This document shows positions 1-64,000 of a stretch of DNA of 64,000 nt, in pieces. Below the pieces are notes generated by a model, which was given only the letters and a program-made list of their open reading frames with translations, was not told the DNA's origin and ran no database searches. Numbering within the stretch: position 1 is the stretch's first letter; every line of letters begins with the position of its first letter. Source of the stretch: Thalassomonas actiniarum (GTDB taxonomy: Bacteria; Pseudomonadota; Gammaproteobacteria; Enterobacterales; Alteromonadaceae); assembly GCF_000948975.2 (NCBI RefSeq), contig NZ_CP059735.1, forward strand, positions 5,826,603 to 5,890,602, given 5' to 3'. A program made the translations under genes and the position numbers.

Positions 1-1483
1 GTGCCTCATCTATGCCCAAGCTGCTGGCCCAGCTCAGCTGATCTTTCACATCGATCAACAGCACTTCCCAGGCATTATTGCTTTCATGCAAAGAAGGGAT
101 ATTAAAGTTGAGATTTTCAAAGCTGGTGGCAATATCGTCATACTTAATATCGCGTTTAATGGTGTTGGTCAGGTCCGACACCCCTTTTACCGCACTGGTC
201 ACTTTTTCCAGCACATTGGCAACGGTTTTTATTTTGATCGACAGCTGGGTCAATTCTACCGCGGTATCGGGAATATCTGCCGCCAGGGCATTTAACCCTT
301 CAACATTGCCGACAAAAACCCCGGCAACGGCGCCCCCCAATGATGCCACCGCGCCAAAAACCTCCAGCGCCACTTTCAGCTCCTGCTCTGTTTTCCAGTT
401 TTCAAGGCCGACTAAAAAAGCAGAGCGGGTAGTGAAGACACTGACTTCCTGGGCAGTGAACTGCTCCTGAATTGCCGCTAACGATGTCTCCAGTTCGCTG
501 ATATTTTGCTGTGCCTGCTCGGCAATCGCCGCTTCCGCCACCATGGCATCATTGATATTGGCCAGCATCAGTTCGGCTTCGGCTTTACGTACCGCAACCT
601 CTTTGCCCTGATCTGAAAAGCGTTCAAATTGTCCCTGATAGTCCTGCATGGTATCCAGGTAGCTGGCATAAGTAGACTGATACAGGTTACGGTCCAGATA
701 AGGGACATAGTTGTCTCCACGGTTGGAGAACTCGACGAACTGCTTTAAGTTAGCCGCTTGCGTGTACAGGTTGGCGATAAACGGATTTTGCTCTAACACC
801 ACGGGAGAGGCGCGTAAGCTTTTCTCCACCCAGGTCAGCATGCTGATACTTAAAGCGGGGTTTTGATCATAAATAGAAGCCGCCATATCAAAGGCTTTTT
901 CAAACACCTGCTGATGGCCTTCGACATTTTGCTGTAAGTAGCCGCTTAAGTCGCCGCTTACCGTTTGCTTTTGATGTTGCCCCGCCAGCACGGTAATTAA
1001 CTCGCCGTTACCCAGCTCATGACCGCCGATATTGTCCAGGTTATAACTGCCGTCAGGGAAGAAAGCGATAGTGCTTAAACTGGCGCTCACTTCCTGGGCA
1101 AAAACCCCCACCAGTTCACTGCTGTTGGCGCCGCCATCAAGGGAGATGGTACCGCTGCCGCTGCCGATAATGCGTCGGGCATAAATAAATAATGACTGAT
1201 TTTTCAGGTTAATAGCAAAGTTATCGGGAATTTCCACGGTATCGGCAACAATGACGATCGTTGCCGGTTTTTTAGCGCCGATTTGCGGATTAAACAGCGC
1301 CTCACTTAAGTTAACATAGAGATCCGCCGTCACCATAGACGAAGCACTTAAATGTTCCTTTTTAGCAAAGAACTTCTGGGGCAGGTTTGCCGGTTCGGTT
1401 AAACCATATAAGTCGGTCCAGTCGGTCGCCTGGGCCTGCATGCCTGATAATAATAAGGCGGTTGGTATCAATAATTTACGCAT
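1..1483 (-). CDS. Large secreted protein with helical region and hydrophobic segment (C-terminus outside window)
   Basis: The reading frame starts with ATG at 1483, preceded by a good AAGGA ribosome site, and stays open for 494 codons to the window edge, so the C-terminus is missing. The first about 20 residues form a signal peptide ending near MQAQA. Residues about 45-145 are beta-rich with repeated small and asparagine residues. The rest is strongly helical, with coiled-coil-like stretches, and carries one glycine/alanine-rich hydrophobic segment around residue 380 (ALEVFGAVASLGGAVAGVFV). A long helical bundle with one hydrophobic hairpin-like segment is how alpha-helical pore-forming toxins look, and the upstream gene resembles XaxA-type toxins. 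I do not recognise the family; a role as partner subunit is an inference from position and architecture only. Confidence 0.8.
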   Translation of the reverse strand, partial: MRKLLIPTALLLSGMQAQATDWTDLYGLTEPANLPQKFFAKKEHLSASSMVTADLYVNLSEALFNPQIGAKKPATIVIVADTVEIPDNFAINLKNQSLFIYARRIIGSGSGTISLDGGANSSELVGVFAQEVSASLSTIAFFPDGSYNLDNIGGHELGNGELITVLAGQHQKQTVSGDLSGYLQQNVEGHQQVFEKAFDMAASIYDQNPALSISMLTWVEKSLRASPVVLEQNPFIANLYTQAANLKQFVEFSNRGDNYVPYLDRNLYQSTYASYLDTMQDYQGQFERFSDQGKEVAVRKAEAELMLANINDAMVAEAAIAEQAQQNISELETSLAAIQEQFTAQEVSVFTTRSAFLVGLENWKTEQELKVALEVFGAVASLGGAVAGVFVGNVEGLNALAADIPDTAVELTQLSIKIKTVANVLEKVTSAVKGVSDLTNTIKRDIKYDDIATSFENLNFNIPSLHESNNAWEVLLIDVKDQLSWASSLGIDEA

Positions 1484-1783
1484 AAAACTTTCCTTGAACA
1501 GGCCAAAACAACAATCCGTTACCACACTTGCCGATAAGCGCTATTTATCATTAAGCGCTCAGCAACAGGCACCTGAAATACAACCGCGAAGATTAGTTAC
1601 AAACTCCTGGGAGTGAGCAAAGAAAACTAAAACATAGCAGGAGCACAAATACCCGGCTTGGTACAAAGCAAACCCCGCCATGACTGAACAGGTGTCAACA
1701 CGCCTTGTTTGCAGCAGGCAAGTAGGAGTAAACGGGCTATTGATCTGGCCAAAAAAATATACGTCAGTAGTCACTGACTCATT

Positions 1784-1834
1784 TACCTAAGCCGTAATGC
1801 CGCTGCAGTTTTGCATCCCGGTGCGGCTTAGGTA
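1784..1834 (-). terminator. Inverted repeat after the XaxA-like gene
   Basis: Perfect 11-base arms TACCTAAGCCG (1784-1794) and CGGCTTAGGTA (1824-1834) flank a 29-base loop with its own small ATGC/GCAT pair. It begins just past the stop codon of the minus-strand gene at 1846. There is no T-run, so it is either a weak terminator or an mRNA 3' stabilising or processing hairpin. The rest of the 362-base gap down to 1484 holds only an implausible 71-codon frame. Confidence 0.45.
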
Positions 1835-1845
1835 TTCATCCTTAA

Positions 1846-3078
1846 TTACAGCGCTTCGTCGCTAACCACTATGTAGGCATTTTGAGCAAACTTAGTCGCT
1901 TTAGCGGAGATTTCCTGCCATTCTGTTTGAATTTGCGCCACAGAGATTTGTGCGGTAATGCTGCCCACCAGGGCAATAGCATTTTCCAGACCGTTGGCGC
2001 CTTCGGTTGAACTGATCAGCTCTAACATGGTATCGAAATCGGCGTTAATGCCCTGCCAGTGACCCTTTAATTTATTGACATGGGGGATAGCGGCGCGCAC
2101 TTTATTTTCTATGCCGATAATGCTTTTGTAGGACTCCTGGTAGGAGACATAAACATTTTCTTTATAGCTCAGCTCTTGCTCCAGCGCTTTGATGTCGTCT
2201 TTTAGCTGGTTGCGTTCTTTACGTGCTTTTTCCGCTTTATCGCCATAAACCCCGGCAACAGGAGCCGCGGCTAAAATTCCGTAAAAGGGCACCCAGGCAT
2301 AAGTGACTGTAGTCGCGGCTATGGTGACGTACTTGTCATAGTCGGCATTTAGCTGGGCCACCCGGGTCTGGATCTCGGCAATCCGGCGTTTAAGGTCGCT
2401 GCCGTCATCAAGCAGGTATTCAGAATGGGTTGTACGCAGTTGATCCAACTGGCCGCTTTGCAGGGCAATATCGGCAGCAAAATTAAGTAGATCGGTTTCC
2501 GCCTTGGCGGTATCTTCCTGGCGGGCGACCGCATAAGACTTCAAGATATTCAATAAGGCGATTGCCGTTTGTCTTTGTACTTCGGCACCTGCCAGATCCT
2601 GGGTCAAAGCCGCCGTTTTCATCGCCACTAAGGCATCTAATAACGGGGCAATAAATAAACTGTGAGTATCGGCATAATTGCTGAGCTTCAATGCCAGACT
2701 CACCATGCTGGGGTAAATCGTCCGGTTCCAGGAATCTGCGGTGGTATTCACTTCCTGGTATTCTTCCAGTAACGCCTGGAAGTTAGTAAAAGGCACATCT
2801 GAGGGTATACCAAAGGCATTGATCATAGACGTTTCAGTAACGGGTAAACGTAATGCTTCTTCCACATAGGCCTGAATGGTGTACCACTCTTCCTGCTGTA
2901 ATAAAAACTCGTCCGAACCCAGGTCGATAAACTGACTGTTAGCCCCGATCACGGTATCATAATGCACCGGGTCAACTGTGATTTCAGCCTGTACCTGAGA
3001 TAAAATGCTGGCGCCGATAACCGACAGCGCGAATGTTGAACGAATTAACTTATGACTTATCCTTTGTATCTTTTTCAT
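1846..3078 (-). CDS. Secreted helical protein resembling XaxA/HBL-type pore-forming toxin subunit
   Basis: 410 residues, with a signal peptide (cleavage likely after SQVQA, near residue 31). The body is almost wholly helical with heptad-like stretches. In the middle sits a hydrophobic hairpin (VTYAWVPFYGILAAAPVAGV, residues about 250-270) followed directly by a highly charged coiled coil (KAEKARKERNQLKDDIKALE). This layout (long helices, central hydrophobic tongue, then coiled coil) is that of the ClyA/HBL/XaxA alpha pore-forming toxins, and the length matches XaxA-type A subunits (about 400). Known XaxA proteins lack a Sec signal, so the signal peptide is unusual. Start ATG 3078 follows AGGAAAAG. 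It is transcribed towards another secreted helical protein, suggesting a two-component system. Homology is judged by eye, so family assignment is tentative. Confidence 0.6.
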   Translation of the reverse strand: MKKIQRISHKLIRSTFALSVIGASILSQVQAEITVDPVHYDTVIGANSQFIDLGSDEFLLQQEEWYTIQAYVEEALRLPVTETSMINAFGIPSDVPFTNFQALLEEYQEVNTTADSWNRTIYPSMVSLALKLSNYADTHSLFIAPLLDALVAMKTAALTQDLAGAEVQRQTAIALLNILKSYAVARQEDTAKAETDLLNFAADIALQSGQLDQLRTTHSEYLLDDGSDLKRRIAEIQTRVAQLNADYDKYVTIAATTVTYAWVPFYGILAAAPVAGVYGDKAEKARKERNQLKDDIKALEQELSYKENVYVSYQESYKSIIGIENKVRAAIPHVNKLKGHWQGINADFDTMLELISSTEGANGLENAIALVGSITAQISVAQIQTEWQEISAKATKFAQNAYIVVSDEAL

Positions 3079-3595
3079 TATTATAACTTTTCCTGATTTT
3101 AGCCTGCAAAAACAACGGCATCCCTGTTAACGGCATGGCTCACGACGCCGTTAGCAGCATGTCTGTTCGAGCAATAAAATAATGGCCCAAACCGGCACGA
3201 AAATATCGGATGCAACCACTTATTGCAGGCTGTTTATAATTTCAAAAGTAACAACCGATGAGAAAACACTCCCATGGATATGCTTTTGATTCCTTTGTTT
3301 AACTCCCTGGTCATTCCTTGTGAAAACCACTCAAAATCATCCCTTTATTTTGAGCGCACCCTGACTGAATACGAGTAAAAACGTAGTTGAAAAAGTAAGG
3401 CGAAACCTGCCATATGCCGATATACCAATACATACAGGGATCGGGTTAATTGCTCACTTAATCAACGACGCAGCTATTATTAAAACCTTCGTAGGAAAAA
3501 TAAACACCTGTGACGGAATAGCTAAAATTCGAAACGGGAATGATGAAAATATCTTCTTGTAAATTAATAACCTATATTGAAAAACACCGAAAAGC
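3079..3595. other. Intergenic region upstream of the toxin-like gene
   Basis: 517 bases between the stop of the LysR gene and the start of the XaxA-like gene, both on the minus strand. It is AT-rich with no credible coding frame, RNA gene or long repeat. It must hold the promoter of the toxin-like gene; I cannot assign boxes with confidence. Confidence 0.4.
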
Positions 3596-4507
3596 CTAAT
3601 GATAAATTTGCTCAATAATCGATTTTTGCGACAAAATCTGCTGGTAATGCTCGATAAAACACCTCACTTTCAGTGGCACAAAATGATTCTGCGGATAGAT
3701 AGCATGAATAGGAAACTCTAAAGGCTGGTAATCAGCCATAATCGCAACCAAACGCCCCTGCGCCAGCTCTTTATGTACCAGCCACTTAGGCAATACCGCA
3801 ACCCCTAAGTCGCCGAGCGCACATTCACGGATCACATCCCCTGAGCTCGACTTCATCACGCCGTTAATGGCTGCGGTTATTTCTTTCCCCCGGTAGGTAA
3901 AGTGCCAATGATTAAACCCTTTGCGTTTACTGAATAACAGGCATTGATGATACTGCAAATCCTCAACTTTTTCGGGCATACCCCAGGTTTTGAGATAACC
4001 CGGACTTGCAACTATCACCCGCTGGCAGGCCGCAATTTTCCGGGCAATTAAGTTAGAATCTTCCAGTTTGCCGATACGTATGGCAACATCGAGCCCTTCG
4101 CTGATCATATCCACCTTATGCCCGATCAAGCTGACATCAAGATGAATATCCGGGTATTTCTTTTTAAAATCAGGCAAAAATGGCACGATATATAAGCGAC
4201 CAAAACTATCCGGCAGGCTCACCCTTAAATTCCCCCTGGGTTGTAAACTAAATTCCTTTACCTGGGCCTCGGCGGTATCCAGCTCCTTTAATATTGACAG
4301 GCAATCACTGTAATATTGTGAACCGGCTTCCGTAAGCAGAATTTTTCTACAATTTCTGACAATCAGCTTAGTGCCCAAACTCGCTTCCAGCGCCGCCATC
4401 CTCTTACTGACGGAAGACTGGGTCATTTCCATATCTGCGGCAACAGCAGTAAAACTGCTCAGTTGCACAATACGCACAAAAACTTTCATTGATAAAAAAC
4501 GGTCCAT
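3596..4507 (-). CDS. LysR-family transcriptional regulator
   Basis: 303 residues, standard LysR length. The N-terminal winged helix-turn-helix covers about residues 1-60 (FTAVAADMEMTQSSVSKRM is the recognition part), followed by the linker helix and a periplasmic-binding-protein-like effector domain starting near residue 90 (GNLRVSLPDSFGRL). The sequence resembles the DhcR/CrgA-like subgroup, where QPRGNLRVS and DVAIRIG are typical. Start ATG 4507 has AGGAG eight bases upstream. It is divergent from the LruC-domain gene across a 430-base gap, so it may regulate that operon or itself. The effector is unknown. Confidence 0.9.
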   Translation of the reverse strand: MDRFLSMKVFVRIVQLSSFTAVAADMEMTQSSVSKRMAALEASLGTKLIVRNCRKILLTEAGSQYYSDCLSILKELDTAEAQVKEFSLQPRGNLRVSLPDSFGRLYIVPFLPDFKKKYPDIHLDVSLIGHKVDMISEGLDVAIRIGKLEDSNLIARKIAACQRVIVASPGYLKTWGMPEKVEDLQYHQCLLFSKRKGFNHWHFTYRGKEITAAINGVMKSSSGDVIRECALGDLGVAVLPKWLVHKELAQGRLVAIMADYQPLEFPIHAIYPQNHFVPLKVRCFIEHYQQILSQKSIIEQIYH

Positions 4508-4792
4508 TGCTACTCCTGCTTATTCCATTAACATATACAGTATTCGGTATACCTTATATCCCTTATTACCGGTTATATAACACCATAAAGTCATCACAAC
4601 AGTATACTTTTATATCACAAATTGATCACAACTTTGCCACCAGACACACCACAACAAGCATAAAGGGACTAGTGAGCCATCACTAACAACAACACTGTCA
4701 ACAGCAAAAATCAATATAAAAGCGCAAACTTAAGCATGACAGCAAGCCTTACCGTCAGTTAACGCTTTCTTGAGCCCTGCCCACAGCCCGCG

Positions 4793-4832
4793 AAATGGCA
4801 ATAATTGCAACCTGCAATGCAAGTTGCCATTT
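4793..4832 (+). promoter_or_regulatory. Structured leader hairpin upstream of the LruC operon
   Basis: Perfect 9-base arms AAATGGCAA (4793-4801) and TTGCCATTT (4824-4832) enclose a second perfect pair, TTGCA (4805-4809) and TGCAA (4813-4817). It lies about 110 bases before the LruC start codon in the otherwise empty 430-base divergent region, so it may fold in the 5' leader or act as a protein-binding palindrome. No other clear signal was found in 4508-4939. Confidence 0.4.
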
Positions 4833-4939
4833 TACCGGAAAGCAAAGCCACAACCTCTACAAAAAAAACATAAAAACAAGAACTTAAGACTTGGCCCGCC
4901 ATTTGAAAGACAAAACTATCCAATTTAAGGAGTATGGCT

Positions 4940-7117
4940 ATGATGTATCGTTTGCTATTAATGCTGTTAACATTCATTATTATCACGACCGGGATAAGGG
5001 CGGCTCCCTTTAGCCATTGCCCCAGCAAAGCCTTTTTATTTCAAGGTAAGCCGGTGAGCAGTTACGGCGTAAACCTGGTTACCGGCAACTATGACCTGAT
5101 AGAAGATAACCCCGGTATAAATGCCAATGTTAACGGCGTGGGGTTTAACGAAACGGACAGGTACCTCTACGGCTTTAATACCACCTACTTTCAGCTGGTG
5201 CGCCTGGGCAGCGACTTTCAAATTCAAACATTGAATCTGAGCGGTTTGCCTGCACAAACCACTTTTTATGTCGGTGATGTCGCCAACCATGTTTATTACC
5301 TGTACCGCAAAAATACCGGCTTTTATAAAGTAGACCTGAGTCCGTTAGACAGCGACAGCAATGCCCAGCTAACGGCCGAACTTATCACTGCACAAGCCGG
5401 GGTCAGGTTAACGGATTTCGCCTTTCATCCCAAAGACAAAAAACTCTACGGGGTAGATAACAGCAGCGGCGTCCTATACCAGTTTAACCCCGATAACGGC
5501 AGTACCCTGGCCATAGGCGATACCGGTGAAACCGGCACCTTTGGCGCAGTATACTTTGATGTTAACGGCTATTTTTACTTATCCCGCAATCAGGACGGGC
5601 AGATATACCGCATCAATTTATCAGCCTTAACTGAAAACACCAGCCCGGCAGAGCTGGCAGCTCTGGACGTTGCTGCGATAAAATTTGCCGACGGGCCAAG
5701 CTCCAATCAAAATGACGGCGCCCGCTGCGCCAGCGCCCCGTTAATCGATACCGATACCGAGTCTAATATCGATTTTGGCGATGCCCCCGCCAGTTATGGC
5801 ACCACTTTGGCCGATAACGGCGCCCGACACTTGCTTGACGGAGAAACTTACCTCGGCCTGGCTGCCCCGGACGGCGATTATGACGGCTATACCGGCTCAG
5901 ATTCCGACGACAGCAGCCTGGTCAATGGCCAAAGTTATGACGACGAAGACGGGGTTAATTTTGTTACCGCCCTGGAAACTGGTCTCGATGCCGTGGTGCG
6001 TGTCTATGCCGCCAATAACGGGGTTTTAAATGCCTGGTTTGACTGGAACCGTGACGGTGATTTTAACGATGAAAACGAACAAGCCTTTACCGATATCCGC
6101 TTAACCGCCGGTTTTAACAACCTTGCCTTACGGGTTCCCGACAATGCCATTGAGGGCGGCAGCTGGAGCCGGTTCAGATTCAGCCAGCAAACCGGCCTGA
6201 GCTACAGCGGCGGCAGCAGCAGCGGCGAAGTTGAAGATCACGCCATCAACATTTCCCGCCCGGATATCAGCTACCGCCATTATCCCGGGGAAAGCAGCTG
6301 GGTGACCCTGGCCTATGAAGACAAATGGCCGCAAACCGATGACTATGATATGAATGATGTGGTTTTTCGCTACCGCACCACAGAAGTGATCCGCGAAGGC
6401 CGGGTGATCAGAATCGATATTTCCGGCAAATTGCAGGCCCTGGGAGCCGAATACCACAGCGGTTTTGCAATACAGCTCCCCAACATTGCCAGCAGCAACG
6501 TCAACCCGGTAACCCTGCGCTTATTACACAACAACATCAAACAAGCATATAGCGGTACCAACGGCGCTGATACCTACGAAATACTCGAATCCGGCACCAG
6601 CAATGCGGTGATAGTGGTCAGCCAGGATCTCTGGCAGCATGCCAGCAGCATTTGCCGCTATTTTCGCAGTGAAATGGGCTGCAACCAGCCCGTGACCTTT
6701 GATTTTCAGGTCAGTGTGCCACTCATCACCCCAGTGCCCTTAAGCGAAATGCCGGCACCGCCCTACGACCCCTTTATTTTCGGGACACCGGGCCTCTACC
6801 ACGGCGATATTTTCAGCTATCAACCGGGACGCGAACTGGAAATTCACCTGGCCGATCACCCTCCGACAGAAAAGTTTAACCCCGGTTATTTCGGCCTGGC
6901 CGACGATACCAGCGATGCAGCAAGCGGACGTTATTACCGCAATGCCAATAACCTGCCCTGGGCACTTGAAGTGGTTGAGCAGTGGCAATGGCCGAGCGAG
7001 CGAAAAACGATTTTGCAGGCCTATCCGCAATTCAGGCAATTTGCCGAATCAAAAGGGCGATCCGCGACCAGCTGGTTTGATAGCAGCCAATCGGACAGCC
7101 AGTACCTTTTTCATTAA
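4940..7117 (+). CDS. LruC domain-containing exported protein with GEVED domain
   Basis: About 725 residues. The signal peptide MMYRLLLMLLTFIIITTGIR is followed by a beta-propeller-like region (residues about 30-240, with repeats such as FAFHPKDKKLYGVDN and FDVNGYFYLSR). An acidic linker and a GEVED-type beta domain come next (AWFDWNRDGDFND, then SGEVEDHAI). The C-terminal LruC domain is recognised by YEDKWPQTDDYDMNDVVF. Calcium-binding-like aspartate loops are frequent. The frame could begin at ATG 4934, but the AAGGAG site (4927-4932) is correctly spaced for ATG 4940. The product is expected at the cell surface or in the periplasm; the function of this family is unknown. It is followed after 21 bases by a lipoprotein gene, forming an operon. 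Confidence 0.85.
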   Translation: MMYRLLLMLLTFIIITTGIRAAPFSHCPSKAFLFQGKPVSSYGVNLVTGNYDLIEDNPGINANVNGVGFNETDRYLYGFNTTYFQLVRLGSDFQIQTLNLSGLPAQTTFYVGDVANHVYYLYRKNTGFYKVDLSPLDSDSNAQLTAELITAQAGVRLTDFAFHPKDKKLYGVDNSSGVLYQFNPDNGSTLAIGDTGETGTFGAVYFDVNGYFYLSRNQDGQIYRINLSALTENTSPAELAALDVAAIKFADGPSSNQNDGARCASAPLIDTDTESNIDFGDAPASYGTTLADNGARHLLDGETYLGLAAPDGDYDGYTGSDSDDSSLVNGQSYDDEDGVNFVTALETGLDAVVRVYAANNGVLNAWFDWNRDGDFNDENEQAFTDIRLTAGFNNLALRVPDNAIEGGSWSRFRFSQQTGLSYSGGSSSGEVEDHAINISRPDISYRHYPGESSWVTLAYEDKWPQTDDYDMNDVVFRYRTTEVIREGRVIRIDISGKLQALGAEYHSGFAIQLPNIASSNVNPVTLRLLHNNIKQAYSGTNGADTYEILESGTSNAVIVVSQDLWQHASSICRYFRSEMGCNQPVTFDFQVSVPLITPVPLSEMPAPPYDPFIFGTPGLYHGDIFSYQPGRELEIHLADHPPTEKFNPGYFGLADDTSDAASGRYYRNANNLPWALEVVEQWQWPSERKTILQAYPQFRQFAESKGRSATSWFDSSQSDSQYLFH

Positions 7118-7138
7118 CAGTGCATCACAGGAGGTTTT

Positions 7139-7651
7139 ATGAGTGTAATGAATATGACCGGCAGAGCCGGAGGAAAGTGGCCTTTAAAGCTGATTTTACC
7201 CTGCCTTTGGGCCTTAATGATCAGTGCCTGCGGTGGCGGCGGTGGCGATTCGGGCAGTGAGAGTAATGTGGCCCCGCCACCGGCCGATAACGTCATCATA
7301 GATCAGGAGGAAACCCCTGATCCTATCGCCGAATTAAAAAACCTGGTGATTGCCGATGATTTTAGCTTTACCACAAAAGAACAAGTCACCTTAACGGTGT
7401 CGCTTGACGAGTATGCCGGGCAAAGAGCTTATGTGTCTTTATATAGCGATTACCGGCTACTGCCCTCGGGGGAATATTATCCGATAGCCGACAGCCGGGT
7501 TGTCGCCGGTAATTTACAACAAGGGCAATTTCATCAGGTTTTTACCCATTTAAAACAGCAGCACAACTATCTGGCGGAAGTGTGGCTTTATGATCTGAGC
7601 CCACCACTGCAAAGGGAATTAATCCTGAATGAGAACACTTTAAGCTGGTGA
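7139..7651 (+). CDS. Small lipoprotein, partner of the LruC protein
   Basis: 170 residues, with a lipoprotein signal ending in the lipobox LMISAC followed by five glycines. The acylated Cys lies near residue 31, so the mature form starts with a flexible Gly/Ser/acidic tether. The remainder looks like a beta sandwich (LTVSLDEYAGQRAYVSLYSD). A near-perfect AGGAGG precedes ATG 7139. Its tight coupling to the LruC gene and shared terminator suggest that the two exported proteins work together, perhaps with this one as the membrane anchor. No family recognised beyond that. Confidence 0.85.
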   Translation: MSVMNMTGRAGGKWPLKLILPCLWALMISACGGGGGDSGSESNVAPPPADNVIIDQEETPDPIAELKNLVIADDFSFTTKEQVTLTVSLDEYAGQRAYVSLYSDYRLLPSGEYYPIADSRVVAGNLQQGQFHQVFTHLKQQHNYLAEVWLYDLSPPLQRELILNENTLSW

Positions 7652-7696
7652 GCTGGATAAAAAATAACAAGCAAATAATAACAAGTATAAAGTTTG

Positions 7697-7734
7697 GAAG
7701 TAGTTTTATGCGCCGAAACTACTTCAATTTTTTT
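7697..7734 (+). terminator. Intrinsic terminator of the LruC-lipoprotein operon
   Basis: Arms GAAGTAGTTT (7697-7706) and AAACTACTTC (7716-7725) are perfect, with a 9-base loop, and are followed by AATTTTTTT. This is a classic rho-independent terminator on the plus strand, 45 bases after the lipoprotein stop codon. Confidence 0.85.
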
Positions 7735-7740
7735 GCTGCT

Positions 7741-8060
7741 TTATGCTTGCAATATCACTTTATTAATGGTGCCCAAAGCAACCGCTACCAGGATTTCCCA
7801 ATCAGCCGAAATAGCAAAAACCTTACACTCGCAGCTAGCCTGCGTCTTACCCATAGCCAGCACGCTTGCCCGTGCGCTCAGGGTTTCCCCCAAAGCCGGC
7901 CTGACATAAAATACCTTCAAGACAGTTTTGTATTGTATCAGCACCCGTTTTCACTTCAAAAACCTGTGTTTTTAACTGGCTCACCTGATATACCCATCGG
8001 GAAAACAAGAATATTACAGAGTAAATTCCAGCCATTAAGTTCAGCAAACGGGGCAATCTT
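7741..8060 (-). pseudogene. Frameshifted PaaI-type hotdog thioesterase remnant
   Basis: On the minus strand the pieces of one thioesterase appear in different frames. One has KIAPFAELNGWNLL, the next has LMAGIYSVIF and QLKTQVFEVKTGADT, and the last has VLKVFYVRPALGETLSARA and ends with VAVALGTINKV. The order and content match a PaaI-like hotdog acyl-CoA thioesterase, but at least two frame changes separate them and no start codon with a ribosome site precedes the first piece. It is therefore a pseudogene, unless sequencing errors created the shifts. It lies between the LruC operon terminator and the SbnA-like gene, and overlapping plus-strand frames here are shadows. Confidence 0.6.
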
Positions 8061-8183
8061 CACCCCTTTATTGATTTACTTCAAAGCCACTGCAAATGGC
8101 ATTTGATCGTATCCACCCAACAGTTAGTATCTATTTACTTACTACTTAATTCATTAAACAACGGCCAGTTTGGAGATACGATC

Positions 8184-9173
8184 ATGAAGGACAATATAGG
8201 TTCTTGCGTTGGGAATACTCCCATAGTAAGGCTGTCAAAACTATTCAAATACAGCAAAGTTGAAGTTTTGGCAAAAATGGAATTACTCAATCCGGGCGGC
8301 AGTATTAAGGACAGACCGGCGAAATATATGCTGGAGCAAGGACTTAAATCAGGCAAAATTAACGAAAACAGCCATATTATAGAAAGCTCATCCGGCGACA
8401 TGGCACTGGCACTGGCGATGCAGTGCAAACTACATGATCTGGCCTTCACCGCGGTGGTGGATCCACAAATTCCTGCCAACAACCTGAAAATGCTCAAGCT
8501 TTACGGCGCCAATGTTATCCAGGTAAAGGAAAGAGACGAAAACAACCACTATTTGCTGACGCGGATAAAAACCGTGAAATCGCTGGAAAAAGCCATCCCC
8601 AATGCCGTTTGGCTGAACCAGTATAGCAATCCCCATAACTGGCAAAGCCACTTTTACGGCGAAGGCGAAGAAATTATCCGCCAGGTTGAAGGCCCTCTTG
8701 ACTACCTTGTTATGGACGCCAATACCTTAGGCGCCCTGATGGGCATATCCCGTCGCCTGAAACAGGCGTATCCGGAACTAAAAATAGTCTCGGTACAAAT
8801 CCAGGATTCACTGCTTTTCCGTGAACCTTGCGGCCCCGGAGAAATTCCCGGGATCGGCGAAGAGCGGGTGCCGAATGTGCTGGAACTGAGCGAAATAGAC
8901 CGTATGGTAGATGTAGATGATTACGAGTCGGCATTGGCCTGTTATAACCTGCTTGACTACGAAAGCATCTTTGCCGGCGCCTGCAGCGGCTCAGCCATCG
9001 CCGCCATAGAAAAATTATTGCCGGAGATCCCCGAAGGCAGTCGCATCTTAACCTTGTTGCCGGACCACGGCGATCGCTACCTCGACTTTATTTATGACGA
9101 CAGCTGGCAGCAAATGGCCAAAGAAAGACACCTTGATACATTACCCGGCAGCAACAATGGCACAACCGATTGA
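8184..9173 (+). CDS. SbnA-like PLP-dependent cysteine-synthase-fold enzyme
   Basis: 329 residues from ATG 8184, which has GGAGA eight bases upstream; the longer frame from 8103 has no ribosome site. The fold-type II PLP signature NPGGSIKDRPAKYM supplies the Schiff-base lysine at about residue 44. The AVVDPQIPANNLKMLKLYGA stretch and overall length fit SbnA/cysteine synthase relatives that make N-(2-amino-2-carboxyethyl)-glutamate from O-phosphoserine on the way to 2,3-diaminopropionate. The usual SSGN loop that touches the PLP ring reads SSSGDM here (Asn to Asp). No sbnB-like dehydrogenase or siderophore/NRPS gene is nearby, so the substrate is uncertain; cysteine synthase or cystathionine beta-synthase activity is possible. 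Confidence 0.8.
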   Translation: MKDNIGSCVGNTPIVRLSKLFKYSKVEVLAKMELLNPGGSIKDRPAKYMLEQGLKSGKINENSHIIESSSGDMALALAMQCKLHDLAFTAVVDPQIPANNLKMLKLYGANVIQVKERDENNHYLLTRIKTVKSLEKAIPNAVWLNQYSNPHNWQSHFYGEGEEIIRQVEGPLDYLVMDANTLGALMGISRRLKQAYPELKIVSVQIQDSLLFREPCGPGEIPGIGEERVPNVLELSEIDRMVDVDDYESALACYNLLDYESIFAGACSGSAIAAIEKLLPEIPEGSRILTLLPDHGDRYLDFIYDDSWQQMAKERHLDTLPGSNNGTTD

Positions 9174-9190
9174 CAGCAAGCAACAGTCAG

Positions 9191-9229
9191 GCCCCGAAAA
9201 TAACTTAAGATTACCGTTATTTTCGGGCC
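9191..9229. terminator. Hairpin after the SbnA-like gene
   Basis: CCCGAAAATAAC (9193-9204) pairs perfectly with GTTATTTTCGGG (9216-9227). It starts 20 bases after the stop codon. No long T-run follows on the plus strand, so termination strength is uncertain. Confidence 0.5.
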
Positions 9230-9580
9230 AAGCCTAAGTCTGTTAGCTCCTCAATAATCACAAAAAATTCATACTTGCCACTTACCGCTAAAATCTTGGT
9301 TTTTATCGCGCTAAAGCCGCATTTTCTCTTTTTCACCTGGCTGGTACAGCAGAGAAATACTTGGTATATTAGAATCTTGCTCGTGCTCTCCCCGGCAGTT
9401 AAATATGCTCCCTTGCTAAAGGCACGTAACGTTTTATTGAGTGACAATGAATTATCAACAAACTCGGTGTTGATTATTTTTATGGACAAAGAGGAAGATT
9501 GTCATGAGCCCGCTTATATGTAAATTACGCCGCCTATACACATCAGCAAACCAGCCTGGCGCATTACAAGGTATCCTTAT
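9230..9580. other. Intergenic, no supported gene
   Basis: 350 bases before the glycosyltransferase. A 90-codon minus frame starts with TTG without a ribosome site and an 82-codon plus frame shows no family features, so neither is accepted. The promoter of the downstream gene should be here. Confidence 0.35.
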
Positions 9581-10756
9581 ATGCCTTTAATTTCTTCGCA
9601 GCAGTTCCAACGGGCTAAACGTTTATTGTTTATGTCACCACTGGCGCTTGGCGATTTTCTCTATCTAAAAACTTTTCTTGGTAAAATCAAAGCCGAGTAT
9701 CCGCATATAGAACTGGATATCTGGCAGGACGATAATCGCAATAACAGCCAAAGCTGGCGATTATTACGTAGCCAGACCATAGAGCAGTGGATCCAAGCAG
9801 AAGCGGATTTTACCAGAAGCTATGGTTGTTGCGACTCACCGGCCCGGCAACGCCAGCAGATTAACCGGGCACAAAAGCTTAATTATGATCTGATTATTAT
9901 CCAGGGCGGCAACCGGGGCCGGCAATATTCGGCCCTCGCCAGGGAAATCAGCCCAGATGCCTTTATCGCTACCTATAAAGGCAGCAGCCGCTATTATGGC
10001 CTGTTGGACAAATGGGATTTTCGCCACAGCGACAAAACCTGCCAACTGAACAAAAAAGCCTTGCCTGAAAATTACCATGTAACCGACAGGTATTATCAGA
10101 TCATACAGGCGATTTCAGGTATAAGCTTAGCGCACTCAGAATTTATGCCGGTACTGAAACTTCCCCAATCATCAGAGTCTCGCGCCACTGACTGGTTAAC
10201 AAAAGCGTTTTCAGATCCCGCCCGCCAGGGGCCGGTTATTTTTTTAAACCATTTATCAACCGACAAAAAACGTGACTGGCAACCAGGCAAGTTATTTGAA
10301 CTGATCGCTAAAATGGGCCAGAAAAATCCCGATAGCCGCTTTATTATCAACATCATCAAAGAACATCAAAACGAGATATCAAGGGCCATTCAATCCACCC
10401 CTGAGTTACAACCATTTCAAGTGGCGACATTCACCGCAGAATCTCATTTTTTTGACCTGCCTTCACTGATCGCCCAAGCCGATCTTGTGATCACGGTGGA
10501 AACCGCGATCATGCATTTTGCTGCGGCAACCGGACGCCCGTTAATAGCCATGATGCGGCAAAAAAAGCCTTACTGGGCGCCGCCGGCCAGCAAAACTACG
10601 AAAGTTGTCTATACCAGTAAGAAAAAAGATCATATCAGTGACATCGGCGTCGATAACATCATAGGGGCCATTAACACAATGCAAACAGCGCTTAACCAGC
10701 CGCCGGCGATTGTTTCACCGGTTTTAGGGGACATACCATCGCTAAAGCGAGCCTAG
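9581..10756 (+). CDS. Glycosyltransferase family 9 (heptosyltransferase-like)
   Basis: 391 residues with two Rossmann-like halves. The N-terminal MSPLALGDFLYLKTFLGKI has the GD(F/L) acceptor-side signature of ADP-heptose:LPS heptosyltransferases. The C-terminal half carries FLNHLSTDKKRDW and the nucleotide-sugar region LVITVETAIMHFAAATGRP. GT9 enzymes transfer heptose (or similar sugars) to lipid A-core at the inner membrane face. It stands alone between terminators rather than in an LPS core cluster, so it may modify a different surface glycan. Start ATG 9581 has AAGG upstream. Residues 88-92 (RQRQQ) and the Lys/Arg-rich C-terminal end are less conserved. Confidence 0.85.
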   Translation: MPLISSQQFQRAKRLLFMSPLALGDFLYLKTFLGKIKAEYPHIELDIWQDDNRNNSQSWRLLRSQTIEQWIQAEADFTRSYGCCDSPARQRQQINRAQKLNYDLIIIQGGNRGRQYSALAREISPDAFIATYKGSSRYYGLLDKWDFRHSDKTCQLNKKALPENYHVTDRYYQIIQAISGISLAHSEFMPVLKLPQSSESRATDWLTKAFSDPARQGPVIFLNHLSTDKKRDWQPGKLFELIAKMGQKNPDSRFIINIIKEHQNEISRAIQSTPELQPFQVATFTAESHFFDLPSLIAQADLVITVETAIMHFAAATGRPLIAMMRQKKPYWAPPASKTTKVVYTSKKKDHISDIGVDNIIGAINTMQTALNQPPAIVSPVLGDIPSLKRA

Positions 10757-10757
10757 C

Positions 10758-10777
10758 AGGGAAAACAACTTTTCCCT
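10758..10777 (+). terminator. Hairpin after glycosyltransferase
   Basis: AGGGAAAA (10758-10765) and TTTTCCCT (10770-10777) form a perfect 8-base stem with a CAAC loop immediately after the stop codon. The T-run is inside the stem. Confidence 0.5.
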
Positions 10778-10867
10778 TGCCAATTGCGGAGGTTGGTATT
10801 TTGATAGTTAACAGCCAAGGTTAGCGTTCCCCCATATGGGCCAATAATAAGCTGTTAGCCAATTTTA

Positions 10868-10901
10868 AAGCTATTGTGCCTGGTTGCAGACACAATAGCT
10901 T
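10868..10901 (-). terminator. Probable terminator of the symE-like gene
   Basis: Arms AAGCTATTGTG (10868-10878) and CACAATAGCTT (10891-10901) are perfect over 11 bases. On the minus strand the stem is followed by TAAAATT. It lies 20 bases past the stop codon of the minus-strand gene. Confidence 0.6.
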
Positions 10902-10920
10902 AGTCTTCTATTCCTCAGTA

Positions 10921-11205
10921 CTAGTCTTCAGCAGACCTGTCTAAACAAGCCTGTTTCGGGGTAATAACTACTTGCCCCTGGTTGACGATAACATTGACCT
11001 TTTGCCCGACAGCAAAACCGGCCTTGCGCAGCCATTTCCCCCTGAGCACAATACAAGGTTCAATTTTTACCGGCACATAATTAATACCTATGCCCCGGCT
11101 CTTTGCTGCCGACTCACAAATCGTTTCCTGTACGCTAAGTCGCCGGTAAATGGGATATTTTACTTTTGCCTGGGCAGGCTCTGACGTATGATGATATTCA
11201 GCCAT
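10921..11205 (-). CDS. symE: SymE-family type I toxin
   Basis: 94 residues. The C-terminal half (IVLRGKWLRKAGFAVGQKV, then VNVIVNQGQVVITP) matches the SymE family, an AbrB-like swapped-hairpin fold. The N-terminal extension has a basic YRRLSVQET segment usual in SymE proteins. In E. coli SymE is an SOS-induced RNA-associated toxin held down by the antisense RNA SymR. Start ATG 11205 has AGGAG with seven bases of spacing. It is monocistronic, and the gap upstream contains a hairpin that folds well only as plus-strand (antisense) RNA. I see no clear LexA box. Toxicity is inferred from the family. Confidence 0.8.
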   Translation of the reverse strand: MAEYHHTSEPAQAKVKYPIYRRLSVQETICESAAKSRGIGINYVPVKIEPCIVLRGKWLRKAGFAVGQKVNVIVNQGQVVITPKQACLDRSAED

Positions 11206-11236
11206 GACGGACTCCTAGTTCAGTTCGTTTTGGTTA

Positions 11237-11271
11237 GCGACCTCTGAGTGGTAATGACACTCAGGGGTTGC
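11237..11271 (+). promoter_or_regulatory. Strand-asymmetric hairpin upstream of symE (possible antisense RNA 3' end)
   Basis: GCGACCTCTGAGTG (11237-11250) pairs with CACTCAGGGGTTGC (11258-11271) over 14 positions, 12 Watson-Crick and two G-U pairs, with a 7-base loop. The two wobbles are G-U only in the plus-strand RNA; in minus-strand RNA they are A-C mismatches. This favours a plus-strand transcript, which would be antisense to the symE leader as SymR is in E. coli. No promoter or T-run is clear, so an RNA is only suggested. Confidence 0.4.
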
Positions 11272-11402
11272 GACTTTGCTTGTTAGCTAATAACAATGAA
11301 GTAATGAAAAATATTGAAGTGAGTGCTCTCCTTTATTGATGGGATAGCACTATTAATAAAGACTAGATTGCGGGTTAAATCAACAGTAAGAAGGTCTTTT
11401 TT

Positions 11403-12326
11403 TTATGGGAAATTTACGGCCTGCTTCATTTGCTTTTTAATGGTATCAACCGCTAATTTAACATTCAAAGGCGTTTGTCCGCCAAAGGCATGCACCGCAT
11501 AGACAGGAACGGCAGGGAGCAGAAAATCGGGAAAAATATCAATCAGTTCGCCTTTCTGCTTGCAGGGAGAGAAGATAAAGTCAGGAACTAAAGCAATACC
11601 CGCCCCGGATTTCACCATGGCTATGACAGCATTTAACGAATCATTAAAACGGTTGGGCTTAAAAGCCAGCTCTATGGTATTTCCACTGTTGTTATCCGTT
11701 AAGGTGTGACTGACGCTTTTCCCCTGCCAGCGATTGGCAACATAATCACAGGCAAGCAGCTTTTCGGGATTGTTTTTTAACTGCCCCACAGACAAATTTT
11801 CCCGCTGGATATATTCGGGACTTGCGCATAAAACTTCACGAAAGCTGCCCAGTAATTGCTGCTTATAATCGCTGGACGGCAATTCCCCCACCCGGACGGC
11901 GATATCGATATTGTCATCCATTAAATCAACACGCTGATCACTGGCATAAATGCTGGGAATAATCTTGTTAAAGCGACTGACCAGGCTACCTATGGCCGGT
12001 GAGATCACCGCTTCAATCAAGGCATGAGGGGCACTGATACTCAGGGTGCCGCTCGGTTCTTGCTGTGCGTACCTGGCGTTGTCCCAGGCCTGGTTAGCCA
12101 GCACATTGATCTGCTGACATTGCTGGTAGAAGTCCTGCCCGACCGGCGTTAATACCTGCTGGCGTGTGGTGCGCTTTAACAGCAGCACGCCCAACTCCTG
12201 CTCCAGGGTTTTCAGTTGCTGGCTGAGCACGGACTTGGAGATCCCTAAATCGTTTGCCGCGGCGCTGATAGAACCCAGCTCAACGATACGGGAAAACACC
12301 AGCATATGGCGGATATATTTCATCAT
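11403..12326 (-). CDS. LysR-family transcriptional regulator
   Basis: 307 residues. The N-terminal helix-turn-helix is ISAAANDLGISKSVLSQQLK (residues about 18-37), with KRTTRQQVLTPVGQDF closing the winged helix, followed by a LysR effector domain (GTLSISAPHALIE, DIAVRVGELPSSD). Start ATG 12326 with a second ATG directly after; no strong ribosome site. It is divergent from a SnoaL-like protein gene 112 bases away, the usual arrangement for a LysR regulator and its target. The inducer is unknown. Confidence 0.9.
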   Translation of the reverse strand: MMKYIRHMLVFSRIVELGSISAAANDLGISKSVLSQQLKTLEQELGVLLLKRTTRQQVLTPVGQDFYQQCQQINVLANQAWDNARYAQQEPSGTLSISAPHALIEAVISPAIGSLVSRFNKIIPSIYASDQRVDLMDDNIDIAVRVGELPSSDYKQQLLGSFREVLCASPEYIQRENLSVGQLKNNPEKLLACDYVANRWQGKSVSHTLTDNNSGNTIELAFKPNRFNDSLNAVIAMVKSGAGIALVPDFIFSPCKQKGELIDIFPDFLLPAVPVYAVHAFGGQTPLNVKLAVDTIKKQMKQAVNFP

Positions 12327-12438
12327 ATTGTTCGCTATTTTAGAACAGTGATTTAAGCTTTACTATCTTTTTCAAAGGTAATATTCCACCTATCATTAAG
12401 CTATTAACAGAGCATTATTTTAGTTTCAGGAGCAAAAC

Positions 12439-12816
12439 ATGAACGAACAAGACAAAGCAGCTATCATCGCCAAGATTACCCGGGCAAGCGAGACCTGGAA
12501 GCAAGGTTTTAATCAGGGTAATGCCGACGTATGTGCCGGTCAGTACACCCAGGATGCGGTGATGCAGGCCCGCCCTTTCGGCACGTTTACCGGTTTTGAT
12601 GCCATCAGGGAATTTTGGCAAAATTTGATCAATGACGGTTTTAGCGATGTCGATTATATCGAACCTGATTTTGAGGTGGTGGATGAAAAAACCGTGCTGC
12701 TAACTTCCCGCTGGCGCATGAATAAAGCCGGCGGCGTGATCCATAAAGAATTGTGGCAGCAACAGGCAAACGGTGAATTTAAGCTCGCCGAGGATGACTT
12801 TGAAGTGCTTGAATAA
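12439..12816 (+). CDS. SnoaL-like / NTF2-fold protein (DUF4440 type)
   Basis: 125 residues, a single cone-shaped NTF2-like domain. The start region WKQGFNQGNADVCAGQYTQD (residues 16-35) and FDAIREFWQNLI are the usual SnoaL/DUF4440 landmarks, and the C-terminal strands end with LWQQQANGEFKLAEDDFEV. Such proteins are small-ligand isomerases, hydrolases or binding proteins; no catalytic residues can be assigned here. ATG 12439 has AGGAG seven bases upstream. It is divergent from and probably controlled by the LysR gene. Confidence 0.8.
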   Translation: MNEQDKAAIIAKITRASETWKQGFNQGNADVCAGQYTQDAVMQARPFGTFTGFDAIREFWQNLINDGFSDVDYIEPDFEVVDEKTVLLTSRWRMNKAGGVIHKELWQQQANGEFKLAEDDFEVLE

Positions 12817-12863
12817 AGCAAGCCTTCACATACAGCCAGGGCGGCAATAGCAAAGGCAAGACA

Positions 12864-13811
12864 TTATTGCATGTCTATAAAATCGTTAATAATATCAGCC
12901 GTCTGCCCGGGCACTTCTATCATGGGTAAATGACCGACATTGGCCATCACCTCGATACGGGGATTAACCAGTAGCGGTTTCAACACCTCAGCCCCGCTGA
13001 CATCAAGTACCCGGTCTTTATCGCCCCAGAGTACTAAGGTCGGGGCAGCATAACCTTTAAGCACCCGGTTTAAAGGGGATGACGGCTGGGGGACACCCTG
13101 GTCGAGATGATGGATCTGATGAAAAATCCTGGTATTGAGGGCAAGGGACTGTTCCGCTTGTTGTGCCAGGTGATCCACTATCGCCTGCGGAATAAAGGGC
13201 GGCTCGACAAAAACAACCTCCAGTAGTTGCCTGAACTGCTCTTTATTTTCCACTAACACCCGGGGGCTTTTCCCCTGCGCTAACTCGATAAACATTTCAC
13301 TGCTTTGTGCCCCCGTTACGCCAAAAGGCGCCAGCAGCATTAAGCTTTGTACCGATTCTGGATAAAGGACGGCAAAGTTACCGGCAATATAACCGCCCAT
13401 AGAATTACCCGCCAAATGAAAAGTGCTGATACCAAGGGCATCGGTAAACTGTTTTAGCCGCTTTGCCTGGGGTAAGGCATCATAGTCTAAGCTCGCATCT
13501 TTACTGCTGTTGCCAAATCCCGGCAGGTCAGGGGCAATAACATCAAAAGACTTGGTGAGGTGATGGGCCAGGCGGTTCCAGTTATCTTTATCGGCGCCGA
13601 AACCATGGAGTAACAACAACTTAGGCCCCTGCCCGCCACGCAAATATTCAATCTCCAGCTCGCCAACCTGTACCTTATGTACCGTTAAACCGGCAAAATA
13701 GCGTTCTGCGGCAATAGAGAGTTGAAACAGCCTTTCGTTGGGGATCAGAAAAGTCAGAATAAGCCAAAGACAAAGCAGGCCAGCGGAAATATAAGCAAGA
13801 ATCTTCATCAT
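12864..13811 (-). CDS. Membrane-anchored alpha/beta hydrolase
   Basis: 315 residues. An N-terminal hydrophobic segment (ILAYISAGLLCLWLILTFLI) acts as a signal anchor or uncleaved signal. The alpha/beta hydrolase core has the oxyanion motif LLLLHGFGADKDNW, the nucleophile elbow GNSMGG with Ser137, the acid Asp266 in WGDKDR and His294 in VGHLPMIE, so the triad is complete. This pattern is typical of the MhpC/lipase-like group; the substrate is likely a small ester or lipid. It runs convergent with the SnoaL-like gene, with a 47-base gap. Confidence 0.87.
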   Translation of the reverse strand: MMKILAYISAGLLCLWLILTFLIPNERLFQLSIAAERYFAGLTVHKVQVGELEIEYLRGGQGPKLLLLHGFGADKDNWNRLAHHLTKSFDVIAPDLPGFGNSSKDASLDYDALPQAKRLKQFTDALGISTFHLAGNSMGGYIAGNFAVLYPESVQSLMLLAPFGVTGAQSSEMFIELAQGKSPRVLVENKEQFRQLLEVVFVEPPFIPQAIVDHLAQQAEQSLALNTRIFHQIHHLDQGVPQPSSPLNRVLKGYAAPTLVLWGDKDRVLDVSGAEVLKPLLVNPRIEVMANVGHLPMIEVPGQTADIINDFIDMQ

Positions 13812-14024
13812 TAATAACTCATCCTTTGAATTAACCTTAGATCATAGCCGAACAATAGCATTTGAGCCGGGTTATTTATTGCAATGTATTCAGAAGCATA
13901 GAAACAGGAGTATACAGAAAAAATAACCAAGATGAAGCCAAGCCGTCGGCAACAGCCAGAGCAGACAGCCGCTATTGCCAGCGTTAGCCGCGCCAAAGGG
14001 CTATTAAAGCTGGACATTAAGGGC

Positions 14025-14063
14025 AAAAAAACGGCCGCTCCCATGGGAAGTGGCCGCTTTTTT
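14025..14063 (-). terminator. Bidirectional-looking intrinsic terminator
   Basis: GCGGCCACTT and its partner (around 14032-14058) form a GC-rich stem flanked by seven A on the left and six T on the right, so it could work on both strands. On the minus strand it ends the TonB receptor transcript right after the stop codon at 14077. No gene is supported between it and 13811. Confidence 0.8.
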
Positions 14064-14076
14064 CTTTTAAGTCGCG

Positions 14077-16779
14077 TTAAAAGCTGTGCTTATAACTGAC
14101 GGAGAAACCTGTGCCGATTTCTCTGGTTTTCACCTTGATATTATCCTGCAATACTTCCATGTCTTCGCCTAACAGGTTTTGTACTTTGAACTTCACTGTA
14201 CCCGAGTAGCTCGGGTAGTAGGTATAAACCAGGTCAAGCGAGTGGAACGGCTGCTCAAAAGCATCACCACGGTCACCGGCACCGGCGGCAAGAATACGCT
14301 CACCGAAGACGTTGTAGACCAAAGAGCCGCTGTGATTACCGTCTGCCGAGTCATAACCGAGCTGGAAGTTAACCACATATTCCGAGTGACCTGTCATGCG
14401 GCGCTTCTGGCTCTGGGTACCGGCATCTTCCGCCGACAATACCGTTTCAGAATCGCTTAAGGTGATGTTACCGGAAGAAAATAAGCCATCAAGCGCCAGG
14501 GCGGATAAGTCGTATAACCACTCGGCTTCAACCCCGTACACCTTGGCTTCTTCACCGTTAAGGTAAGTTAAGCTGTAGCTGTCATCCCCCACCAGCAATT
14601 TGGTTTCGATCGGATCCTCGATGGTTTTATAAAACGCCGCCACCGAGAAGTTATTGCCGCTATCGCCGTAATATTCCCAGCGGGCGTCATAGTGTTTTAC
14701 CGGGCTGGATTTAAGGCCCACGGTACCAACGGTTTTCAGGTCGGTGATAGGGTCGATAAATTCCACCGGCGAGACTTCACGCATATCCGGACGTACTATG
14801 GTTTCACCATAGCTGAGGCGATACTGGCTTTGCTCACCTAAATAGGTCAGCGCCAGGGCGCTGAAAATATCGTCTTCAACAATAGAAGCATTTTCGATAT
14901 TTTCCGGGGTAAAAATCTCGTTAAAGTCGGTGATGCTGTAGATTTGGCGGGAGAACGCCAGCGAAGTTTGTCTGAAGTCTTCCCAGCGTAAACCACCGCT
15001 GATGCGCCATTTTTGCTCGTAGATAACATCAAACGAACCATAATAGGCATCAATTAACTGCGCCGCGACATAATCATCGGTTTTCGGCTCATTAAAGACA
15101 AAATCAAAGTCGGTATTGTCGATAAACTCGTCGGTGAACGCACCGCCGATATCCAGTACCTCATCTTCATTGGTATTTAATATTACCGCTTCATTAAAGT
15201 TGAAACCAAATACGTCGGTACGGTAATCACGGTTTTTCTCGAGGAAATCTCCACCTGCTTTCAGCTCAACTTCAAAGTCGCTGAAGAACAGCGGCAAGCT
15301 GGCATTCCAGCCATAAGATTCCACTTCATCTTCCATTTCAACAAAACCGTGGGTGCTGACGTTAGTCACTTCCAGCGCTTCCGAGTGCTGGTAAACACCG
15401 TTGTCGAATACATCCTGTACTTTCAGCTCGGTTTCGTTGGGAATATCGGTAGTGGCGGTAGAGTTGGTATATTGCCAGTCTATGCCTAAACCGTAAAATT
15501 GATTAAAGGTGTGCTGTCCCAGCAGCTGGGTAACGATTAGCTCCCTTTCCTCAAAGCGGGTTTTATGGGTACGGGATAATTTACCGTCCGCCAGTGTTAA
15601 TTCGTTATCCGGCTGCGCCGTAGTGAACACTTCTACTTCATCATCGGTGTTGCGCAGCAACATGTTGGACAAAGAAACTTTATGATCGCCGAGCTGATAA
15701 CCCAGGTTTAAAATACCGTTGAGCTTGATCTCATTGGTGGTTTTTGCGCCTTTGTCCAAACGGTCGTAACAGTCAACGGTAACCGTTTTCTGGCAGTCGT
15801 TGCTAGCTGCACCGCCGGAAATTTTCCCGCTGGTTTGTTCACTGTGGCTCCAGCCGTTGTCATAACTGAGCGCCGCCATAAAACCTAAGGTACCGCCAAA
15901 GGTGTTCTCGTCAAAAGAATTACCGGTGGCGATAGAAAAGCCCATATCGGGATCTAAGCTTTTCTTGCTGATGTCCTGGTTATTGTTTAACGATTTCGCC
16001 AGCGACTTATTGATGGCCCGGGCATCTTGTGCCGAGAAGTCCTGACCGGAAATATTCTCTTCCGTGGTAATAATATTATCGAGCGAGAAGTCGGCCTTAT
16101 AGCGGTCAAAAGCGGTATCTATTGCGCCGGGTAAGCCCCGGGTACCGTCATCTGTGCCTAACCAGTCATCGCTGCCGCCGGAGTAGCTGTATCCGCTGCC
16201 CGACGCCGAATCACCGCCGATATCCATTTCAATATCAAAGAAAAAATCACTAGGTATGGTTTTGGTACGAATATCAACATTACCACCGCCAAACGCCGCC
16301 GGCATATCCGGCGAATAGGCTTTTTGTACCGACAAGCTGCTGATGATGCTGGACGGGAAAATATCTAACGGAATTACATTACGGGTTAAATCCGGACTCG
16401 GCACATTGGCGCCATTTAAGCGGGTACTGGAATAGCGCTCACCTAAGCCGCGGATATAAATAAATTTGCCGTCAACCAGGGTTAAACCCGTTACCCGGCG
16501 AAGGGCAGAAGCGGCATCGCTGTCGCCGGTGCGGGAGATTTGCTCGGCCCCCATGATATCGGCAACAAATGCCTGCTGTTTTCTTTCTTCGATAACAGCG
16601 GTGGCGCTGCCTTGCAAGCGGGTAGCAACAGCAACCACTTCTTCCATGGCCAGCTCCTGCTCATCTCCTTCTGCGGCATAAGCGCCGGGAGCAAAACCGC
16701 TGGTGATACCGGCAGAAAACGCCAGCATTAATCCCAGATTTAACGGGCTCAGTGTAAAGTTGGATGGTTTGGTTTTCAT
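14077..16779 (-). CDS. TonB-dependent receptor
   Basis: 900 residues from ATG 16779, which has AGAGG eight bases upstream; the frame extends ten codons further to a TTG with no ribosome site. The signal peptide ends at AYAAEGD. The plug domain (about residues 60-190) has SALRRVTGLTLVDGKFIYIR and GLGERYSSTRLNGANVPSPD. The barrel ends with SVSYKHSF, a C-terminal phenylalanine as required for BAM insertion. The plug is of the type seen in large TonB receptors of Alteromonadales and Sphingomonads. It is transcribed directly downstream of a beta-helix lipoprotein, probably as one operon. The substrate is not evident; Pho-box-like sites ahead of the operon hint at phosphate-linked control. Confidence 0.92.
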   Translation of the reverse strand: MKTKPSNFTLSPLNLGLMLAFSAGITSGFAPGAYAAEGDEQELAMEEVVAVATRLQGSATAVIEERKQQAFVADIMGAEQISRTGDSDAASALRRVTGLTLVDGKFIYIRGLGERYSSTRLNGANVPSPDLTRNVIPLDIFPSSIISSLSVQKAYSPDMPAAFGGGNVDIRTKTIPSDFFFDIEMDIGGDSASGSGYSYSGGSDDWLGTDDGTRGLPGAIDTAFDRYKADFSLDNIITTEENISGQDFSAQDARAINKSLAKSLNNNQDISKKSLDPDMGFSIATGNSFDENTFGGTLGFMAALSYDNGWSHSEQTSGKISGGAASNDCQKTVTVDCYDRLDKGAKTTNEIKLNGILNLGYQLGDHKVSLSNMLLRNTDDEVEVFTTAQPDNELTLADGKLSRTHKTRFEERELIVTQLLGQHTFNQFYGLGIDWQYTNSTATTDIPNETELKVQDVFDNGVYQHSEALEVTNVSTHGFVEMEDEVESYGWNASLPLFFSDFEVELKAGGDFLEKNRDYRTDVFGFNFNEAVILNTNEDEVLDIGGAFTDEFIDNTDFDFVFNEPKTDDYVAAQLIDAYYGSFDVIYEQKWRISGGLRWEDFRQTSLAFSRQIYSITDFNEIFTPENIENASIVEDDIFSALALTYLGEQSQYRLSYGETIVRPDMREVSPVEFIDPITDLKTVGTVGLKSSPVKHYDARWEYYGDSGNNFSVAAFYKTIEDPIETKLLVGDDSYSLTYLNGEEAKVYGVEAEWLYDLSALALDGLFSSGNITLSDSETVLSAEDAGTQSQKRRMTGHSEYVVNFQLGYDSADGNHSGSLVYNVFGERILAAGAGDRGDAFEQPFHSLDLVYTYYPSYSGTVKFKVQNLLGEDMEVLQDNIKVKTREIGTGFSVSYKHSF

Positions 16780-16812
16780 ACCAAATGACCTCTTGGAAAA
16801 AACAATCAAGAA

Positions 16813-16847
16813 AATGACCAGAACGAGATATCTAAGTCCTGGTCATT
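16813..16847. other. Inverted repeat between beta-helix lipoprotein and TonB receptor
   Basis: AATGACCAG (16813-16821) and CTGGTCATT (16839-16847) are perfect 9-base arms around a 17-base loop. Lying in the 98-base gap of a presumed operon, the stem may attenuate or protect the message between the two reading frames. Confidence 0.45.
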
Positions 16848-16877
16848 AATTGGTAAAGGAACTAACGAGGCTATTGC

Positions 16878-18485
16878 CTAGTGGGCAAATGAAGAAGCAC
16901 CGGCAATGCTCATGGCGGCATCGACCCATTTCGCCCAGTCACTGTTGACATCGCTTTCACTGATGGCGCCGACATAGTCCACCTGGTCAAACCAAGGGTC
17001 CATGGCGTTTACATCAACGGCTGCAGGAATCGTTACCGCTGTGCCTTCGGCGTCAGTCATAATCGCCGCAGTACGGTAGCCGTCGGCGGCATAAACCACA
17101 TGGTCTTTGGTTAATGCGATATTGCCTTTGCTTTTCCACCAGGTAGCCAGGTCAAAATCAGGATTGTTTTTCGGGTTTTTAAAGTTGATGCCACAGGCAA
17201 CAACCGAACCTTCAACAATAATTTTATCGGCGTTGGCATTGGCGATAACACCGTCTGTTTCAACCTTATCTTTTTCATCGTTCAGTTCAAAACACTGGTG
17301 CGAACCTTCGGTAGCCGGATTAGTCACCAGCAGGTTGTACAGCTTGCCCATACCCCATTCACGCATCATGATACCGCGTGAAGCATCGCCGTCACGGATA
17401 CTTTCAGTTTCATTGGAAATCACGGTAACGTTGGCAACCGTCGGGTTAGAGCCCGACTCATCACTGTCGCCCTGGGCTGTTGGCGATGATTTTGCGCCGT
17501 CGGTTTCAAAGCCGCGGTTACCCAACTGGTTACCGTGCTTAACTAATACATGCTGGATTTTACCGGTATAACCTTCATCCCAGTCAACACTGTCGTCCTG
17601 GTTATGGGTCAATACCAGGTGCTTCATGTTAACGCTGCCGCCAAAGGCTTCAACGCCATCGTCGTAACCTTCGTGGATATGCACATAATCTATGGTAGTG
17701 CCTGAGCCAACCGCATATAAAGATAAAGAGTTCAAATCGTCACCGGCGCCCGCCAGTTTAGGACCCGAACCGGCATAACTGACGGTAACAAATTTCAGGA
17801 TACCGCTGTTGTCATCTTCGATGTTGCCGCCGTAATAAGACACCGCACCTTCGGTTTTCTGGCTACAGCTGTCGGCTTCACGCTCGGCGGTCGTACATTT
17901 GTTGTTGATACCGCGGCCGTTGATCATAATACCGCCCCAGTCACGGTATTTAGGACCTTCACCTACGGTATCTAAATCTTCGAACGCTTCGTTGGAAGTA
18001 AAGGTAATCGGCTTATCAACCGTGCCTTCGGCAACAATGCGTGAACCGCGGGCAATGCGCAGGTAATCGTCGTTACCGGAAAAGACGATAGTGCTGCCGG
18101 CTTCAATCGTTAATACTGCGCCTGTCGCCGGGATATTGCTTTCCTGGCCGGGAGCATAATCGGCGCCGATAAATAAGCTGCCGTTAAAAATATGACGACC
18201 TTCGATGGCCGGGATATAAAGATCACTGGTGATTTCTTTCAGATCTGAAGCAAAAGTGGTGGAGTAAACACAATCATTGCCGTCGGCACTGCCGGTTAAG
18301 GTAGAGCCGTTCTGGGTGTAAGAAGCACATATCAGTTCAGTCGGGGTACCCGTGCTTGGGTTAGTAACACTGTTGTCGACCGAATTGTCGACGGTAGTCG
18401 GTTTGACTTTAATATCGCCACCACAACCAGCTAAGACTAAGGCACCGGCAATCATACTTACTTTAAAAACTTTATTTACTAGCAT
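16878..18485 (-). CDS. Beta-helix lipoprotein linked to the TonB receptor
   Basis: 535 residues from ATG 18485 (GGAG nine bases upstream; a GTG five codons earlier is less likely). Lipobox LVLAGC with Cys at about residue 21, then a Thr/Asn-rich tether. The body is a right-handed parallel beta-helix: regular strands such as LTIEAGSTIVFSG, ADGNDCVYS and YLRIARGSRIVAEGTVDKPI, with paired cysteines likely forming disulfides (NNKCTTAEREADSC). Many Asp/Glu loops (HNQDDSVDWDEGY) suggest metal or ligand binding. Proteins of this kind often sit beside TonB receptors in Alteromonadales, and a surface capture role is inferred. The enzyme function, if any, is unknown. Confidence 0.85.
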   Translation of the reverse strand: MLVNKVFKVSMIAGALVLAGCGGDIKVKPTTVDNSVDNSVTNPSTGTPTELICASYTQNGSTLTGSADGNDCVYSTTFASDLKEITSDLYIPAIEGRHIFNGSLFIGADYAPGQESNIPATGAVLTIEAGSTIVFSGNDDYLRIARGSRIVAEGTVDKPITFTSNEAFEDLDTVGEGPKYRDWGGIMINGRGINNKCTTAEREADSCSQKTEGAVSYYGGNIEDDNSGILKFVTVSYAGSGPKLAGAGDDLNSLSLYAVGSGTTIDYVHIHEGYDDGVEAFGGSVNMKHLVLTHNQDDSVDWDEGYTGKIQHVLVKHGNQLGNRGFETDGAKSSPTAQGDSDESGSNPTVANVTVISNETESIRDGDASRGIMMREWGMGKLYNLLVTNPATEGSHQCFELNDEKDKVETDGVIANANADKIIVEGSVVACGINFKNPKNNPDFDLATWWKSKGNIALTKDHVVYAADGYRTAAIMTDAEGTAVTIPAAVDVNAMDPWFDQVDYVGAISESDVNSDWAKWVDAAMSIAGASSFAH

Positions 18486-18539
18486 CAGGGTTTGCTCCAC
18501 AGCGTTTTGTTTAAGTTTGTTAAAATTTGTTTAACGACA

Positions 18540-18632
18540 AATTTTTTACAGCTATGTTACGAAGCAAAGATGACAGAAATGTTTTACTAATATTGTGGTT
18601 TTGTGTCGCTAATATTTCAGCTGTATGACACG
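18540..18632 (-). promoter_or_regulatory. Pho-box-like sites upstream of the lipoprotein-TonB receptor operon
   Basis: Read on the minus strand, TGTCATACAGCTGAAA (within 18613-18630) matches most of the PhoB box TGTCATAnAnCTGTCA. A second candidate about 50 bases closer to the gene has CTGTCAT followed 22 bases later by CTGTAAAA, a two-turn spacing. No -10 box at the expected distance is convincing, so PhoB control is only a suggestion. Confidence 0.3.
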
Positions 18633-18650
18633 AAAGAGATAAGGTGAAGC

Positions 18651-19526
18651 CTAATTGCCCTGTGCCTGCTTTTTACTTTCCAGCTCCCGGGCCACATCCA
18701 AAATCAAACTGGCGGTCAGGCGGGAGCGCTCAACTATGCCCTGAAAACGGCTGACACCGGACTGGTTATCAATCACAGGCAACCAGTCCAGCCCGAACTG
18801 CTCCATTTGCGCCAGCACCTGCTTTTTATCCGCTTGCGGGTTCACTGCCTGGCCAAACTCAACAAAACCCGCCACCTCGGCCAGCGCGGCTTTATCGTTG
18901 TTGATTATGGCTTGAGTAAAGCCGTGCCATTTGGCCACCGCATTATTATCCGGCAAACCGCGAAAAGGTTTTAACGGGTATTTTTCCATCAGCTCATTGT
19001 TATTATCGCTGTTTAATATCGCAGTGAGTTTTCTCGAAGAATAGAGGCCAAACAAGGCACCTTGCTCATCGAGGATCACCGCATATTTAAAAGGAGGTGA
19101 GCTGAGCAAGTGATTAAAGTACATCCATACCGCCCCGCCGTGGTAACCGCGATAACCTAAGGTAAAGCTCAGCACCTGGGTGCCGGAGGCGATCAGCCTG
19201 GGGATTTCCCTGACACTGCTTTTGGGATCCGCTTTCAGCGCCGTTACCGGGATTTTTGAAACCTGTAAATCAATCGGCGCAGCGGCAGCACTGACGATAA
19301 CATCGGCGGTTTCAAAAGATATCAGCCCGGGAAGCTCTACCTTTTTAAAGATACCGGCGGATGCCATCCATAACACAAAGGGGATCAGGGCAATACCGAC
19401 ATCGACCGGTTTAATCTCGACATTTTTTGCCAGCTTGCCCTTAAGCCAGATAAAAATCACCAGGGTCAAAATAAAGGCGGGGGCGAGTACCCAGCTGTGC
19501 TCGCGGATCCAGGCGGTCATATCCAT
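18651..19526 (-). CDS. Inner-membrane protein with CBS-like C-terminal region
   Basis: 291 residues with two N-terminal membrane segments (WVLAPAFILTLVIFIWL and DVGIALIPFVLWMAS). The large soluble part starts near residue 70. The C-terminal end (FGLDWLPVIDNQSGVSRFQG, then IVERSRLTASLILDVAREL) looks like the second half of a CBS domain, which could sense adenine nucleotides. No family recognised. ATG 19526 has GAGG upstream. It lies after secD-secF on the same strand, but a strong inverted repeat separates them, so operon membership is doubtful. Confidence 0.75.
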   Translation of the reverse strand: MDMTAWIREHSWVLAPAFILTLVIFIWLKGKLAKNVEIKPVDVGIALIPFVLWMASAGIFKKVELPGLISFETADVIVSAAAAPIDLQVSKIPVTALKADPKSSVREIPRLIASGTQVLSFTLGYRGYHGGAVWMYFNHLLSSPPFKYAVILDEQGALFGLYSSRKLTAILNSDNNNELMEKYPLKPFRGLPDNNAVAKWHGFTQAIINNDKAALAEVAGFVEFGQAVNPQADKKQVLAQMEQFGLDWLPVIDNQSGVSRFQGIVERSRLTASLILDVARELESKKQAQGN

Positions 19527-19569
19527 AACTGAATTTCCTCACTTTGGCAGTCTAAAAACCGCTCAAGAG

Positions 19570-19617
19570 ATAAGCAATTGACATGGGCTCAAATTAAGCC
19601 CATGTATTTGCTTATCA
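19570..19617 (-). terminator. Inverted repeat downstream of secF
   Basis: ACATGGGCT (19581-19589) pairs with AGCCCATGT (19597-19605), and the stem extends through GATAAGCAA and TTGCTTATC at the outer ends with a 3-base mismatch between. This long hairpin probably ends the secD-secF transcript; the T-rich tail is short. Confidence 0.55.
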
Positions 19618-19678
19618 TTATAGTTAGCCCGGTGTTATTTCACTATTTGACTCCCCCCTTTCATTACTTCTCAAGCAG

Positions 19679-20614
19679 CTAGGGTAACTGACAGGAGATT
19701 TCCGCCTGCTTTTGATAATAATCAGCGGTTAACCCCAGCAGTTGGGGTACAGTAGCGGAGATGACCACAGAGGAGAATGTACCGACAACAATTCCGGCAA
19801 ATAAGGCGACAGAAAAACCGCTTAAAGACGCCCCCGCCAACAGCCATACCGATAAGATGGTGGCCAAAGTGGTGCCTGAGGTGATCAGGGTACGCACTAA
19901 GGTCGATTTTATCGCCAGGTTGATGATGGTATCCATGGACGAGTCACTCTGACTGCGCATAAATTCCCGTACCTTATCCCCGACGATTATTGAGTCATTT
20001 AACGAGTAGCCGATAATGGCCAAAATGCTGGCTAATACCGTTAAATCAAAACTCAGTCCGGTCCAGGCAAATAACCCCAGCACCAGAATAACGTCATGAC
20101 AAAGCGCTGCCACCGCCCCGGTCGCCAGACGGCACTCAAACCTTACCGCCAGGTAAAGTAAAATCACCACGGCTGCCGTTAACAGCGCCAGGCCTCCCTG
20201 CTCTATCAGCTCTTCTCCCACCTGACTGCCCATATAAATGGCTTCCTGAGGTTTGATGGTGATAGCCCCGGGTTTGGCCGCCATCTCTTGTGCCAGCTTA
20301 TCCAGCCAGTCGGCCCCTTTCACACTTGAGACGTTATCTGCCTGGCGCACGGTCCAATAGTGTCCCTGGTTTGCCGACGACAAGGTAAATCCGTCCGGCA
20401 AATAAGCACTTAAGGCCTGCTGCATGTCCTGCTGGCTGACGCTTTCGCTGGTGGAAAATTCGGTTAAATAGCCTCCGGTAAAGTCCAGGGCGAGATTAAG
20501 GCCGCGACTGAACAGCCCTGCCAAGGCAAGCAATACCAGTCCCATAGAAAAGTAAAAACCGACCGTTCTAAATTTTGTCAAAAAAGTCACCGGTGTTTTA
20601 TCGATATCTTTCAT
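19679..20614 (-). CDS. secF: Protein translocase subunit SecF (paralogue)
   Basis: 311 residues, close to the E. coli SecF length. It has the six-helix SecF plan: TM1 near residue 20-40, the periplasmic domain beginning LDFTGGYLTEF, then TM2-6 with LAIIGYSLNDSIIVGDKVRE in TM4-5. SecDF uses the proton or sodium gradient to pull proteins through SecYEG on the periplasmic side. Its start overlaps the secD stop by four bases (ATGA), so translation is coupled. There is no yajC next to it, which points to an accessory SecDF pair as found in Vibrio and relatives. Confidence 0.92.
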   Translation of the reverse strand: MKDIDKTPVTFLTKFRTVGFYFSMGLVLLALAGLFSRGLNLALDFTGGYLTEFSTSESVSQQDMQQALSAYLPDGFTLSSANQGHYWTVRQADNVSSVKGADWLDKLAQEMAAKPGAITIKPQEAIYMGSQVGEELIEQGGLALLTAAVVILLYLAVRFECRLATGAVAALCHDVILVLGLFAWTGLSFDLTVLASILAIIGYSLNDSIIVGDKVREFMRSQSDSSMDTIINLAIKSTLVRTLITSGTTLATILSVWLLAGASLSGFSVALFAGIVVGTFSSVVISATVPQLLGLTADYYQKQAEISCQLP

Positions 20615-22443
20615 AGTGCAACTCCTAGTAACTGCTGCTTATTTTCTCTGATCACTAAATTGGTTAATGCCTTGGAGACGAAAACGCCGGTAAACATACT
20701 GGTTAAAATGCCTAAACATAAGATAACGGCAAAGCCCTTCACCGGCCCGTAGCCTATGGCATAGAGGATCATCCCGGTGATCAAGGTAGTAATATTGGCA
20801 TCCAAAATCGTGGCAAAGGCATGTTTATAGCCGACTTCTATCGCCATCAGCACCTTGCGCCCGCGTTTAAGCTCCTCTTTGATACGTTCAAAAATAAGCA
20901 CATTAGTATCAACTGCCATGCCTACGGTGAGTACCAGTCCGGCAATGCCGGGTAAGGTTAACACCGCCCCCGGTAACAGTGACATCAAACCAAGCAGGCT
21001 CATTAAGTTCAGCGCCAGGGCAATATTGGCAATCAGACCTAAACTCCGGTACCAAAGCATCATAAAGACCAGGGTTATCGCTATACCCAGGGTTAAGGCT
21101 TTAATACCCTTGTCGATATTATCGGCCCCTAAAGTGGCTTCTATGGTTTGCTGTTTCACTATGGTCACCGGCGCCGTCAGCGAGCCTGCCCGCAACAACA
21201 AAGCCAGTTCCTGCGCCTCCTGCAGGCTTGGCATATTGGTGATGCTAAACTGCGCCCCCAAATGAGACTGTATAGTGGCAACATTAATCACCTCGCTTTT
21301 TTTCACCGCCTGATTATGTTGATTGCGGTAATACTCTGAAAATACCGTCACCATAGGTTTGCCGATATTCTCCTTTGAAAACTTCGACATTTTTTTACCG
21401 CCTGCGCTGTCTAAGGTTAAGTTCACCAAAGGCGCCCCCATTTGGTCACGACCGGGGCTGGCATTTTTGATATTGCTACCGGTAAAAACCGCCTGGCTGT
21501 TTAATACCAGTTGGCGGCCATTTTCATCGCTGATACGCTTAATGCCCATGGCACGGGAATTGGCCGCCAGCTGGTAAAACTCCAGCGAGGCGGTGGCGCC
21601 GATAATACGTTTTGCCTGCTCGGGATCATGCACGCCCGGCAACTCGATACGGATACGGTTTTTCCCCTGTTGCTGGGTAACCGCCTCGGTAATGCCTAAC
21701 TCTTCAATGCGCCCGCGCATGGTTTTTATCGTTTGTTTCATGGTTTGCTGGCGAAACTTTGCCAGCTCGGGGGCGGCATAAGTCAAAGTCAATCGGTGGC
21801 TACTGACTTTCTCCGGTGTCAGTTCGGGATATACCCGGGTAATTTCAGCCAGCAAAGGTTTCAAAGATTGTGTGCTGCTGGCTGCCAGCGTAAGGCTGAT
21901 GCCCGATTGCCCGGACACAGCAAGCTGTACTCCCCTGAGCTTATTTTCCATCACCATAGATTTTAGCGACAGCGAGATCTGGTTTAAGCGCTCCGTTAAG
22001 GCCTGCTCTATGTCGACATCAAGCACGAAAAGGACTCCGCCGCTTAAGTCCAGGCCCAGTTTAATCGGCTCTCCTCCCAGGACTTGCAGCCAGGCGGGAG
22101 CGTTATTTACCACAGTGCTGGCAATCACATATTCCCCGGCCAGTTTCTCTTTGAGTACTTTTTCAACTTGTGTCCGGGCAGTCTCATCCGACAAGACTAA
22201 GCTGGTATATGCCTTGTTGGCAGAAATCCCGGTGAACTGCTGCTCTTGTTTGGCAAGCAATGCTTTTAAAGGCTGAGGCGCAATTGGCTTGCCTGCTTCA
22301 GATCTTGGGGTGATCTGGATATTGACCTGATTGCTATAAAAATTAGGCAGGGCGCTGATCAGCAATAATATCAAGGTGATCACTATCACCAGGTTTTGCC
22401 ACTTAAAATAAGCCCTCGGCTTTTTTACGGGTACATTCATCAT
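20611..22443 (-). CDS. secD: Protein translocase subunit SecD (paralogue)
   Basis: 610 residues against about 615 in E. coli. TM1 is WQNLVIVITLILLLISALPN, the large periplasmic P1 domain follows with the GLDLSGGVLFVLDVD motif, and TM2-6 carry LPGIAGLVLTVGMAVDTNVL, whose VDTNV motif holds the Asp needed for ion transport. Two in-frame ATG codons overlap at the start; the ribosome site is weak (GAGA). It is in an operon with secF. Upstream lies a small membrane-anchored protein of unknown family rather than YajC or Tgt, so it is probably not the main secDF locus. Confidence 0.93.
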   Translation of the reverse strand: MMNVPVKKPRAYFKWQNLVIVITLILLLISALPNFYSNQVNIQITPRSEAGKPIAPQPLKALLAKQEQQFTGISANKAYTSLVLSDETARTQVEKVLKEKLAGEYVIASTVVNNAPAWLQVLGGEPIKLGLDLSGGVLFVLDVDIEQALTERLNQISLSLKSMVMENKLRGVQLAVSGQSGISLTLAASSTQSLKPLLAEITRVYPELTPEKVSSHRLTLTYAAPELAKFRQQTMKQTIKTMRGRIEELGITEAVTQQQGKNRIRIELPGVHDPEQAKRIIGATASLEFYQLAANSRAMGIKRISDENGRQLVLNSQAVFTGSNIKNASPGRDQMGAPLVNLTLDSAGGKKMSKFSKENIGKPMVTVFSEYYRNQHNQAVKKSEVINVATIQSHLGAQFSITNMPSLQEAQELALLLRAGSLTAPVTIVKQQTIEATLGADNIDKGIKALTLGIAITLVFMMLWYRSLGLIANIALALNLMSLLGLMSLLPGAVLTLPGIAGLVLTVGMAVDTNVLIFERIKEELKRGRKVLMAIEVGYKHAFATILDANITTLITGMILYAIGYGPVKGFAVILCLGILTSMFTGVFVSKALTNLVIRENKQQLLGVAL

Positions 22444-22599
22444 AAAATCTCGACATCAATAGCCGCACAGGATGAAAATCCCGCACGGCTGATCCGGTGT
22501 TTGAACACCAAAAAGGAAAATAAAAGTTGTGATTTTTGCGGCGAAAAGAGCCTGTTTTAATTAAAAAACATAAGGTCAAAGCAGCCTTAACGGATGAAT

Positions 22600-23037
22600 T
22601 TAACTGTGGTAGGTGATACGACCGGAATACAAACAGTTACCGTCTTTCCAACCGGAAATACGGCAGGCCTGATGATGGTGTGTGAGTTGTTGGTGCCAGA
22701 TAGGGGCTAACGGCGGATTACTGAGATTTTTAAAAAATGCAGGTGCCAGTTCGGTGGCAAAAAATTCTATTTCGAGGACATACTCAGGCTCGCTTTGCAC
22801 TTCGGCGGCAAAGACTGGAGCTGTGGCCTGAAGTCCTCTGGGGGGATTGAAGTAGCCGTCAAAGTCGTCATCTTCCCCTAAAAAAGAAAACTGCGCCCGC
22901 TCTGACATGACCGTTTCGCTATGCTTAACCCGGCTCTGTTCATCTGAAACTTTAAAAAATGGCACAGCAGCAAAGTTAGCCGTATATACGACTAACAACA
23001 ACGCCAGGACCATTGTTAAGTTACGCCAGATGCTCAT
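22600..23037 (-). CDS. Membrane-anchored periplasmic protein of unknown function
   Basis: 145 residues with one N-terminal hydrophobic segment (LTMVLALLLVVYTANFAAVP), so it is exported and possibly anchored. The remainder is acidic in the middle (GEDDDFDGYFNPPRG), and two cysteines near the C-terminus (HHHQACRISGWKDGNC) could form a disulfide. No family recognised. It precedes secD by 156 bases on the same strand and may be co-transcribed. Divergent from the GST gene. Confidence 0.65.
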   Translation of the reverse strand: MSIWRNLTMVLALLLVVYTANFAAVPFFKVSDEQSRVKHSETVMSERAQFSFLGEDDDFDGYFNPPRGLQATAPVFAAEVQSEPEYVLEIEFFATELAPAFFKNLSNPPLAPIWHQQLTHHHQACRISGWKDGNCLYSGRITYHS

Positions 23038-23257
23038 GCTTAAATTTATGCCACACTTTCGTTAACAGGGAAGATTTCGTTTCTTCAGATAATAGCTATA
23101 TATGGCTGTTTTGGGAGATTTCAACAAAACAGCATTTTTAAGTGGCAAACAGCTTACCTGTAAACAGAAAGCAGCGACAAAACGTGCAGCCGGGAAAATA
23201 ACTCCTATCCTATAACAAACACCCCACAAACAGGCATAACGCTTAAGCGGAGGACAA

Positions 23258-23956
23258 ATGACAGGCACAGCCCGGTTCACCCTGATCAGCCACATCCTTT
23301 GCCCTTATGTACAAAGAGCAGTGATTACCTTAAAAGAACTGGACGTGCCCTATAAGCGCATAGATATAGATCTGGCAAACAAACCCGAATGGTTTTTAGC
23401 CTTGTCTCCGCTGGGCAAAGTGCCGCTATTGGTGGTAGATGATGAGACCGTTATATTTGAATCTGAGGTGATTTGCGAATACCTCAATGAAGCCAACCAG
23501 GGAAAATTGCTGGCTGAAGATGCTTTGGAAAAAGCGGAACAAAGAGCCTGGATTGAGTTTGCTTCTACCACCCTGAGCATTATCGCCCAACTCTATAATG
23601 CAGCAGATAAAGCAGCTTTTAGCCAGCTACAGGAGAAACTCGAACACTTGGGGCAAACCCTGGAAGAGAACCTGGTGCAAGCTGAATACTTCAGCAGTAA
23701 TGAGTTTTCTCTGGTAGATGCCGCCTTTGCCCCGGCCTTCAGGTATCTGCCATTATTTGAAAGCCTCAGCAAAGAACAGTTTTTTCAACACTTGCCCAAA
23801 TTGGCACTCTGGGCGCAGTATCTACTGAGCAGGCCCTCGGTTATTGAAGCGGTCAGTGAACATTATCAGCAACAACTGATGGAGTTCCTGGCAAAACGAG
23901 AAAGTTATCTGGGACAACTGGCGAAAAGCCAGCTCACCGCTAAAGCTGTTAAATAA
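23258..23956 (+). CDS. Glutathione S-transferase-fold protein (SspA-like)
   Basis: 232 residues. The N-terminal thioredoxin-like domain begins FTLISHILCPYVQRA, where Cys-Pro-Tyr marks the omega/SspA-type GST active site, and includes ALSPLGKVPLLV and the glutathione-contact ESEVICEYL. The C-terminal helical domain covers about residues 90-215. The Cys (about residue 15) would allow glutathione-dependent thiol transferase activity if it is a true omega-like enzyme, while SspA proteins bind RNA polymerase instead. GGAGG lies eight bases before ATG 23258. Confidence 0.85.
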   Translation: MTGTARFTLISHILCPYVQRAVITLKELDVPYKRIDIDLANKPEWFLALSPLGKVPLLVVDDETVIFESEVICEYLNEANQGKLLAEDALEKAEQRAWIEFASTTLSIIAQLYNAADKAAFSQLQEKLEHLGQTLEENLVQAEYFSSNEFSLVDAAFAPAFRYLPLFESLSKEQFFQHLPKLALWAQYLLSRPSVIEAVSEHYQQQLMEFLAKRESYLGQLAKSQLTAKAVK

Positions 23957-24019
23957 ACCGCAATAGCTACAGCCAGGAAAAAGACAGAAGAAACTCTTGT
24001 CCAATGAATCTGGCAGCTG

Positions 24020-24805
24020 TCAGTTTTTTTTGAAATCGATATATTCAATGCCGTGCCGACGTTTTAACTCATCGATCTCTTTTTTATGCTTGATTAAGAA
24101 AGCATTAAAATCAGTAAGCACTTCTTTATGATAAATAGTGGATAAGAAATAATTGTCTTTGCCAAAAGGCAAGCCGCGGTTCCACGCCACATCCAGATTG
24201 GGTAAATTTTGCTTCACATACTTCATACCTACCTGCACATTGACATAAGCCCCGTGTACCCTTCCCGCCTTTAATAATCGGAACAATTGATCCATATCAT
24301 CCGCTTCCACCAGGGTGATCCTGCCGGTTTGCACCCAGCCCATATAAGGCCAGGGGCTAAATCCCCTGATACTGCCAAGCACCTTAAATTCATCCAACAA
24401 GAGATCCTCGTGCTTTTTCAGGGTTAAAATGCCGTCGACAATAGCTGTGGTACTGTTACTGTAATAAATACCATGGCTTTGTTTCATTTGCGTCGACCAG
24501 TTCGGGCTATCGGGATATTTGAAATCTATTCTTCCCGCCAGGAAAACCGAAAACAACCGGGAAACATTATAGGCTTTAAACTTGATGTCATATTCATACT
24601 TACGGCCAAAAAGTCGCAACAGGTCTACGGAATAGCCGGACAGGGGCTCACCGGCTGTCGCCTGATAAAAAGGCAGGTAATCCAAGGCTTCGATACCGAT
24701 CACTAACGTTTTATGCTCGGGCTTGCCTGAGCTGGTAAAAGAGATCAGAAGAACAAGCAATGCATAAAAAAAACACCGCAAAATATTAAAGTGAGTTTTT
24801 TTCAT
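24020..24805 (-). CDS. Orphan periplasmic solute-binding protein (SBP_bac_3 type)
   Basis: 261 residues from ATG 24805; the frame runs 21 codons further but those codons lack a signal peptide pattern, whereas MKKTHFNILRCFFYALLVLL is a good one. The mature part is a two-lobe family 3 binding protein (LVIGIEALDYLPFYQ, GYSVDLLRLFGRKYEYDIKF, DQLFRLLKAGRVHGAYVN). No ABC permease or ATPase lies nearby, so it may be a stand-alone sensor or scavenger like others in this lineage. Two more of this type lie in the window at 35168 and 58652. Confidence 0.8.
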   Translation of the reverse strand: MKKTHFNILRCFFYALLVLLISFTSSGKPEHKTLVIGIEALDYLPFYQATAGEPLSGYSVDLLRLFGRKYEYDIKFKAYNVSRLFSVFLAGRIDFKYPDSPNWSTQMKQSHGIYYSNSTTAIVDGILTLKKHEDLLLDEFKVLGSIRGFSPWPYMGWVQTGRITLVEADDMDQLFRLLKAGRVHGAYVNVQVGMKYVKQNLPNLDVAWNRGLPFGKDNYFLSTIYHKEVLTDFNAFLIKHKKEIDELKRRHGIEYIDFKKN

Positions 24806-25284
24806 TATTGCCCCGCTCCGGCTATAGAATGAAAAAGCTGCCGGCCTCGCCCGGAATTGCCTTTGCATTTGACAGTCAGGAATTGATGTTTCCGTCTGTC
24901 AGTAAGATAAAAAATTACCTCCAACCATTAAAGCGTGGCACTAAGAGTATTAGTCTGTCCAGCTTCAGGGGAAATAATACTTGAATATGAATAAAATAAT
25001 CACAGATGAATATCACTTACCATCTCCAAAATAACAAAGGTGATAGCCAGGGTTTATATGCCATCTCCCCCACCGGTATATGTGTCACGACAAGTTAACA
25101 CTGGCAACTCATGACTTTAAACTCAAAAAATGTAAAATTTTTGTTGCAACCTGGTTGAACAACTAATACCCTTAACATGATAATGTGACAATTTTTTTAT
25201 TTATAAACCATTGTCATACAATTCATTCATTTACTAGCTTATAAATGATAGTCCAGCTCTCTTCCCATACAAGGAATAATAACA
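24806..25284. other. Divergent intergenic region
   Basis: 479 AT-rich bases between divergent genes, holding both promoters. No credible coding frame, structured RNA or repeat seen. Confidence 0.35.
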
Positions 25285-25533
25285 ATGAAAAAAACGATAT
25301 TAGCGGCTCTCGCTTTGATGTTAACGGCCTGTGCCAGTAATGATAACGCCGAAATCGCCAAAAACGACGATGGCTACCGCTGTGAAAAAATATATACCTT
25401 AGCCAGCAAAATCCCTAAAAAGGTTTGCACCAACAGCGCACAGCGTAAACATATGGAAGAAAAGTCTAAAGAAGCCTTACGCGAACGACGCAATAACCCG
25501 CTTACACAATCCGCATCTTCGGGAACATTCTAA
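25285..25533 (+). CDS. Small lipoprotein
   Basis: 82 residues with the lipobox LMLTAC (Cys at residue 16). The mature part contains GYRCEKIYTLASKIPKKVC, where two cysteines frame a conserved-looking segment, then a basic, helical tail. Small lipoproteins with RCEK...IPKKVC are widespread in Shewanella-like bacteria, but the role is unknown. AAGGA precedes ATG 25285. It is monocistronic. Confidence 0.8.
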   Translation: MKKTILAALALMLTACASNDNAEIAKNDDGYRCEKIYTLASKIPKKVCTNSAQRKHMEEKSKEALRERRNNPLTQSASSGTF

Positions 25534-25684
25534 GGTAGTCTTGATAACGGCTGCTAATGCCAACAACTTAGCTGACGGTATTAAAAGCTTGGAAAATAAA
25601 TAAAGAGTTTCAAGGATGAAGCACTTAATTTTACCACAAGCAACCCTTTGTTTAGCGGTAATAACTTTTAGTCATCAGGAATAA

Positions 25685-27547
25685 TCAAGCACTTACTACC
25701 TGGTTTCGCCCCCCGGCTTTTGCCTGATACAAAGCCTTATCCCCCCGGTTAATCAAGTCCTGTAAATTTTTTTCCTCACGGGCACAAACCACACCGAGAC
25801 TGACGGTTAAATCAATAATATCCGGCTCAACGCCGACCCGGGCTGTCGCCACTTTCGCGCGGATACGCTCGGCGATTTCCACGGCTTTCCCCTGTCGGGT
25901 GCCGGGTAATAACAACAAAAACTCTTCTCCACCGATGCGACCGAGGTGATCCTGTTTACGCAGACATTCCTTACTTTTTTCCACCACTTGCACTATCGCC
26001 TGATCTCCTGTCTCATGCCCTAAGCTATCATTGACCTGCTTAAAATGGTCGATATCAAAAACGATCAGCGACATGGGATGATTCAATGATACGGCCTGAT
26101 TGAGCATGTGCTGACCTGTTTCAAAACTATGGCGACGGTTGGCGATCCGGGTCAGGTGATCGGTCTGGGCCCTGTGTCTGAAAATCTTCCGGGTTCTAAG
26201 CAAGTGCCAGCTGAGCAAAACCAGGGCAAAAGCCAAAAAAGACACCAGCAACAGGAAAAGATAGGCATTGCGTTTTTGCTCTTGCTCCTTGTCAAACTGC
26301 AGGGCATTAATTTGCAGATCTTGCTGCAATATTTTATTGTCGAGCTCGGTAATATTAACATTAAATAAAGAGGCGGTCGTTGAAGTAGAGCGCAAGACAA
26401 AATCACGCCGTTGCTCCACCTCCTGATCCAGGCGCAGATAAAATTGCTCCATGGCCGCACTATAATTGCCGGCAAGAAATTCTTTTATTGCCAGTATTTC
26501 TAAACTCTCGGTTTGATATTCGGGAAAAGCCGATTGATAATCCATAAGCTGCTGTTCTGCTTCAATAAACTTACCGAGACGAAAATAACTGATAACCAGA
26601 TATTCATAAGTAAGACGGACAAAATAGACTTCACCTGTTTTATCCCGCTGCTCCAGCGCCAGCAACAGTTGGGCGACACTTTCTTTAAATTTTCCCTGAG
26701 CCAATGCCAGGGTGCCGGCGCAAAAATGGCTGAAAAAGATAAAGTCCTTAAATTGTTTTTGGCTTTTCGCCAGGTAAAACAAGGTATCAACATGTTTGCC
26801 TGCAAGGTCAAAACGTTTCATATTGATAGCAGTATTTACCAGGGTAAATTGCATATTAAACATATCCTGGTAATCATTGACACTGGCCCATTGCTGATAG
26901 GCTTTATTAAGAAAGTCATATGACTTTTCATAGACATTATAGTTTTGATATAACAACCCCGAGGCATTATAAATCATGGCGTGTTCACGGGGAGAAAGCT
27001 GGTTATTTGTGGCGATCGCTATCGCCTCGTCAAGCAGGGCAAGTCCCCGGGACAGATCTGCATTAAAGTCTTTAAAACAAAAGGCATAACGTACCAGCAC
27101 CTTCACCAGTAATTTAGACTGGTTTAATTGCCGCGCCATTTCCAGCGCCTGTTTACGGTCAGGGCAATAAAGCCGGGTATCGTATGTTTGCAGGTACCTG
27201 GCATAAGAGCGCTCCAGCAGGCTTTCCACCTGTAAGACCGAAGGCCCCTGATGCCGGGCTTGCTCAAGGGTAATTGCCTGGGTATAAGAGGCCACAGCCC
27301 GATCCAGCTGTTCATTTCTCTCCTGGTGATTGCCAAGCAAAAACCAGTATTTCGCCTGTTGCTGCCGATCAAAACCCTCACTATCCTCTTGGTAAGAAAG
27401 CAAAAACTCCAGTTGCTCAGCCGGATCGGTTATTGACGCTAATTTTTGCTCGAGGACTTCCAGGCTTTGCCCGTAAGCAGGTGGAAAAAAAGCCAGGTTC
27501 AGCATAAAACAGATAACAATAAAAACCCTACTCAGGGAGTACATCAA
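25685..27547 (-). CDS. TPR-GGDEF membrane diguanylate cyclase
   Basis: 620 residues. Signal peptide at residues 1-26, a periplasmic TPR-like repeat region to about residue 420, one transmembrane helix (YLFLLLVSFLAFALVLLSWH) and a cytoplasmic GGDEF domain. The active-site loop is GGEEF near residue 536, and an RKQD inhibitory I-site lies five residues before it, so it should synthesise c-di-GMP with product feedback. NDSLGHETGDQAI completes the metal and GTP site. The TPR part presumably senses a periplasmic protein or peptide. Its promoter region lies next to the five-copy tandem repeat. Confidence 0.92.
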   Translation of the reverse strand: MMYSLSRVFIVICFMLNLAFFPPAYGQSLEVLEQKLASITDPAEQLEFLLSYQEDSEGFDRQQQAKYWFLLGNHQERNEQLDRAVASYTQAITLEQARHQGPSVLQVESLLERSYARYLQTYDTRLYCPDRKQALEMARQLNQSKLLVKVLVRYAFCFKDFNADLSRGLALLDEAIAIATNNQLSPREHAMIYNASGLLYQNYNVYEKSYDFLNKAYQQWASVNDYQDMFNMQFTLVNTAINMKRFDLAGKHVDTLFYLAKSQKQFKDFIFFSHFCAGTLALAQGKFKESVAQLLLALEQRDKTGEVYFVRLTYEYLVISYFRLGKFIEAEQQLMDYQSAFPEYQTESLEILAIKEFLAGNYSAAMEQFYLRLDQEVEQRRDFVLRSTSTTASLFNVNITELDNKILQQDLQINALQFDKEQEQKRNAYLFLLLVSFLAFALVLLSWHLLRTRKIFRHRAQTDHLTRIANRRHSFETGQHMLNQAVSLNHPMSLIVFDIDHFKQVNDSLGHETGDQAIVQVVEKSKECLRKQDHLGRIGGEEFLLLLPGTRQGKAVEIAERIRAKVATARVGVEPDIIDLTVSLGVVCAREEKNLQDLINRGDKALYQAKAGGRNQVVSA

Positions 27548-27723
27548 TAAACTCCGGATACAATTAATTCAGGCACAAGTCGCCAAATCAACGGAGTTCA
27601 TTGCGACCATTTTAATCAAACAGATAATTCAATCTCATTAGTATTATAAAGCAGGACAAGAAATAACGAAGTTATTCTTCATCCATTTAAGAGCAAAGCT
27701 CTTAAATATAACACCCTTCATAC

Positions 27724-28193
27724 TCGTCCTGAGTTCGCAGAATTACTGACAGGATATAAGTACTTAGCTTATGCCCTGAGCAAGACTTCCCTGTATATAC
27801 CCTGCTCCTATTCGTCCTGAGTTCGCTGGATTGCTGAGAGGATATAAGTACTTAACTTATGCCCTGAGCATATAAGCTGCAAAACTTCCCTGTATACACC
27901 CTGCTCCTATTCGTCCTGAGTTCGCTGGATTGCTGAGAGGATATAAGTACTTAGCTTATGCCCTGAGCATACAAGCTGCAAGACTTCCCTGTATATACCC
28001 TGCTCCTATTCGTCCTGAGTTCGCTGGATTGCTGAGAGGATATAAGCGCTTAGCTTATGCCCTGAGCATATAAGCTGCAAGACTTCCCTGTATATAACCC
28101 GCTCTTATTCGTCCTGAGTTCGCTGAATTGCTGAGAGGATATAAGTACTTAGCTTATGCCCTGAGCATATAAGCTGCAAGACTTCCCTGTATA
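27724..28193. repeat. Tandem repeat, five copies with a 99-base period
   Basis: Copies begin with TCGTCCTGAGTTCG at 27724, 27812, 27911, 28010 and 28109. The first is 88 bases because it lacks an 11-base piece, the others are 99 each and over 90% alike by eye. Each unit contains a small inverted pair AGCTTAT...ATAAGCT. All six frames are interrupted by stops, so it is not coding. It fills the gap between the pullulanase terminator and the diguanylate cyclase promoter. Confidence 0.9.
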
Positions 28194-28222
28194 AAAAAGG
28201 GAAGCCGTTTGGGCTTCCCTTA
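28192..28222 (-). terminator. Intrinsic terminator of the pullulanase gene
   Basis: On the minus strand GGGAAGCCC pairs with GGCTTCCC around an AAAC loop and is followed by TTTTTT, about 20 bases after the pullulanase stop. Textbook rho-independent terminator. Confidence 0.9.
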
Positions 28223-28243
28223 AGTGCTCAATAATTACCCTGA

Positions 28244-31200
28244 TTAATCATCACATTGCTCAATAGTCAGGCTCCCCGCCAACCCTTCGCTCACCGGAGG
28301 GGAATCTAAAGTCACCGTAAAACGGTAATCGGCAACCCCCAAAGTCGCGGAGTTGTTGTCTGTGCCGCCGTCTCCCCGGTAAAGCGGATAAACCACACCA
28401 GCCTGGAGATCGTGTACCAGCTGACCCGGCTCGCCGACGAAATATTGCAGCAACCAGTCATTGGAGTTATCCGCCAGTTTAAAATTTATCTCTCCCGGGG
28501 CATTTATTTTCACCTGATAGCGGTTATCCCCCTTATAACTGAGCTGATAATCCGCCAACGGCTGCCACTGGGATAAATCCCCGCGGACAAAAAGCCCGGT
28601 ATCAGCCAAAGGTCCTGCCTCGGTACTGTCCGGCAGCAGGCAGTTAGTGCTTGGACTTTTGCTGATGGTTAATAGTGGGCTTTGCGGGTCCAGCACGTCA
28701 AATAAGAAATCATAACGGCCGTCGGTTGCAATAGTAAGGGATAAGTCTCCCTGGTTGGCCGTCAGGGGTTTGCCCTGGTTCAAAATAACCTCGCCATCGT
28801 CGGCGCCAAAGTTCACCGCCTGCCAGTTTTCATCCGCCACTTTAAACTGATAGGCCTGCTCTGCCAGCTCAAGCGAAGTAAAATACCGGCCTCCTCCGAG
28901 ATAATCAAATACCTGAGCACTGTCCCAGTTATTCATGGTACCACGCAAATAGAACTCGGTAGCACTATAAGCCGGGCTAAATCCGGTTAACGTCAATACC
29001 GGTGCCTGTTGTTCAAAGGCATTTAACGAAAACAGGTAATCCCCGGTTTCACTGATTTCCAGGAGAATATCCTCTCCCCCGGCAAGCAAGGCTGATTGCG
29101 AACTTGCTCCCGGGATTAAACTGACACCATCACCGCCAAAATTGGTTGCTGCCGACCAGTTGATATCGGCAATTTTAAAACGGTAACTGCCGGTTTCCAG
29201 GCTAAGCGCCAGCTGGTATTGATAATCCCCCAGGTAACGAAAAGCATTTACCGTACTCCATTCATTCATGCTGCCGCGTAAATACAGGGCCGTTTCACCG
29301 TAAGGTGCGGCAGGATCTACCTCTTTGATTTGTAAATTCACCGCCGCTTTATCCAAAGCATTAAAGGTAAACTGATAACTGCCGGCACGCTCAACCGTCA
29401 GCTCAATATTTCCCTCCCCCGCTTGTAATATCCTACTCTGCTCCAGCGGTACATTCGCCAGATCTGCGCTGATACCATAATTGATGGCATTCCAGGCAGC
29501 ATCGGCAATCTTAAACTGATAGGAGCCCGCTTCCAGGTTAACTGCTACCCGGTAGTCGCCATTGCCGTCAAAAGTCAGCTCATGCTCCAATCCCCAGCCA
29601 TTCATGTCTCCGCGCAAATAAACCCGGCTGCTGCCAAAAGGTTTGATATTGCTGTAATCCTTATTATCGGTATTCACCGCTAAACCGGCTCCCTGGCTCG
29701 CCCCCTGTGGCTGAACAAAAACCGCCACCGATAACGGCGGAATAGTAAAGGTACCGTTAGCAAATGTTGCCTGTTTAACCTGCTGATCCGCCCCATGCTG
29801 CTGGACATCATGCAGGCTAAATCCCTGACTGCCGGCTAAATGGAAACTCTGGCTTTGGTCGTCATGGTTAAAGATCACCACCACGGCATCATAGTTGGCA
29901 TCAAGATCTGTAACATTAGTCCCGTCGTCGATGGACATCACTATCAGCCCCGATACCTGGTCCGGTCCGACATTACGAAAATCGACCCTTTGCATAATAT
30001 CCGCGGCAGTGCGCAGGCGAAACAATTCACTGCTGCTGCGGATTTTCACCATATCCATAAAGACAGCACTGCTGGTGCTGATGTCTTGCGGCGAGGGAAT
30101 ATCCAAACCGTTATTACTGGCCACTACCTGCGATATCAAGGGCCAATTGTCCTGATCTTTTTCCGCCGGCGGCAGACCGACATGATAGTTATTGCCTTGT
30201 TTGGAAAAATCGACCTTGTTAAACCAGTCGCCGAAATCAAAACTGTCGCGGGCCATGGACTTGGAACGTAACAGCTCAGATCCCATTTGGAAAAAAGGGA
30301 TCCCCTGGGCATAAACCGGATAAGCCAAAGACAATAGCTGTAAACGCACCCGATCTGCCGTGCTGGTGCCATAAGGAATACGGTACTGGTTATTGTCCCA
30401 CAGGGTCTGGTTATCATGTTTGGAGACATAGTTGATCATATCCGCCGGATCTAAGGCATAAGCCGTGGCCTGGTCGTGATAAGGTACCTGTTCGCCGGTG
30501 ACGGTATTACCGCTGCTATCGAGCAGGACAAAATCCACCAGGTTGCCCGCCAGCGAAACCCTGGCCTGATCCATGGATAATTCATGCTCGGCCTGATAGT
30601 CACTGGCAAGTTCATTAATATTTACCCCTAAGCCATTCCCTAAGCCCTGGTTGCTGCGCAGCTGCTCCCCTCCTTCAAACGGCCCGCCGCCACGCACCGC
30701 ATCACGCAGGCGATCGGAGAAGGTGCCGATTGAAGTACCGGCCATATTAACCTGCCCCGCCTGTTCAAACAGGGCGTCATTGGCAACTTCACCAAAGTTC
30801 CAGCCCTCGCCGTAAAAGTAGTTGTCGCTGTCCACCGCCCACACGGCTTCGCGGGCCGCCAGCATGGCAGCTTTGGGCTGGTGTCCCATCAAATCAAAGC
30901 GAAAGCCGTCGATGCGGTAATCCCGGGCCCAGACTACCAAAGAGTCGGTCATTAATTTCGCCATCATTTTATGCTCGGTGGCAGTATTATCACAACAGGT
31001 GGACATCTGGACATTGCCGGTTAACGGATCCAGACGGTGGTAATAGCCGGGTACGACCTTATCCAGCACCGAGCGATCGTTTAAACCCGAGGCATTGGTG
31101 TGGTTATACACCACATCCATCACCACCCGGTAGCCGAGATCATGCAAGGCCATCACCATCTGACGGAACTCTTTGATGCGGGACACCCCCTGGGGATTTT

Positions 31201-32920
31201 TCGCATAGCTGCCTTCGGGTACGGTATAGTGGAAGGGATCATAACCCCAGTTAAAGCTGTCCAGGGTACGTAATTCATTGACTAAAGCCTGTGCTTCCTC
31301 CCCTTCGGGGGAATAAGCGGCCAACACTTGCGCCACGCTTTGCGCTTGGTTGATATCTGAGCTGCAAATTTGCGCACCCGAGTTGATGCTGCATAAATGA
31401 CTGATACTGCTGTCCAGATCTACAACGCTATCGGCGTCTTCATTTACCGTCGCAATATCGAATATCGGCAGCAAATGAAAATGGTTCATACCGGCCGCCT
31501 GCAGGGCTTTCAAATGTTTAATACCGTCCGAGTCGCTTTCGCTAAAGGCAGCATATTTACCCTTAGCAGTTTCATCCGATAAGTTTTGCTCAAAGGCGCT
31601 GAAATCCCTGACATGGGCTTCGTAAATCATGATGTCTTCCGGCGCCGCGATAGCCGGCACCTGATGTTCATTCCAGCCCTGCGGTTGACTGTACTCACCA
31701 CTGAGGTTAACCACCTGGGAATAAAGGCTGTTGGTGGACAGGCTCAGAGAATAAGGATCGGTCACCACCATAGTCTCAATCTGGTTGGAGAGCGGATGAT
31801 AGGCGGTAATTTCATAGCGGTAATAATATAACTCAGCTGCACCGCCCCCGGCATAATGCCAGATGCCGTTATCGTCTTCCGTCATCGGGAACGGGGTACC
31901 GCCTAAAGGCTGGAAGTTTTCATCAAACAGCTGCAACTTCACGCTTTGCGCCGTCGGCGCCCAAAGAGAAAAAGCAATACCGTTGTCAAAACTTAGCCCA
32001 AGCGTTTGTTCATCGGCATCATTTTCACCCGCGGTATAAACATGGTCCAGTACCCCGGGAATTTGTACCTGGGTCATGGCCACCACTTCACCGGCATCAT
32101 TTTTAGCTACGGCAATCAGCTGCCCCTTAAGCAGGGTTTTCACCTCAAGCTCCGGCGGCAGCTGCCAGCCGAAAAACTCCGATAAATGGGGAAACTTGTC
32201 ATAAACCGATTGCGAAAAAGTCGCCGCCGGAGACAGTGCATAGCCCTGGCCGCCACGGATCTGTTTCGTGGTTTCATCCAAACTGATATCCGCCGTTTCC
32301 GAGCTATAAAGTTCGACAACAGCAAAGTTAGCACCCGGAGTCCAGGCCAGGGTCTGTTGATCCACCCAGTGGGCCCCGGCCCCGCTCAAGGTAACCGAAA
32401 TCGTTGCGCCGGCCTCATAGAGCACTTTACTTTGCCCGTGAAAGGTAAAGGCATGACGGCTCGGTTGGCTTAAGTCAAAACTGGAGTTATTATCTCCCAG
32501 CGCCTTGTCATCACCTTTATGAAGAATGAAATTCAGACAGTCACCGCTGTCGGGTTGATAATCCAGCAAATAATAAGCGCCATAATCGTCACTGATACCG
32601 GTATAGGGATAGGGATCCTGCCACTGGCTAAAGTGGGGGGAATTAAGGGTGGCCCCGGCATAATCACCGCAGCCTTCGCCATTCCATAAATGCAGCCCCC
32701 AGCCGTCATATACCCCGTCTTCCCGGCGGTAATAAACGGCGATCTGATTATCTCCAAGGGCCACGGTATTAATCTCAGGCCCCCGCTCTTGCCCGGATAA
32801 ATCAGTGGTAATGCTGGGCTCACTGGTATTACATCCCGCCAGGGCCAGACTGGCGGTAATAACCAAAGAGTTGAGCACACCGGTACTGAGGCGTTTTGAA
32901 TGCTTATCGGAGTTTTTCAT
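28244..32920 (-). CDS. pulA: Lipoprotein type I pullulanase with four C-terminal beta modules
   Basis: 1558 residues. Lipobox LALAGC puts the acylated Cys at residue 30. Residues about 50-300 hold pullulanase-type N-terminal carbohydrate-binding domains, then an N2/CBM48-like domain and the GH13 barrel. MIYEAHVRDFS is the pullulanase YNWGYDP-group region, with WGYDPFHYTVPEGSY present; the catalytic set is Asp676 (FRFDLMGH), Glu705 (YGEGWNFGE) and Asp836 (SKHDNQ). After the barrel, four modules near residues 1093, 1207, 1322 and 1440 share xLYLRGxMNxW and YxFKIADxxW, so they are likely starch-binding sandwiches. It debranches pullulan and starch at alpha-1,6 bonds on the outer membrane. Divergent from a GH97 enzyme. 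Confidence 0.93.
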   Translation of the reverse strand: MKNSDKHSKRLSTGVLNSLVITASLALAGCNTSEPSITTDLSGQERGPEINTVALGDNQIAVYYRREDGVYDGWGLHLWNGEGCGDYAGATLNSPHFSQWQDPYPYTGISDDYGAYYLLDYQPDSGDCLNFILHKGDDKALGDNNSSFDLSQPSRHAFTFHGQSKVLYEAGATISVTLSGAGAHWVDQQTLAWTPGANFAVVELYSSETADISLDETTKQIRGGQGYALSPAATFSQSVYDKFPHLSEFFGWQLPPELEVKTLLKGQLIAVAKNDAGEVVAMTQVQIPGVLDHVYTAGENDADEQTLGLSFDNGIAFSLWAPTAQSVKLQLFDENFQPLGGTPFPMTEDDNGIWHYAGGGAAELYYYRYEITAYHPLSNQIETMVVTDPYSLSLSTNSLYSQVVNLSGEYSQPQGWNEHQVPAIAAPEDIMIYEAHVRDFSAFEQNLSDETAKGKYAAFSESDSDGIKHLKALQAAGMNHFHLLPIFDIATVNEDADSVVDLDSSISHLCSINSGAQICSSDINQAQSVAQVLAAYSPEGEEAQALVNELRTLDSFNWGYDPFHYTVPEGSYAKNPQGVSRIKEFRQMVMALHDLGYRVVMDVVYNHTNASGLNDRSVLDKVVPGYYHRLDPLTGNVQMSTCCDNTATEHKMMAKLMTDSLVVWARDYRIDGFRFDLMGHQPKAAMLAAREAVWAVDSDNYFYGEGWNFGEVANDALFEQAGQVNMAGTSIGTFSDRLRDAVRGGGPFEGGEQLRSNQGLGNGLGVNINELASDYQAEHELSMDQARVSLAGNLVDFVLLDSSGNTVTGEQVPYHDQATAYALDPADMINYVSKHDNQTLWDNNQYRIPYGTSTADRVRLQLLSLAYPVYAQGIPFFQMGSELLRSKSMARDSFDFGDWFNKVDFSKQGNNYHVGLPPAEKDQDNWPLISQVVASNNGLDIPSPQDISTSSAVFMDMVKIRSSSELFRLRTAADIMQRVDFRNVGPDQVSGLIVMSIDDGTNVTDLDANYDAVVVIFNHDDQSQSFHLAGSQGFSLHDVQQHGADQQVKQATFANGTFTIPPLSVAVFVQPQGASQGAGLAVNTDNKDYSNIKPFGSSRVYLRGDMNGWGLEHELTFDGNGDYRVAVNLEAGSYQFKIADAAWNAINYGISADLANVPLEQSRILQAGEGNIELTVERAGSYQFTFNALDKAAVNLQIKEVDPAAPYGETALYLRGSMNEWSTVNAFRYLGDYQYQLALSLETGSYRFKIADINWSAATNFGGDGVSLIPGASSQSALLAGGEDILLEISETGDYLFSLNAFEQQAPVLTLTGFSPAYSATEFYLRGTMNNWDSAQVFDYLGGGRYFTSLELAEQAYQFKVADENWQAVNFGADDGEVILNQGKPLTANQGDLSLTIATDGRYDFLFDVLDPQSPLLTISKSPSTNCLLPDSTEAGPLADTGLFVRGDLSQWQPLADYQLSYKGDNRYQVKINAPGEINFKLADNSNDWLLQYFVGEPGQLVHDLQAGVVYPLYRGDGGTDNNSATLGVADYRFTVTLDSPPVSEGLAGSLTIEQCDD

Positions 32921-32992
32921 CTTGCAGGGCTTCCTTATTATTGTTATTCCTTAAAATAAACATCCCAAGACAAAATATCACCTCGGGCGAAG

Positions 32993-33008
32993 TTGAATAC
33001 GTATGCAG
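32993..33008. promoter_or_regulatory. LacI-type palindrome between pullulanase and GH97 genes
   Basis: TTGAATACGTATGCAG contains a perfect 8-base core ATACGTAT and near-symmetric flanks (TTGA.. / ..GCAG), the form of a LacI-family operator. It is central in the 153-base divergent region, where one repressor could control both starch genes. No such regulator gene lies in the window. Confidence 0.5.
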
Positions 33009-33073
33009 CCTCCTGCCAAACCTCCGATGAAGTTTTACACTGGTTCACCAGCATAATCACAACCGGGATCATA

Positions 33074-35161
33074 ATGACGTATTTTCGAAGTAAGCTAGCC
33101 AGCCCTTTATCTGCAAGAGCCGCAACGGTAATGTTCGCCCTGAGCTTTGCCTTATTACCACCACAGGCGACTGCCAAAAGCTTTAATATCAGCTCTCCCG
33201 ACGGCAGCATCACCCTCGCCGTCAATGATGATAACGGCCCAAGCTACCGGGTCAGCTTCAACGGGCTGACGGTGATCGAACCTTCACAACTGGGCATGGC
33301 GTTTAAAGCAGTACCCGGTTTTGATACCAGCTTTACCATAGCATCAGTTGAACAAAACCAGGTTAACAGCAGTTGGCAACAACCCTGGGGAGAGCGGCAA
33401 ACGGTAGTAGATCACCACAACGAGCTCCTGGTCCGCTTTAACTCATCGCGACAGCTCAGCAACCACTACCAGGTACGATTTCGGGTCTTTAACGACGGTT
33501 TAGGTTTTCGTTATGAAGTGCCGAAACAAAACGGCCTGACGGGTATGGTTGAAATTACCGATGAATTAACCGAGTTTAATATTCCAGAGGCAGAGCAAAC
33601 CACCGCCTGGTGGATCCCCGCCCGCGGCTGGAACCGCTATGAATACCTGTATAACACCACCCCCTTATCCGACATCGACCGCGTCCATACTCCTTTCACT
33701 TTCAAACTAAAAAACCGGGTACATGTCAGTATCCATGAAGCGGCGCTGGTGGATTACGCCGCCATGACATTGAACCAGCAAAGAACAGGGAAACTCAAAG
33801 CAGATCTAACCCCCTGGTCCGACGGCATTTTGGTAAAAACAAAAGCCGATTTTCATACCCCCTGGCGCACCATTCAAATAAGCCCGGATGCTGTCGGTTT
33901 ACTCAATTCAGACTTAATCTTAAATCTCAACGAACCCAGTAAAATCGCCGATACTTCCTGGATCAAACCCGGCAAATATATAGGTATCTGGTGGGGCATG
34001 CATATCAATGAAACCACTTGGGGCAGCGGCGACCGCCATGGTGCCACCACAAGTGAAACCAAACGTTATATGGATTTTGCTGCCGAAAACGGCTTTGACG
34101 GCGTGCTGGTGGAAGGCTGGAATATCGGCTGGGACGGCGACTGGTTCTTTAACGGCGATATCTTTAACTTTACCCGAAGTTATGACGATTTTGACCTGAA
34201 AGCCGTCACCGACTATGGCCAAAAATTAGGGGTAAGACTTATCGGCCACCATGAAACCTCCGGCAGCGTGACTAACTACCGCAACCAGCTGGATGATGCC
34301 TATGACTTATACCAAAAACATCATGTCAGCCAGATAAAGACCGGCTATGTCGCCGATGGCGGCGATATCAAACGTATAGATGAGAGCGGCGTGGTACGCC
34401 ATGAATGGCACGACGGCCAGTTCACCATCGGGGAATATTTGCACAGCGTAAAAGAAGCCGCCAAACGTAAGATCAGCATTAATACCCATGAGCCGATCAA
34501 AGATACCGGGCTAAGGCGTACTTATCCTAACTGGCTCACTCGCGAAGGGGCTCGGGGACAGGAATTTAATGCCTGGGCCAATCCCGCCAACGGCCCCGAG
34601 CATACCGCTATGTTGCCTTTTACCCGCATGCTTGCCGGGCCGATGGACTTTACTCCGGGGATCTTTAATTTCGACTTTAATGACGACAACCCGGAAAAAG
34701 CCGGTATACGGCCGCAAACCACTTTAGCCAAGCAGTTAGCTTTATACGTAGTGTTATACAGTCCGGTGCAGATGGCAGCGGACCTGCCAAGAAACTATCA
34801 GGCAAACCTGCCGGCATTCCAGTTTATCAAGGACGTGCCTGCCGACTGGCAGCAAAGTCAGGCACTTGCCGGTGAGGTAGGAGATTATGTGGTTTTTGCC
34901 CGCCAGGAGCGAAATGGCAAGGATTGGTATCTAGGTGCCTTAACCGACGAACAGGCAAGAGAGGTTGAAATACCGCTAAGCTTTCTCGAAAGCGGCACGC
35001 AATACCAGGCACAAATTTACCGGGACGGAGCAAAGGCACATTGGTTAAATAACCCATATGACTTAGTGATAGAGCAAAAAACAGTGACTGCCAAAGATAA
35101 ACTGACCTTGTCGCTCGCCGCCAGTGGCGGTACCGCCATTCGCTTTAAGCGGATAAGATAA
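33074..35161 (+). CDS. GH97 alpha-glucosidase (SusB-like)
   Basis: 695 residues from ATG 33074; the frame reaches back to 32993, but that stretch overlaps the operator and the signal peptide starts at MTYFRSK (end near PPQATAKS). GH97 architecture: N-terminal super-sandwich, central barrel with DGVLVEGWNIGWDGDW, IGHHETSGSVTNY and INTHEPIKDTGL, then a C-terminal beta domain. Glu in VEGW, HHE and HEP positions fits the inverting alpha-glucosidase subgroup rather than the retaining alpha-galactosidases, which carry Asp. It would release glucose from maltodextrins in the periplasm, completing the pullulanase reaction. Confidence 0.92.
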   Translation: MTYFRSKLASPLSARAATVMFALSFALLPPQATAKSFNISSPDGSITLAVNDDNGPSYRVSFNGLTVIEPSQLGMAFKAVPGFDTSFTIASVEQNQVNSSWQQPWGERQTVVDHHNELLVRFNSSRQLSNHYQVRFRVFNDGLGFRYEVPKQNGLTGMVEITDELTEFNIPEAEQTTAWWIPARGWNRYEYLYNTTPLSDIDRVHTPFTFKLKNRVHVSIHEAALVDYAAMTLNQQRTGKLKADLTPWSDGILVKTKADFHTPWRTIQISPDAVGLLNSDLILNLNEPSKIADTSWIKPGKYIGIWWGMHINETTWGSGDRHGATTSETKRYMDFAAENGFDGVLVEGWNIGWDGDWFFNGDIFNFTRSYDDFDLKAVTDYGQKLGVRLIGHHETSGSVTNYRNQLDDAYDLYQKHHVSQIKTGYVADGGDIKRIDESGVVRHEWHDGQFTIGEYLHSVKEAAKRKISINTHEPIKDTGLRRTYPNWLTREGARGQEFNAWANPANGPEHTAMLPFTRMLAGPMDFTPGIFNFDFNDDNPEKAGIRPQTTLAKQLALYVVLYSPVQMAADLPRNYQANLPAFQFIKDVPADWQQSQALAGEVGDYVVFARQERNGKDWYLGALTDEQAREVEIPLSFLESGTQYQAQIYRDGAKAHWLNNPYDLVIEQKTVTAKDKLTLSLAASGGTAIRFKRIR

Positions 35162-35167
35162 GCCAAG

Positions 35168-35932
35168 TTACTTTGATATTGGACGAATGTCAGGAAGCAA
35201 GGTTTTTCTGGCATTCGCAACCTCCTGCCATAACTTTTCCGCCAACTGAGCATGCTTGCGGTAAAACTGGTGACTTAACACCAAGTAATAATCCCGGGTT
35301 TCCAATGGCGGCCAATCCCTTTCGATATCAGTGATCTGCCGTACCTTGATATAAGGCTCCAGCAAAATATCCTGAGTTGCCACCGCATCTATCCGACCGG
35401 ATTTTAATAACCGGTAGAGCTGATCGACATCTTGCACTTCAGCCACGGCCAGGCGGTGAGCGCGTAACATCGCATTAATGGAGAACCCCGACTGTGTGGC
35501 AACAGACACCCCTTCAGGCGTAAAGCGTTCGCCGTCCCAATCAGCCTTTGCGCCTTTATTACGGTAAAGAAAATAACTGATCTGGGCGATACGTTTATTA
35601 ATATCCGGCAAACCGGCTTTCATCGGATAAACGCCAAAAACTTCACGTTCTTTCAGATAGGAAAAAATGAAAACCCCGTCTATCACCCCATGATGTAAAT
35701 GGTTCAATATCAGGCGATTAGAATAACGTTCAAATATCACCCTGATACCGACCTTTTCGGCTGCGGTTTTGATGATATCAATAGCAATGCCCGGGGGAGA
35801 GGCTACCTTAGCTCCTGTGCCTAACTGGTAGGGATAAGACTCGGTATCACTATAGGCCAGACGGATCTCCTGCTGCGCTCGTGCATCTACGAAAAGAAAA
35901 AGCAGCAGTAACAGAAAAATAAAGCGAAACAT
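35168..35932 (-). CDS. Orphan periplasmic solute-binding protein (SBP_bac_3 type)
   Basis: 254 residues with a leucine-rich signal peptide (FRFIFLLLLLFLFVDARA). Typical family 3 layout: IRLAYSDTESYPYQLG, GIAIDIIKTAAEKVGIRVIF, QLYRLLKSGRIDAVATQ. No transporter partners. It starts 111 bases after the OvoB-like gene on the same strand and could end that transcript, while its own stop lies close to the convergent GH97 gene. Ligand unknown; family members bind amino acids or other small molecules. Confidence 0.8.
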   Translation of the reverse strand: MFRFIFLLLLLFLFVDARAQQEIRLAYSDTESYPYQLGTGAKVASPPGIAIDIIKTAAEKVGIRVIFERYSNRLILNHLHHGVIDGVFIFSYLKEREVFGVYPMKAGLPDINKRIAQISYFLYRNKGAKADWDGERFTPEGVSVATQSGFSINAMLRAHRLAVAEVQDVDQLYRLLKSGRIDAVATQDILLEPYIKVRQITDIERDWPPLETRDYYLVLSHQFYRKHAQLAEKLWQEVANARKTLLPDIRPISK

Positions 35933-36043
35933 AAATTACCCGGCTCAGTAAATTATGTATAACTATAGTGTAAGGCAAGCTGGTGAGATATTTTTCAGCA
36001 GCAGGTTTTAATAAAAAATGATCGCAGAGCAAAGAGCTTACCG

Positions 36044-37189
36044 CTATGCCTTAACATGACCATCAACGCAGCTATCAACAAAGTCTTGCAAGAGAGCTAA
36101 AGCCCCGGGAAAGTCCAGCTGTCCAAGACCAAGGCGAAAACATTCTCCCTCCAGCCCGAACAGGTTCGCCGGTAATAACAAAAGCTTATGCTTACGGGCG
36201 AGATCCGGCCCCCAATCTTTGATTGGCCTTTTTAAATGAGATTTCACTAAGGTCATAATGCCCGCCTGAGGCGGCTGCCATGAAAACAACCCGGCATTGC
36301 TATCGACAAAACGCTGAAAATGTCTGATGTTATCACTGATGATATGGTTATTTCGCGTCAGGATATTATCGCTATGTTGCAGCGCCATCACTGCCAGCTG
36401 TTCATCCACGGCCGAGGTACAAATTGAGCCATAGGCTTTCACCGACAGTAATTGAGCCAATAAGTTTTTATCCGGTGACAGCACCCAGCCGATACGTAGC
36501 CCGGCCAGGCCGAAGCTTTTCGACATCACGCCAACCACCAGGCTTTTTTCATAACTGAGATAATCATGAGCCAACGACAGGTCATCATAGTTGCTCGCCT
36601 GGGTGACATCATCGGCTAACAGATAGCAATGATGCTTTTTCGCCAGAACCAGTACCTGTTTTGCCGCTTCACTGTCGATAATGCTGCCGGTAGGGTTATG
36701 GGGGGAGTTAATGACGATCAACCTGGTATTATCATTCACCTTAGCCGCCAGCTGCTCCATGTCCATACGCCAGCTATCCGCCTCTTGCAGGGGGATGGCA
36801 TTGACCTTCACTCCCATAGCCTGCGCCATAGTCACCAGGGAAGGATAATTGGGCGTAAAGACAACTATCTCATCTCCCGGCGATAGCAGGCTTGTATAAA
36901 TCGCCGCCAGCGCCTCCTGCGCCCCGCAAAAGGTCAGCACATTATCTTGATCAAATGGATAACTTTTCCGGTTAAGGGTCTGATGGAAGTGGACAATCTC
37001 CTGCCTTAACGCTACCGACCCCGACAGGGGGGCATAAGTTAAAGACAACTCCGCCAGGTTTTTATCCGCCAGTTGGCACAGCTCGGCTACCGTCAGCGCC
37101 TGGGCGCAGGAGTTGCTGAGGTTAAAGGTGATCTCGGTATTAAGGCCCTGGCTATAGGCAATATGCGCCGGTAATGTTAATGCTTTCAT
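36044..37189 (-). CDS. ovoB: OvoB-type PLP-dependent sulfoxide lyase (aminotransferase fold I)
   Basis: 381 residues from ATG 37189, with GGGGAG just upstream; a TTG nine codons earlier is less likely. Fold-type I aminotransferase class I/II protein: AQEALAAIYTSLLSPGDEIV, INSPHNPTGSI and the PLP lysine Lys224 in MSKSFGLAGLRIGW. By itself this is a generic class I/II signature. The assignment rests on position: it follows ovoA by 42 bases, and OvoB, which cleaves the histidyl-cysteine sulfoxide to 5-thiohistidine, is a PLP enzyme of this fold. A true aminotransferase remains possible. Confidence 0.72.
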   Translation of the reverse strand: MKALTLPAHIAYSQGLNTEITFNLSNSCAQALTVAELCQLADKNLAELSLTYAPLSGSVALRQEIVHFHQTLNRKSYPFDQDNVLTFCGAQEALAAIYTSLLSPGDEIVVFTPNYPSLVTMAQAMGVKVNAIPLQEADSWRMDMEQLAAKVNDNTRLIVINSPHNPTGSIIDSEAAKQVLVLAKKHHCYLLADDVTQASNYDDLSLAHDYLSYEKSLVVGVMSKSFGLAGLRIGWVLSPDKNLLAQLLSVKAYGSICTSAVDEQLAVMALQHSDNILTRNNHIISDNIRHFQRFVDSNAGLFSWQPPQAGIMTLVKSHLKRPIKDWGPDLARKHKLLLLPANLFGLEGECFRLGLGQLDFPGALALLQDFVDSCVDGHVKA

Positions 37190-37231
37190 ATTACTCCCCC
37201 AGGCACAAACCTGCACACTTGAAAGAGCGAC

Positions 37232-39355
37232 TTAGTCATTTTTCAGCTGCCACACCGTCAGTTGCTGTTCGCTCACCTGGTAATTACGCCGGTTGGCTTT
37301 CAGCACCCGGGTGATCTCCTGCTGTTCAAGCAAATTAAAATGTCCTGCCAAATATTGCCGTAAACCGTCAAAGCCGGTGACATTCTCACCGTTGACCTTA
37401 ATGCCCCCCAGCCATTTACTTTTTTCAGTGATCTGCTCGCTAAAGCCATAATCGGAAACCAGCACCAACAAACCGCCGGCTTTCAGCCTTTGCCTGATAG
37501 TGGCCAAAAATAGCCGCGGGTCATAACTTAACTCCAGCACCTGCTGTGCCAGGATAACATCATAATCGCTAAATATAGCCTTAAGATTGGCGGCATCTCC
37601 CTGGCAAAAATTGATTTTATCCCGACCCTGTTCCAGTCCTAAACCCGTTAAGTTGATCTCCTTAAAGTCGACGATATCCCCTTCATTTTCACAGGTATAA
37701 CGGACACTGTTCCCCTGCTGTAGCCTGACGCCATGCTGAATATAGCGGGCAGAGAAATCTACGGCATCGATATGGCCAAAATCCGGCGCCAATTCAAAAG
37801 CACAGCGACCGACGCTACAGCCAAGATCCAACATTTTTCCCCTGGAGATGGCATATTTATCCGTAAGAGCAATCAGCTTTTGCGCCAACTGCTGTGCATA
37901 ATTCCCCAGGTTTAAACCGGGCTCGCCATAATGATTTTCCAGCTGCCGGCAGATCTCCCGGCTGGTTTCATAATGATTAACCGCAATTGCCGGTATTTCC
38001 TCAAACTCGCTGTGGATGTAACGGAAACCGGCATGCTGAAAAAAATGCCGCCGAAAAGCATAACGGGAAGATTTACAGGCTTCATTACCGGTAGAAATCC
38101 AGGAGCCCCCCTTGATCAGGTTATGCTTGCCGTCAAAGGTCGGGGTGGAGAAATCATCATATAGGGGATGTACTTCAAAGCCGTTAAAACCGTCGATAGC
38201 CGATTCCGTCCACTGCCAGACATTGCCGGTAATATCAAACAGGCCATCGGTTTCAAAGCGGTTTACCGGGCAGGAGGAGGCAAAATACTGCAAGTTGATA
38301 TTGCCGGGGGCTTCCTGCCAGTCGACTAAATCAGTGGGGATCTTATCCCGCAAACAGTACCACTCGGCTTCCGTCGGCAAACGGATATAACCGCTGCTTT
38401 GCCCGGATTTCCAGCGGCAAAAGGCATGGGCTTCAAGGTAATTCACTTCCACCGGCCAATCCAGCGGCAAAGGCATTTCTGATAGCAGGTTGCGCTGGAA
38501 GTAGCTTTCTCCCTTTTTCAGCCAGAAACGCGGCATGCTTGCCCGGGTAAAAGCCAGCCATTGCTGCCCTTCTTCATTCCAGTATGCGGGGTTATCATAT
38601 CCCCCCGCCTCGACAAAGCCTAAAAACTCCTGATTCGACACCAGGTACCTGGAGGCCTGAAAATCCCTGACCTCAAGCTCTGCCTGCCCGTATTCGTTAT
38701 CCCAGCCATACGTGTGATCGCTATCGGCCTTGCCTAAATGAACCGTTTTCCCAGTTACCGCCACTAAAGTATTTTGCGGGGCATCGCCGCTGTAGGGACA
38801 AGCCTGCCACTGCTCGCTCGGGGTCAGGTACTGCAGCGGCAACATCCGCATGATCACCGAGGAAGTTTCAATATGAATACGCTCATGCTCACAGCCCATC
38901 AGGATCACCCAGGCGAGGGAGTCTTTTGTTATCGGCAAACTTAATTCCATGGTATCGATCAGCTGCTCGACCAAAGCCTTTACCTGCTTGCGATAAGCAG
39001 TCACTTCATTGACCGCCGGCCAGTCGTAATGGCTGCTGTCGAGATCGTCCCAGCTCATTTCATCGACACCGACGGCGCAGATGGCTTCCAGTTTTTCATT
39101 GATGCGTTTATCCAGGTATTTGCCCAGGATAAATTTATTGATGTAAAAAGTGGCGGTATGGCCAAAATAAAAAATCAGCGGATGGCGTAATTTTTCCGGA
39201 CGCAGATAAAACGCCTCGGGATCCTTGATCAGGGAAAATAACGAATCATAGCTGTCCCAGCTATTTTGAAAATACGCCTTCAATTCGGCTCTTTTCTGCT
39301 TGGCACATGTCCCCGTCAATAACGGAGGTGTCATTTGTTGTTTCGTGATATTCAT
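37232..39355 (-). CDS. ovoA: 5-histidylcysteine sulfoxide synthase / thiohistidine methyltransferase OvoA
   Basis: About 707 residues from ATG 39355 (TTG 20 codons upstream and an internal ATG are alternatives; no start has a strong ribosome site). The N-terminal DinB-like domain has the iron motif HERIHIE (His157, His161, Glu163). The formylglycine-generating-enzyme-like domain has AHAFCRWKSGQSSGYIRLPT and DITGNVWQWTES. The C-terminal methyltransferase has the SAM site KMLDLGCSVGRCAFEL near residue 511. OvoA joins cysteine to histidine C5 with oxygen, and its C-terminal domain methylates the imidazole after OvoB acts. All three domains are intact. Confidence 0.95.
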   Translation of the reverse strand: MNITKQQMTPPLLTGTCAKQKRAELKAYFQNSWDSYDSLFSLIKDPEAFYLRPEKLRHPLIFYFGHTATFYINKFILGKYLDKRINEKLEAICAVGVDEMSWDDLDSSHYDWPAVNEVTAYRKQVKALVEQLIDTMELSLPITKDSLAWVILMGCEHERIHIETSSVIMRMLPLQYLTPSEQWQACPYSGDAPQNTLVAVTGKTVHLGKADSDHTYGWDNEYGQAELEVRDFQASRYLVSNQEFLGFVEAGGYDNPAYWNEEGQQWLAFTRASMPRFWLKKGESYFQRNLLSEMPLPLDWPVEVNYLEAHAFCRWKSGQSSGYIRLPTEAEWYCLRDKIPTDLVDWQEAPGNINLQYFASSCPVNRFETDGLFDITGNVWQWTESAIDGFNGFEVHPLYDDFSTPTFDGKHNLIKGGSWISTGNEACKSSRYAFRRHFFQHAGFRYIHSEFEEIPAIAVNHYETSREICRQLENHYGEPGLNLGNYAQQLAQKLIALTDKYAISRGKMLDLGCSVGRCAFELAPDFGHIDAVDFSARYIQHGVRLQQGNSVRYTCENEGDIVDFKEINLTGLGLEQGRDKINFCQGDAANLKAIFSDYDVILAQQVLELSYDPRLFLATIRQRLKAGGLLVLVSDYGFSEQITEKSKWLGGIKVNGENVTGFDGLRQYLAGHFNLLEQQEITRVLKANRRNYQVSEQQLTVWQLKND

Positions 39356-39439
39356 TGGCCAGGTATTCACCTTGTTATTTTTGTCTTTTATTGCCGGCAC
39401 GTCATTTGCCGGCAAACCCGCTGATTATTTGCTATTGCT

Positions 39440-40576
39440 CTAATAAAACGTTTTTTGCTGATATTTAGCTAAGACACTGCTTTTTAATTTATCTCCTAAT
39501 TTCCCTGAGTTTTCAACAGATAAATCAGCCATATCTTTTGCGGTTTGCATATTAAGCTGTACCGCATTAATCCGCTCGCTAAACCACTGCTGGCGGGCAA
39601 ACAAGCTGACGGCATCAAAGCCATCCTTATCATGATTAAGGGCTCCGGGCAGGCTGACAGGGGCAGGCGGCGCTTTTAAACCGGCCTGACAGCCCTTGTG
39701 GTTATAAACCTCCAAGGCATCGACTAAGTTCACCAGGGCAAAAACAACATTCAGGTAGGGATTGTAATGCTTGCTCGAAGCCCCCAGCCGGTGCTCGATA
39801 CGGGCGGTTTTTTGCCAGTTTTTCCTGCTGAGCAATACCTGATTGGCGGCATCATATAATAACGGCTCAACTCCCATATCCTGGTTATGTTTGCCGTATT
39901 CTTTATACAAAGCGATGCTGCCCTGATGGCCGCCGGAAATATCCACCGGCGAGCAAAGTTCTTTTGCCAGGCCGTAACGGCTTTTCAAAAGCAGGCGCTC
40001 AAAGGCATCTTCTTCCGGCAGATAAAGCAGACAGCAAGCTAGACTGGTTTGCAGAAAACACTGCTGCAGGTATTCGCCAAAACCATGTTTGGCAATAATA
40101 TTTTCACCCGAGCCATTGCTGGCGCTGATATTGATTTGCACCGCATTGGGAATATGCACCGCCCGGGCCTCGCCGGAAAAAATATTGCTGCAGCCCAGGG
40201 CAAGCTGCCCCTTGTCTCCGCACCAGACCACAGGTGTGATCAGGGTTTGTACTACTCCCTGCTGTGCGAATAAATAAGGTAATTTCTCCAGTGCAAACGC
40301 CAGGTTATCGGCTTCCTTCAACGGCGTCTGGCCATTAAAAACAGAGACGTACTCCCACTGATGAGACCAGTATTCCGGCACCAGTTCAGCGTCGATGCCA
40401 AGGGAGCCCAATTGCCGGTTAAGCAGGGCAAAGTCCAGTTCCTGGTTTGCCCGGCAAGGAGGAAAGCGATAGCAGCCTTCCAGCTCGAAATGTACCGCAG
40501 GGCTATAACCCAACTTATGGATATAAGACTCAAGTAAGCCTATCACCTGCCGTGCCAGGGCGCTGGTATCATCCAT
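39440..40576 (-). CDS. Glutamine-synthetase-fold ligase without N-terminal beta-grasp domain
   Basis: 378 residues from ATG 40576 (GTG 40588 is an alternative; neither has a clear ribosome site). The C-terminal region ARIEHRLGASSKHYNPYLN is the GS landmark with Glu261 and Arg263, and HFELEGCYRF gives the early E-x-E pair (Glu31, Glu33). VPEYWSHQWEY matches the second pair of metal glutamates. The GS H-x-H loop reads VQINISASNGSG, lacking the histidine. The usual N-terminal beta-grasp domain is absent. It is likely an ATP-dependent carboxylate-amine ligase, not true glutamine synthetase. It sits 84 bases before ovoA in the same direction, so an ovothiol-related ligation is inferred; no such step is described. 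Confidence 0.7.
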   Translation of the reverse strand: MDDTSALARQVIGLLESYIHKLGYSPAVHFELEGCYRFPPCRANQELDFALLNRQLGSLGIDAELVPEYWSHQWEYVSVFNGQTPLKEADNLAFALEKLPYLFAQQGVVQTLITPVVWCGDKGQLALGCSNIFSGEARAVHIPNAVQINISASNGSGENIIAKHGFGEYLQQCFLQTSLACCLLYLPEEDAFERLLLKSRYGLAKELCSPVDISGGHQGSIALYKEYGKHNQDMGVEPLLYDAANQVLLSRKNWQKTARIEHRLGASSKHYNPYLNVVFALVNLVDALEVYNHKGCQAGLKAPPAPVSLPGALNHDKDGFDAVSLFARQQWFSERINAVQLNMQTAKDMADLSVENSGKLGDKLKSSVLAKYQQKTFY

Positions 40577-40626
40577 AGGGCGATTCACAGATTTGCCATC
40601 GCTATTTTGACCATCACAAAAGCCGG

Positions 40627-42522
40627 TTATGCCATTTCCGGCTGATAGACCACGGCGCTGTGTGCGCCCTGCTCTTTGGCCCGGTAAAGCGCCAAGTCCG
40701 CCTGCTCATACAAACTGACACTGTCGCTGCACTGGGGAGAAAGGCTGGCAATGCCTATGCTGACGCTGACAGAAAAGCGTTTTTTATTTTCCACTTCAAA
40801 AATATAGTCATTAATACTGGCGGCTAACCTTTGGGCAACTTGGCGGCATTGCTCCGGGCTTATCCGCGGCAGGACACAAAGAAATTCTTCGCCGCTGATA
40901 CGGCCCATCACATCTCCCTGGCGCAACACCTTTTGTCCGGCTTGTGCCACCCGGCAAATCACCTGGTCACCGGCAAGATGGCCAAAATTATCATTGATGT
41001 GCTTAAAATTATCGATATCGAGCAAGATCACCGACAACTCGCCTTTTTCCGGCACGGTACCCTCGGTATACTTTTTAAGATAATTGAAAACATAACGGCG
41101 GTTATATGCCTTAGATAAGGGGTCCAGGGTCGATAACTCGAGAATTTTATCGTTATATTTACGCTGGTACAGCATCACCACTAAAAAGAAAATCGACAAA
41201 CTTACTGCAAACAACAAAAAGTACTTTTGTTGCCTGTCTTCCAGCTCATAATGCTCCTTCCTGAGCTCGGTTAATTCCTGCTGCTTTTGCCCCAAAGAGA
41301 CTTCCCGCTCTTTGTGGCTCTGTTCCATGTTTAAGCGCACTTTTTCCAGGCGACTGTCGGCATTTTTACGCTGCAGCTCAGCATATTGCTCGAGGTAGCG
41401 CTCTAACACCTGATAAGCCCGGCCATTCTCTCCCCGGGCATACGCCAGCTCTGCGTTGAGTTTTTCAACTTCCAGTTGCCATTTTGTGCCTTTAAGCTCG
41501 GGGATTTCGGCAAAAATAGCCCCGGCAGCCGACAAGGCCTGCTGTGCCCCGGCAAAATCCCCCTTATCCATCAAACAAGCCCCCTTGCGCTTTAACAGTT
41601 CGGCTTTATAGTCTGCCAGGGCATTGATCAATAACGCTTCATCGATAATAGCGATGCCCCGTGCACACTGCCCCTGCTCTGCCAGGGTCATGCCCAGGCC
41701 ATATACGGCAAAAAAAGCGACTTCCCGGTTTGGGGTGTAATCAATCAGGGTACGGTAACGTTCAAAGGTCGTGATGGCCAACTGATATTTTTGCCAATAA
41801 CGGTAGATGGTGGCCAGCGCATAGACGGCATCGGCAATATGCGCCCGGTAACTGAGCTGTTCGTAGCTCGCCAGCGCCTTTTGATAATATTCCACCGATT
41901 TTTCATATTCGCCGAGATAACCATAAATGGCGCCATAGGTTTCATTCACCCGCGCCAGTAAAAATTTATCCCCGAGGGCAAAAGCTTCGACATAGGTTTC
42001 CTGAAGTTCCTTGAGGGAGGTTTGATATAATTCCGTCAGGCTGCGGGTATAGGCAAGCTCCTGTTTACCGACGATATAGATATGATTGAGATTGGCCTGC
42101 TCGGCCAGGGTCAGCGCCTGTTGAAAGAAATCAACCGCCTGACTATAAAGCCCTTTTTGCTGGGCCAGCACACCGGCATAAACATTAAAACCGCCGGATA
42201 TTTCCGCCGGGGTCTGCGCCGTGATCAGCTGCTGCGCCTGTTTTACCGTCACTTCGAGATCGGCATTTAAATATAATAATAACTCGGCCTGCGCCTTACG
42301 CAGCAACAGCCATAACTTTTCGTTATCCGGCCATTGCCCGGCTTCTTGCTCCAGGGCCTGCAGACGCCGGTAACTCAACCAGGGCTCGCGGTTGACCTCT
42401 TCAAACATCCCCTGTAACGACGAGATATCATCCCTGTCTTGCGCCAGAGCAACAGGGACGGCAATGGCCGAAAACAGGAACAAAAAAATCCCGGTGATGA
42501 TATATTTGAGGGTTAACTGCAT
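40627..42522 (-). CDS. TPR-GGDEF membrane diguanylate cyclase
   Basis: 631 residues. Signal peptide at residues 1-27 (ending PVALAQD), a periplasmic TPR region to about residue 420 including ETYGAIYGYLGEYEKSVEYY, one transmembrane helix (KYFLLFAVSLSIFFLVVMLY) and a GGDEF domain. The catalytic loop reads SGEEF near residue 543, with Ser replacing the first Gly, a change tolerated in some active cyclases. An RQGD I-site is five residues upstream. It may make c-di-GMP in response to a periplasmic signal. It is the second gene of the minus-strand run that leads into the ovothiol genes. Confidence 0.9.
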   Translation of the reverse strand: MQLTLKYIITGIFLFLFSAIAVPVALAQDRDDISSLQGMFEEVNREPWLSYRRLQALEQEAGQWPDNEKLWLLLRKAQAELLLYLNADLEVTVKQAQQLITAQTPAEISGGFNVYAGVLAQQKGLYSQAVDFFQQALTLAEQANLNHIYIVGKQELAYTRSLTELYQTSLKELQETYVEAFALGDKFLLARVNETYGAIYGYLGEYEKSVEYYQKALASYEQLSYRAHIADAVYALATIYRYWQKYQLAITTFERYRTLIDYTPNREVAFFAVYGLGMTLAEQGQCARGIAIIDEALLINALADYKAELLKRKGACLMDKGDFAGAQQALSAAGAIFAEIPELKGTKWQLEVEKLNAELAYARGENGRAYQVLERYLEQYAELQRKNADSRLEKVRLNMEQSHKEREVSLGQKQQELTELRKEHYELEDRQQKYFLLFAVSLSIFFLVVMLYQRKYNDKILELSTLDPLSKAYNRRYVFNYLKKYTEGTVPEKGELSVILLDIDNFKHINDNFGHLAGDQVICRVAQAGQKVLRQGDVMGRISGEEFLCVLPRISPEQCRQVAQRLAASINDYIFEVENKKRFSVSVSIGIASLSPQCSDSVSLYEQADLALYRAKEQGAHSAVVYQPEMA

Positions 42523-42615
42523 CCTTAATCCGCTACACCTTTCTTACATTATGCTAACCAACTTTAACACAAGCAGCAGAATAAACGAACATACTAACGG
42601 CTAAGCTTGATAAAA

Positions 42616-42843
42616 TTAGCCTTTAAACAATTGATTAAATTTCTTCACCGAAAAGCCATTTAAAATTTGATCGCCGATTTTTAATACCGGCACCGCCCGC
42701 ATGCCTAAAGCCGCCAACTCTTTTTGTCCCTGCGGCGTTTTCACATTACACAGCCGGTATTTGATCCCCTGCTGGTCCAGGTAACGCTTGGCGGTATCGC
42801 AATGGGGACATTTGCTCATACTGTATAAAACAACTCTTTTCAT
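42616..42843 (-). CDS. Glutaredoxin-like protein (NrdH/GrxC type)
   Basis: 75 residues, one thioredoxin-fold domain with the dithiol CPHC (residues 12-15), cis-Pro in MRAVPVLKIGDQ and ILNGFSVKKF. It is small like NrdH and short glutaredoxins. It would reduce disulfides or mixed disulfides in the cytoplasm. It heads the minus-strand run that includes the diguanylate cyclase, GS-fold ligase and ovothiol genes; a link to thiol metabolism is tempting but unproven. Upstream is the terminator of the RND operon. Confidence 0.85.
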   Translation of the reverse strand: MKRVVLYSMSKCPHCDTAKRYLDQQGIKYRLCNVKTPQGQKELAALGMRAVPVLKIGDQILNGFSVKKFNQLFKG

Positions 42844-42916
42844 GCTGGCTCACTTACTTTCAAAGATCTTTTCATTCTCCCTATTATCTCCTGTGTGATT
42901 TTCTCTTGCCATAAAT

Positions 42917-42966
42917 AAAAAAAATCCCCTCACAAGCGTCCTGGGAAAGCCGCTATCTGGAGGGGA
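42917..42966 (-). terminator. Intrinsic terminator of the RND efflux operon
   Basis: On the minus strand TCCCCTC pairs with GAGGGGA, enclosing a second stem AGCG/CGCT, and is followed by a run of eight T. It lies about 100 bases after the RND permease stop. Confidence 0.75.
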
Positions 42967-43071
42967 AAACCACTAAGGTTCAAGGATGAAAATTCCAAAC
43001 TTAATTCAATAATACTTCCGGATATGAAGGCAGCTTTTAACATTCAAGCTGGCGCCAATATCCGCTATCAC

Positions 43072-46000
43072 TTATTTAACCTCAGCTGTCGCCAGCTCTG
43101 CAGCTTCAAGCTCACCATCCGCTGTTTGTTCATTGCGGCCTTTGATCTCAAAGATCATCGATAAGATCACCGGCACCAAAAACATGGTAAAGATAGTGGA
43201 TACCAGCAGACCGCCAACCACCACGGCACCTAAGCCCCGGTATAGTTCGCTACCGGCTCCCGGCATCAATACCAGGGGTAACATGCCGCCGACCGAGGTC
43301 AGGGTACTCATTAAAATGGGTCGCACCCGGGATTTCACCGACTCAACCACCGCCTGCTGCGGCGTTAATGCCGTGGTCACAGTACCGTCATCGGATCTGC
43401 CTTTAAGCAGGTTGATGGCCTGATGTACGATTAAAATAGCGTTGTTGACCACAACTCCCGCCAGGATCACGAAGCCGATAATGGTCAACACGTCCATATT
43501 CTGGATCGGGGTATAGCGGTCAATCAGGCTGTAACTGTGTACTGCCGACAGCCCGGCAAAACCGCCCAGGGTTGCCAACGGCACAGTTACCATGATCACC
43601 ACGGGATAGAGCCAGTTCTGGAACAGCACCGCCATTACCAGGTACACCACCACTAACGCCAGAAACAAAGAACTCATCAGGAAACCGGAAAGGGTGCCGT
43701 CTCCCATTAAAGCCTGCTTGATATCGTTTAACTTACCGGCAGAGCCGGAAAGGTTGATATCTACTACCGGGTTGATTTGTCCTGCTGTTCTTAGTTCCGC
43801 CACCATAGTATTGATGGTGGCGATGGCATCTTCCATCGCCATGCCGTTTGGCGGGGTAAATTGCAGCGTCACCGCCCTTTGTCTGTCGGCATGTTTAATT
43901 TGATCCGCTACCTGCACCCGCTCCAGACGGGCAATATTTTCCAGATCAACCACATTGCCTGCCGGTGTCGCCACCGGGGTTTGCATCAGGGCATCTAAAG
44001 GCGCATCGACACTGGCCTGCTGGGAAATGATCTTGATATCTTTAAGCTCGCCGCCGATTTCAAAGCCCCGCACCAGCAGATAACCGTCGCCGTTGGCGGC
44101 AACCGCCATACCGACATCCGAGCGGTTCATGCCCATTTCCTGCAGGCGTTCATCATCCGGTGTAACCCGCAATTCAGGCGTCGGCAACAGGAAGTTTGCC
44201 GGCTCAGGCACCACGCCATAGGGGCCGAATTTACCCATCAGGCTAAACATTAACGCGGTGGCGCTTTGAGAAACCAGTTCAAGATCATCCCCTACCAGGT
44301 CAATCTTGATGGCAGAGCCCGTAGTACCGCCGTTTAAGAACAGCGGAAACTGGAAGGCAAAGCTGATCACATCCGGAGCCTGGGCGCCGTAGGTGGCATA
44401 ATTAAACAAATCTATGGTATCGACCGCGGTCACTTCATTGGCAGGCAAGGCCCCCTGGAACATCTTACCGCCCATGGCGACAACAAAGTAATGATCCAAC
44501 GCCGGGGCGGTGATCTTCTCTCCGCTCATGGTGGTTAATTCGGGACGGCGATCACTGGGATCCGGTTTTTCGGTGCCGCGGATTTTCGCTTCGGCAACAA
44601 ACTTATCCCCGGTATATTCCCATGCCGGTTTAATACTGCCTTCCAGGCGTTTTGCTATGGTCTGCATCTGATCCAGGCTATAACCCGGCGGCGGGATCAA
44701 AACGCCGAACACGGCATTACGGTTACCTTTAGGTAAATAATCCAGCGGCGGGATCAGGGCCCAGATACCGGCAAACGTCAGCACGGCAAAGGTCACGACC
44801 ACGGTTATCCGGCTTTTCCAGGAAATAATCAACTTAGCAACCAGGCGGCTGACATAAACAGGCAAGGCATTGAAAAAGCCGCTGACCTTATCAACTTTCG
44901 ACGCCGGTTTATCTTTATTTGTTTTCGCGGGCAAGCGTAAAAAGCTAGAAGCCGCCGCCGGGATCACCAGCACGGAAACAACAAAACTGATACTCACCGC
45001 CGCCATAATCGCCAAAGCGATATCACGGAATAACTGACCGGCGCTGTCCTGGATAAAGAGGATCGGCAGGAACACCACTAAAGTGGTCAGGGTCGAGGCA
45101 AATACCGCACTGGCCACTTCTTTGGTGCCGTCGATACTGGCGCGCCAGGGTTTCTTGCCCATTTCCAGATGGCGGAAGATATTCTCGATGACCACGATAG
45201 CATTATCTATTACCATACCCACGGCAAAAGCCATACCTGCCAGGGAAACGATATTGATGGAACGCCCGAGGGAGACCAGCACCACCACGGAAGCAATCAC
45301 GGAAATAGGGATAGCAATGGCGATCACCCCGATAGTGCGGAATGAACGTAAAAACAATAATAAGGTCAGGGTGGCGAGCAAGCCGCCGATCAAAATATTG
45401 CTTTGTACCAGATCGATTGCCCGTTCAACATAAGTGGAAGAGTCCCATGGCTGGATCAGTTCAAAGGTGCCGTTAATGCCAAGTTTTTTCGCGTGTTGTG
45501 CCAGTAAACCATCCGGCGCATTCAGGTTGCGGATCTCCGCCTTGATTTCGGTCATGGTTTCCAGCAAGTTGGCGCCATATTGCAGCTGGAAGTTAAAGAA
45601 AGGCATCAGGATCCCGCGTGAACGTACCCAGTCGGTCATTTCTTTATAAGATTCGGTGACGCTGGCGACATCTTCAAGATAGACAGGGCCGGTTTGATCG
45701 CGGCGGATCACCAGCTTTTTAATGATATTGATATCGGTAAAGCGGCCAACGGCACGCACCCGGATATCATTTTTGCCGTCCTGCAGTTTACCGCCGGAAT
45801 AATTCTGGTTGTTCACCTGGATGGCATTGATAAATTCGGCATAGGTGATACCGCGGTTAGCCAGGGCCACAGGGTCAAAGCGGATTTGCAGCTCCCGCTC
45901 ACGCGCACCGACGATGCCAACTTTGGATACCCCTTTGATCCGCTCCAGGCGGGGACGCAGGCGTAATTCCATAAAATCATATAAGGTAGTGGCATCAAAA

Positions 46001-46446
46001 TTCGGATCTGTCGCCGCCAGGCCAACCCAGGCAATATAATCGACCGAGTCGGGATCAACCGCTTCCACCACAGGTTCGCTCACCCCTCTGGGGTAGGCAG
46101 GCACTTCGTCCAGTTTTTGCAACACGCTTTGCATCGCCAGATTGATATCGGTACCGGTTTCAAACTCCAGGCGAACACTGCCGGAGCCGGACTGGGAAAT
46201 ACTGGTCATGGAAGCCAGACCGGTAACATCCCCCAAGACCTGCTCCTGCTCAGTAATAATATCGGATTCGATTTCATTGGGAGAGGCATTTTCCCAGAAA
46301 GTGTTGACGGAAACGACCACAGAATCCACCGTTGGGGTCATTTGCACCGGCACCTGGGAAAAAGCAATAATCCCCGCCAATATGGATAAGACGACCGCTA
46401 CGGTAACCGTGATCGGCTGCCTGACCGCTTGATCTATTAATTTCAT
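43072..46446 (-). CDS. RND efflux permease (HAE1/AcrB-like)
   Basis: 1124 residues, slightly longer than AcrB (1049). Twelve transmembrane segments in the two-fold RND plan, with TM1 ITVTVAVVLSILAGIIAFSQ and the TM4 relay VGMVIDNAIVVIENIF, which has Asp-Asn in place of AcrB Asp-Asp. The TM10 region reads VVVNNAILIVHQAINL, with Asn where AcrB has Lys, a combination common in HAE1 pumps of marine bacteria. Pore and porter domains are complete. It is an inner-membrane proton-driven exporter of hydrophobic toxicants, encoded 70 bases after its adaptor. No outer-membrane channel gene is adjacent. Confidence 0.93.
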   Translation of the reverse strand: MKLIDQAVRQPITVTVAVVLSILAGIIAFSQVPVQMTPTVDSVVVSVNTFWENASPNEIESDIITEQEQVLGDVTGLASMTSISQSGSGSVRLEFETGTDINLAMQSVLQKLDEVPAYPRGVSEPVVEAVDPDSVDYIAWVGLAATDPNFDATTLYDFMELRLRPRLERIKGVSKVGIVGARERELQIRFDPVALANRGITYAEFINAIQVNNQNYSGGKLQDGKNDIRVRAVGRFTDINIIKKLVIRRDQTGPVYLEDVASVTESYKEMTDWVRSRGILMPFFNFQLQYGANLLETMTEIKAEIRNLNAPDGLLAQHAKKLGINGTFELIQPWDSSTYVERAIDLVQSNILIGGLLATLTLLLFLRSFRTIGVIAIAIPISVIASVVVLVSLGRSINIVSLAGMAFAVGMVIDNAIVVIENIFRHLEMGKKPWRASIDGTKEVASAVFASTLTTLVVFLPILFIQDSAGQLFRDIALAIMAAVSISFVVSVLVIPAAASSFLRLPAKTNKDKPASKVDKVSGFFNALPVYVSRLVAKLIISWKSRITVVVTFAVLTFAGIWALIPPLDYLPKGNRNAVFGVLIPPPGYSLDQMQTIAKRLEGSIKPAWEYTGDKFVAEAKIRGTEKPDPSDRRPELTTMSGEKITAPALDHYFVVAMGGKMFQGALPANEVTAVDTIDLFNYATYGAQAPDVISFAFQFPLFLNGGTTGSAIKIDLVGDDLELVSQSATALMFSLMGKFGPYGVVPEPANFLLPTPELRVTPDDERLQEMGMNRSDVGMAVAANGDGYLLVRGFEIGGELKDIKIISQQASVDAPLDALMQTPVATPAGNVVDLENIARLERVQVADQIKHADRQRAVTLQFTPPNGMAMEDAIATINTMVAELRTAGQINPVVDINLSGSAGKLNDIKQALMGDGTLSGFLMSSLFLALVVVYLVMAVLFQNWLYPVVIMVTVPLATLGGFAGLSAVHSYSLIDRYTPIQNMDVLTIIGFVILAGVVVNNAILIVHQAINLLKGRSDDGTVTTALTPQQAVVESVKSRVRPILMSTLTSVGGMLPLVLMPGAGSELYRGLGAVVVGGLLVSTIFTMFLVPVILSMIFEIKGRNEQTADGELEAAELATAEVK

Positions 46447-46516
46447 TTTTTCTCTACCTAGTCACAGCTGTAAACTTGCCGGCAAAAAACCGGCAATAGC
46501 TAAAAACATTATCTCT

Positions 46517-47686
46517 TTATTCACCGGCGCCGATACCGGTGGAACTTTGCGGGGCACTTGATGCCACAAATCCCCGGCCGGTTTTTGCGTCTGTAGCCAC
46601 TACCGGCCCCGGCATCAGGCGTTCATTGCCTTCAACAATCACTTTATCGCCCGGAGTCAGCTCCTTATTGGCCGCCAGGGCATACACCTCTGCCGATTTA
46701 TATAACACCGTTACCGGTACAGCCGTAGCCACAGAGCCGTTTTCACCATTGGAAACTTTATAGACCAAGGTCATGCCGCCTTTATTCACCACGGCATTTT
46801 TAGATACCGCCAGCACCTGATCTTCGCTTGAAGTGGCTACCCAGCCGGTAACCGCCATACCGGAAAGAATATTCGGCATCGCCGGGAAGGAAACCACTAA
46901 ATTAAAGGTCCGGCTGCGGTTATTCACCTGGGAAACCAGTTTAAAATCCTTGCTGCTGATGCTTTGCCCGTTGACTTCCAGGGTAATTTCCGAGGTAGTA
47001 GACAACTGGCTAGCCAGGCGTTGCGGTACTTCCAGCCAGGCTTCGAGGCGGTCGCTGGAGATCATTTCAATCGCCACTTCTCCCTGATTGAACCATTCTC
47101 CCGGTTCAGCCAGCCTTTGGGTGACATAGCCGTTAAAAGGCGCCCGTAATTCGGTATCCGCCAAACGTATCTTCAGCAACTCAAGCTCATTCTGCAGCGC
47201 TTTTACCTGGAAATTAGCCTGGGATAAGGCCGCTTCGGCCACGGCTAATTCGGTCTTAACATTTCTTAACTGGCGTTCTGAAATCGCATTCTTTTCTGCG
47301 GTATAAGTAAAAGCGGTTAAATCGTCCTGTAAATTCTTTTGCTCGGCTTTTCTTTGCTTAACTAAGGCCTTGCTGCGGTCATATTCCGCCTGCAGCTGGA
47401 GCGATTGGGCATGCAAACGACGGCTGTCCAGGCGTAGCAAGAGATCACCTAAGCTCACCTTGTCCCCTTCATTAACCATCACCTGGTCGACACTGCTCGA
47501 CTCCCGCACAGAAACGCCGGCCTCAACCGCCGCCTTGATATTGCCGACCACACGTTCGCGCTGTTGCATATCCGATAAGGTTACCGGCTCAACCAAGACC
47601 GCCTGCTGTGCCAGCACGACATAACTTACGCCGCTTAACAATAGCGCCGCCATTAAGGCATTAAACTTTGCAAAACTCTTTTTCAT
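46517..47686 (-). CDS. RND efflux periplasmic adaptor (membrane fusion protein)
   Basis: 389 residues, signal peptide ending SYVVLAQQ. The order is barrel-sandwich hybrid half, alpha-hairpin (LHAQSLQLQAEYDRSKALVK to LLKIRLADTELRAPF), second half with ELRAPFNGYVTQRLAEPGEW, beta-barrel and membrane-proximal domain. It links the RND pump to an outer-membrane channel. Start ATG 47686 has GGGTATCGGG upstream. It is the first gene of the adaptor-pump operon and its promoter holds a repeat shared with the tetR promoter. Confidence 0.92.
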   Translation of the reverse strand: MKKSFAKFNALMAALLLSGVSYVVLAQQAVLVEPVTLSDMQQRERVVGNIKAAVEAGVSVRESSSVDQVMVNEGDKVSLGDLLLRLDSRRLHAQSLQLQAEYDRSKALVKQRKAEQKNLQDDLTAFTYTAEKNAISERQLRNVKTELAVAEAALSQANFQVKALQNELELLKIRLADTELRAPFNGYVTQRLAEPGEWFNQGEVAIEMISSDRLEAWLEVPQRLASQLSTTSEITLEVNGQSISSKDFKLVSQVNNRSRTFNLVVSFPAMPNILSGMAVTGWVATSSEDQVLAVSKNAVVNKGGMTLVYKVSNGENGSVATAVPVTVLYKSAEVYALAANKELTPGDKVIVEGNERLMPGPVVATDAKTGRGFVASSAPQSSTGIGAGE

Positions 47687-47727
47687 TTCCCGATACCCTC
47701 AGCCAAAACTTCAACAACCCAAGCCAC

Positions 47728-47745
47728 TATTAGACCAGTCGTCTA
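47728..47745. promoter_or_regulatory. Candidate TetR operator at the efflux operon promoter
   Basis: TATTAGACCAGTCGT (47728-47742) occurs again at the tetR promoter (48717). Here it is part of the near-palindrome TAGACCAGTCGTCTA, 40-60 bases before the adaptor start codon. The shared 15-base word and dyad symmetry mark it as a likely repressor site. Confidence 0.65.
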
Positions 47746-47850
47746 GCATTCTAGTGTCAAATGAAAATAGATCAAGTAACTTTGCGGATTAATTCATCAC
47801 GAAAACAACCAAACAACTGATATTATTAATTAAAATAAAATTAAAAAATT

Positions 47851-47866
47851 TAGACCATATGGTCCA
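47851..47866. promoter_or_regulatory. Second palindrome upstream of the efflux operon
   Basis: TAGACCATATGGTCCA contains the perfect 12-base palindrome GACCATATGGTC and shares TAGACC with the operator above, so it could be an auxiliary site for the same regulator. The surrounding 376-base gap has no gene. Confidence 0.45.
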
Positions 47867-48062
47867 AAGCAAGCTAAAAACCGGGACGAGTGTTCAGTTT
47901 ATTGCAACAAACTGATCAAAAGCGGTGAAAGAATGCCGGACAGATAAACTTGTAAGAACAGCAAAGCATATGAAATGAGCAGCAAACAAAACCTCTTAAT
48001 GAAGGCAGCCTGCTGCAGAGACAGAGAAAGCACAACAGCCCATAAGCAGGCCTATGTATCGT

Positions 48063-48689
48063 TTAACTTGAGGATTTTTCCTGCAGGATATTGGTAAAGA
48101 TCAAGGCAACAAATTGCTCCAGCGGCACTATGCTCTGATCTATCTGTACCCGGATAATAATGCCCTGGAGCGCACTGTTGATCATGTTGGCCAACATATC
48201 GGCATCGTCTTTACAGTTTATTTCATCGGCTACCTGGGCTTCCCTGATGGTTTGCGCCAGCACGCTTGCCATAGAATCGAATGAATACTTGATCGCCCCG
48301 CGCATCACTTCATTTAATTGTGACGTTTCCAGCGCCATTTTCGGTAAGGCGCATTCGCAGGACAAGCCGTGTTCAAGAAAATAGGTAATTTTGTCATTAA
48401 AATAATTCTTCAAGCGGTTTATCGGCGAGTAAGTACGGTCGGTTAATTTCGCCCGACACTCCTGATTCCAGCCGTCGGTAGAGTTTTCAATCAGCTGCAG
48501 GCCAAAGTCATCTTTAGATTTAAAGTAGTGATAGAATGACCCTTTAGGCACACCCGCCAGATCCAGGATTTCTTTTAAACCACAGGCATGGTAACTTTTG
48601 GCGGTAATGGCTTTATGGCCGGCTTCCAGAATAATATCCCGGGTGCCCTTAACGGCCTCATTTGCCACTGTGTCTTTCTCAGGCATCAT
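48063..48689 (-). CDS. TetR-family transcriptional repressor (NemR-like)
   Basis: About 208 residues from ATG 48689 (a TTG one codon earlier is possible). The N-terminal helix-turn-helix is LKEILDLAGVPKGSFYHYFK, close to the NemR/AcuR group, where GVPKGSFYHYF is typical. The C-terminal ligand domain has a cluster HGLSCECALPKMAL with two cysteines that might sense electrophiles or oxidants as in NemR. It is located 376 bases before the efflux operon on the same strand, and a 15-base operator-like word is shared by both promoters, indicating autoregulation plus pump control. Confidence 0.9.
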   Translation of the reverse strand: MMPEKDTVANEAVKGTRDIILEAGHKAITAKSYHACGLKEILDLAGVPKGSFYHYFKSKDDFGLQLIENSTDGWNQECRAKLTDRTYSPINRLKNYFNDKITYFLEHGLSCECALPKMALETSQLNEVMRGAIKYSFDSMASVLAQTIREAQVADEINCKDDADMLANMINSALQGIIIRVQIDQSIVPLEQFVALIFTNILQEKSSS

Positions 48690-48716
48690 CAATTCTCAAA
48701 GTGAAATGTATGGATA

Positions 48717-48734
48717 TATTAGACCAGTCGTATA
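48717..48734. promoter_or_regulatory. Candidate TetR operator at its own promoter
   Basis: TATTAGACCAGTCGT followed by ATA, 30 bases before the tetR start codon, is identical over 15 bases to the site at 47728. This supports autorepression. The remainder of the 312-base gap to the ureohydrolase shows no gene. Confidence 0.65.
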
Positions 48735-49001
48735 TTATTTCAACCATAATTTTATTCATACTTGTTATTTCCCCGTTAACGTCAAATGCGAAGCCAGAAA
48801 AATCATAGAGTTAGCCTGGGGCTGATAAAACTGCAATTTATCTTGTTGACACGACCGGGCAATCAAGGATGTAATCATCTAACGAATCCCGGGTTCCGGC
48901 TATAGCAGAACACAGGATGACAACAACTTACCCCGAGTTAAAAAACAACTTACTCACAGGGTTATACACATCATCAGCGCTAACACATGGGAGGAGAAAT
49001 T

Positions 49002-49814
49002 TTGACAACAACATCGACTAAGGTTGGCCTGCTGGGGATCCCCTATGACGAAAACTCATCTTTTAGCCGCGGACCGGCCAAAGCCCCGGCAAGCATAAGA
49101 AGTGTTTTGCAAGGCGGCTCCCTCAACAGCGGCTGTGAAAATGGTATCAATTTAAAAGATAACCCGATGTGGCTTGATTGCGGCGACCTTGAAATAACCG
49201 GCAAGCATGATTTCGTTTCAGGAATCGAATCCGGCTGTGCAGATATGCTTAACCGGGGCACACGCCTGCTGACCTTAGGAGGAGATCATAGCATCAGTTA
49301 TCCTATCCTAAGGGCTTACGCCGGACATTACCCGAAATTAAACATCTTACACCTGGACGCCCATTCCGATTTATATGACAGCTTTAAAGGCAACAGATTA
49401 TCCAATGCCTGCCCTTTCGCCCGGATAATGGAAGAAGACTTGTGTCAGCGCCTGGTACAGCTGGGGATCAGAACCTTAAACCAGCATCAAGTTGAGCAGG
49501 CACAAAAGTTTAAAGTGGAAATGGTTGAAATGCGCCATTGGCAAAGCGGGCAATTGCCGGAGTTTGACGGCCCGGTTTACCTGTCACTGGATATTGACGC
49601 CCTGGATCCGGCCTTTGCTCCCGGTGTATCTCACCGCGAACCGGGCGGTTTTTCTACCCGGGAAGTGATCAGCTTAATTCACAAAATCAATATGCCGCTG
49701 GTAGGAGCCGATATTGTCGAATTTAACCCGGATAAGGATATCGATGGTGTTACAGCCCAGGTCTGCGCCAAGCTGGTGAAAGAAATCGCCGGAAAGATGC
49801 TGGACTCGATTTAA
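49002..49814 (+). CDS. Ureohydrolase (agmatinase/arginase family)
   Basis: 270 residues. The frame could start at ATG 48987, but that codon has no ribosome site, while the strong GGAGGAG lies inside it and is spaced five bases before TTG 49002, so TTG is preferred. The manganese ligands are all present: LGGDHSISYP, LHLDAHSDLYD and LDIDALDPAFAPG. The family hydrolyses guanidino compounds to urea (arginine, agmatine, formimidoglutamate or guanidinobutyrate), and the exact substrate is not visible. The last 50 bases and the following 50 have been copied in tandem downstream. Confidence 0.88.
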   Translation: MTTTSTKVGLLGIPYDENSSFSRGPAKAPASIRSVLQGGSLNSGCENGINLKDNPMWLDCGDLEITGKHDFVSGIESGCADMLNRGTRLLTLGGDHSISYPILRAYAGHYPKLNILHLDAHSDLYDSFKGNRLSNACPFARIMEEDLCQRLVQLGIRTLNQHQVEQAQKFKVEMVEMRHWQSGQLPEFDGPVYLSLDIDALDPAFAPGVSHREPGGFSTREVISLIHKINMPLVGADIVEFNPDKDIDGVTAQVCAKLVKEIAGKMLDSI

Positions 49815-50120
49815 CGCGAATAAAGCAAAATCAAAAGCTATCACAGCACCTTCATCAGTAATTCAGCGCCAAGCTGGTGAAAGAAATCGCCGGAAAGATG
49901 CTGGACTCGATTTAACGCGAATAAAGCAAAATCAAAAGCTATCACAGCACCTTCATCAGTAATTCAGCGCCAAGCCGGTGAAAGCAATCGCCGGGAAGAT
50001 GCTGGACTCGATTTAACGCGAATAAAGCAAAATCAAAAGCTATCACAGCACCTTCATCAGTAATTCAGCGCCAAGCCGGTGAAAGCAATCGCCGGGAAGA
50101 TGCTGGATTCAATTTAAAAC
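49765..50120. repeat. Tandem copies of the ureohydrolase 3' end, 101-base period
   Basis: Units start at 49765 (inside the gene), 49866, 49967 and 50068. Each covers the last 16 codons, the stop and about 50 bases of 3' flank. The second copy is nearly identical to the first, the third and fourth share CAAGCCGGTGAAAGCAATCG changes, and the fourth decays before 50120. This looks like a recent slippage or unequal-crossover expansion. The extra copies have no start codon and are not expressed as proteins. Confidence 0.9.
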
Positions 50121-50186
50121 AAATAAATCACAACCGCCATCAACAAGAGGGATACTCCCCGATGGCGGCATTGTTAACAATTGAAA

Positions 50187-51086
50187 TTATAAATCCGAGA
50201 ACAGCTCAAATTCATCGACTTCAATATAGGTATCGCCGTGGTTGGTCACCACTTTAAGCCTGACAATGCGGGCTGTGACCGCCGTATTTAAAGTAGCAAT
50301 CTGATCCGATACCTGGGATAGCAGGTAAGACTCGTGATCAACAAAGGTTTCACCGTCACTGGATACCTGCAGCACCACTTTCTCAGGTCCACGCCCCAAC
50401 TGACGCGACTGATCATTTAATACCACACGGAAACCGGTGATTTTCACTAAGCCGTCAAAATCCACCTGCAGCCAGTACTCCGGCTCGACGAAATCAGGAT
50501 CGTGATCGGTATTCAGCTCTTTTTTCACCATCCAGAAGCCGCGACCGAGTTTCTCCACGCCTTCTTCGTCGTTAATTTGCTCTTTATAGGTAAAGCCGTC
50601 AAAAGCTGCGGCACCGACATCATTGTTATAAAAATCACTGACGCTATAACTGCTCTCCGTCAGGCCATTGGTGCCTATTAAGGCAATATTGCCGTAATCA
50701 CCGGTGCGCAGCAGGGAAGCACTGCCATCATCCGGATCGACTCCGGAAATGCCATCCCCCTGTACCAGAGCGAGATACTCAATATCACAGCTGCTTTCAC
50801 TGTCCGGGGTATAACCGATACGCACGGTTTCCTGGGTACGGTTGACGGTAGACACAAGATCTAACCAGCTGTCCGAGTATACCTGCCCCAATTGGAAGCT
50901 CAGGGGCCAGTTGCCTTCCTGGCACTCAAGATATTTATCTTCTTCTGCAACTATGCCTACCTGTACGGTTTCCGATTTGCCGATATAGATATTGGCTATT
51001 TTACCAATATATTCTTCAATCGATGTTTCAGCGGCAGTTACCGATAAAGACACCAATAAAGCCAGACTGGTCATTTTAAATTTCAT
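50187..51086 (-). CDS. Secreted protein with C-terminal F5/8 type C (discoidin-like) domain
   Basis: 299 residues from ATG 51086 (GGAGAG nine bases upstream; 23 codons of upstream frame rejected). The signal peptide MKFKMTSLALLVSLSVTAAE fits. The N-terminal 150 residues have cysteines and an acidic stretch (GVDPDDGSASLLRTGDYG). The C-terminal 130 residues resemble a discoidin domain: EYWLQVDFDGLVKITGFRVV, VVLQVSSDGETFVDHESY and a last strand YIEVDEFELF. Such domains bind glycans or other surfaces. It is transcribed convergent to the ureohydrolase repeats; the function is unknown. Confidence 0.7.
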   Translation of the reverse strand: MKFKMTSLALLVSLSVTAAETSIEEYIGKIANIYIGKSETVQVGIVAEEDKYLECQEGNWPLSFQLGQVYSDSWLDLVSTVNRTQETVRIGYTPDSESSCDIEYLALVQGDGISGVDPDDGSASLLRTGDYGNIALIGTNGLTESSYSVSDFYNNDVGAAAFDGFTYKEQINDEEGVEKLGRGFWMVKKELNTDHDPDFVEPEYWLQVDFDGLVKITGFRVVLNDQSRQLGRGPEKVVLQVSSDGETFVDHESYLLSQVSDQIATLNTAVTARIVRLKVVTNHGDTYIEVDEFELFSDL

Positions 51087-51219
51087 GTCTCTCTCCATAG
51101 TTAAAACAGTCACTTGCCTCGGTAATGCAGTTAATATGCCAAGAGAAAATGTCAAAAGTTTGAACTCATTAGAGAAATTCAGATTTTACCTTAAAAGGAT
51201 CGTCAAACAGACAAGCTGT

Positions 51220-52602
51220 CTACATCACCAACTCATCGCTGGCGGGGGTATCCTCAAGGCATTGTTTCAATAACAACAAAGCCTGTTTTAACCTTTCATG
51301 GCTGCGGGGAGCACATAAACTGATACGAATATTTTGCGGCGCCGGAAAACGTCCTATGGCATAAGATTCCGCCGCCCGCAGCAATAAACCTTTAGCTAGT
51401 GCATGTTGCACAAAGTCTACCGCCCGCCAGTGCTCCGGCAGCGACAGCCAGGCATTAAAGGCATAAGGCAAGGTAGTTAACGGATATCCGGCCAGCTCCT
51501 TTTGCAAAATACGGTGCCGGGCCAGCATTTCCCGGGTGAGCCAGGCCTCCTGCTCAGCCATTTTTCCCGAGGTCAGCCAGCGGCATACCAGCTCAACCAT
51601 TACCGGCGGTATGGTCCAGCAACTGGCGCGTAAACTTTTTCTTAAATCACTCCTGAGCCTGTCCCGCGCCACCAGGTAACCCAGGCGCAGTCCGCCGGAA
51701 AAGCTCTTGGAAAAACTGGAGATATAAATGGTCAGCTCGGGGGCGAGCAGATAAAAACTGCTGACCTTTTCACTTTCCGGTAAAAACTGGACATCATCGT
51801 CGAGGATCAACAGCTGATATTGCCGACAAATGGCAATAAGCTCCAGTTTTCGCGATAAAGGCATTTGCACACAACTGGGGTTTTGCACCTGTGACGTCAG
51901 GTAAATCACCCGGGGATTGTATTGCTGACAGGCGGAGATTAACGCCTGCGGCAGCACCCCCTGATCGTCCATCGCCAAGCCGTGGCATTTCAATTGTTGC
52001 TCCTGGCAGGCCAAAGCGATACCGGGAAAAGACAAACCTTCACATAAAACGGTATCGCCACTGCGACAAGTCGCTTGCAGCGACAGGGAAATGCCGTGTT
52101 GGCCGCCATAGGTAAACAAAACTTCATCGGCGCTGCACACCAGGTTACGCCCGCTTAACCAATCGGCTAATTGCTGCCTTTGGTGTTTTAAACCGGTTTC
52201 CGGCTGATAATCCAGACAAGTGGCCAATAGCTGGCGATCCCCGGCAATCTCCATCAGTGCCTGAGCCATCAAATCTCCCTGGGGACCGGCCGGAGCTTTA
52301 GAGCTGCGTAAATCATAACGGCTGTCATCGGCAGTTAGCATGACATACGGCCCCGGCTCCGCCTGCTTGATATAAGTGCCGCTGCCGACCCGGGCCACAA
52401 CAGTACCGCGCCGCTCCGCTTCGGCATATGAGCGGGTAATGGTGCCTATGGTCACGCCAAGAGCATCAGCCAACCTGCGCTGGGGCGGTAACTTCTCACC
52501 GGCTTTAAGGGCGCCGCTTGCCACGGCTTCATCAATGGCATCTGCCACTTGTTTATATTTCGCCAAACTGGAGGGTTTCAACTCGGGCTGCCACATTGTC
52601 AT
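51220..52602 (-). CDS. MocR-type regulator (GntR HTH fused to aminotransferase fold)
   Basis: 460 residues. The N-terminal GntR helix-turn-helix (LPPQRRLADALGVTIGTITR, residues about 40-60) is followed by a fold-type I aminotransferase domain with the PLP lysine in ISSFSKSFSGGLRLGYL. MocR proteins bind DNA and sense PLP-linked amino acids. It is divergent from a LysE-type exporter gene, the common pairing in which MocR controls amino-acid export. Its start codon is immediately next to TTGTAC half-sites. Confidence 0.92.
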   Translation of the reverse strand: MTMWQPELKPSSLAKYKQVADAIDEAVASGALKAGEKLPPQRRLADALGVTIGTITRSYAEAERRGTVVARVGSGTYIKQAEPGPYVMLTADDSRYDLRSSKAPAGPQGDLMAQALMEIAGDRQLLATCLDYQPETGLKHQRQQLADWLSGRNLVCSADEVLFTYGGQHGISLSLQATCRSGDTVLCEGLSFPGIALACQEQQLKCHGLAMDDQGVLPQALISACQQYNPRVIYLTSQVQNPSCVQMPLSRKLELIAICRQYQLLILDDDVQFLPESEKVSSFYLLAPELTIYISSFSKSFSGGLRLGYLVARDRLRSDLRKSLRASCWTIPPVMVELVCRWLTSGKMAEQEAWLTREMLARHRILQKELAGYPLTTLPYAFNAWLSLPEHWRAVDFVQHALAKGLLLRAAESYAIGRFPAPQNIRISLCAPRSHERLKQALLLLKQCLEDTPASDELVM

Positions 52603-52693
52603 GGGTACAATAAAATCCTTGATCTATTTGTACCCCTATATATCATAAAAAACACCTGACAACTATTAAAAACACACAATTGTACGCATACAA
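52603..52693. promoter_or_regulatory. TTGTAC half-site array between mocR and lysE-like genes
   Basis: GGGTACAA (52603-52610) and TTGTACCC (52628-52635) are exact inverse copies 17 bases apart next to the mocR start, and TTGTACGCATACAA (52680-52693) is a dyad 36 bases before the exporter start. Repeated TTGTA half-sites spaced along a divergent promoter are typical of MocR binding. Confidence 0.55.
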
Positions 52694-52729
52694 TATTGTT
52701 TTTTAATTAATGAGAACCAAGATAACTTT

Positions 52730-53341
52730 ATGGCAGCCCTGATCGAACTCAGCAGCATACTTATTCCGCTATTGCTTTTTACCCTGCTGGCCACCGCAAC
52801 CCCAGGCCCTAACAACACCTTGTTGACCTTATCCGGCAGCCGTTTTGGTTACCGGCAAACCCTGCCGTTTCTTTTCGGCATCAGGGCGGGTATTACCGGG
52901 CTTTTTATCCTAATGGCCTCGGGTATCGGCGGCATACTCAACCAAAATCCCCACTGGTATTTGTACCTCAAATTGCTCGGCGCTGCTTATCTTGTTTATC
53001 TGGCAGTAAAAATGGCATTTTCCAAGGGGCACAAGCAGCAAAACAGCCCAGCAAACCTGATAGGCTTTCGCCAGGGAGCGCTATTACAGTTTATCAACCC
53101 CAAGTCCATGATGATGGTTTTATCCTGCATCACCGCTTTTAGCCTGCCCGGAGAGCTGTACCTGCTTTCCGTGATCCAGGCCTGCCTGATCTTCAACCTG
53201 GTGGGATTGATGAGCAACAGCGCCTGGACGGTATTTGGCTCGCTGATCAGCCGTTTTTTAGCCACAGAACTTGCAAGGCAAAGGTTTAACCGCATGTTAG
53301 CCATCTTAACCCTGGTTGCCGTGGCCTTACTTTTTATTTAG
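52730..53341 (+). CDS. LysE/RhtB-family amino-acid exporter
   Basis: 203 residues with six predicted membrane segments. The N-terminal ATPGPNNTLLTLSGSRFGY and the LKLLGAAYLVYLAVKM segment are LysE-family signatures. Family members export amino acids or their analogues. The start ATG 52730 has only a weak ribosome site. Control by the divergent MocR regulator is likely; the exported amino acid cannot be told from sequence. Confidence 0.9.
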   Translation: MAALIELSSILIPLLLFTLLATATPGPNNTLLTLSGSRFGYRQTLPFLFGIRAGITGLFILMASGIGGILNQNPHWYLYLKLLGAAYLVYLAVKMAFSKGHKQQNSPANLIGFRQGALLQFINPKSMMMVLSCITAFSLPGELYLLSVIQACLIFNLVGLMSNSAWTVFGSLISRFLATELARQRFNRMLAILTLVAVALLFI

Positions 53342-53347
53342 TTACGT

Positions 53348-53400
53348 CGTTAGGCTTCTTTCTTTCGCTGTTGAAACCCGACAGCTAGGAAAGCCTAACG
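53348..53400 (+). terminator. Long hairpin after the LysE-like gene
   Basis: CGTTAGGCTT (53348-53357) and AAGCCTAACG (53391-53400) are perfect 10-base arms, and inside GCTGT pairs with ACAGC to make a branched stem. It begins six bases after the stop codon. No T-run follows, and the MITE-like element starts directly at its right end. Confidence 0.5.
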
Positions 53401-53612
53401 TAATACCAATTGCATTAAGTAGATGACCAAAATTCGGTGAGGATAAATTGTCAAGAAACCCCTTTATCGTTCCAGACTAAAGCTAAGCACCTGCATCCAT
53501 GCAGGCGAGGCGTTTGATTGAGCAATAGCAAGCTGTTGTGATTGAAAACAACGCAGGACTTGGAGATTTAGACCATTCGAAGATGGTTAGATATTTAATA
53601 AAGTTGGTATAA
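53401..53612. mobile_element. MITE-like short interspersed element
   Basis: About 210 bases bounded by imperfect terminal inverted repeats: TAATACCAATTGCATTAA at the left and TTAATAAAGTTGGTATAA at the right (13 of 18 match). Inside is a perfect CCTGCAT-CC-ATGCAGG palindrome (53490-53505). It contains no reading frame and no transposase, and sits between gene ends. Its form fits a non-autonomous element; copies elsewhere in the genome are expected but not seen in this window. Confidence 0.55.
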
Positions 53613-53627
53613 ATTCAGGAGAGGTAA

Positions 53628-54074
53628 ATGATCAAACAGATAAACCCGTCAATTCGTTTTAGCAATCAACAAGAAGAGATGCAACTGGATGTGATCCATA
53701 GCTATTTAAAGTGTTCTTACTGGGCCAAAGGCATACCTAAAGACCTGGTACAAAAGTCTATCGACAATTCCATGTGTTTCGCCGCCTTTGACGGCCTCCG
53801 GCAAATCGCCTTTGCCCGGGTGATCACAGACAAAGCCAGTTTCGCCTACCTGGCAGATGTTTTTGTACTCGAGCCATACCGGGGGGGCGGGATCAGCAAA
53901 CAACTTATGTCTGAAATACTCAAAGAGCCGGAACTACAGGGGCTGAGGCGCTTTATGTTATGCACCAATGATGCCCATGGTTTATATCGTCAATTCGGCT
54001 TTAGTGTCGCAAGCTCACCCCAGAACCTGATGGCGATTCATCAACCCGACATTTACACTGAAATATCAGCTTAA
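53628..54074 (+). CDS. GNAT-family N-acetyltransferase
   Basis: 148 residues. The acetyl-CoA loop is in ADVFVLEPYRGGGISKQLMS (R-G-G-G-I-S, a variant of RGxGxG/A), and RFMLCTNDAHGLYRQFGF completes the C-terminal part of the fold. The SYWAKGIPKDLVQKSIDNS opening is found in a common subgroup of small GNAT proteins. Acceptor unknown. AGGAG precedes ATG 53628, directly after the MITE-like element, so the promoter may be supplied or altered by it. Confidence 0.88.
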   Translation: MIKQINPSIRFSNQQEEMQLDVIHSYLKCSYWAKGIPKDLVQKSIDNSMCFAAFDGLRQIAFARVITDKASFAYLADVFVLEPYRGGGISKQLMSEILKEPELQGLRRFMLCTNDAHGLYRQFGFSVASSPQNLMAIHQPDIYTEISA

Positions 54075-54109
54075 AAGCCGGGGCTAAAATGCCTTATTAC
54101 CGGAAATAA

Positions 54110-54496
54110 TCAGGGTAAGCACTGCCACATCATGGCCAGTGGTGCGGCTAAACCCACAAACCATACCAGGGAACGCAACTTATCCTGATCAAAGTAATAC
54201 ATCAAACAATAAGTGACTCTGGCAGCAACATAAATCATTGCCAGGCGTTCCACGGTTTTATCAACAGAATGGGTCGCCAAAACCAGGGCTATGGCTAATG
54301 AAAAAATAATCAGGGACTCAAAAGAGTTATAGTGGGCGGCCGAGGCGCGGGCACCAAACCCCGTTAATCTGGCTTGTTGCTCCCTGGGGTAATTATTATC
54401 ATAACGGCTCTCCTTATTCATGGCAAAAGCCAGCGGAGCTTTGGCTAAATAAGGCAACAGCGCGGCAATCATGGCGCAAATAATCAGCGTTTCCAT
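54110..54496 (-). CDS. MAPEG-family membrane protein
   Basis: 128 residues from ATG 54496 (AGGT seven bases upstream; an extra TTG start is rejected). Four membrane segments, with the MAPEG landmarks RASAAHYNSFESLIIFSLA and VAARVTYCLMYYFD. Eukaryotic MAPEG enzymes act in eicosanoid and glutathione metabolism; bacterial ones are poorly characterised. It stands alone, convergent with the GNAT gene and upstream of topB on the same strand. Confidence 0.88.
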   Translation of the reverse strand: METLIICAMIAALLPYLAKAPLAFAMNKESRYDNNYPREQQARLTGFGARASAAHYNSFESLIIFSLAIALVLATHSVDKTVERLAMIYVAARVTYCLMYYFDQDKLRSLVWFVGLAAPLAMMWQCLP

Positions 54497-54585
54497 ACAC
54501 AACACCTAATAAAACAAACTACATAAGGGATCATAAGCATAAAACGATTCACATAAATCAACAACTTATTTATCCAGTGCCGCCA

Positions 54586-56541
54586 CTAAGCTTTAGCCGC
54601 CGGCGCTTTTCTTCGCCTCCTGCCCTTCTTTTTAAACCCGGATGCCGATTTGGCCTTAAGCCCCTGCAACTGTGAAGGAAGCTGTTGGCACGCCTGAGCC
54701 ACCAGCTGATGCAGGGTTTGGGTCAGGGGCTGCATAAAACTCTGGTAACTGACTTGTTTTTCACTGATCGCATTCAGGCTTACTTCCCATTGGGCAGTCA
54801 TATCCGGTAAGGTCGCCGCTTCCGGCAAGGTGGCAATCAGCGCCTTACCCACTTCGGTGGCATGGATCTGCTTACCCTGGCGGCAGAGAAAATCCCGCTT
54901 AAACAATAATTCGATAATCCCTGCCCGGGTCGCCTCGGTGCCGAGACCGTCGGTATCTTTTAAGATTTTTTTCAGCGCTTTATCGCTGACAAAACGGTTG
55001 ATGCCAGTCATTGCCGCCAACAAGGTCGCATCGGTAAAAGCCTGCGGCGGTTTAGTCATTTTTTCCGCCAGCCGCCCCTGTTGGCACAACAAGACATCCC
55101 CCTGGTGCAACTCGGGTAAATACTGGCTTTCTGCTTCTCCCGGCTCATCCGGGTTATGCTCTTTGCTCTTGGCTGCGCTTTTTTGCGGCCAAAGCACTTT
55201 CCAGCCGAGCATCACAGTTTTTTTCGCACTGGCGGTAAACTTTCCGCCGCCGATATTAAGTTCGACCTTAGTTTGATCATAACTGTGCGCCGGGTAAAAC
55301 TGAGCCAGATACTGGCGTACAATCAACTGGTAGATATTCTTCTCGAAGGTATTTAACTGGATATTCGCAGCGGATTTTTCCGTCGGCACTATCGCATGGT
55401 GAGCGCCGACTTTTTTATCGTTAAACGCTTTGCTTTTCAGGGCCGCATTCGCCTGTCCCGCCGCCTGGCCATACTGGGAGGATGAGGTTAGCATGTTAAT
55501 GATGCCCGGAGCCAGTTTATGCTGCTCTTCGGGCAAATAGCGGCAATCGGATCTCGGGTAGGTGATCAGCTTATGTTTTTCATAAAGGGACTGACAGATA
55601 TCCAGCACCAGCTTGGCATTCATGGAATAGATCTTGGCGGCATCGATTTGCAGCGCCGATAAATTAAACGGCAAAGGCGGCGACTGTTTTTTATTTTCTT
55701 TCACAACCAAGGTAACCGTCGCCGGCTGTCCGCTGATGCGGCGCACGACATTTTCCGCCAGCGCCTTGACCACAACCCTGTCCTGATCGTCCATATAAGG
55801 CGAGCATTCCTGGCTCGGCTGCCATTTGGCGCTAAAGCTCTCGCCGTTTTCGCAAACAATATCGGCATAGACCTCATAAAAAGGTTTGCTGACAAAGTTG
55901 GCGATTTCCTCATCCCTGCGCACCACCAATCCCAACACCGGGGTCTGTACCCGGCCGACGGAAAGCACCCCTTTAAAGCCGACTTTTTGCCCCTGCAGGG
56001 TATAGGTGCGGGTGAGATTAATGCCGTATAACCAGTCGGCGCGGCTACGGGCCAGGGCTGAAACCGATAAAGGAATAAAATCGCGGTTGGCCTTCAGCGC
56101 CGCCAATGAACGCTTTACCGCACTGGTATTTAAATCGCTGACCAGCAAACGTTTTACCTGGGATTTTTTCGTTTTCGCCAGCTTTAGATAATCGATCACC
56201 TCATCAACCAGTAACTGGCCTTCTCGGTCGGGGTCGCCGGCATGGATAATCTCATCCGCCTGCTTCACCAGTTTGCGCAAAACCGTCAGCTGGCTTCTGG
56301 TTTGTGATTTAGGTTTTAACTGCCACTGCTCCGGTACTATCGGCAGATGCTCCAGCTTCCACTGCTTATATTTTTGATCATAAGTTTCCGGCTCTGCCTG
56401 CTCCAGGATATGGCCGATACACCAGCTGACGACATCACCGTTGCCCAGCTGGATAAACCCCGGATTATTCTTATGGGGTTTAGGCAAAGCCGCGGCAATC
56501 GCCCGTCCTAAACTTGGTTTTTCAGCAATATAAAGTTTCAT
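54586..56541 (-). CDS. topB: DNA topoisomerase III
   Basis: 651 residues, against 653 in E. coli. N-terminal TOPRIM domain MKLYIAEKPSLGRAIAAAL with the acidic GDPDREGQLLVDEVI, then the type IA core with the active-site tyrosine in LITYPRSDCRYLPEE at Tyr328, the same position as in E. coli. The basic C-terminal tail (KKKGRRRRKAP) binds DNA. It passes single strands through a transient break and decatenates recombination intermediates. It follows a recQ-like gene by 54 bases, matching the known RecQ-TopIII partnership. Confidence 0.96.
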   Translation of the reverse strand: MKLYIAEKPSLGRAIAAALPKPHKNNPGFIQLGNGDVVSWCIGHILEQAEPETYDQKYKQWKLEHLPIVPEQWQLKPKSQTRSQLTVLRKLVKQADEIIHAGDPDREGQLLVDEVIDYLKLAKTKKSQVKRLLVSDLNTSAVKRSLAALKANRDFIPLSVSALARSRADWLYGINLTRTYTLQGQKVGFKGVLSVGRVQTPVLGLVVRRDEEIANFVSKPFYEVYADIVCENGESFSAKWQPSQECSPYMDDQDRVVVKALAENVVRRISGQPATVTLVVKENKKQSPPLPFNLSALQIDAAKIYSMNAKLVLDICQSLYEKHKLITYPRSDCRYLPEEQHKLAPGIINMLTSSSQYGQAAGQANAALKSKAFNDKKVGAHHAIVPTEKSAANIQLNTFEKNIYQLIVRQYLAQFYPAHSYDQTKVELNIGGGKFTASAKKTVMLGWKVLWPQKSAAKSKEHNPDEPGEAESQYLPELHQGDVLLCQQGRLAEKMTKPPQAFTDATLLAAMTGINRFVSDKALKKILKDTDGLGTEATRAGIIELLFKRDFLCRQGKQIHATEVGKALIATLPEAATLPDMTAQWEVSLNAISEKQVSYQSFMQPLTQTLHQLVAQACQQLPSQLQGLKAKSASGFKKKGRRRRKAPAAKA

Positions 56542-56595
56542 ATAAGATGCGCAGCAATAAACTGATATACTGGATAATAAATCATTACTGTGTTT

Positions 56596-58548
56596 TTATC
56601 CAGGCTCGCTATTATGATGGTCTGCCAGATGAGCGTCGACCCAGCCTTTGACCTGGGAAAAGCGATAATGTTCAAGCAAGCCAAACCCCCTCAGTTTGCG
56701 CACCCTGAGTTTAGTAAATACAGGTGTCGTTAAACCGCAAAGAAAACGGCTGATCAGCACACTGCTGGCCTGGTGCCCCAGCTTATTCATGATCTCGCCA
56801 GAAATATCCCCGAAGTCGAAACTTTCCAGCGGCGCAATCGGGGCAGCTTCCGGCAATACCGCCGCCTGCCCCCGGCAAACGCTGCAATGGCCACAATTTT
56901 GTGTCAGTTGCTCATCGGCAAAATATTGTCCCAAGCGCCGGCTTAAACAGCTATCCCCGGTAAAAAACGCCAACAACTGATGAATACGCTTGATTTCACT
57001 TTGCTCTTTGGTTGCAAATTTTTCGCTTAGCAGGCCCGTCAGTTGTTCAATGCCGTAGGGCGAATTCAGCACCTGATAAACCTGGGTCATGGTTTTCGCC
57101 TGCAACTCGATAAGCCCCTGACTATCAAGATATTCCAGCGCCGTCAGCACCCTTTGCCTGTCGCTGGGGTATAGCTGCTGCAACTGATCAAAGTTTATCG
57201 TATACCAGGTTCTCGCCTTATCACAAGACTGCAGTAAGGCCTCAATAAAGTCCGCCCGCTCACCGCTAAAACTACTGATTAACTGCTGCTCGGATTTACC
57301 CGGGAGCTTAAACTTATATTCGGCAAAATAACTGTATGCCGGTTTGATCACACCAAAAAGCTCCAGGTAAACCAGTAGGGTTTTCAACGTTAATAAACGG
57401 ATATTGGCGTCATTGGATAAGCTGTTTAATACCAGCTGCCACTGACCCTGCTGCTGTGCAATTTCATCAAGCACATAACGGATGGCATCCGCTTGCGGGG
57501 TATCGCCATAAACAAAATTTTCCAGCACATTTAAATTATCGGCATTGGCCAACACCAGACAATGTGAAGGCAAACCGTCACGCCCTGCCCGGCCGATTTC
57601 CTGGGCATAATTTTCTATTGATTTGGGCAGGTCGTAATGCACCACATAACGGATATCGCTTTTATCTATGCCCATACCAAAAGCTATGGTGGCGACTATC
57701 AGCTTAATGCCGCCCGACATAAACTGCTGCTGGATCTGCTGGCGATCTTCCCCCGACATGCCGGCATGATAGGCCTGTGCGTTTATGCCTTGTTGTTTTA
57801 ATTGCCCCGCCAGCACCTCAGCACTTTGCTGCAGGGTGACATAAATGATACCGCTGTGCTGATGTTTATCTTGAAGCCAGGAGGTTAATGCCGCCAGCTT
57901 GTCATTCTGGCTGACCCCGAGCACAGCCAGATCCAGGTTGGCACGATAAAACCCGGTTAACACGACATCCCCGGCCTGAACGCCAAGTTTATTGCCCATG
58001 TCTTCAATAACCGCCGTGGTAGCGGTGGCCGTCAGCAACAGCACCTGAGGAATAGCCAGCTCCTGCATGTATACCGGCAGTTTAAGATAGTCCGGCCTGA
58101 AATTATGTCCCCACTCAGAAATACAGTGAGCTTCATCCACCACCAATAACGACAGCTTTACCCCGCCAATAAACTGGCGAAACCTTTCATTATTAAGGCG
58201 CTCCACAGAAATCATCAAAATTTTTATGTCGCCGCTGCGCACCCGGTTCATCACCTGCTGCGCTTCGACTTTAGACTGGGCCGAATCTATACTCGCCGCA
58301 GCTATGCCCTTACCCTGTAAAAATTCCAGTTGATCTTTCATTAGCGCCAACAAAGGAGAAACCACCAAAGTTAAATGGGGCAAACATAAGGCCGATAACT
58401 GGTAGCAAAGGGATTTACCGGCGCCGGTTGGGAATATGGCGGCGGCACTGCGTCCTGAAACTATGGTCTGAATCACTTCGCCCTGGCCCGGGCGAAAGCT
58501 TTGATAGCCGAAATGGCCGTACAGAAGTTGATGAATATCAGTTGTCAT
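56596..58548 (-). CDS. RecQ-family ATP-dependent DNA helicase
   Basis: 650 residues. Motif I FPTGAGKSLCYQ, DEAH box VVDEAHCISEWGHNF, and C-terminal helicase half with GIDKSDIRYVVHYDLPKSI and QEIGRAGRDG. A zinc-binding RQC region has four cysteines (CLSRR...CGHCSVC), and the winged helix is short; there is no HRDC domain, unlike E. coli RecQ. The protein unwinds recombination intermediates 3' to 5'. Co-transcribed with topB downstream, so the pair probably works together. A separate canonical RecQ may exist elsewhere. Confidence 0.93.
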   Translation of the reverse strand: MTTDIHQLLYGHFGYQSFRPGQGEVIQTIVSGRSAAAIFPTGAGKSLCYQLSALCLPHLTLVVSPLLALMKDQLEFLQGKGIAAASIDSAQSKVEAQQVMNRVRSGDIKILMISVERLNNERFRQFIGGVKLSLLVVDEAHCISEWGHNFRPDYLKLPVYMQELAIPQVLLLTATATTAVIEDMGNKLGVQAGDVVLTGFYRANLDLAVLGVSQNDKLAALTSWLQDKHQHSGIIYVTLQQSAEVLAGQLKQQGINAQAYHAGMSGEDRQQIQQQFMSGGIKLIVATIAFGMGIDKSDIRYVVHYDLPKSIENYAQEIGRAGRDGLPSHCLVLANADNLNVLENFVYGDTPQADAIRYVLDEIAQQQGQWQLVLNSLSNDANIRLLTLKTLLVYLELFGVIKPAYSYFAEYKFKLPGKSEQQLISSFSGERADFIEALLQSCDKARTWYTINFDQLQQLYPSDRQRVLTALEYLDSQGLIELQAKTMTQVYQVLNSPYGIEQLTGLLSEKFATKEQSEIKRIHQLLAFFTGDSCLSRRLGQYFADEQLTQNCGHCSVCRGQAAVLPEAAPIAPLESFDFGDISGEIMNKLGHQASSVLISRFLCGLTTPVFTKLRVRKLRGFGLLEHYRFSQVKGWVDAHLADHHNSEPG

Positions 58549-58651
58549 TTAACTCTCTTGTAAATAACGCTGGCGGGAAAGAATAACGGGGATTATCGGA
58601 TAAAGCGGTGGAAAATAACAAGGGACATTTAACTTTTCTCCCGGACTCCTC

Positions 58652-59410
58652 TTAGTGGCGGTAACCCAGGGCAAATAAATGCTCTTCAAAGATCTCTTCA
58701 TAACGTCCGCTGGCCTTAAACAGCGCCAGCGCCAAATCAAACTCATCGCAAAGTTCCTGGCGGTTAAACCCCATATAGCTATAAACATCGGGGAAAATCG
58801 GATGAATAACAAATTCATTGGCATCAAAGTGTCCCTTGGACCAGGTTTTTAAACTGTGCAGGAAAATATATTTATCGCCGATACTGACATCTACCATACC
58901 AATAGCCAGCAGCCTTGCCTGCTCTTTTGGTTGCGGCACTTCCTTATAATATTCATTATCGGCAACGGCTGCATTAAAGGCTTTCCCCAGTAAAGTACGC
59001 GCCCTTTGATAAGTCACCACAGAAACACCTTTTAAATCTGCTACCGAGTTAATTTTTAACCCCCGGTCCCTGCGGGTGACGGCAACATCCGAATACCTGA
59101 ATATCGGCTGGCTGAGACAACCGTTGATTTCATTTTTCGAGAAAATATTGGCGGCACCGTCTACGGTATTTTCATTGAGCTCAACCACCAGGCGGGCATT
59201 GGACAACATATAGCGATAGGTAATTTTTTTTGACGGGATATAGGCATACACACCATCAATGAGCTCTTTAAATAAGGCAGATTGATCCGGACCTGCAAAT
59301 AACGGCCGAAAATTTCCCAAAGCTATTTTTAACTCTGCCTCATCGGCCCGTATTGATGCCGGCAATAGAGACAAGCATATCGCCAGACTGGCTATCACAC
59401 GAACTAGCAT
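58652..59410 (-). CDS. Orphan periplasmic solute-binding protein (SBP_bac_3 type)
   Basis: 252 residues, signal peptide ending SIRADEAEL. Family 3 binding-protein plan with KIALGNFRPLFAGPDQSALF, RRDRGLKINSVADLKGVSVV and IGMVDVSIGDKYIFLHSLK. No transporter genes adjacent; ends upstream of the recQ-like gene on the same strand (103-base gap). Like the two others in the window it may be a sensor or a scavenging protein. ATG 59410 lies after an AGGAAGGG ribosome site. Confidence 0.8.
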   Translation of the reverse strand: MLVRVIASLAICLSLLPASIRADEAELKIALGNFRPLFAGPDQSALFKELIDGVYAYIPSKKITYRYMLSNARLVVELNENTVDGAANIFSKNEINGCLSQPIFRYSDVAVTRRDRGLKINSVADLKGVSVVTYQRARTLLGKAFNAAVADNEYYKEVPQPKEQARLLAIGMVDVSIGDKYIFLHSLKTWSKGHFDANEFVIHPIFPDVYSYMGFNRQELCDEFDLALALFKASGRYEEIFEEHLFALGYRH

Positions 59411-59718
59411 TCAACCCTTCCTCATCACATCACTTTACATCACTTCATATTACTTCATATCAAAGCATTAATTAGGAATCGGAAAAGTGAGAAATAACAA
59501 CTTAAGGTCAATCTTTATACGTCCCTGACCTCGTTATTTTATTTAGTATAGAAGCTGTCAGCAGATCCCTCTAGTGTGCAAACCTCGCTGAAAAATGAAA
59601 ACTTGTTGTGATTTAAAGGAAAAATGCGATGAACACCGGTGTTATTGCGCTGTTCTCCTCGCATATCAAAAATGCCTTTGGTAGTCTTTAACAATAAAAA
59701 AAATAATAAGGAGAAGTT
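59411..59718. other. Divergent intergenic region
   Basis: 308 bases holding the promoters of the solute-binding protein and the peptidase. No small gene or long repeat was found, only loose ACTTCATAT-like direct repeats near 59436-59460. Confidence 0.35.
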
Positions 59719-61380
59719 ATGAAAAAAACCCTGCTCGCCCTTTCGCTATCGGTTGCCGCTGCCTTCAGCGGCCAGGTCAGTGCCGACCATAATCCCCATG
59801 TTGACCGTTATCTGGCACAATACAGTCCCTATAAAATGGAATATGATGCCAGTCATTTCTCCGCCAAAGACAAGCTGATCCTGCAAAAACTGGTTACAGC
59901 GGCCGAACTGCTGCACGAAGTCTACTGGCAGCAAACCTCCAAATACGGCCGGGAGTTAAAGGATGCCCTGGAGCTGGTGCCACAAAGCGAGCAGGCGCAA
60001 AAACTGCTGACCCTGCTTAACCGCAACGGCGCCCCGTTTGAACAGCTCAACAACAATGTTGCCTTTATGGGCCAGCAAACATATTACCCGGGACAGGAGT
60101 TTTACCCCCGCGGCCTGAGCGCTGATGAGCTCGATAACTATATGAAAACCCTGTCCAAAGAACAGCAGGCTGAATTTATGAACCCCTATACCGTGATCCA
60201 AGAAGACGGTAAAGGGGGCTATCAGGCCGTCAGATACTACCAGGCCTATAAAACATTACTCGATCCCGTGATCGAATTGCTCTATGAAGTGGCAGAACTG
60301 ACCGACAATGCTTCATTCGCCAATTTCCTGCGTCTAAAAGCCCGTGCGCTGATCACCGATGAATATTTTGATGCTGACGTCGCCTGGATAGATCTCACAG
60401 GCAATAAATTTGATCTGGTCTTTGGCCCTTTCGAAACCTACGACGACGGCATTAAAGGGGTAAAAGCCAAATACCAGGCCTATATCGAAGTGGTGGACAA
60501 AGAAGAGTCGGCAAAATTAGACTTATACACCCAACACCTGCAGGAAATGGAAAATAATCTGCCGATCCCCGAACAGTACCGCTCCGTGGTCGGCGGCTTA
60601 ACAACCAAGTTTGTCGTGGTAAGGGATATTATCCGCACCGGCATGGCTATCGTCGGTTACCAGGCGGTGGCCACCAACCTGCCCAACGATCCCGCGGTAC
60701 ACGAACTTAAAGGCACAAAAAAAACCTTCTGGAAAAATATGTTCGAAGCCAGGTTTAACGGCATCATCAAACCGGTCAGTGAAGTGTTGATCAACGAAAA
60801 ACAATTGCCGGAAATCTCCGACGACGGCTTTTTCCAGTTTGTGCTGATGCATGAAATCAGCCATGCCCTGGGACCGAGAACCGTTAAGGTCGGCAGTAAA
60901 AAAGGCATGGCCACCAATGCCGCCATAGGCCCTAACTATAACGCCCTGGAGGAGGCAAAAGCCGATATCAGCGGTATGCACTCGCTGATTTACCTGATGG
61001 ATAAAGGCATAGTGGATGCCAAGCGCCGCAATAACTTTTTCATTTCTTATTTAGGCAGCTTATTCCGCTCGATGCGTTTTGGTTTGAACCAGGCCCATGG
61101 CAAAGCCGCGGTATTATCGTTAAATTATTTCGCCGAAAACGGCGGGGTTAGCTATGATGATGACAGTGGCCGCTGGACGTTGGACGACAAGCAGTTTGAA
61201 GAAAATGTCGCCTCCCTGGCAAAAGCCCTGCTGATCCTCGAAGGGGATGGCGACAACACTAAGGTACAGGCCTTTTTTGACCGCTGGGCGGTGAATTCTC
61301 CGCGCATTCAGGCCAGCCTGGAGAAAGTCAATCATTTACCCATAGATGTCCTGCCCGAATACAGCATTAAGTGGCATTAA
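59719..61380 (+). CDS. M49-like zinc peptidase (DPP III family) with HEXXH motif, exported
   Basis: 553 residues. Signal peptide MKKTLLALSLSVAAAFSGQV, so it acts outside the cytoplasm. The zinc site is MHEISHALGP (His378, Glu379, His382) with EEAKAD (Glu412) as third ligand, as in dipeptidyl-peptidase III, but the family normally has HEXXGH; the five-residue HEISH form is known from a few bacterial members. WIDLTGNKFDLVFGPFETYD is the conserved substrate-side segment. It would cut dipeptides from oligopeptides or be a related hydrolase. AAGGAG precedes ATG 59719; a strong terminator follows. Confidence 0.87.
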   Translation: MKKTLLALSLSVAAAFSGQVSADHNPHVDRYLAQYSPYKMEYDASHFSAKDKLILQKLVTAAELLHEVYWQQTSKYGRELKDALELVPQSEQAQKLLTLLNRNGAPFEQLNNNVAFMGQQTYYPGQEFYPRGLSADELDNYMKTLSKEQQAEFMNPYTVIQEDGKGGYQAVRYYQAYKTLLDPVIELLYEVAELTDNASFANFLRLKARALITDEYFDADVAWIDLTGNKFDLVFGPFETYDDGIKGVKAKYQAYIEVVDKEESAKLDLYTQHLQEMENNLPIPEQYRSVVGGLTTKFVVVRDIIRTGMAIVGYQAVATNLPNDPAVHELKGTKKTFWKNMFEARFNGIIKPVSEVLINEKQLPEISDDGFFQFVLMHEISHALGPRTVKVGSKKGMATNAAIGPNYNALEEAKADISGMHSLIYLMDKGIVDAKRRNNFFISYLGSLFRSMRFGLNQAHGKAAVLSLNYFAENGGVSYDDDSGRWTLDDKQFEENVASLAKALLILEGDGDNTKVQAFFDRWAVNSPRIQASLEKVNHLPIDVLPEYSIKWH

Positions 61381-61416
61381 GCAGGGTGCAAATGGCTTAA
61401 CCAGGTACTTAAAAAC

Positions 61417-61448
61417 AAAAGCCCGGCAGATGCCGGGCTTGCTTTTTC
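61417..61448. terminator. Bidirectional terminator between peptidase and fructokinase
   Basis: AAGCCCGGCA and TGCCGGGCTT (61419-61440) form a GC-rich 10-base stem with a two-base loop, with A-run before and GCTTTTT after, so it serves both convergent genes. Confidence 0.85.
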
Positions 61449-61463
61449 AAAATAACACAGCTG

Positions 61464-62417
61464 CTAGTCCTTGATATCCGCTAATCTCGGCAGCGCCGGA
61501 AAAGCGCCTTTTTGAGTGCAGGTAAAAGCGCCGCATAAAGTGGCAAAATCGATGATCTCTTCAATAACCGCCTGCTGTGTTAACAGCACCTGAAAAGCCT
61601 CGATATCGAGATCTTGCTGAGCCAGCCGATAAAGTAATCCGCCGACAAAGGCATCGCCTGCCGCCGTGGTGTCTACCGGGATAATGGCCGGTGCCTGATG
61701 AATAAAATGGTAGTCCCGGGTGTATACCGAGATTTCATTGCCGCCGTCGGTCACCACCACCAGGGACGGACCGGTTTGCAAACAATAGCTTATCAGTTCG
61801 TCGGCGCTTTGACTTAACTGCTCGGATAAATATAACAGCTCTTCGCGGCTGAATTTAATCACATCGGTATAAGGCAGGCACTCGAGGATACGCGAAGATA
61901 ATACCGAAGCCTCCGACCACAAGGTGAGGCGTAAATTGACATCCAGACTCACCAGCAAACCATGCGTTTTCGCCAGCTTTAACCCGGTTAAAGTGGTTTG
62001 CGCCAGCTTTTCTGTGGTCAGGGTATTGGAGCAATAATGGAAAATATCCGAAAGCTTAAAACTCTCTTCGTTAAAATCGTCACAGCTAAAACGCATATCC
62101 GCGGTATCGTGCCGGTAAAAATTAAAGCTACGCTCTTTTTTATCGTCCAGGGATACCAGCACCAGCGCCGAATTGCTGTTTTCAAAGCTGCATAAATAAT
62201 CGGTTTTCACCCGGTAGGCCGCCAATTGCTTATGTAAAAACTGGCCAAAATTATCCGAGCCGATGCCGCCGACAAAATAACTTTCGCCGCCGAGTTTTGC
62301 AATGGCCACTGCAACATTTGCAGGTGCTCCGCCAGCAATAGGTTTGAAGCTGGTTTCATCGTCTTCATTGGGTAAAAAGTCGATGAGCACTTCACCAAAG
62401 CACAACACTTTTTTCAT
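61464..62417 (-). CDS. Fructokinase-like PfkB-family sugar kinase
   Basis: 317 residues from ATG 62417, with AAAGGAAA upstream; seven codons of further frame are rejected. PfkB signatures: GGAPANVAVAIAKLGG near the N-terminus and DTTAAGDAFVGGLLYRL with the catalytic Asp near residue 255. FGEVLIDFLP at the start is typical of fructokinases. It phosphorylates fructose (or a similar ketose) with ATP in the cytoplasm. It follows a TonB receptor gene on the same strand after a terminator, as in sucrose or fructo-oligosaccharide loci. Confidence 0.88.
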   Translation of the reverse strand: MKKVLCFGEVLIDFLPNEDDETSFKPIAGGAPANVAVAIAKLGGESYFVGGIGSDNFGQFLHKQLAAYRVKTDYLCSFENSNSALVLVSLDDKKERSFNFYRHDTADMRFSCDDFNEESFKLSDIFHYCSNTLTTEKLAQTTLTGLKLAKTHGLLVSLDVNLRLTLWSEASVLSSRILECLPYTDVIKFSREELLYLSEQLSQSADELISYCLQTGPSLVVVTDGGNEISVYTRDYHFIHQAPAIIPVDTTAAGDAFVGGLLYRLAQQDLDIEAFQVLLTQQAVIEEIIDFATLCGAFTCTQKGAFPALPRLADIKD

Positions 62418-62437
62418 TGGGGTTTCCTTTAAAAACA

Positions 62438-62478
62438 ACCTGCTGCTTTATCCGATATAACATCACAATGCAGCAGGT
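62438..62478. promoter_or_regulatory. Inverted repeat upstream of the fructokinase
   Basis: ACCTGCTGC (62438-62446) and GCAGCAGGT (62470-62478) are perfect 9-base arms with a 23-base loop, directly before the fructokinase ribosome site. It may be a leader hairpin in the transcript or an operator pair; a clear role cannot be assigned. Confidence 0.4.
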
Positions 62479-62484
62479 AAAATA

Positions 62485-62527
62485 AAAGCCCGGCTGCGCC
62501 CGGCGTTCTGCCGGGCACAGGGGCTTT
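62485..62527 (-). terminator. Terminator of the TonB receptor gene
   Basis: On the minus strand AAAGCCC pairs with GGGCTTT, enclosing CCCGGC/GCCGGG, and is followed by TATTTTA. It lies about 20 bases past the receptor stop codon, so read-through into the fructokinase would be partial. Confidence 0.7.
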
Positions 62528-62544
62528 GTTGACGTTAACCGAAA

Positions 62545-64000
62545 TTAGAACTCATATTTCAGTGCTAATGACGTCGTCCGGCCGTTAATGGTACGGGCAC
62601 GGATAATGCCGTTATCCGGCACACTGCCTTCTTCGGCTTCGGTGATGCCATTGGTATCAAACAGGTTGTTGACGTTTAAAGATACCGACATGTTTTCTGT
62701 CATCATATAAGAGACAAAACCGTTTACCTGGGTATAACCGTCGAATTCCAGATCGTTATTGTCCTGGGCATAGGCGTCTGTCGTGCCGATGATACTTAAA
62801 CCGGCAGAGCCGTTGTTAAAGTTATAACGACCGATCAGAGAGTAAATGAAATCTGCCTGTCTGCGCGGAGTATTGCCAACAACATCAGCATTAATGGCAT
62901 CTTTGGTGATCTCGGCATCGGTCCAGGTGATGCTGCCGCGCACATCGAAATTACCGAAATAATAAGCTGATTCCAACTCTATGCCTTTGGCTTCATAAAC
63001 CCGGTCAAAGAACTTCTGGCTGGTGGCTTCAAAGTTCTGCTCTTCGGTTTCGGCAAAAAACGCCGTGGCAAAAAGGGAGAACTTATCCTTGCGGAATTTC
63101 ACCCCAAGTTCATATTGGTCGACTTCATCCACCGCATCCTGCTCCGCTACCGAGCCGTCACTATTGATTTTACCGTACATCAAACGGTCGGCATTGGCAC
63201 GGCCACCATGGCTGAGGTTGGCAAAAACCGCCAAGTTATCGTCAAGGAAGTAATTGGCCCCTAAGGTGTAAGAGTTATAACTCCAGTCGTAGTTGATGGG
63301 GGAAGCATTAGCAATATCTGCCGAAGACACGCTTTGCTCTGGAATAGAGATCTCGCCGTCACGGTTCATATCCACTTGTGACTGCACCGTAGCAGCATAA
63401 TAACCGCTGGCTTCGCCACTGTCGTGGCGGAAACTGGCATCTATGGTCAAATCGTCAAAGTCGGCAGAAATATTGATATAGGGCGCATCGATATCATATT
63501 CGGCATCATAAGCCCGCTGACAGCAGTTGCCCCAGTAAGGCACCCCGTAGGCATAAAGACCATTGTCGGAATAGTTGGTGCCGTCGCTGCCGACAACATC
63601 AAGCAGAGCAGCATTATCGCCTTTGACTTCCATCAGGTAAGAGTTCCACATCCAGGACATGGCAATATTCTGTGTCGATTTATAATAACCGAAGGTTACC
63701 GTGGCGTAATCAAGTTCTTTGGTCAGTTTCAGATCGTTAACAATTGAACTCAGATCTTCAATTTCAACATCAAAGGTATGGATACGCATCGCCATATCAT
63801 CGCTAAATGCCTGCCCGGCATCGGGACCATTGGCATACATCAAAGCGGCACCGTCACCGCCGATAGCGCTGGCAATAGCACTGCTGTCTTCAACGCTGGC
63901 CGGAATTAAGGAGTTATAGTTACCGCTGACATCGCTTTTTCTTAAACGGTTTTCGATGGACCAGTTATTGCCCAGTTCGAAAAAGGCTTCAAAACCTATG
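62545..64000 (-). CDS. TonB-dependent receptor, C-terminal part (start outside window)
   Basis: At least 485 codons remain open to the window edge; an internal ATG at 63843 is not the true start, as receptor-like sequence (FEAFFELGNNWSIENRL) continues upstream. Seen here is the barrel, with alternating strands and extracellular loops (NLSHGGRANADRLMYGK, LTWTDA-type strands), ending in SLALKYEF with C-terminal phenylalanine. The plug is outside the window. Its pairing with a fructokinase suggests import of sucrose or a fructose-containing oligosaccharide. Confidence 0.88.
   Translation of the reverse strand, partial: IGFEAFFELGNNWSIENRLRKSDVSGNYNSLIPASVEDSSAIASAIGGDGAALMYANGPDAGQAFSDDMAMRIHTFDVEIEDLSSIVNDLKLTKELDYATVTFGYYKSTQNIAMSWMWNSYLMEVKGDNAALLDVVGSDGTNYSDNGLYAYGVPYWGNCCQRAYDAEYDIDAPYINISADFDDLTIDASFRHDSGEASGYYAATVQSQVDMNRDGEISIPEQSVSSADIANASPINYDWSYNSYTLGANYFLDDNLAVFANLSHGGRANADRLMYGKINSDGSVAEQDAVDEVDQYELGVKFRKDKFSLFATAFFAETEEQNFEATSQKFFDRVYEAKGIELESAYYFGNFDVRGSITWTDAEITKDAINADVVGNTPRRQADFIYSLIGRYNFNNGSAGLSIIGTTDAYAQDNNDLEFDGYTQVNGFVSYMMTENMSVSLNVNNLFDTNGITEAEEGSVPDNGIIRARTINGRTTSLALKYEF

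Follow-up and report, generated by a model that had tools for sequence, protein, structure and literature searches.

The 64,000-nucleotide stretch of Thalassomonas actiniarum DNA analysed here (the window) carries a glutamine-synthetase-like gene directly beside ovoA, which we named GSx. The computations established that its product has the glutamine synthetase (GS) catalytic fold, that GSx and ovoA form a strict gene pair with a single origin, that change in the partner OvoA is confined to the methyltransferase domain, and that purifying selection acts on the changed sequence. GSx represents an undescribed GS-fold family in a variant of the ovothiol pathway of some marine bacteria. Together with the rebuilt methyltransferase half of the neighbouring OvoA, it suggests that these bacteria form a modified sulfur-histidine compound instead of ordinary ovothiol. 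We lean towards the reading that GSx is an ATP-dependent carboxylate-amine ligase working in one pathway with an OvoA whose methyltransferase domain acts on the conjugate.

The genes of the run all lie on the minus strand. The first in transcription order encodes a glutaredoxin-like protein of 75 aa with a CPHC motif (42616..42843) and is followed by the gene for a TPR-GGDEF protein (40627..42522), which stands directly upstream of GSx (39440..40588). The 382-aa GSx protein consists of a GS-fold catalytic domain without the beta-grasp domain and is a proposed ATP-dependent amide ligase. The ovoA gene (37232..39415) encodes a sulfoxide synthase fused to a SAM methyltransferase, 727 aa long from a TTG start, with matches to TIGR04344, TIGR04345 and the solved structure 8khq. 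The last gene (36044..37216) encodes an OvoB-type PLP enzyme of the fold-type I aminotransferase/lyase group. The window genome is near Thalassomonas sp. RHCl1, with GSx 93% and OvoA 96% identical. In the window, the TPR-GGDEF protein has SGEEF in place of GGDEF, and a c-di-GMP link to the pathway is possible.

A GTDB scan queried with GSx returned 16 loci, and eight further distinct loci brought the total to 24; in every one of them GSx stood immediately 5' of ovoA, both genes being on one strand. Because the 16 GTDB loci had been found by GSx itself, the order sample of 394 genomes provides the fair count. It contained 9 genomes with GSx and 69 with OvoA, 60 of the latter being without GSx. 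All nine GSx genes, from 4 families and 8 genera, were directly upstream of ovoA. None of the samples searched contained a GSx apart from ovoA. The earlier note had named such a separation as evidence against the pathway link that it proposed between the two genes; with 9/9 genes in the order sample and 24/24 loci overall, that link is strongly supported. The phylum sample yielded GSx in 5 of 398 genomes and the class sample in 2 of 369, in both cases from the window's own family only, and no GSx from outside the order appeared in either sample. The class sample also gave a weak match, the genome's own PuuA-like gene (E 0.036), and the plasmid search gave no match to GSx. The genes flanking the pair differed between groups of the 24 loci. 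Two Psychromonas-type genomes carry second, degenerate GSx fragments just upstream of the intact gene (G207:C159:16786-17093, locus L064, and G110:C1:3182872-3183027, loci L030-L032), one of them with internal stops, as would be seen after tandem duplication.

The history of the pair was read from an OvoA tree of 84 rows, comprising 69 order-sample and 15 GTDB-scan sequences (row L064 was left out as the same record as L019). The 24 GSx-linked OvoAs made up one side of a single branch (SH-aLRT 99), the other 60 being without GSx, and none of 500 label shuffles on this tree was as clustered. A 35-row OvoA tree gave the same grouping with a bootstrap of 100, and OvoAs without GSx from the window's own family were placed elsewhere in the tree. 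The GSx-ovoA pair thus has one common origin. In the same genus as genomes G110 and G207, one OvoA without GSx (L071; G247:C1, 6889-9032) is split into two overlapping frames of 521 and 195 aa, the longer of which groups with ordinary OvoAs.

Profile homology and the structure model both assigned GSx to the glutamine synthetase superfamily by its catalytic fold. The best profile match was the PuuA-type set (3.2e-7). In the profile alignment, GSx begins at GS profile column 111, and the N-terminal beta-grasp domain is absent. None of the 24 GSx members matched the curated PF00120 model at E<=0.1, and a PDB sequence search with GSx alone or with a 17-row profile returned no GS among its matches. 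The top hits of the PDB search, Rex and methylaspartase, reached E values of only 0.94 and 0.11 and were dismissed as chance. GshA and GCS2 were not supported as closer relatives, their hhalign values (0.41 and 0.30) being at the level of unrelated controls (0.25-0.63), and a closer relationship to the GSII profile was unsupported, with a GSII set of two rows only. In the structure model, residues 123-142 and 211-223, which may form the flap, fell below pLDDT 50. A PuuA-like GS of the window genome (L003, G000:C1:6080920-6081552) aligns with the GS model over the model's first two thirds only and continues in frame into aldehyde-dehydrogenase-like sequence.

Active-site residues were compared using the roles given for the metal, substrate and ammonia sites of Salmonella GS in the available part of PMC6529630. 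In the alignment, the minus-strand motif HFELEG (40475..40492) places E35 and E37 at the metal glutamates E129/E131, and EYWSHQWE (40352..40375) places E72 and E79 at E212/E220. RIEHR (39788..39802) aligns R263, E265 and R267 with R355/E357/R359. Each of these GSx residues, together with H266, is invariant in the 24 members, so that five of the six GS metal ligands are retained (E35, E37, E72, E79 and E265). The aligned equivalents of R321 and R359, R198 and R267, are also invariant in all 24. At 40130..40138, Q151-I-N153 replaces H269-x-H271, with the Q and the N invariant in the family: the metal-ligand histidine H269 has become Q, and the ATP-phosphate histidine H271 has become N. ATP chemistry is for this reason not assured in GSx. 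The change of H271 to N is not unusual, since the GSII-type and GshA sequences compared also have H-x-N in place of H-x-H; judged from the aligned sequences, Q at the position of H269 is the unusual one of the two loop changes. The features that the earlier note had read from this gene, namely its place directly before ovoA, the missing beta-grasp domain, the Q-I-N loop and the kept metal glutamates, were all confirmed.

The two GS ammonia residues, D50 and E327, are both absent from GSx by alignment: the domain of D50 is missing, and the window protein has no Glu at the place of E327, six residues beyond R198. PauA7 and GlnA4, whose substrates are organic amines, do not conserve D50 and E327 either, according to the part of PMC6529630 available. 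Their absence, as in these two enzymes, points to a GSx acceptor that would be larger than ammonia.

The window OvoA is full length, with the OvoA structure 8khq as its best solved match (E 7e-230) and a score of 676 bits for its sulfoxide-synthase domain against TIGR04344. The 24 GSx-linked OvoAs were compared with 59 others (the 521-aa piece of the split OvoA L071 was dropped), counting a position as near-invariant when at least 97% of the 59 shared the same residue and as changed when that residue was lost in at least half of the GSx clade. None of 118 near-invariant positions had changed in the sulfoxide-synthase domain (38015..39325, minus strand) vs 25 of 70 in the methyltransferase domain (37247..37972, minus strand; Fisher 7.4e-13), and five other OvoA clades given the same test showed no methyltransferase excess (Fisher 0.2 to 1). 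The 25 positions gather, all on the minus strand, at Y491 and F494 in the Y-x-x-F site of ordinary OvoA (residues 491-494, 37934..37945; Y491 is Q in 21 of 24), at the NLIDR site (625-629, 37529..37543), at the PYTWL site (655-659, 37439..37453) and at the FVIRETxRKFQH site (703-714, 37274..37309). The motifs are largely retained in solved OvoA (8khq), OvoM (9bxl) and OvsM (9bxh), with the single exceptions of L659, which is R in OvoM, and W658, which is L in OvsM. In what we take to be the class I methyltransferase topology, they come after strands 4 and 5 and the strands of the C-terminus, where substrates presumably bind; this topology and the conservation in OvoM and OvsM would place the changed motifs in the substrate pocket.

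Members of the GSx clade thus have the sulfoxide-synthase residues of OvoA and lack its shared C-terminal methyltransferase motifs. All 24 rebuilt domains nevertheless scored 230-294 bits against TIGR04345 (ovoA_Cterm), above the cut-off of 170, so annotation cannot separate them from ordinary methyltransferases. The two earliest-branching rows of the clade retain the old state at 11 and 6 of the 25 positions, and the rest at 1 to 5, as if the change had continued after the pair was formed.

The rebuilt methyltransferase domains showed no sign of decay. All 24 are open reading frames, and the SAM-site residues (G532, G536, D553 and GDxxNLK) are kept. The dN/dS of the domain was 0.07-0.15 (NG86) or 0.08-0.25 (YN00) in the 5 of 7 GSx-containing pairs for which it could be computed, values read without a usable baseline, as three pairs lacking GSx gave one methyltransferase value. 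The same pair set gave 0.08-0.15 (NG86) for GSx, where one value (L006/L009) was computed with an ORF of 421 aa whose start had been extended. These low ratios indicate that the GSx-linked methyltransferase is under purifying selection. The domain evolves faster in OvoAs with GSx: at a sulfoxide-synthase identity of 0.7-0.8, mean methyltransferase identity was 0.50 in 85 pairs with GSx vs 0.75 in 227 pairs without it. Each of the 24 genomes with GSx, some of them incomplete, contains exactly one methyltransferase of the ovoA_Cterm type; hence the search gave no stand-alone OvoM by which ovothiol A might still be produced.

Distances between GSx proteins correlated with those of the methyltransferase domain at r 0.82 and with those of the sulfoxide-synthase domain at r 0.64 (partial values 0.68 and 0.11). 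With speed-matched sulfoxide-synthase columns, the partial value was 0.76 (permutation p 0.0003). We gave this correlation little weight because the difference depends on three long branches, the removal of which left plain correlations of 0.76 (methyltransferase) and 0.71 (sulfoxide-synthase). Coupled change of GSx and the methyltransferase is therefore weakly supported.

The OvoB-type PLP enzyme adjoins the pair at 15 of the 24 GSx loci. PF00155 matched it, and no OvoB model was among the best 25 of 117 NCBIfam matches. The nine genomes without an adjacent PLP gene contained no close copy elsewhere (five had no match at E<=1e-20 and four had only 25-28% identical ones), so that another lyase would have to serve there. 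A distant relative of the window PLP enzyme (33%), located in the same genome (G000:C1:4721486-4722565, L188), has an in-frame TGA. Of the 24 loci, 15 have the TPR-GGDEF gene directly upstream of GSx and 7 have the glutaredoxin gene; both were set aside as pathway parts because they are not core. The glutaredoxin-like gene does head the gene run in the window, as had been described earlier, but it does not belong to a conserved core.

If GSx is a ligase, the steps would run as follows. The OvoA sulfoxide-synthase domain would join histidine and cysteine as usual, and a PLP lyase, probably the adjacent OvoB-type enzyme where present, would release 5-thiohistidine. GSx would then use ATP to make an amide on 5-thiohistidine; the simplest guess, by analogy with PuuA-type enzymes, is a gamma-glutamyl transfer to the alpha-amine. 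The remodelled OvoA methyltransferase would act on this conjugate and not on free 5-thiohistidine. The earlier note had proposed that GSx attaches an amino acid or amine to 5-thiohistidine or ovothiol; the best fit is a ligase with 5-thiohistidine or a nearby product as its substrate, since the partner OvoA has changed in its methyltransferase domain only, and both the conjugate and its donor are putative.

Several other explanations were weighed against this one. The second suggestion of the earlier note was that GSx supplies a conjugated substrate, such as gamma-glutamyl-cysteine or a conjugated histidine, to the sulfoxide synthase. The mycobacterial EgtA-EgtB couple is a real precedent for a ligase feeding a sulfoxide synthase, as described in the part of PMC9103826 available, and GSx does stand directly before ovoA. 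Precursor conjugation is nevertheless disfavoured because the sulfoxide-synthase domain is untouched (0/118 vs 25/70 positions changed); GSx also lacks profile similarity to GshA and GCS2, and the window genome has its own GshA, so that we regard this course as improbable. Loss of ligase activity is another thought: GSx could now serve OvoA as a GS-fold partner or regulator, perhaps as a binding subunit standing in for part of the altered methyltransferase pocket. The two substitutions in the catalytic loop, the missing beta-grasp domain and distances that follow the methyltransferase domain would agree with such a role. It is hard to explain without catalysis, however, why the metal glutamates and the equivalents of the substrate arginines are invariant in all 24 members, and the occurrence of H-x-N in GSII-type and GshA proteins means that the second loop change alone does not imply lost activity; a non-catalytic GSx seems unlikely.

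A methyltransferase whose pocket has drifted but which goes on making ovothiol A, GSx acting on ovothiol A or a metabolite derived from it, would be in keeping with the ovoA_Cterm scores and the retained SAM-site residues. Yet the 59 other OvoAs are near-invariant at the lost motifs, which OvoM and OvsM also largely retain, dN/dS shows present constraint, and none of the five control clades changed in this manner, which makes continued ovothiol A synthesis an improbable account as well. Least credible, and in our view very improbable, is a coincidence in one small lineage, with GSx serving an unrelated reaction. GSx is rare, as the phylum and class samples show, and a single origin means few independent events; but the pair stays together across 4 families while its flanking genes change, and GSx did not occur without ovoA in these samples. 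The ligase reading has difficulties of its own in the small lineage, where the gene pairing and the methyltransferase change could each be a single event, occurring together but causally unrelated, and in the missing PLP enzyme beside the pair at 9 of 24 loci.

Among known enzymes, the gamma-glutamyl organic amide synthetases PuuA, PauA7 (4HPP), GlnA3, GlnA4, NpaA1 and GmaS share the GS catalytic fold with GSx, and their metal glutamates and two substrate arginines align with it. PauA7 and GlnA4 resemble GSx further in the absence of D50 and E327 of ordinary GS, as far as the part of PMC6529630 available describes them. Unlike the PuuA-type enzymes, GSx occurs only beside ovoA, is not matched by any GS family model, lacks the beta-grasp domain and carries Q-x-N at the site of H-x-H. 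To our knowledge, the known ovothiol route has no ligase. The sulfoxide-synthase domain is the same as in the known OvoA/OvoB route (Erwinia tasmaniensis; OvoA structure 8khq), with all 118 near-invariant positions kept, and the GSx loci resemble ordinary ovothiol loci in having a SAM methyltransferase fused to OvoA and, often, an OvoB-type PLP enzyme adjacent. They differ from ordinary OvoA and from the stand-alone OvoM (9bxl) in the lost methyltransferase motifs and the added ligase. The EgtA-EgtB system of mycobacterial ergothioneine synthesis also combines a ligase with an EgtB/OvoA-type sulfoxide synthase, as proposed for GSx, but EgtA is a gamma-glutamylcysteine ligase and acts before the sulfoxide synthase.

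The closest parallel in approach is 5THNAT, which was likewise found through its place beside ovoA and modifies the alpha-amine of 5-thiohistidine, the target that we propose for GSx; it has a GNAT fold, uses acetyl-CoA and occurs mostly in Bacteroidota, whereas GSx has a GS fold, is presumably ATP-dependent and occurs in marine gammaproteobacteria. The part of PMC12631010 available describes 5THNAT in these terms, presents it as the sole known enzyme other than OvoA with a 5-thiohistidine as substrate, and takes the complex 5-thiohistidine compounds of marine origin as a hint that further conjugating enzymes await discovery. No description of a GS-like partner gene of ovoA was found in the titles and abstracts searched, which cover the literature in part. 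The locus is a concrete candidate for such a conjugating enzyme and has an internal control, the sulfoxide chemistry being untouched and the methyltransferase rebuilt. As a tentative proposal, marine Colwelliaceae, Psychromonas and relatives may make a new low-molecular-weight thiol instead of ovothiol A, an amide conjugate such as gamma-glutamyl-5-thiohistidine, with methylation at a new site or of the conjugate; in that case no ATP-dependent ligase for 5-thiohistidine would have been known before GSx, and the OvoA methyltransferase would have been retargeted in genes that databases label as ordinary ovothiol synthesis. Where a genome is annotated as an ovothiol producer on the strength of ovoA alone, its product may be something else.
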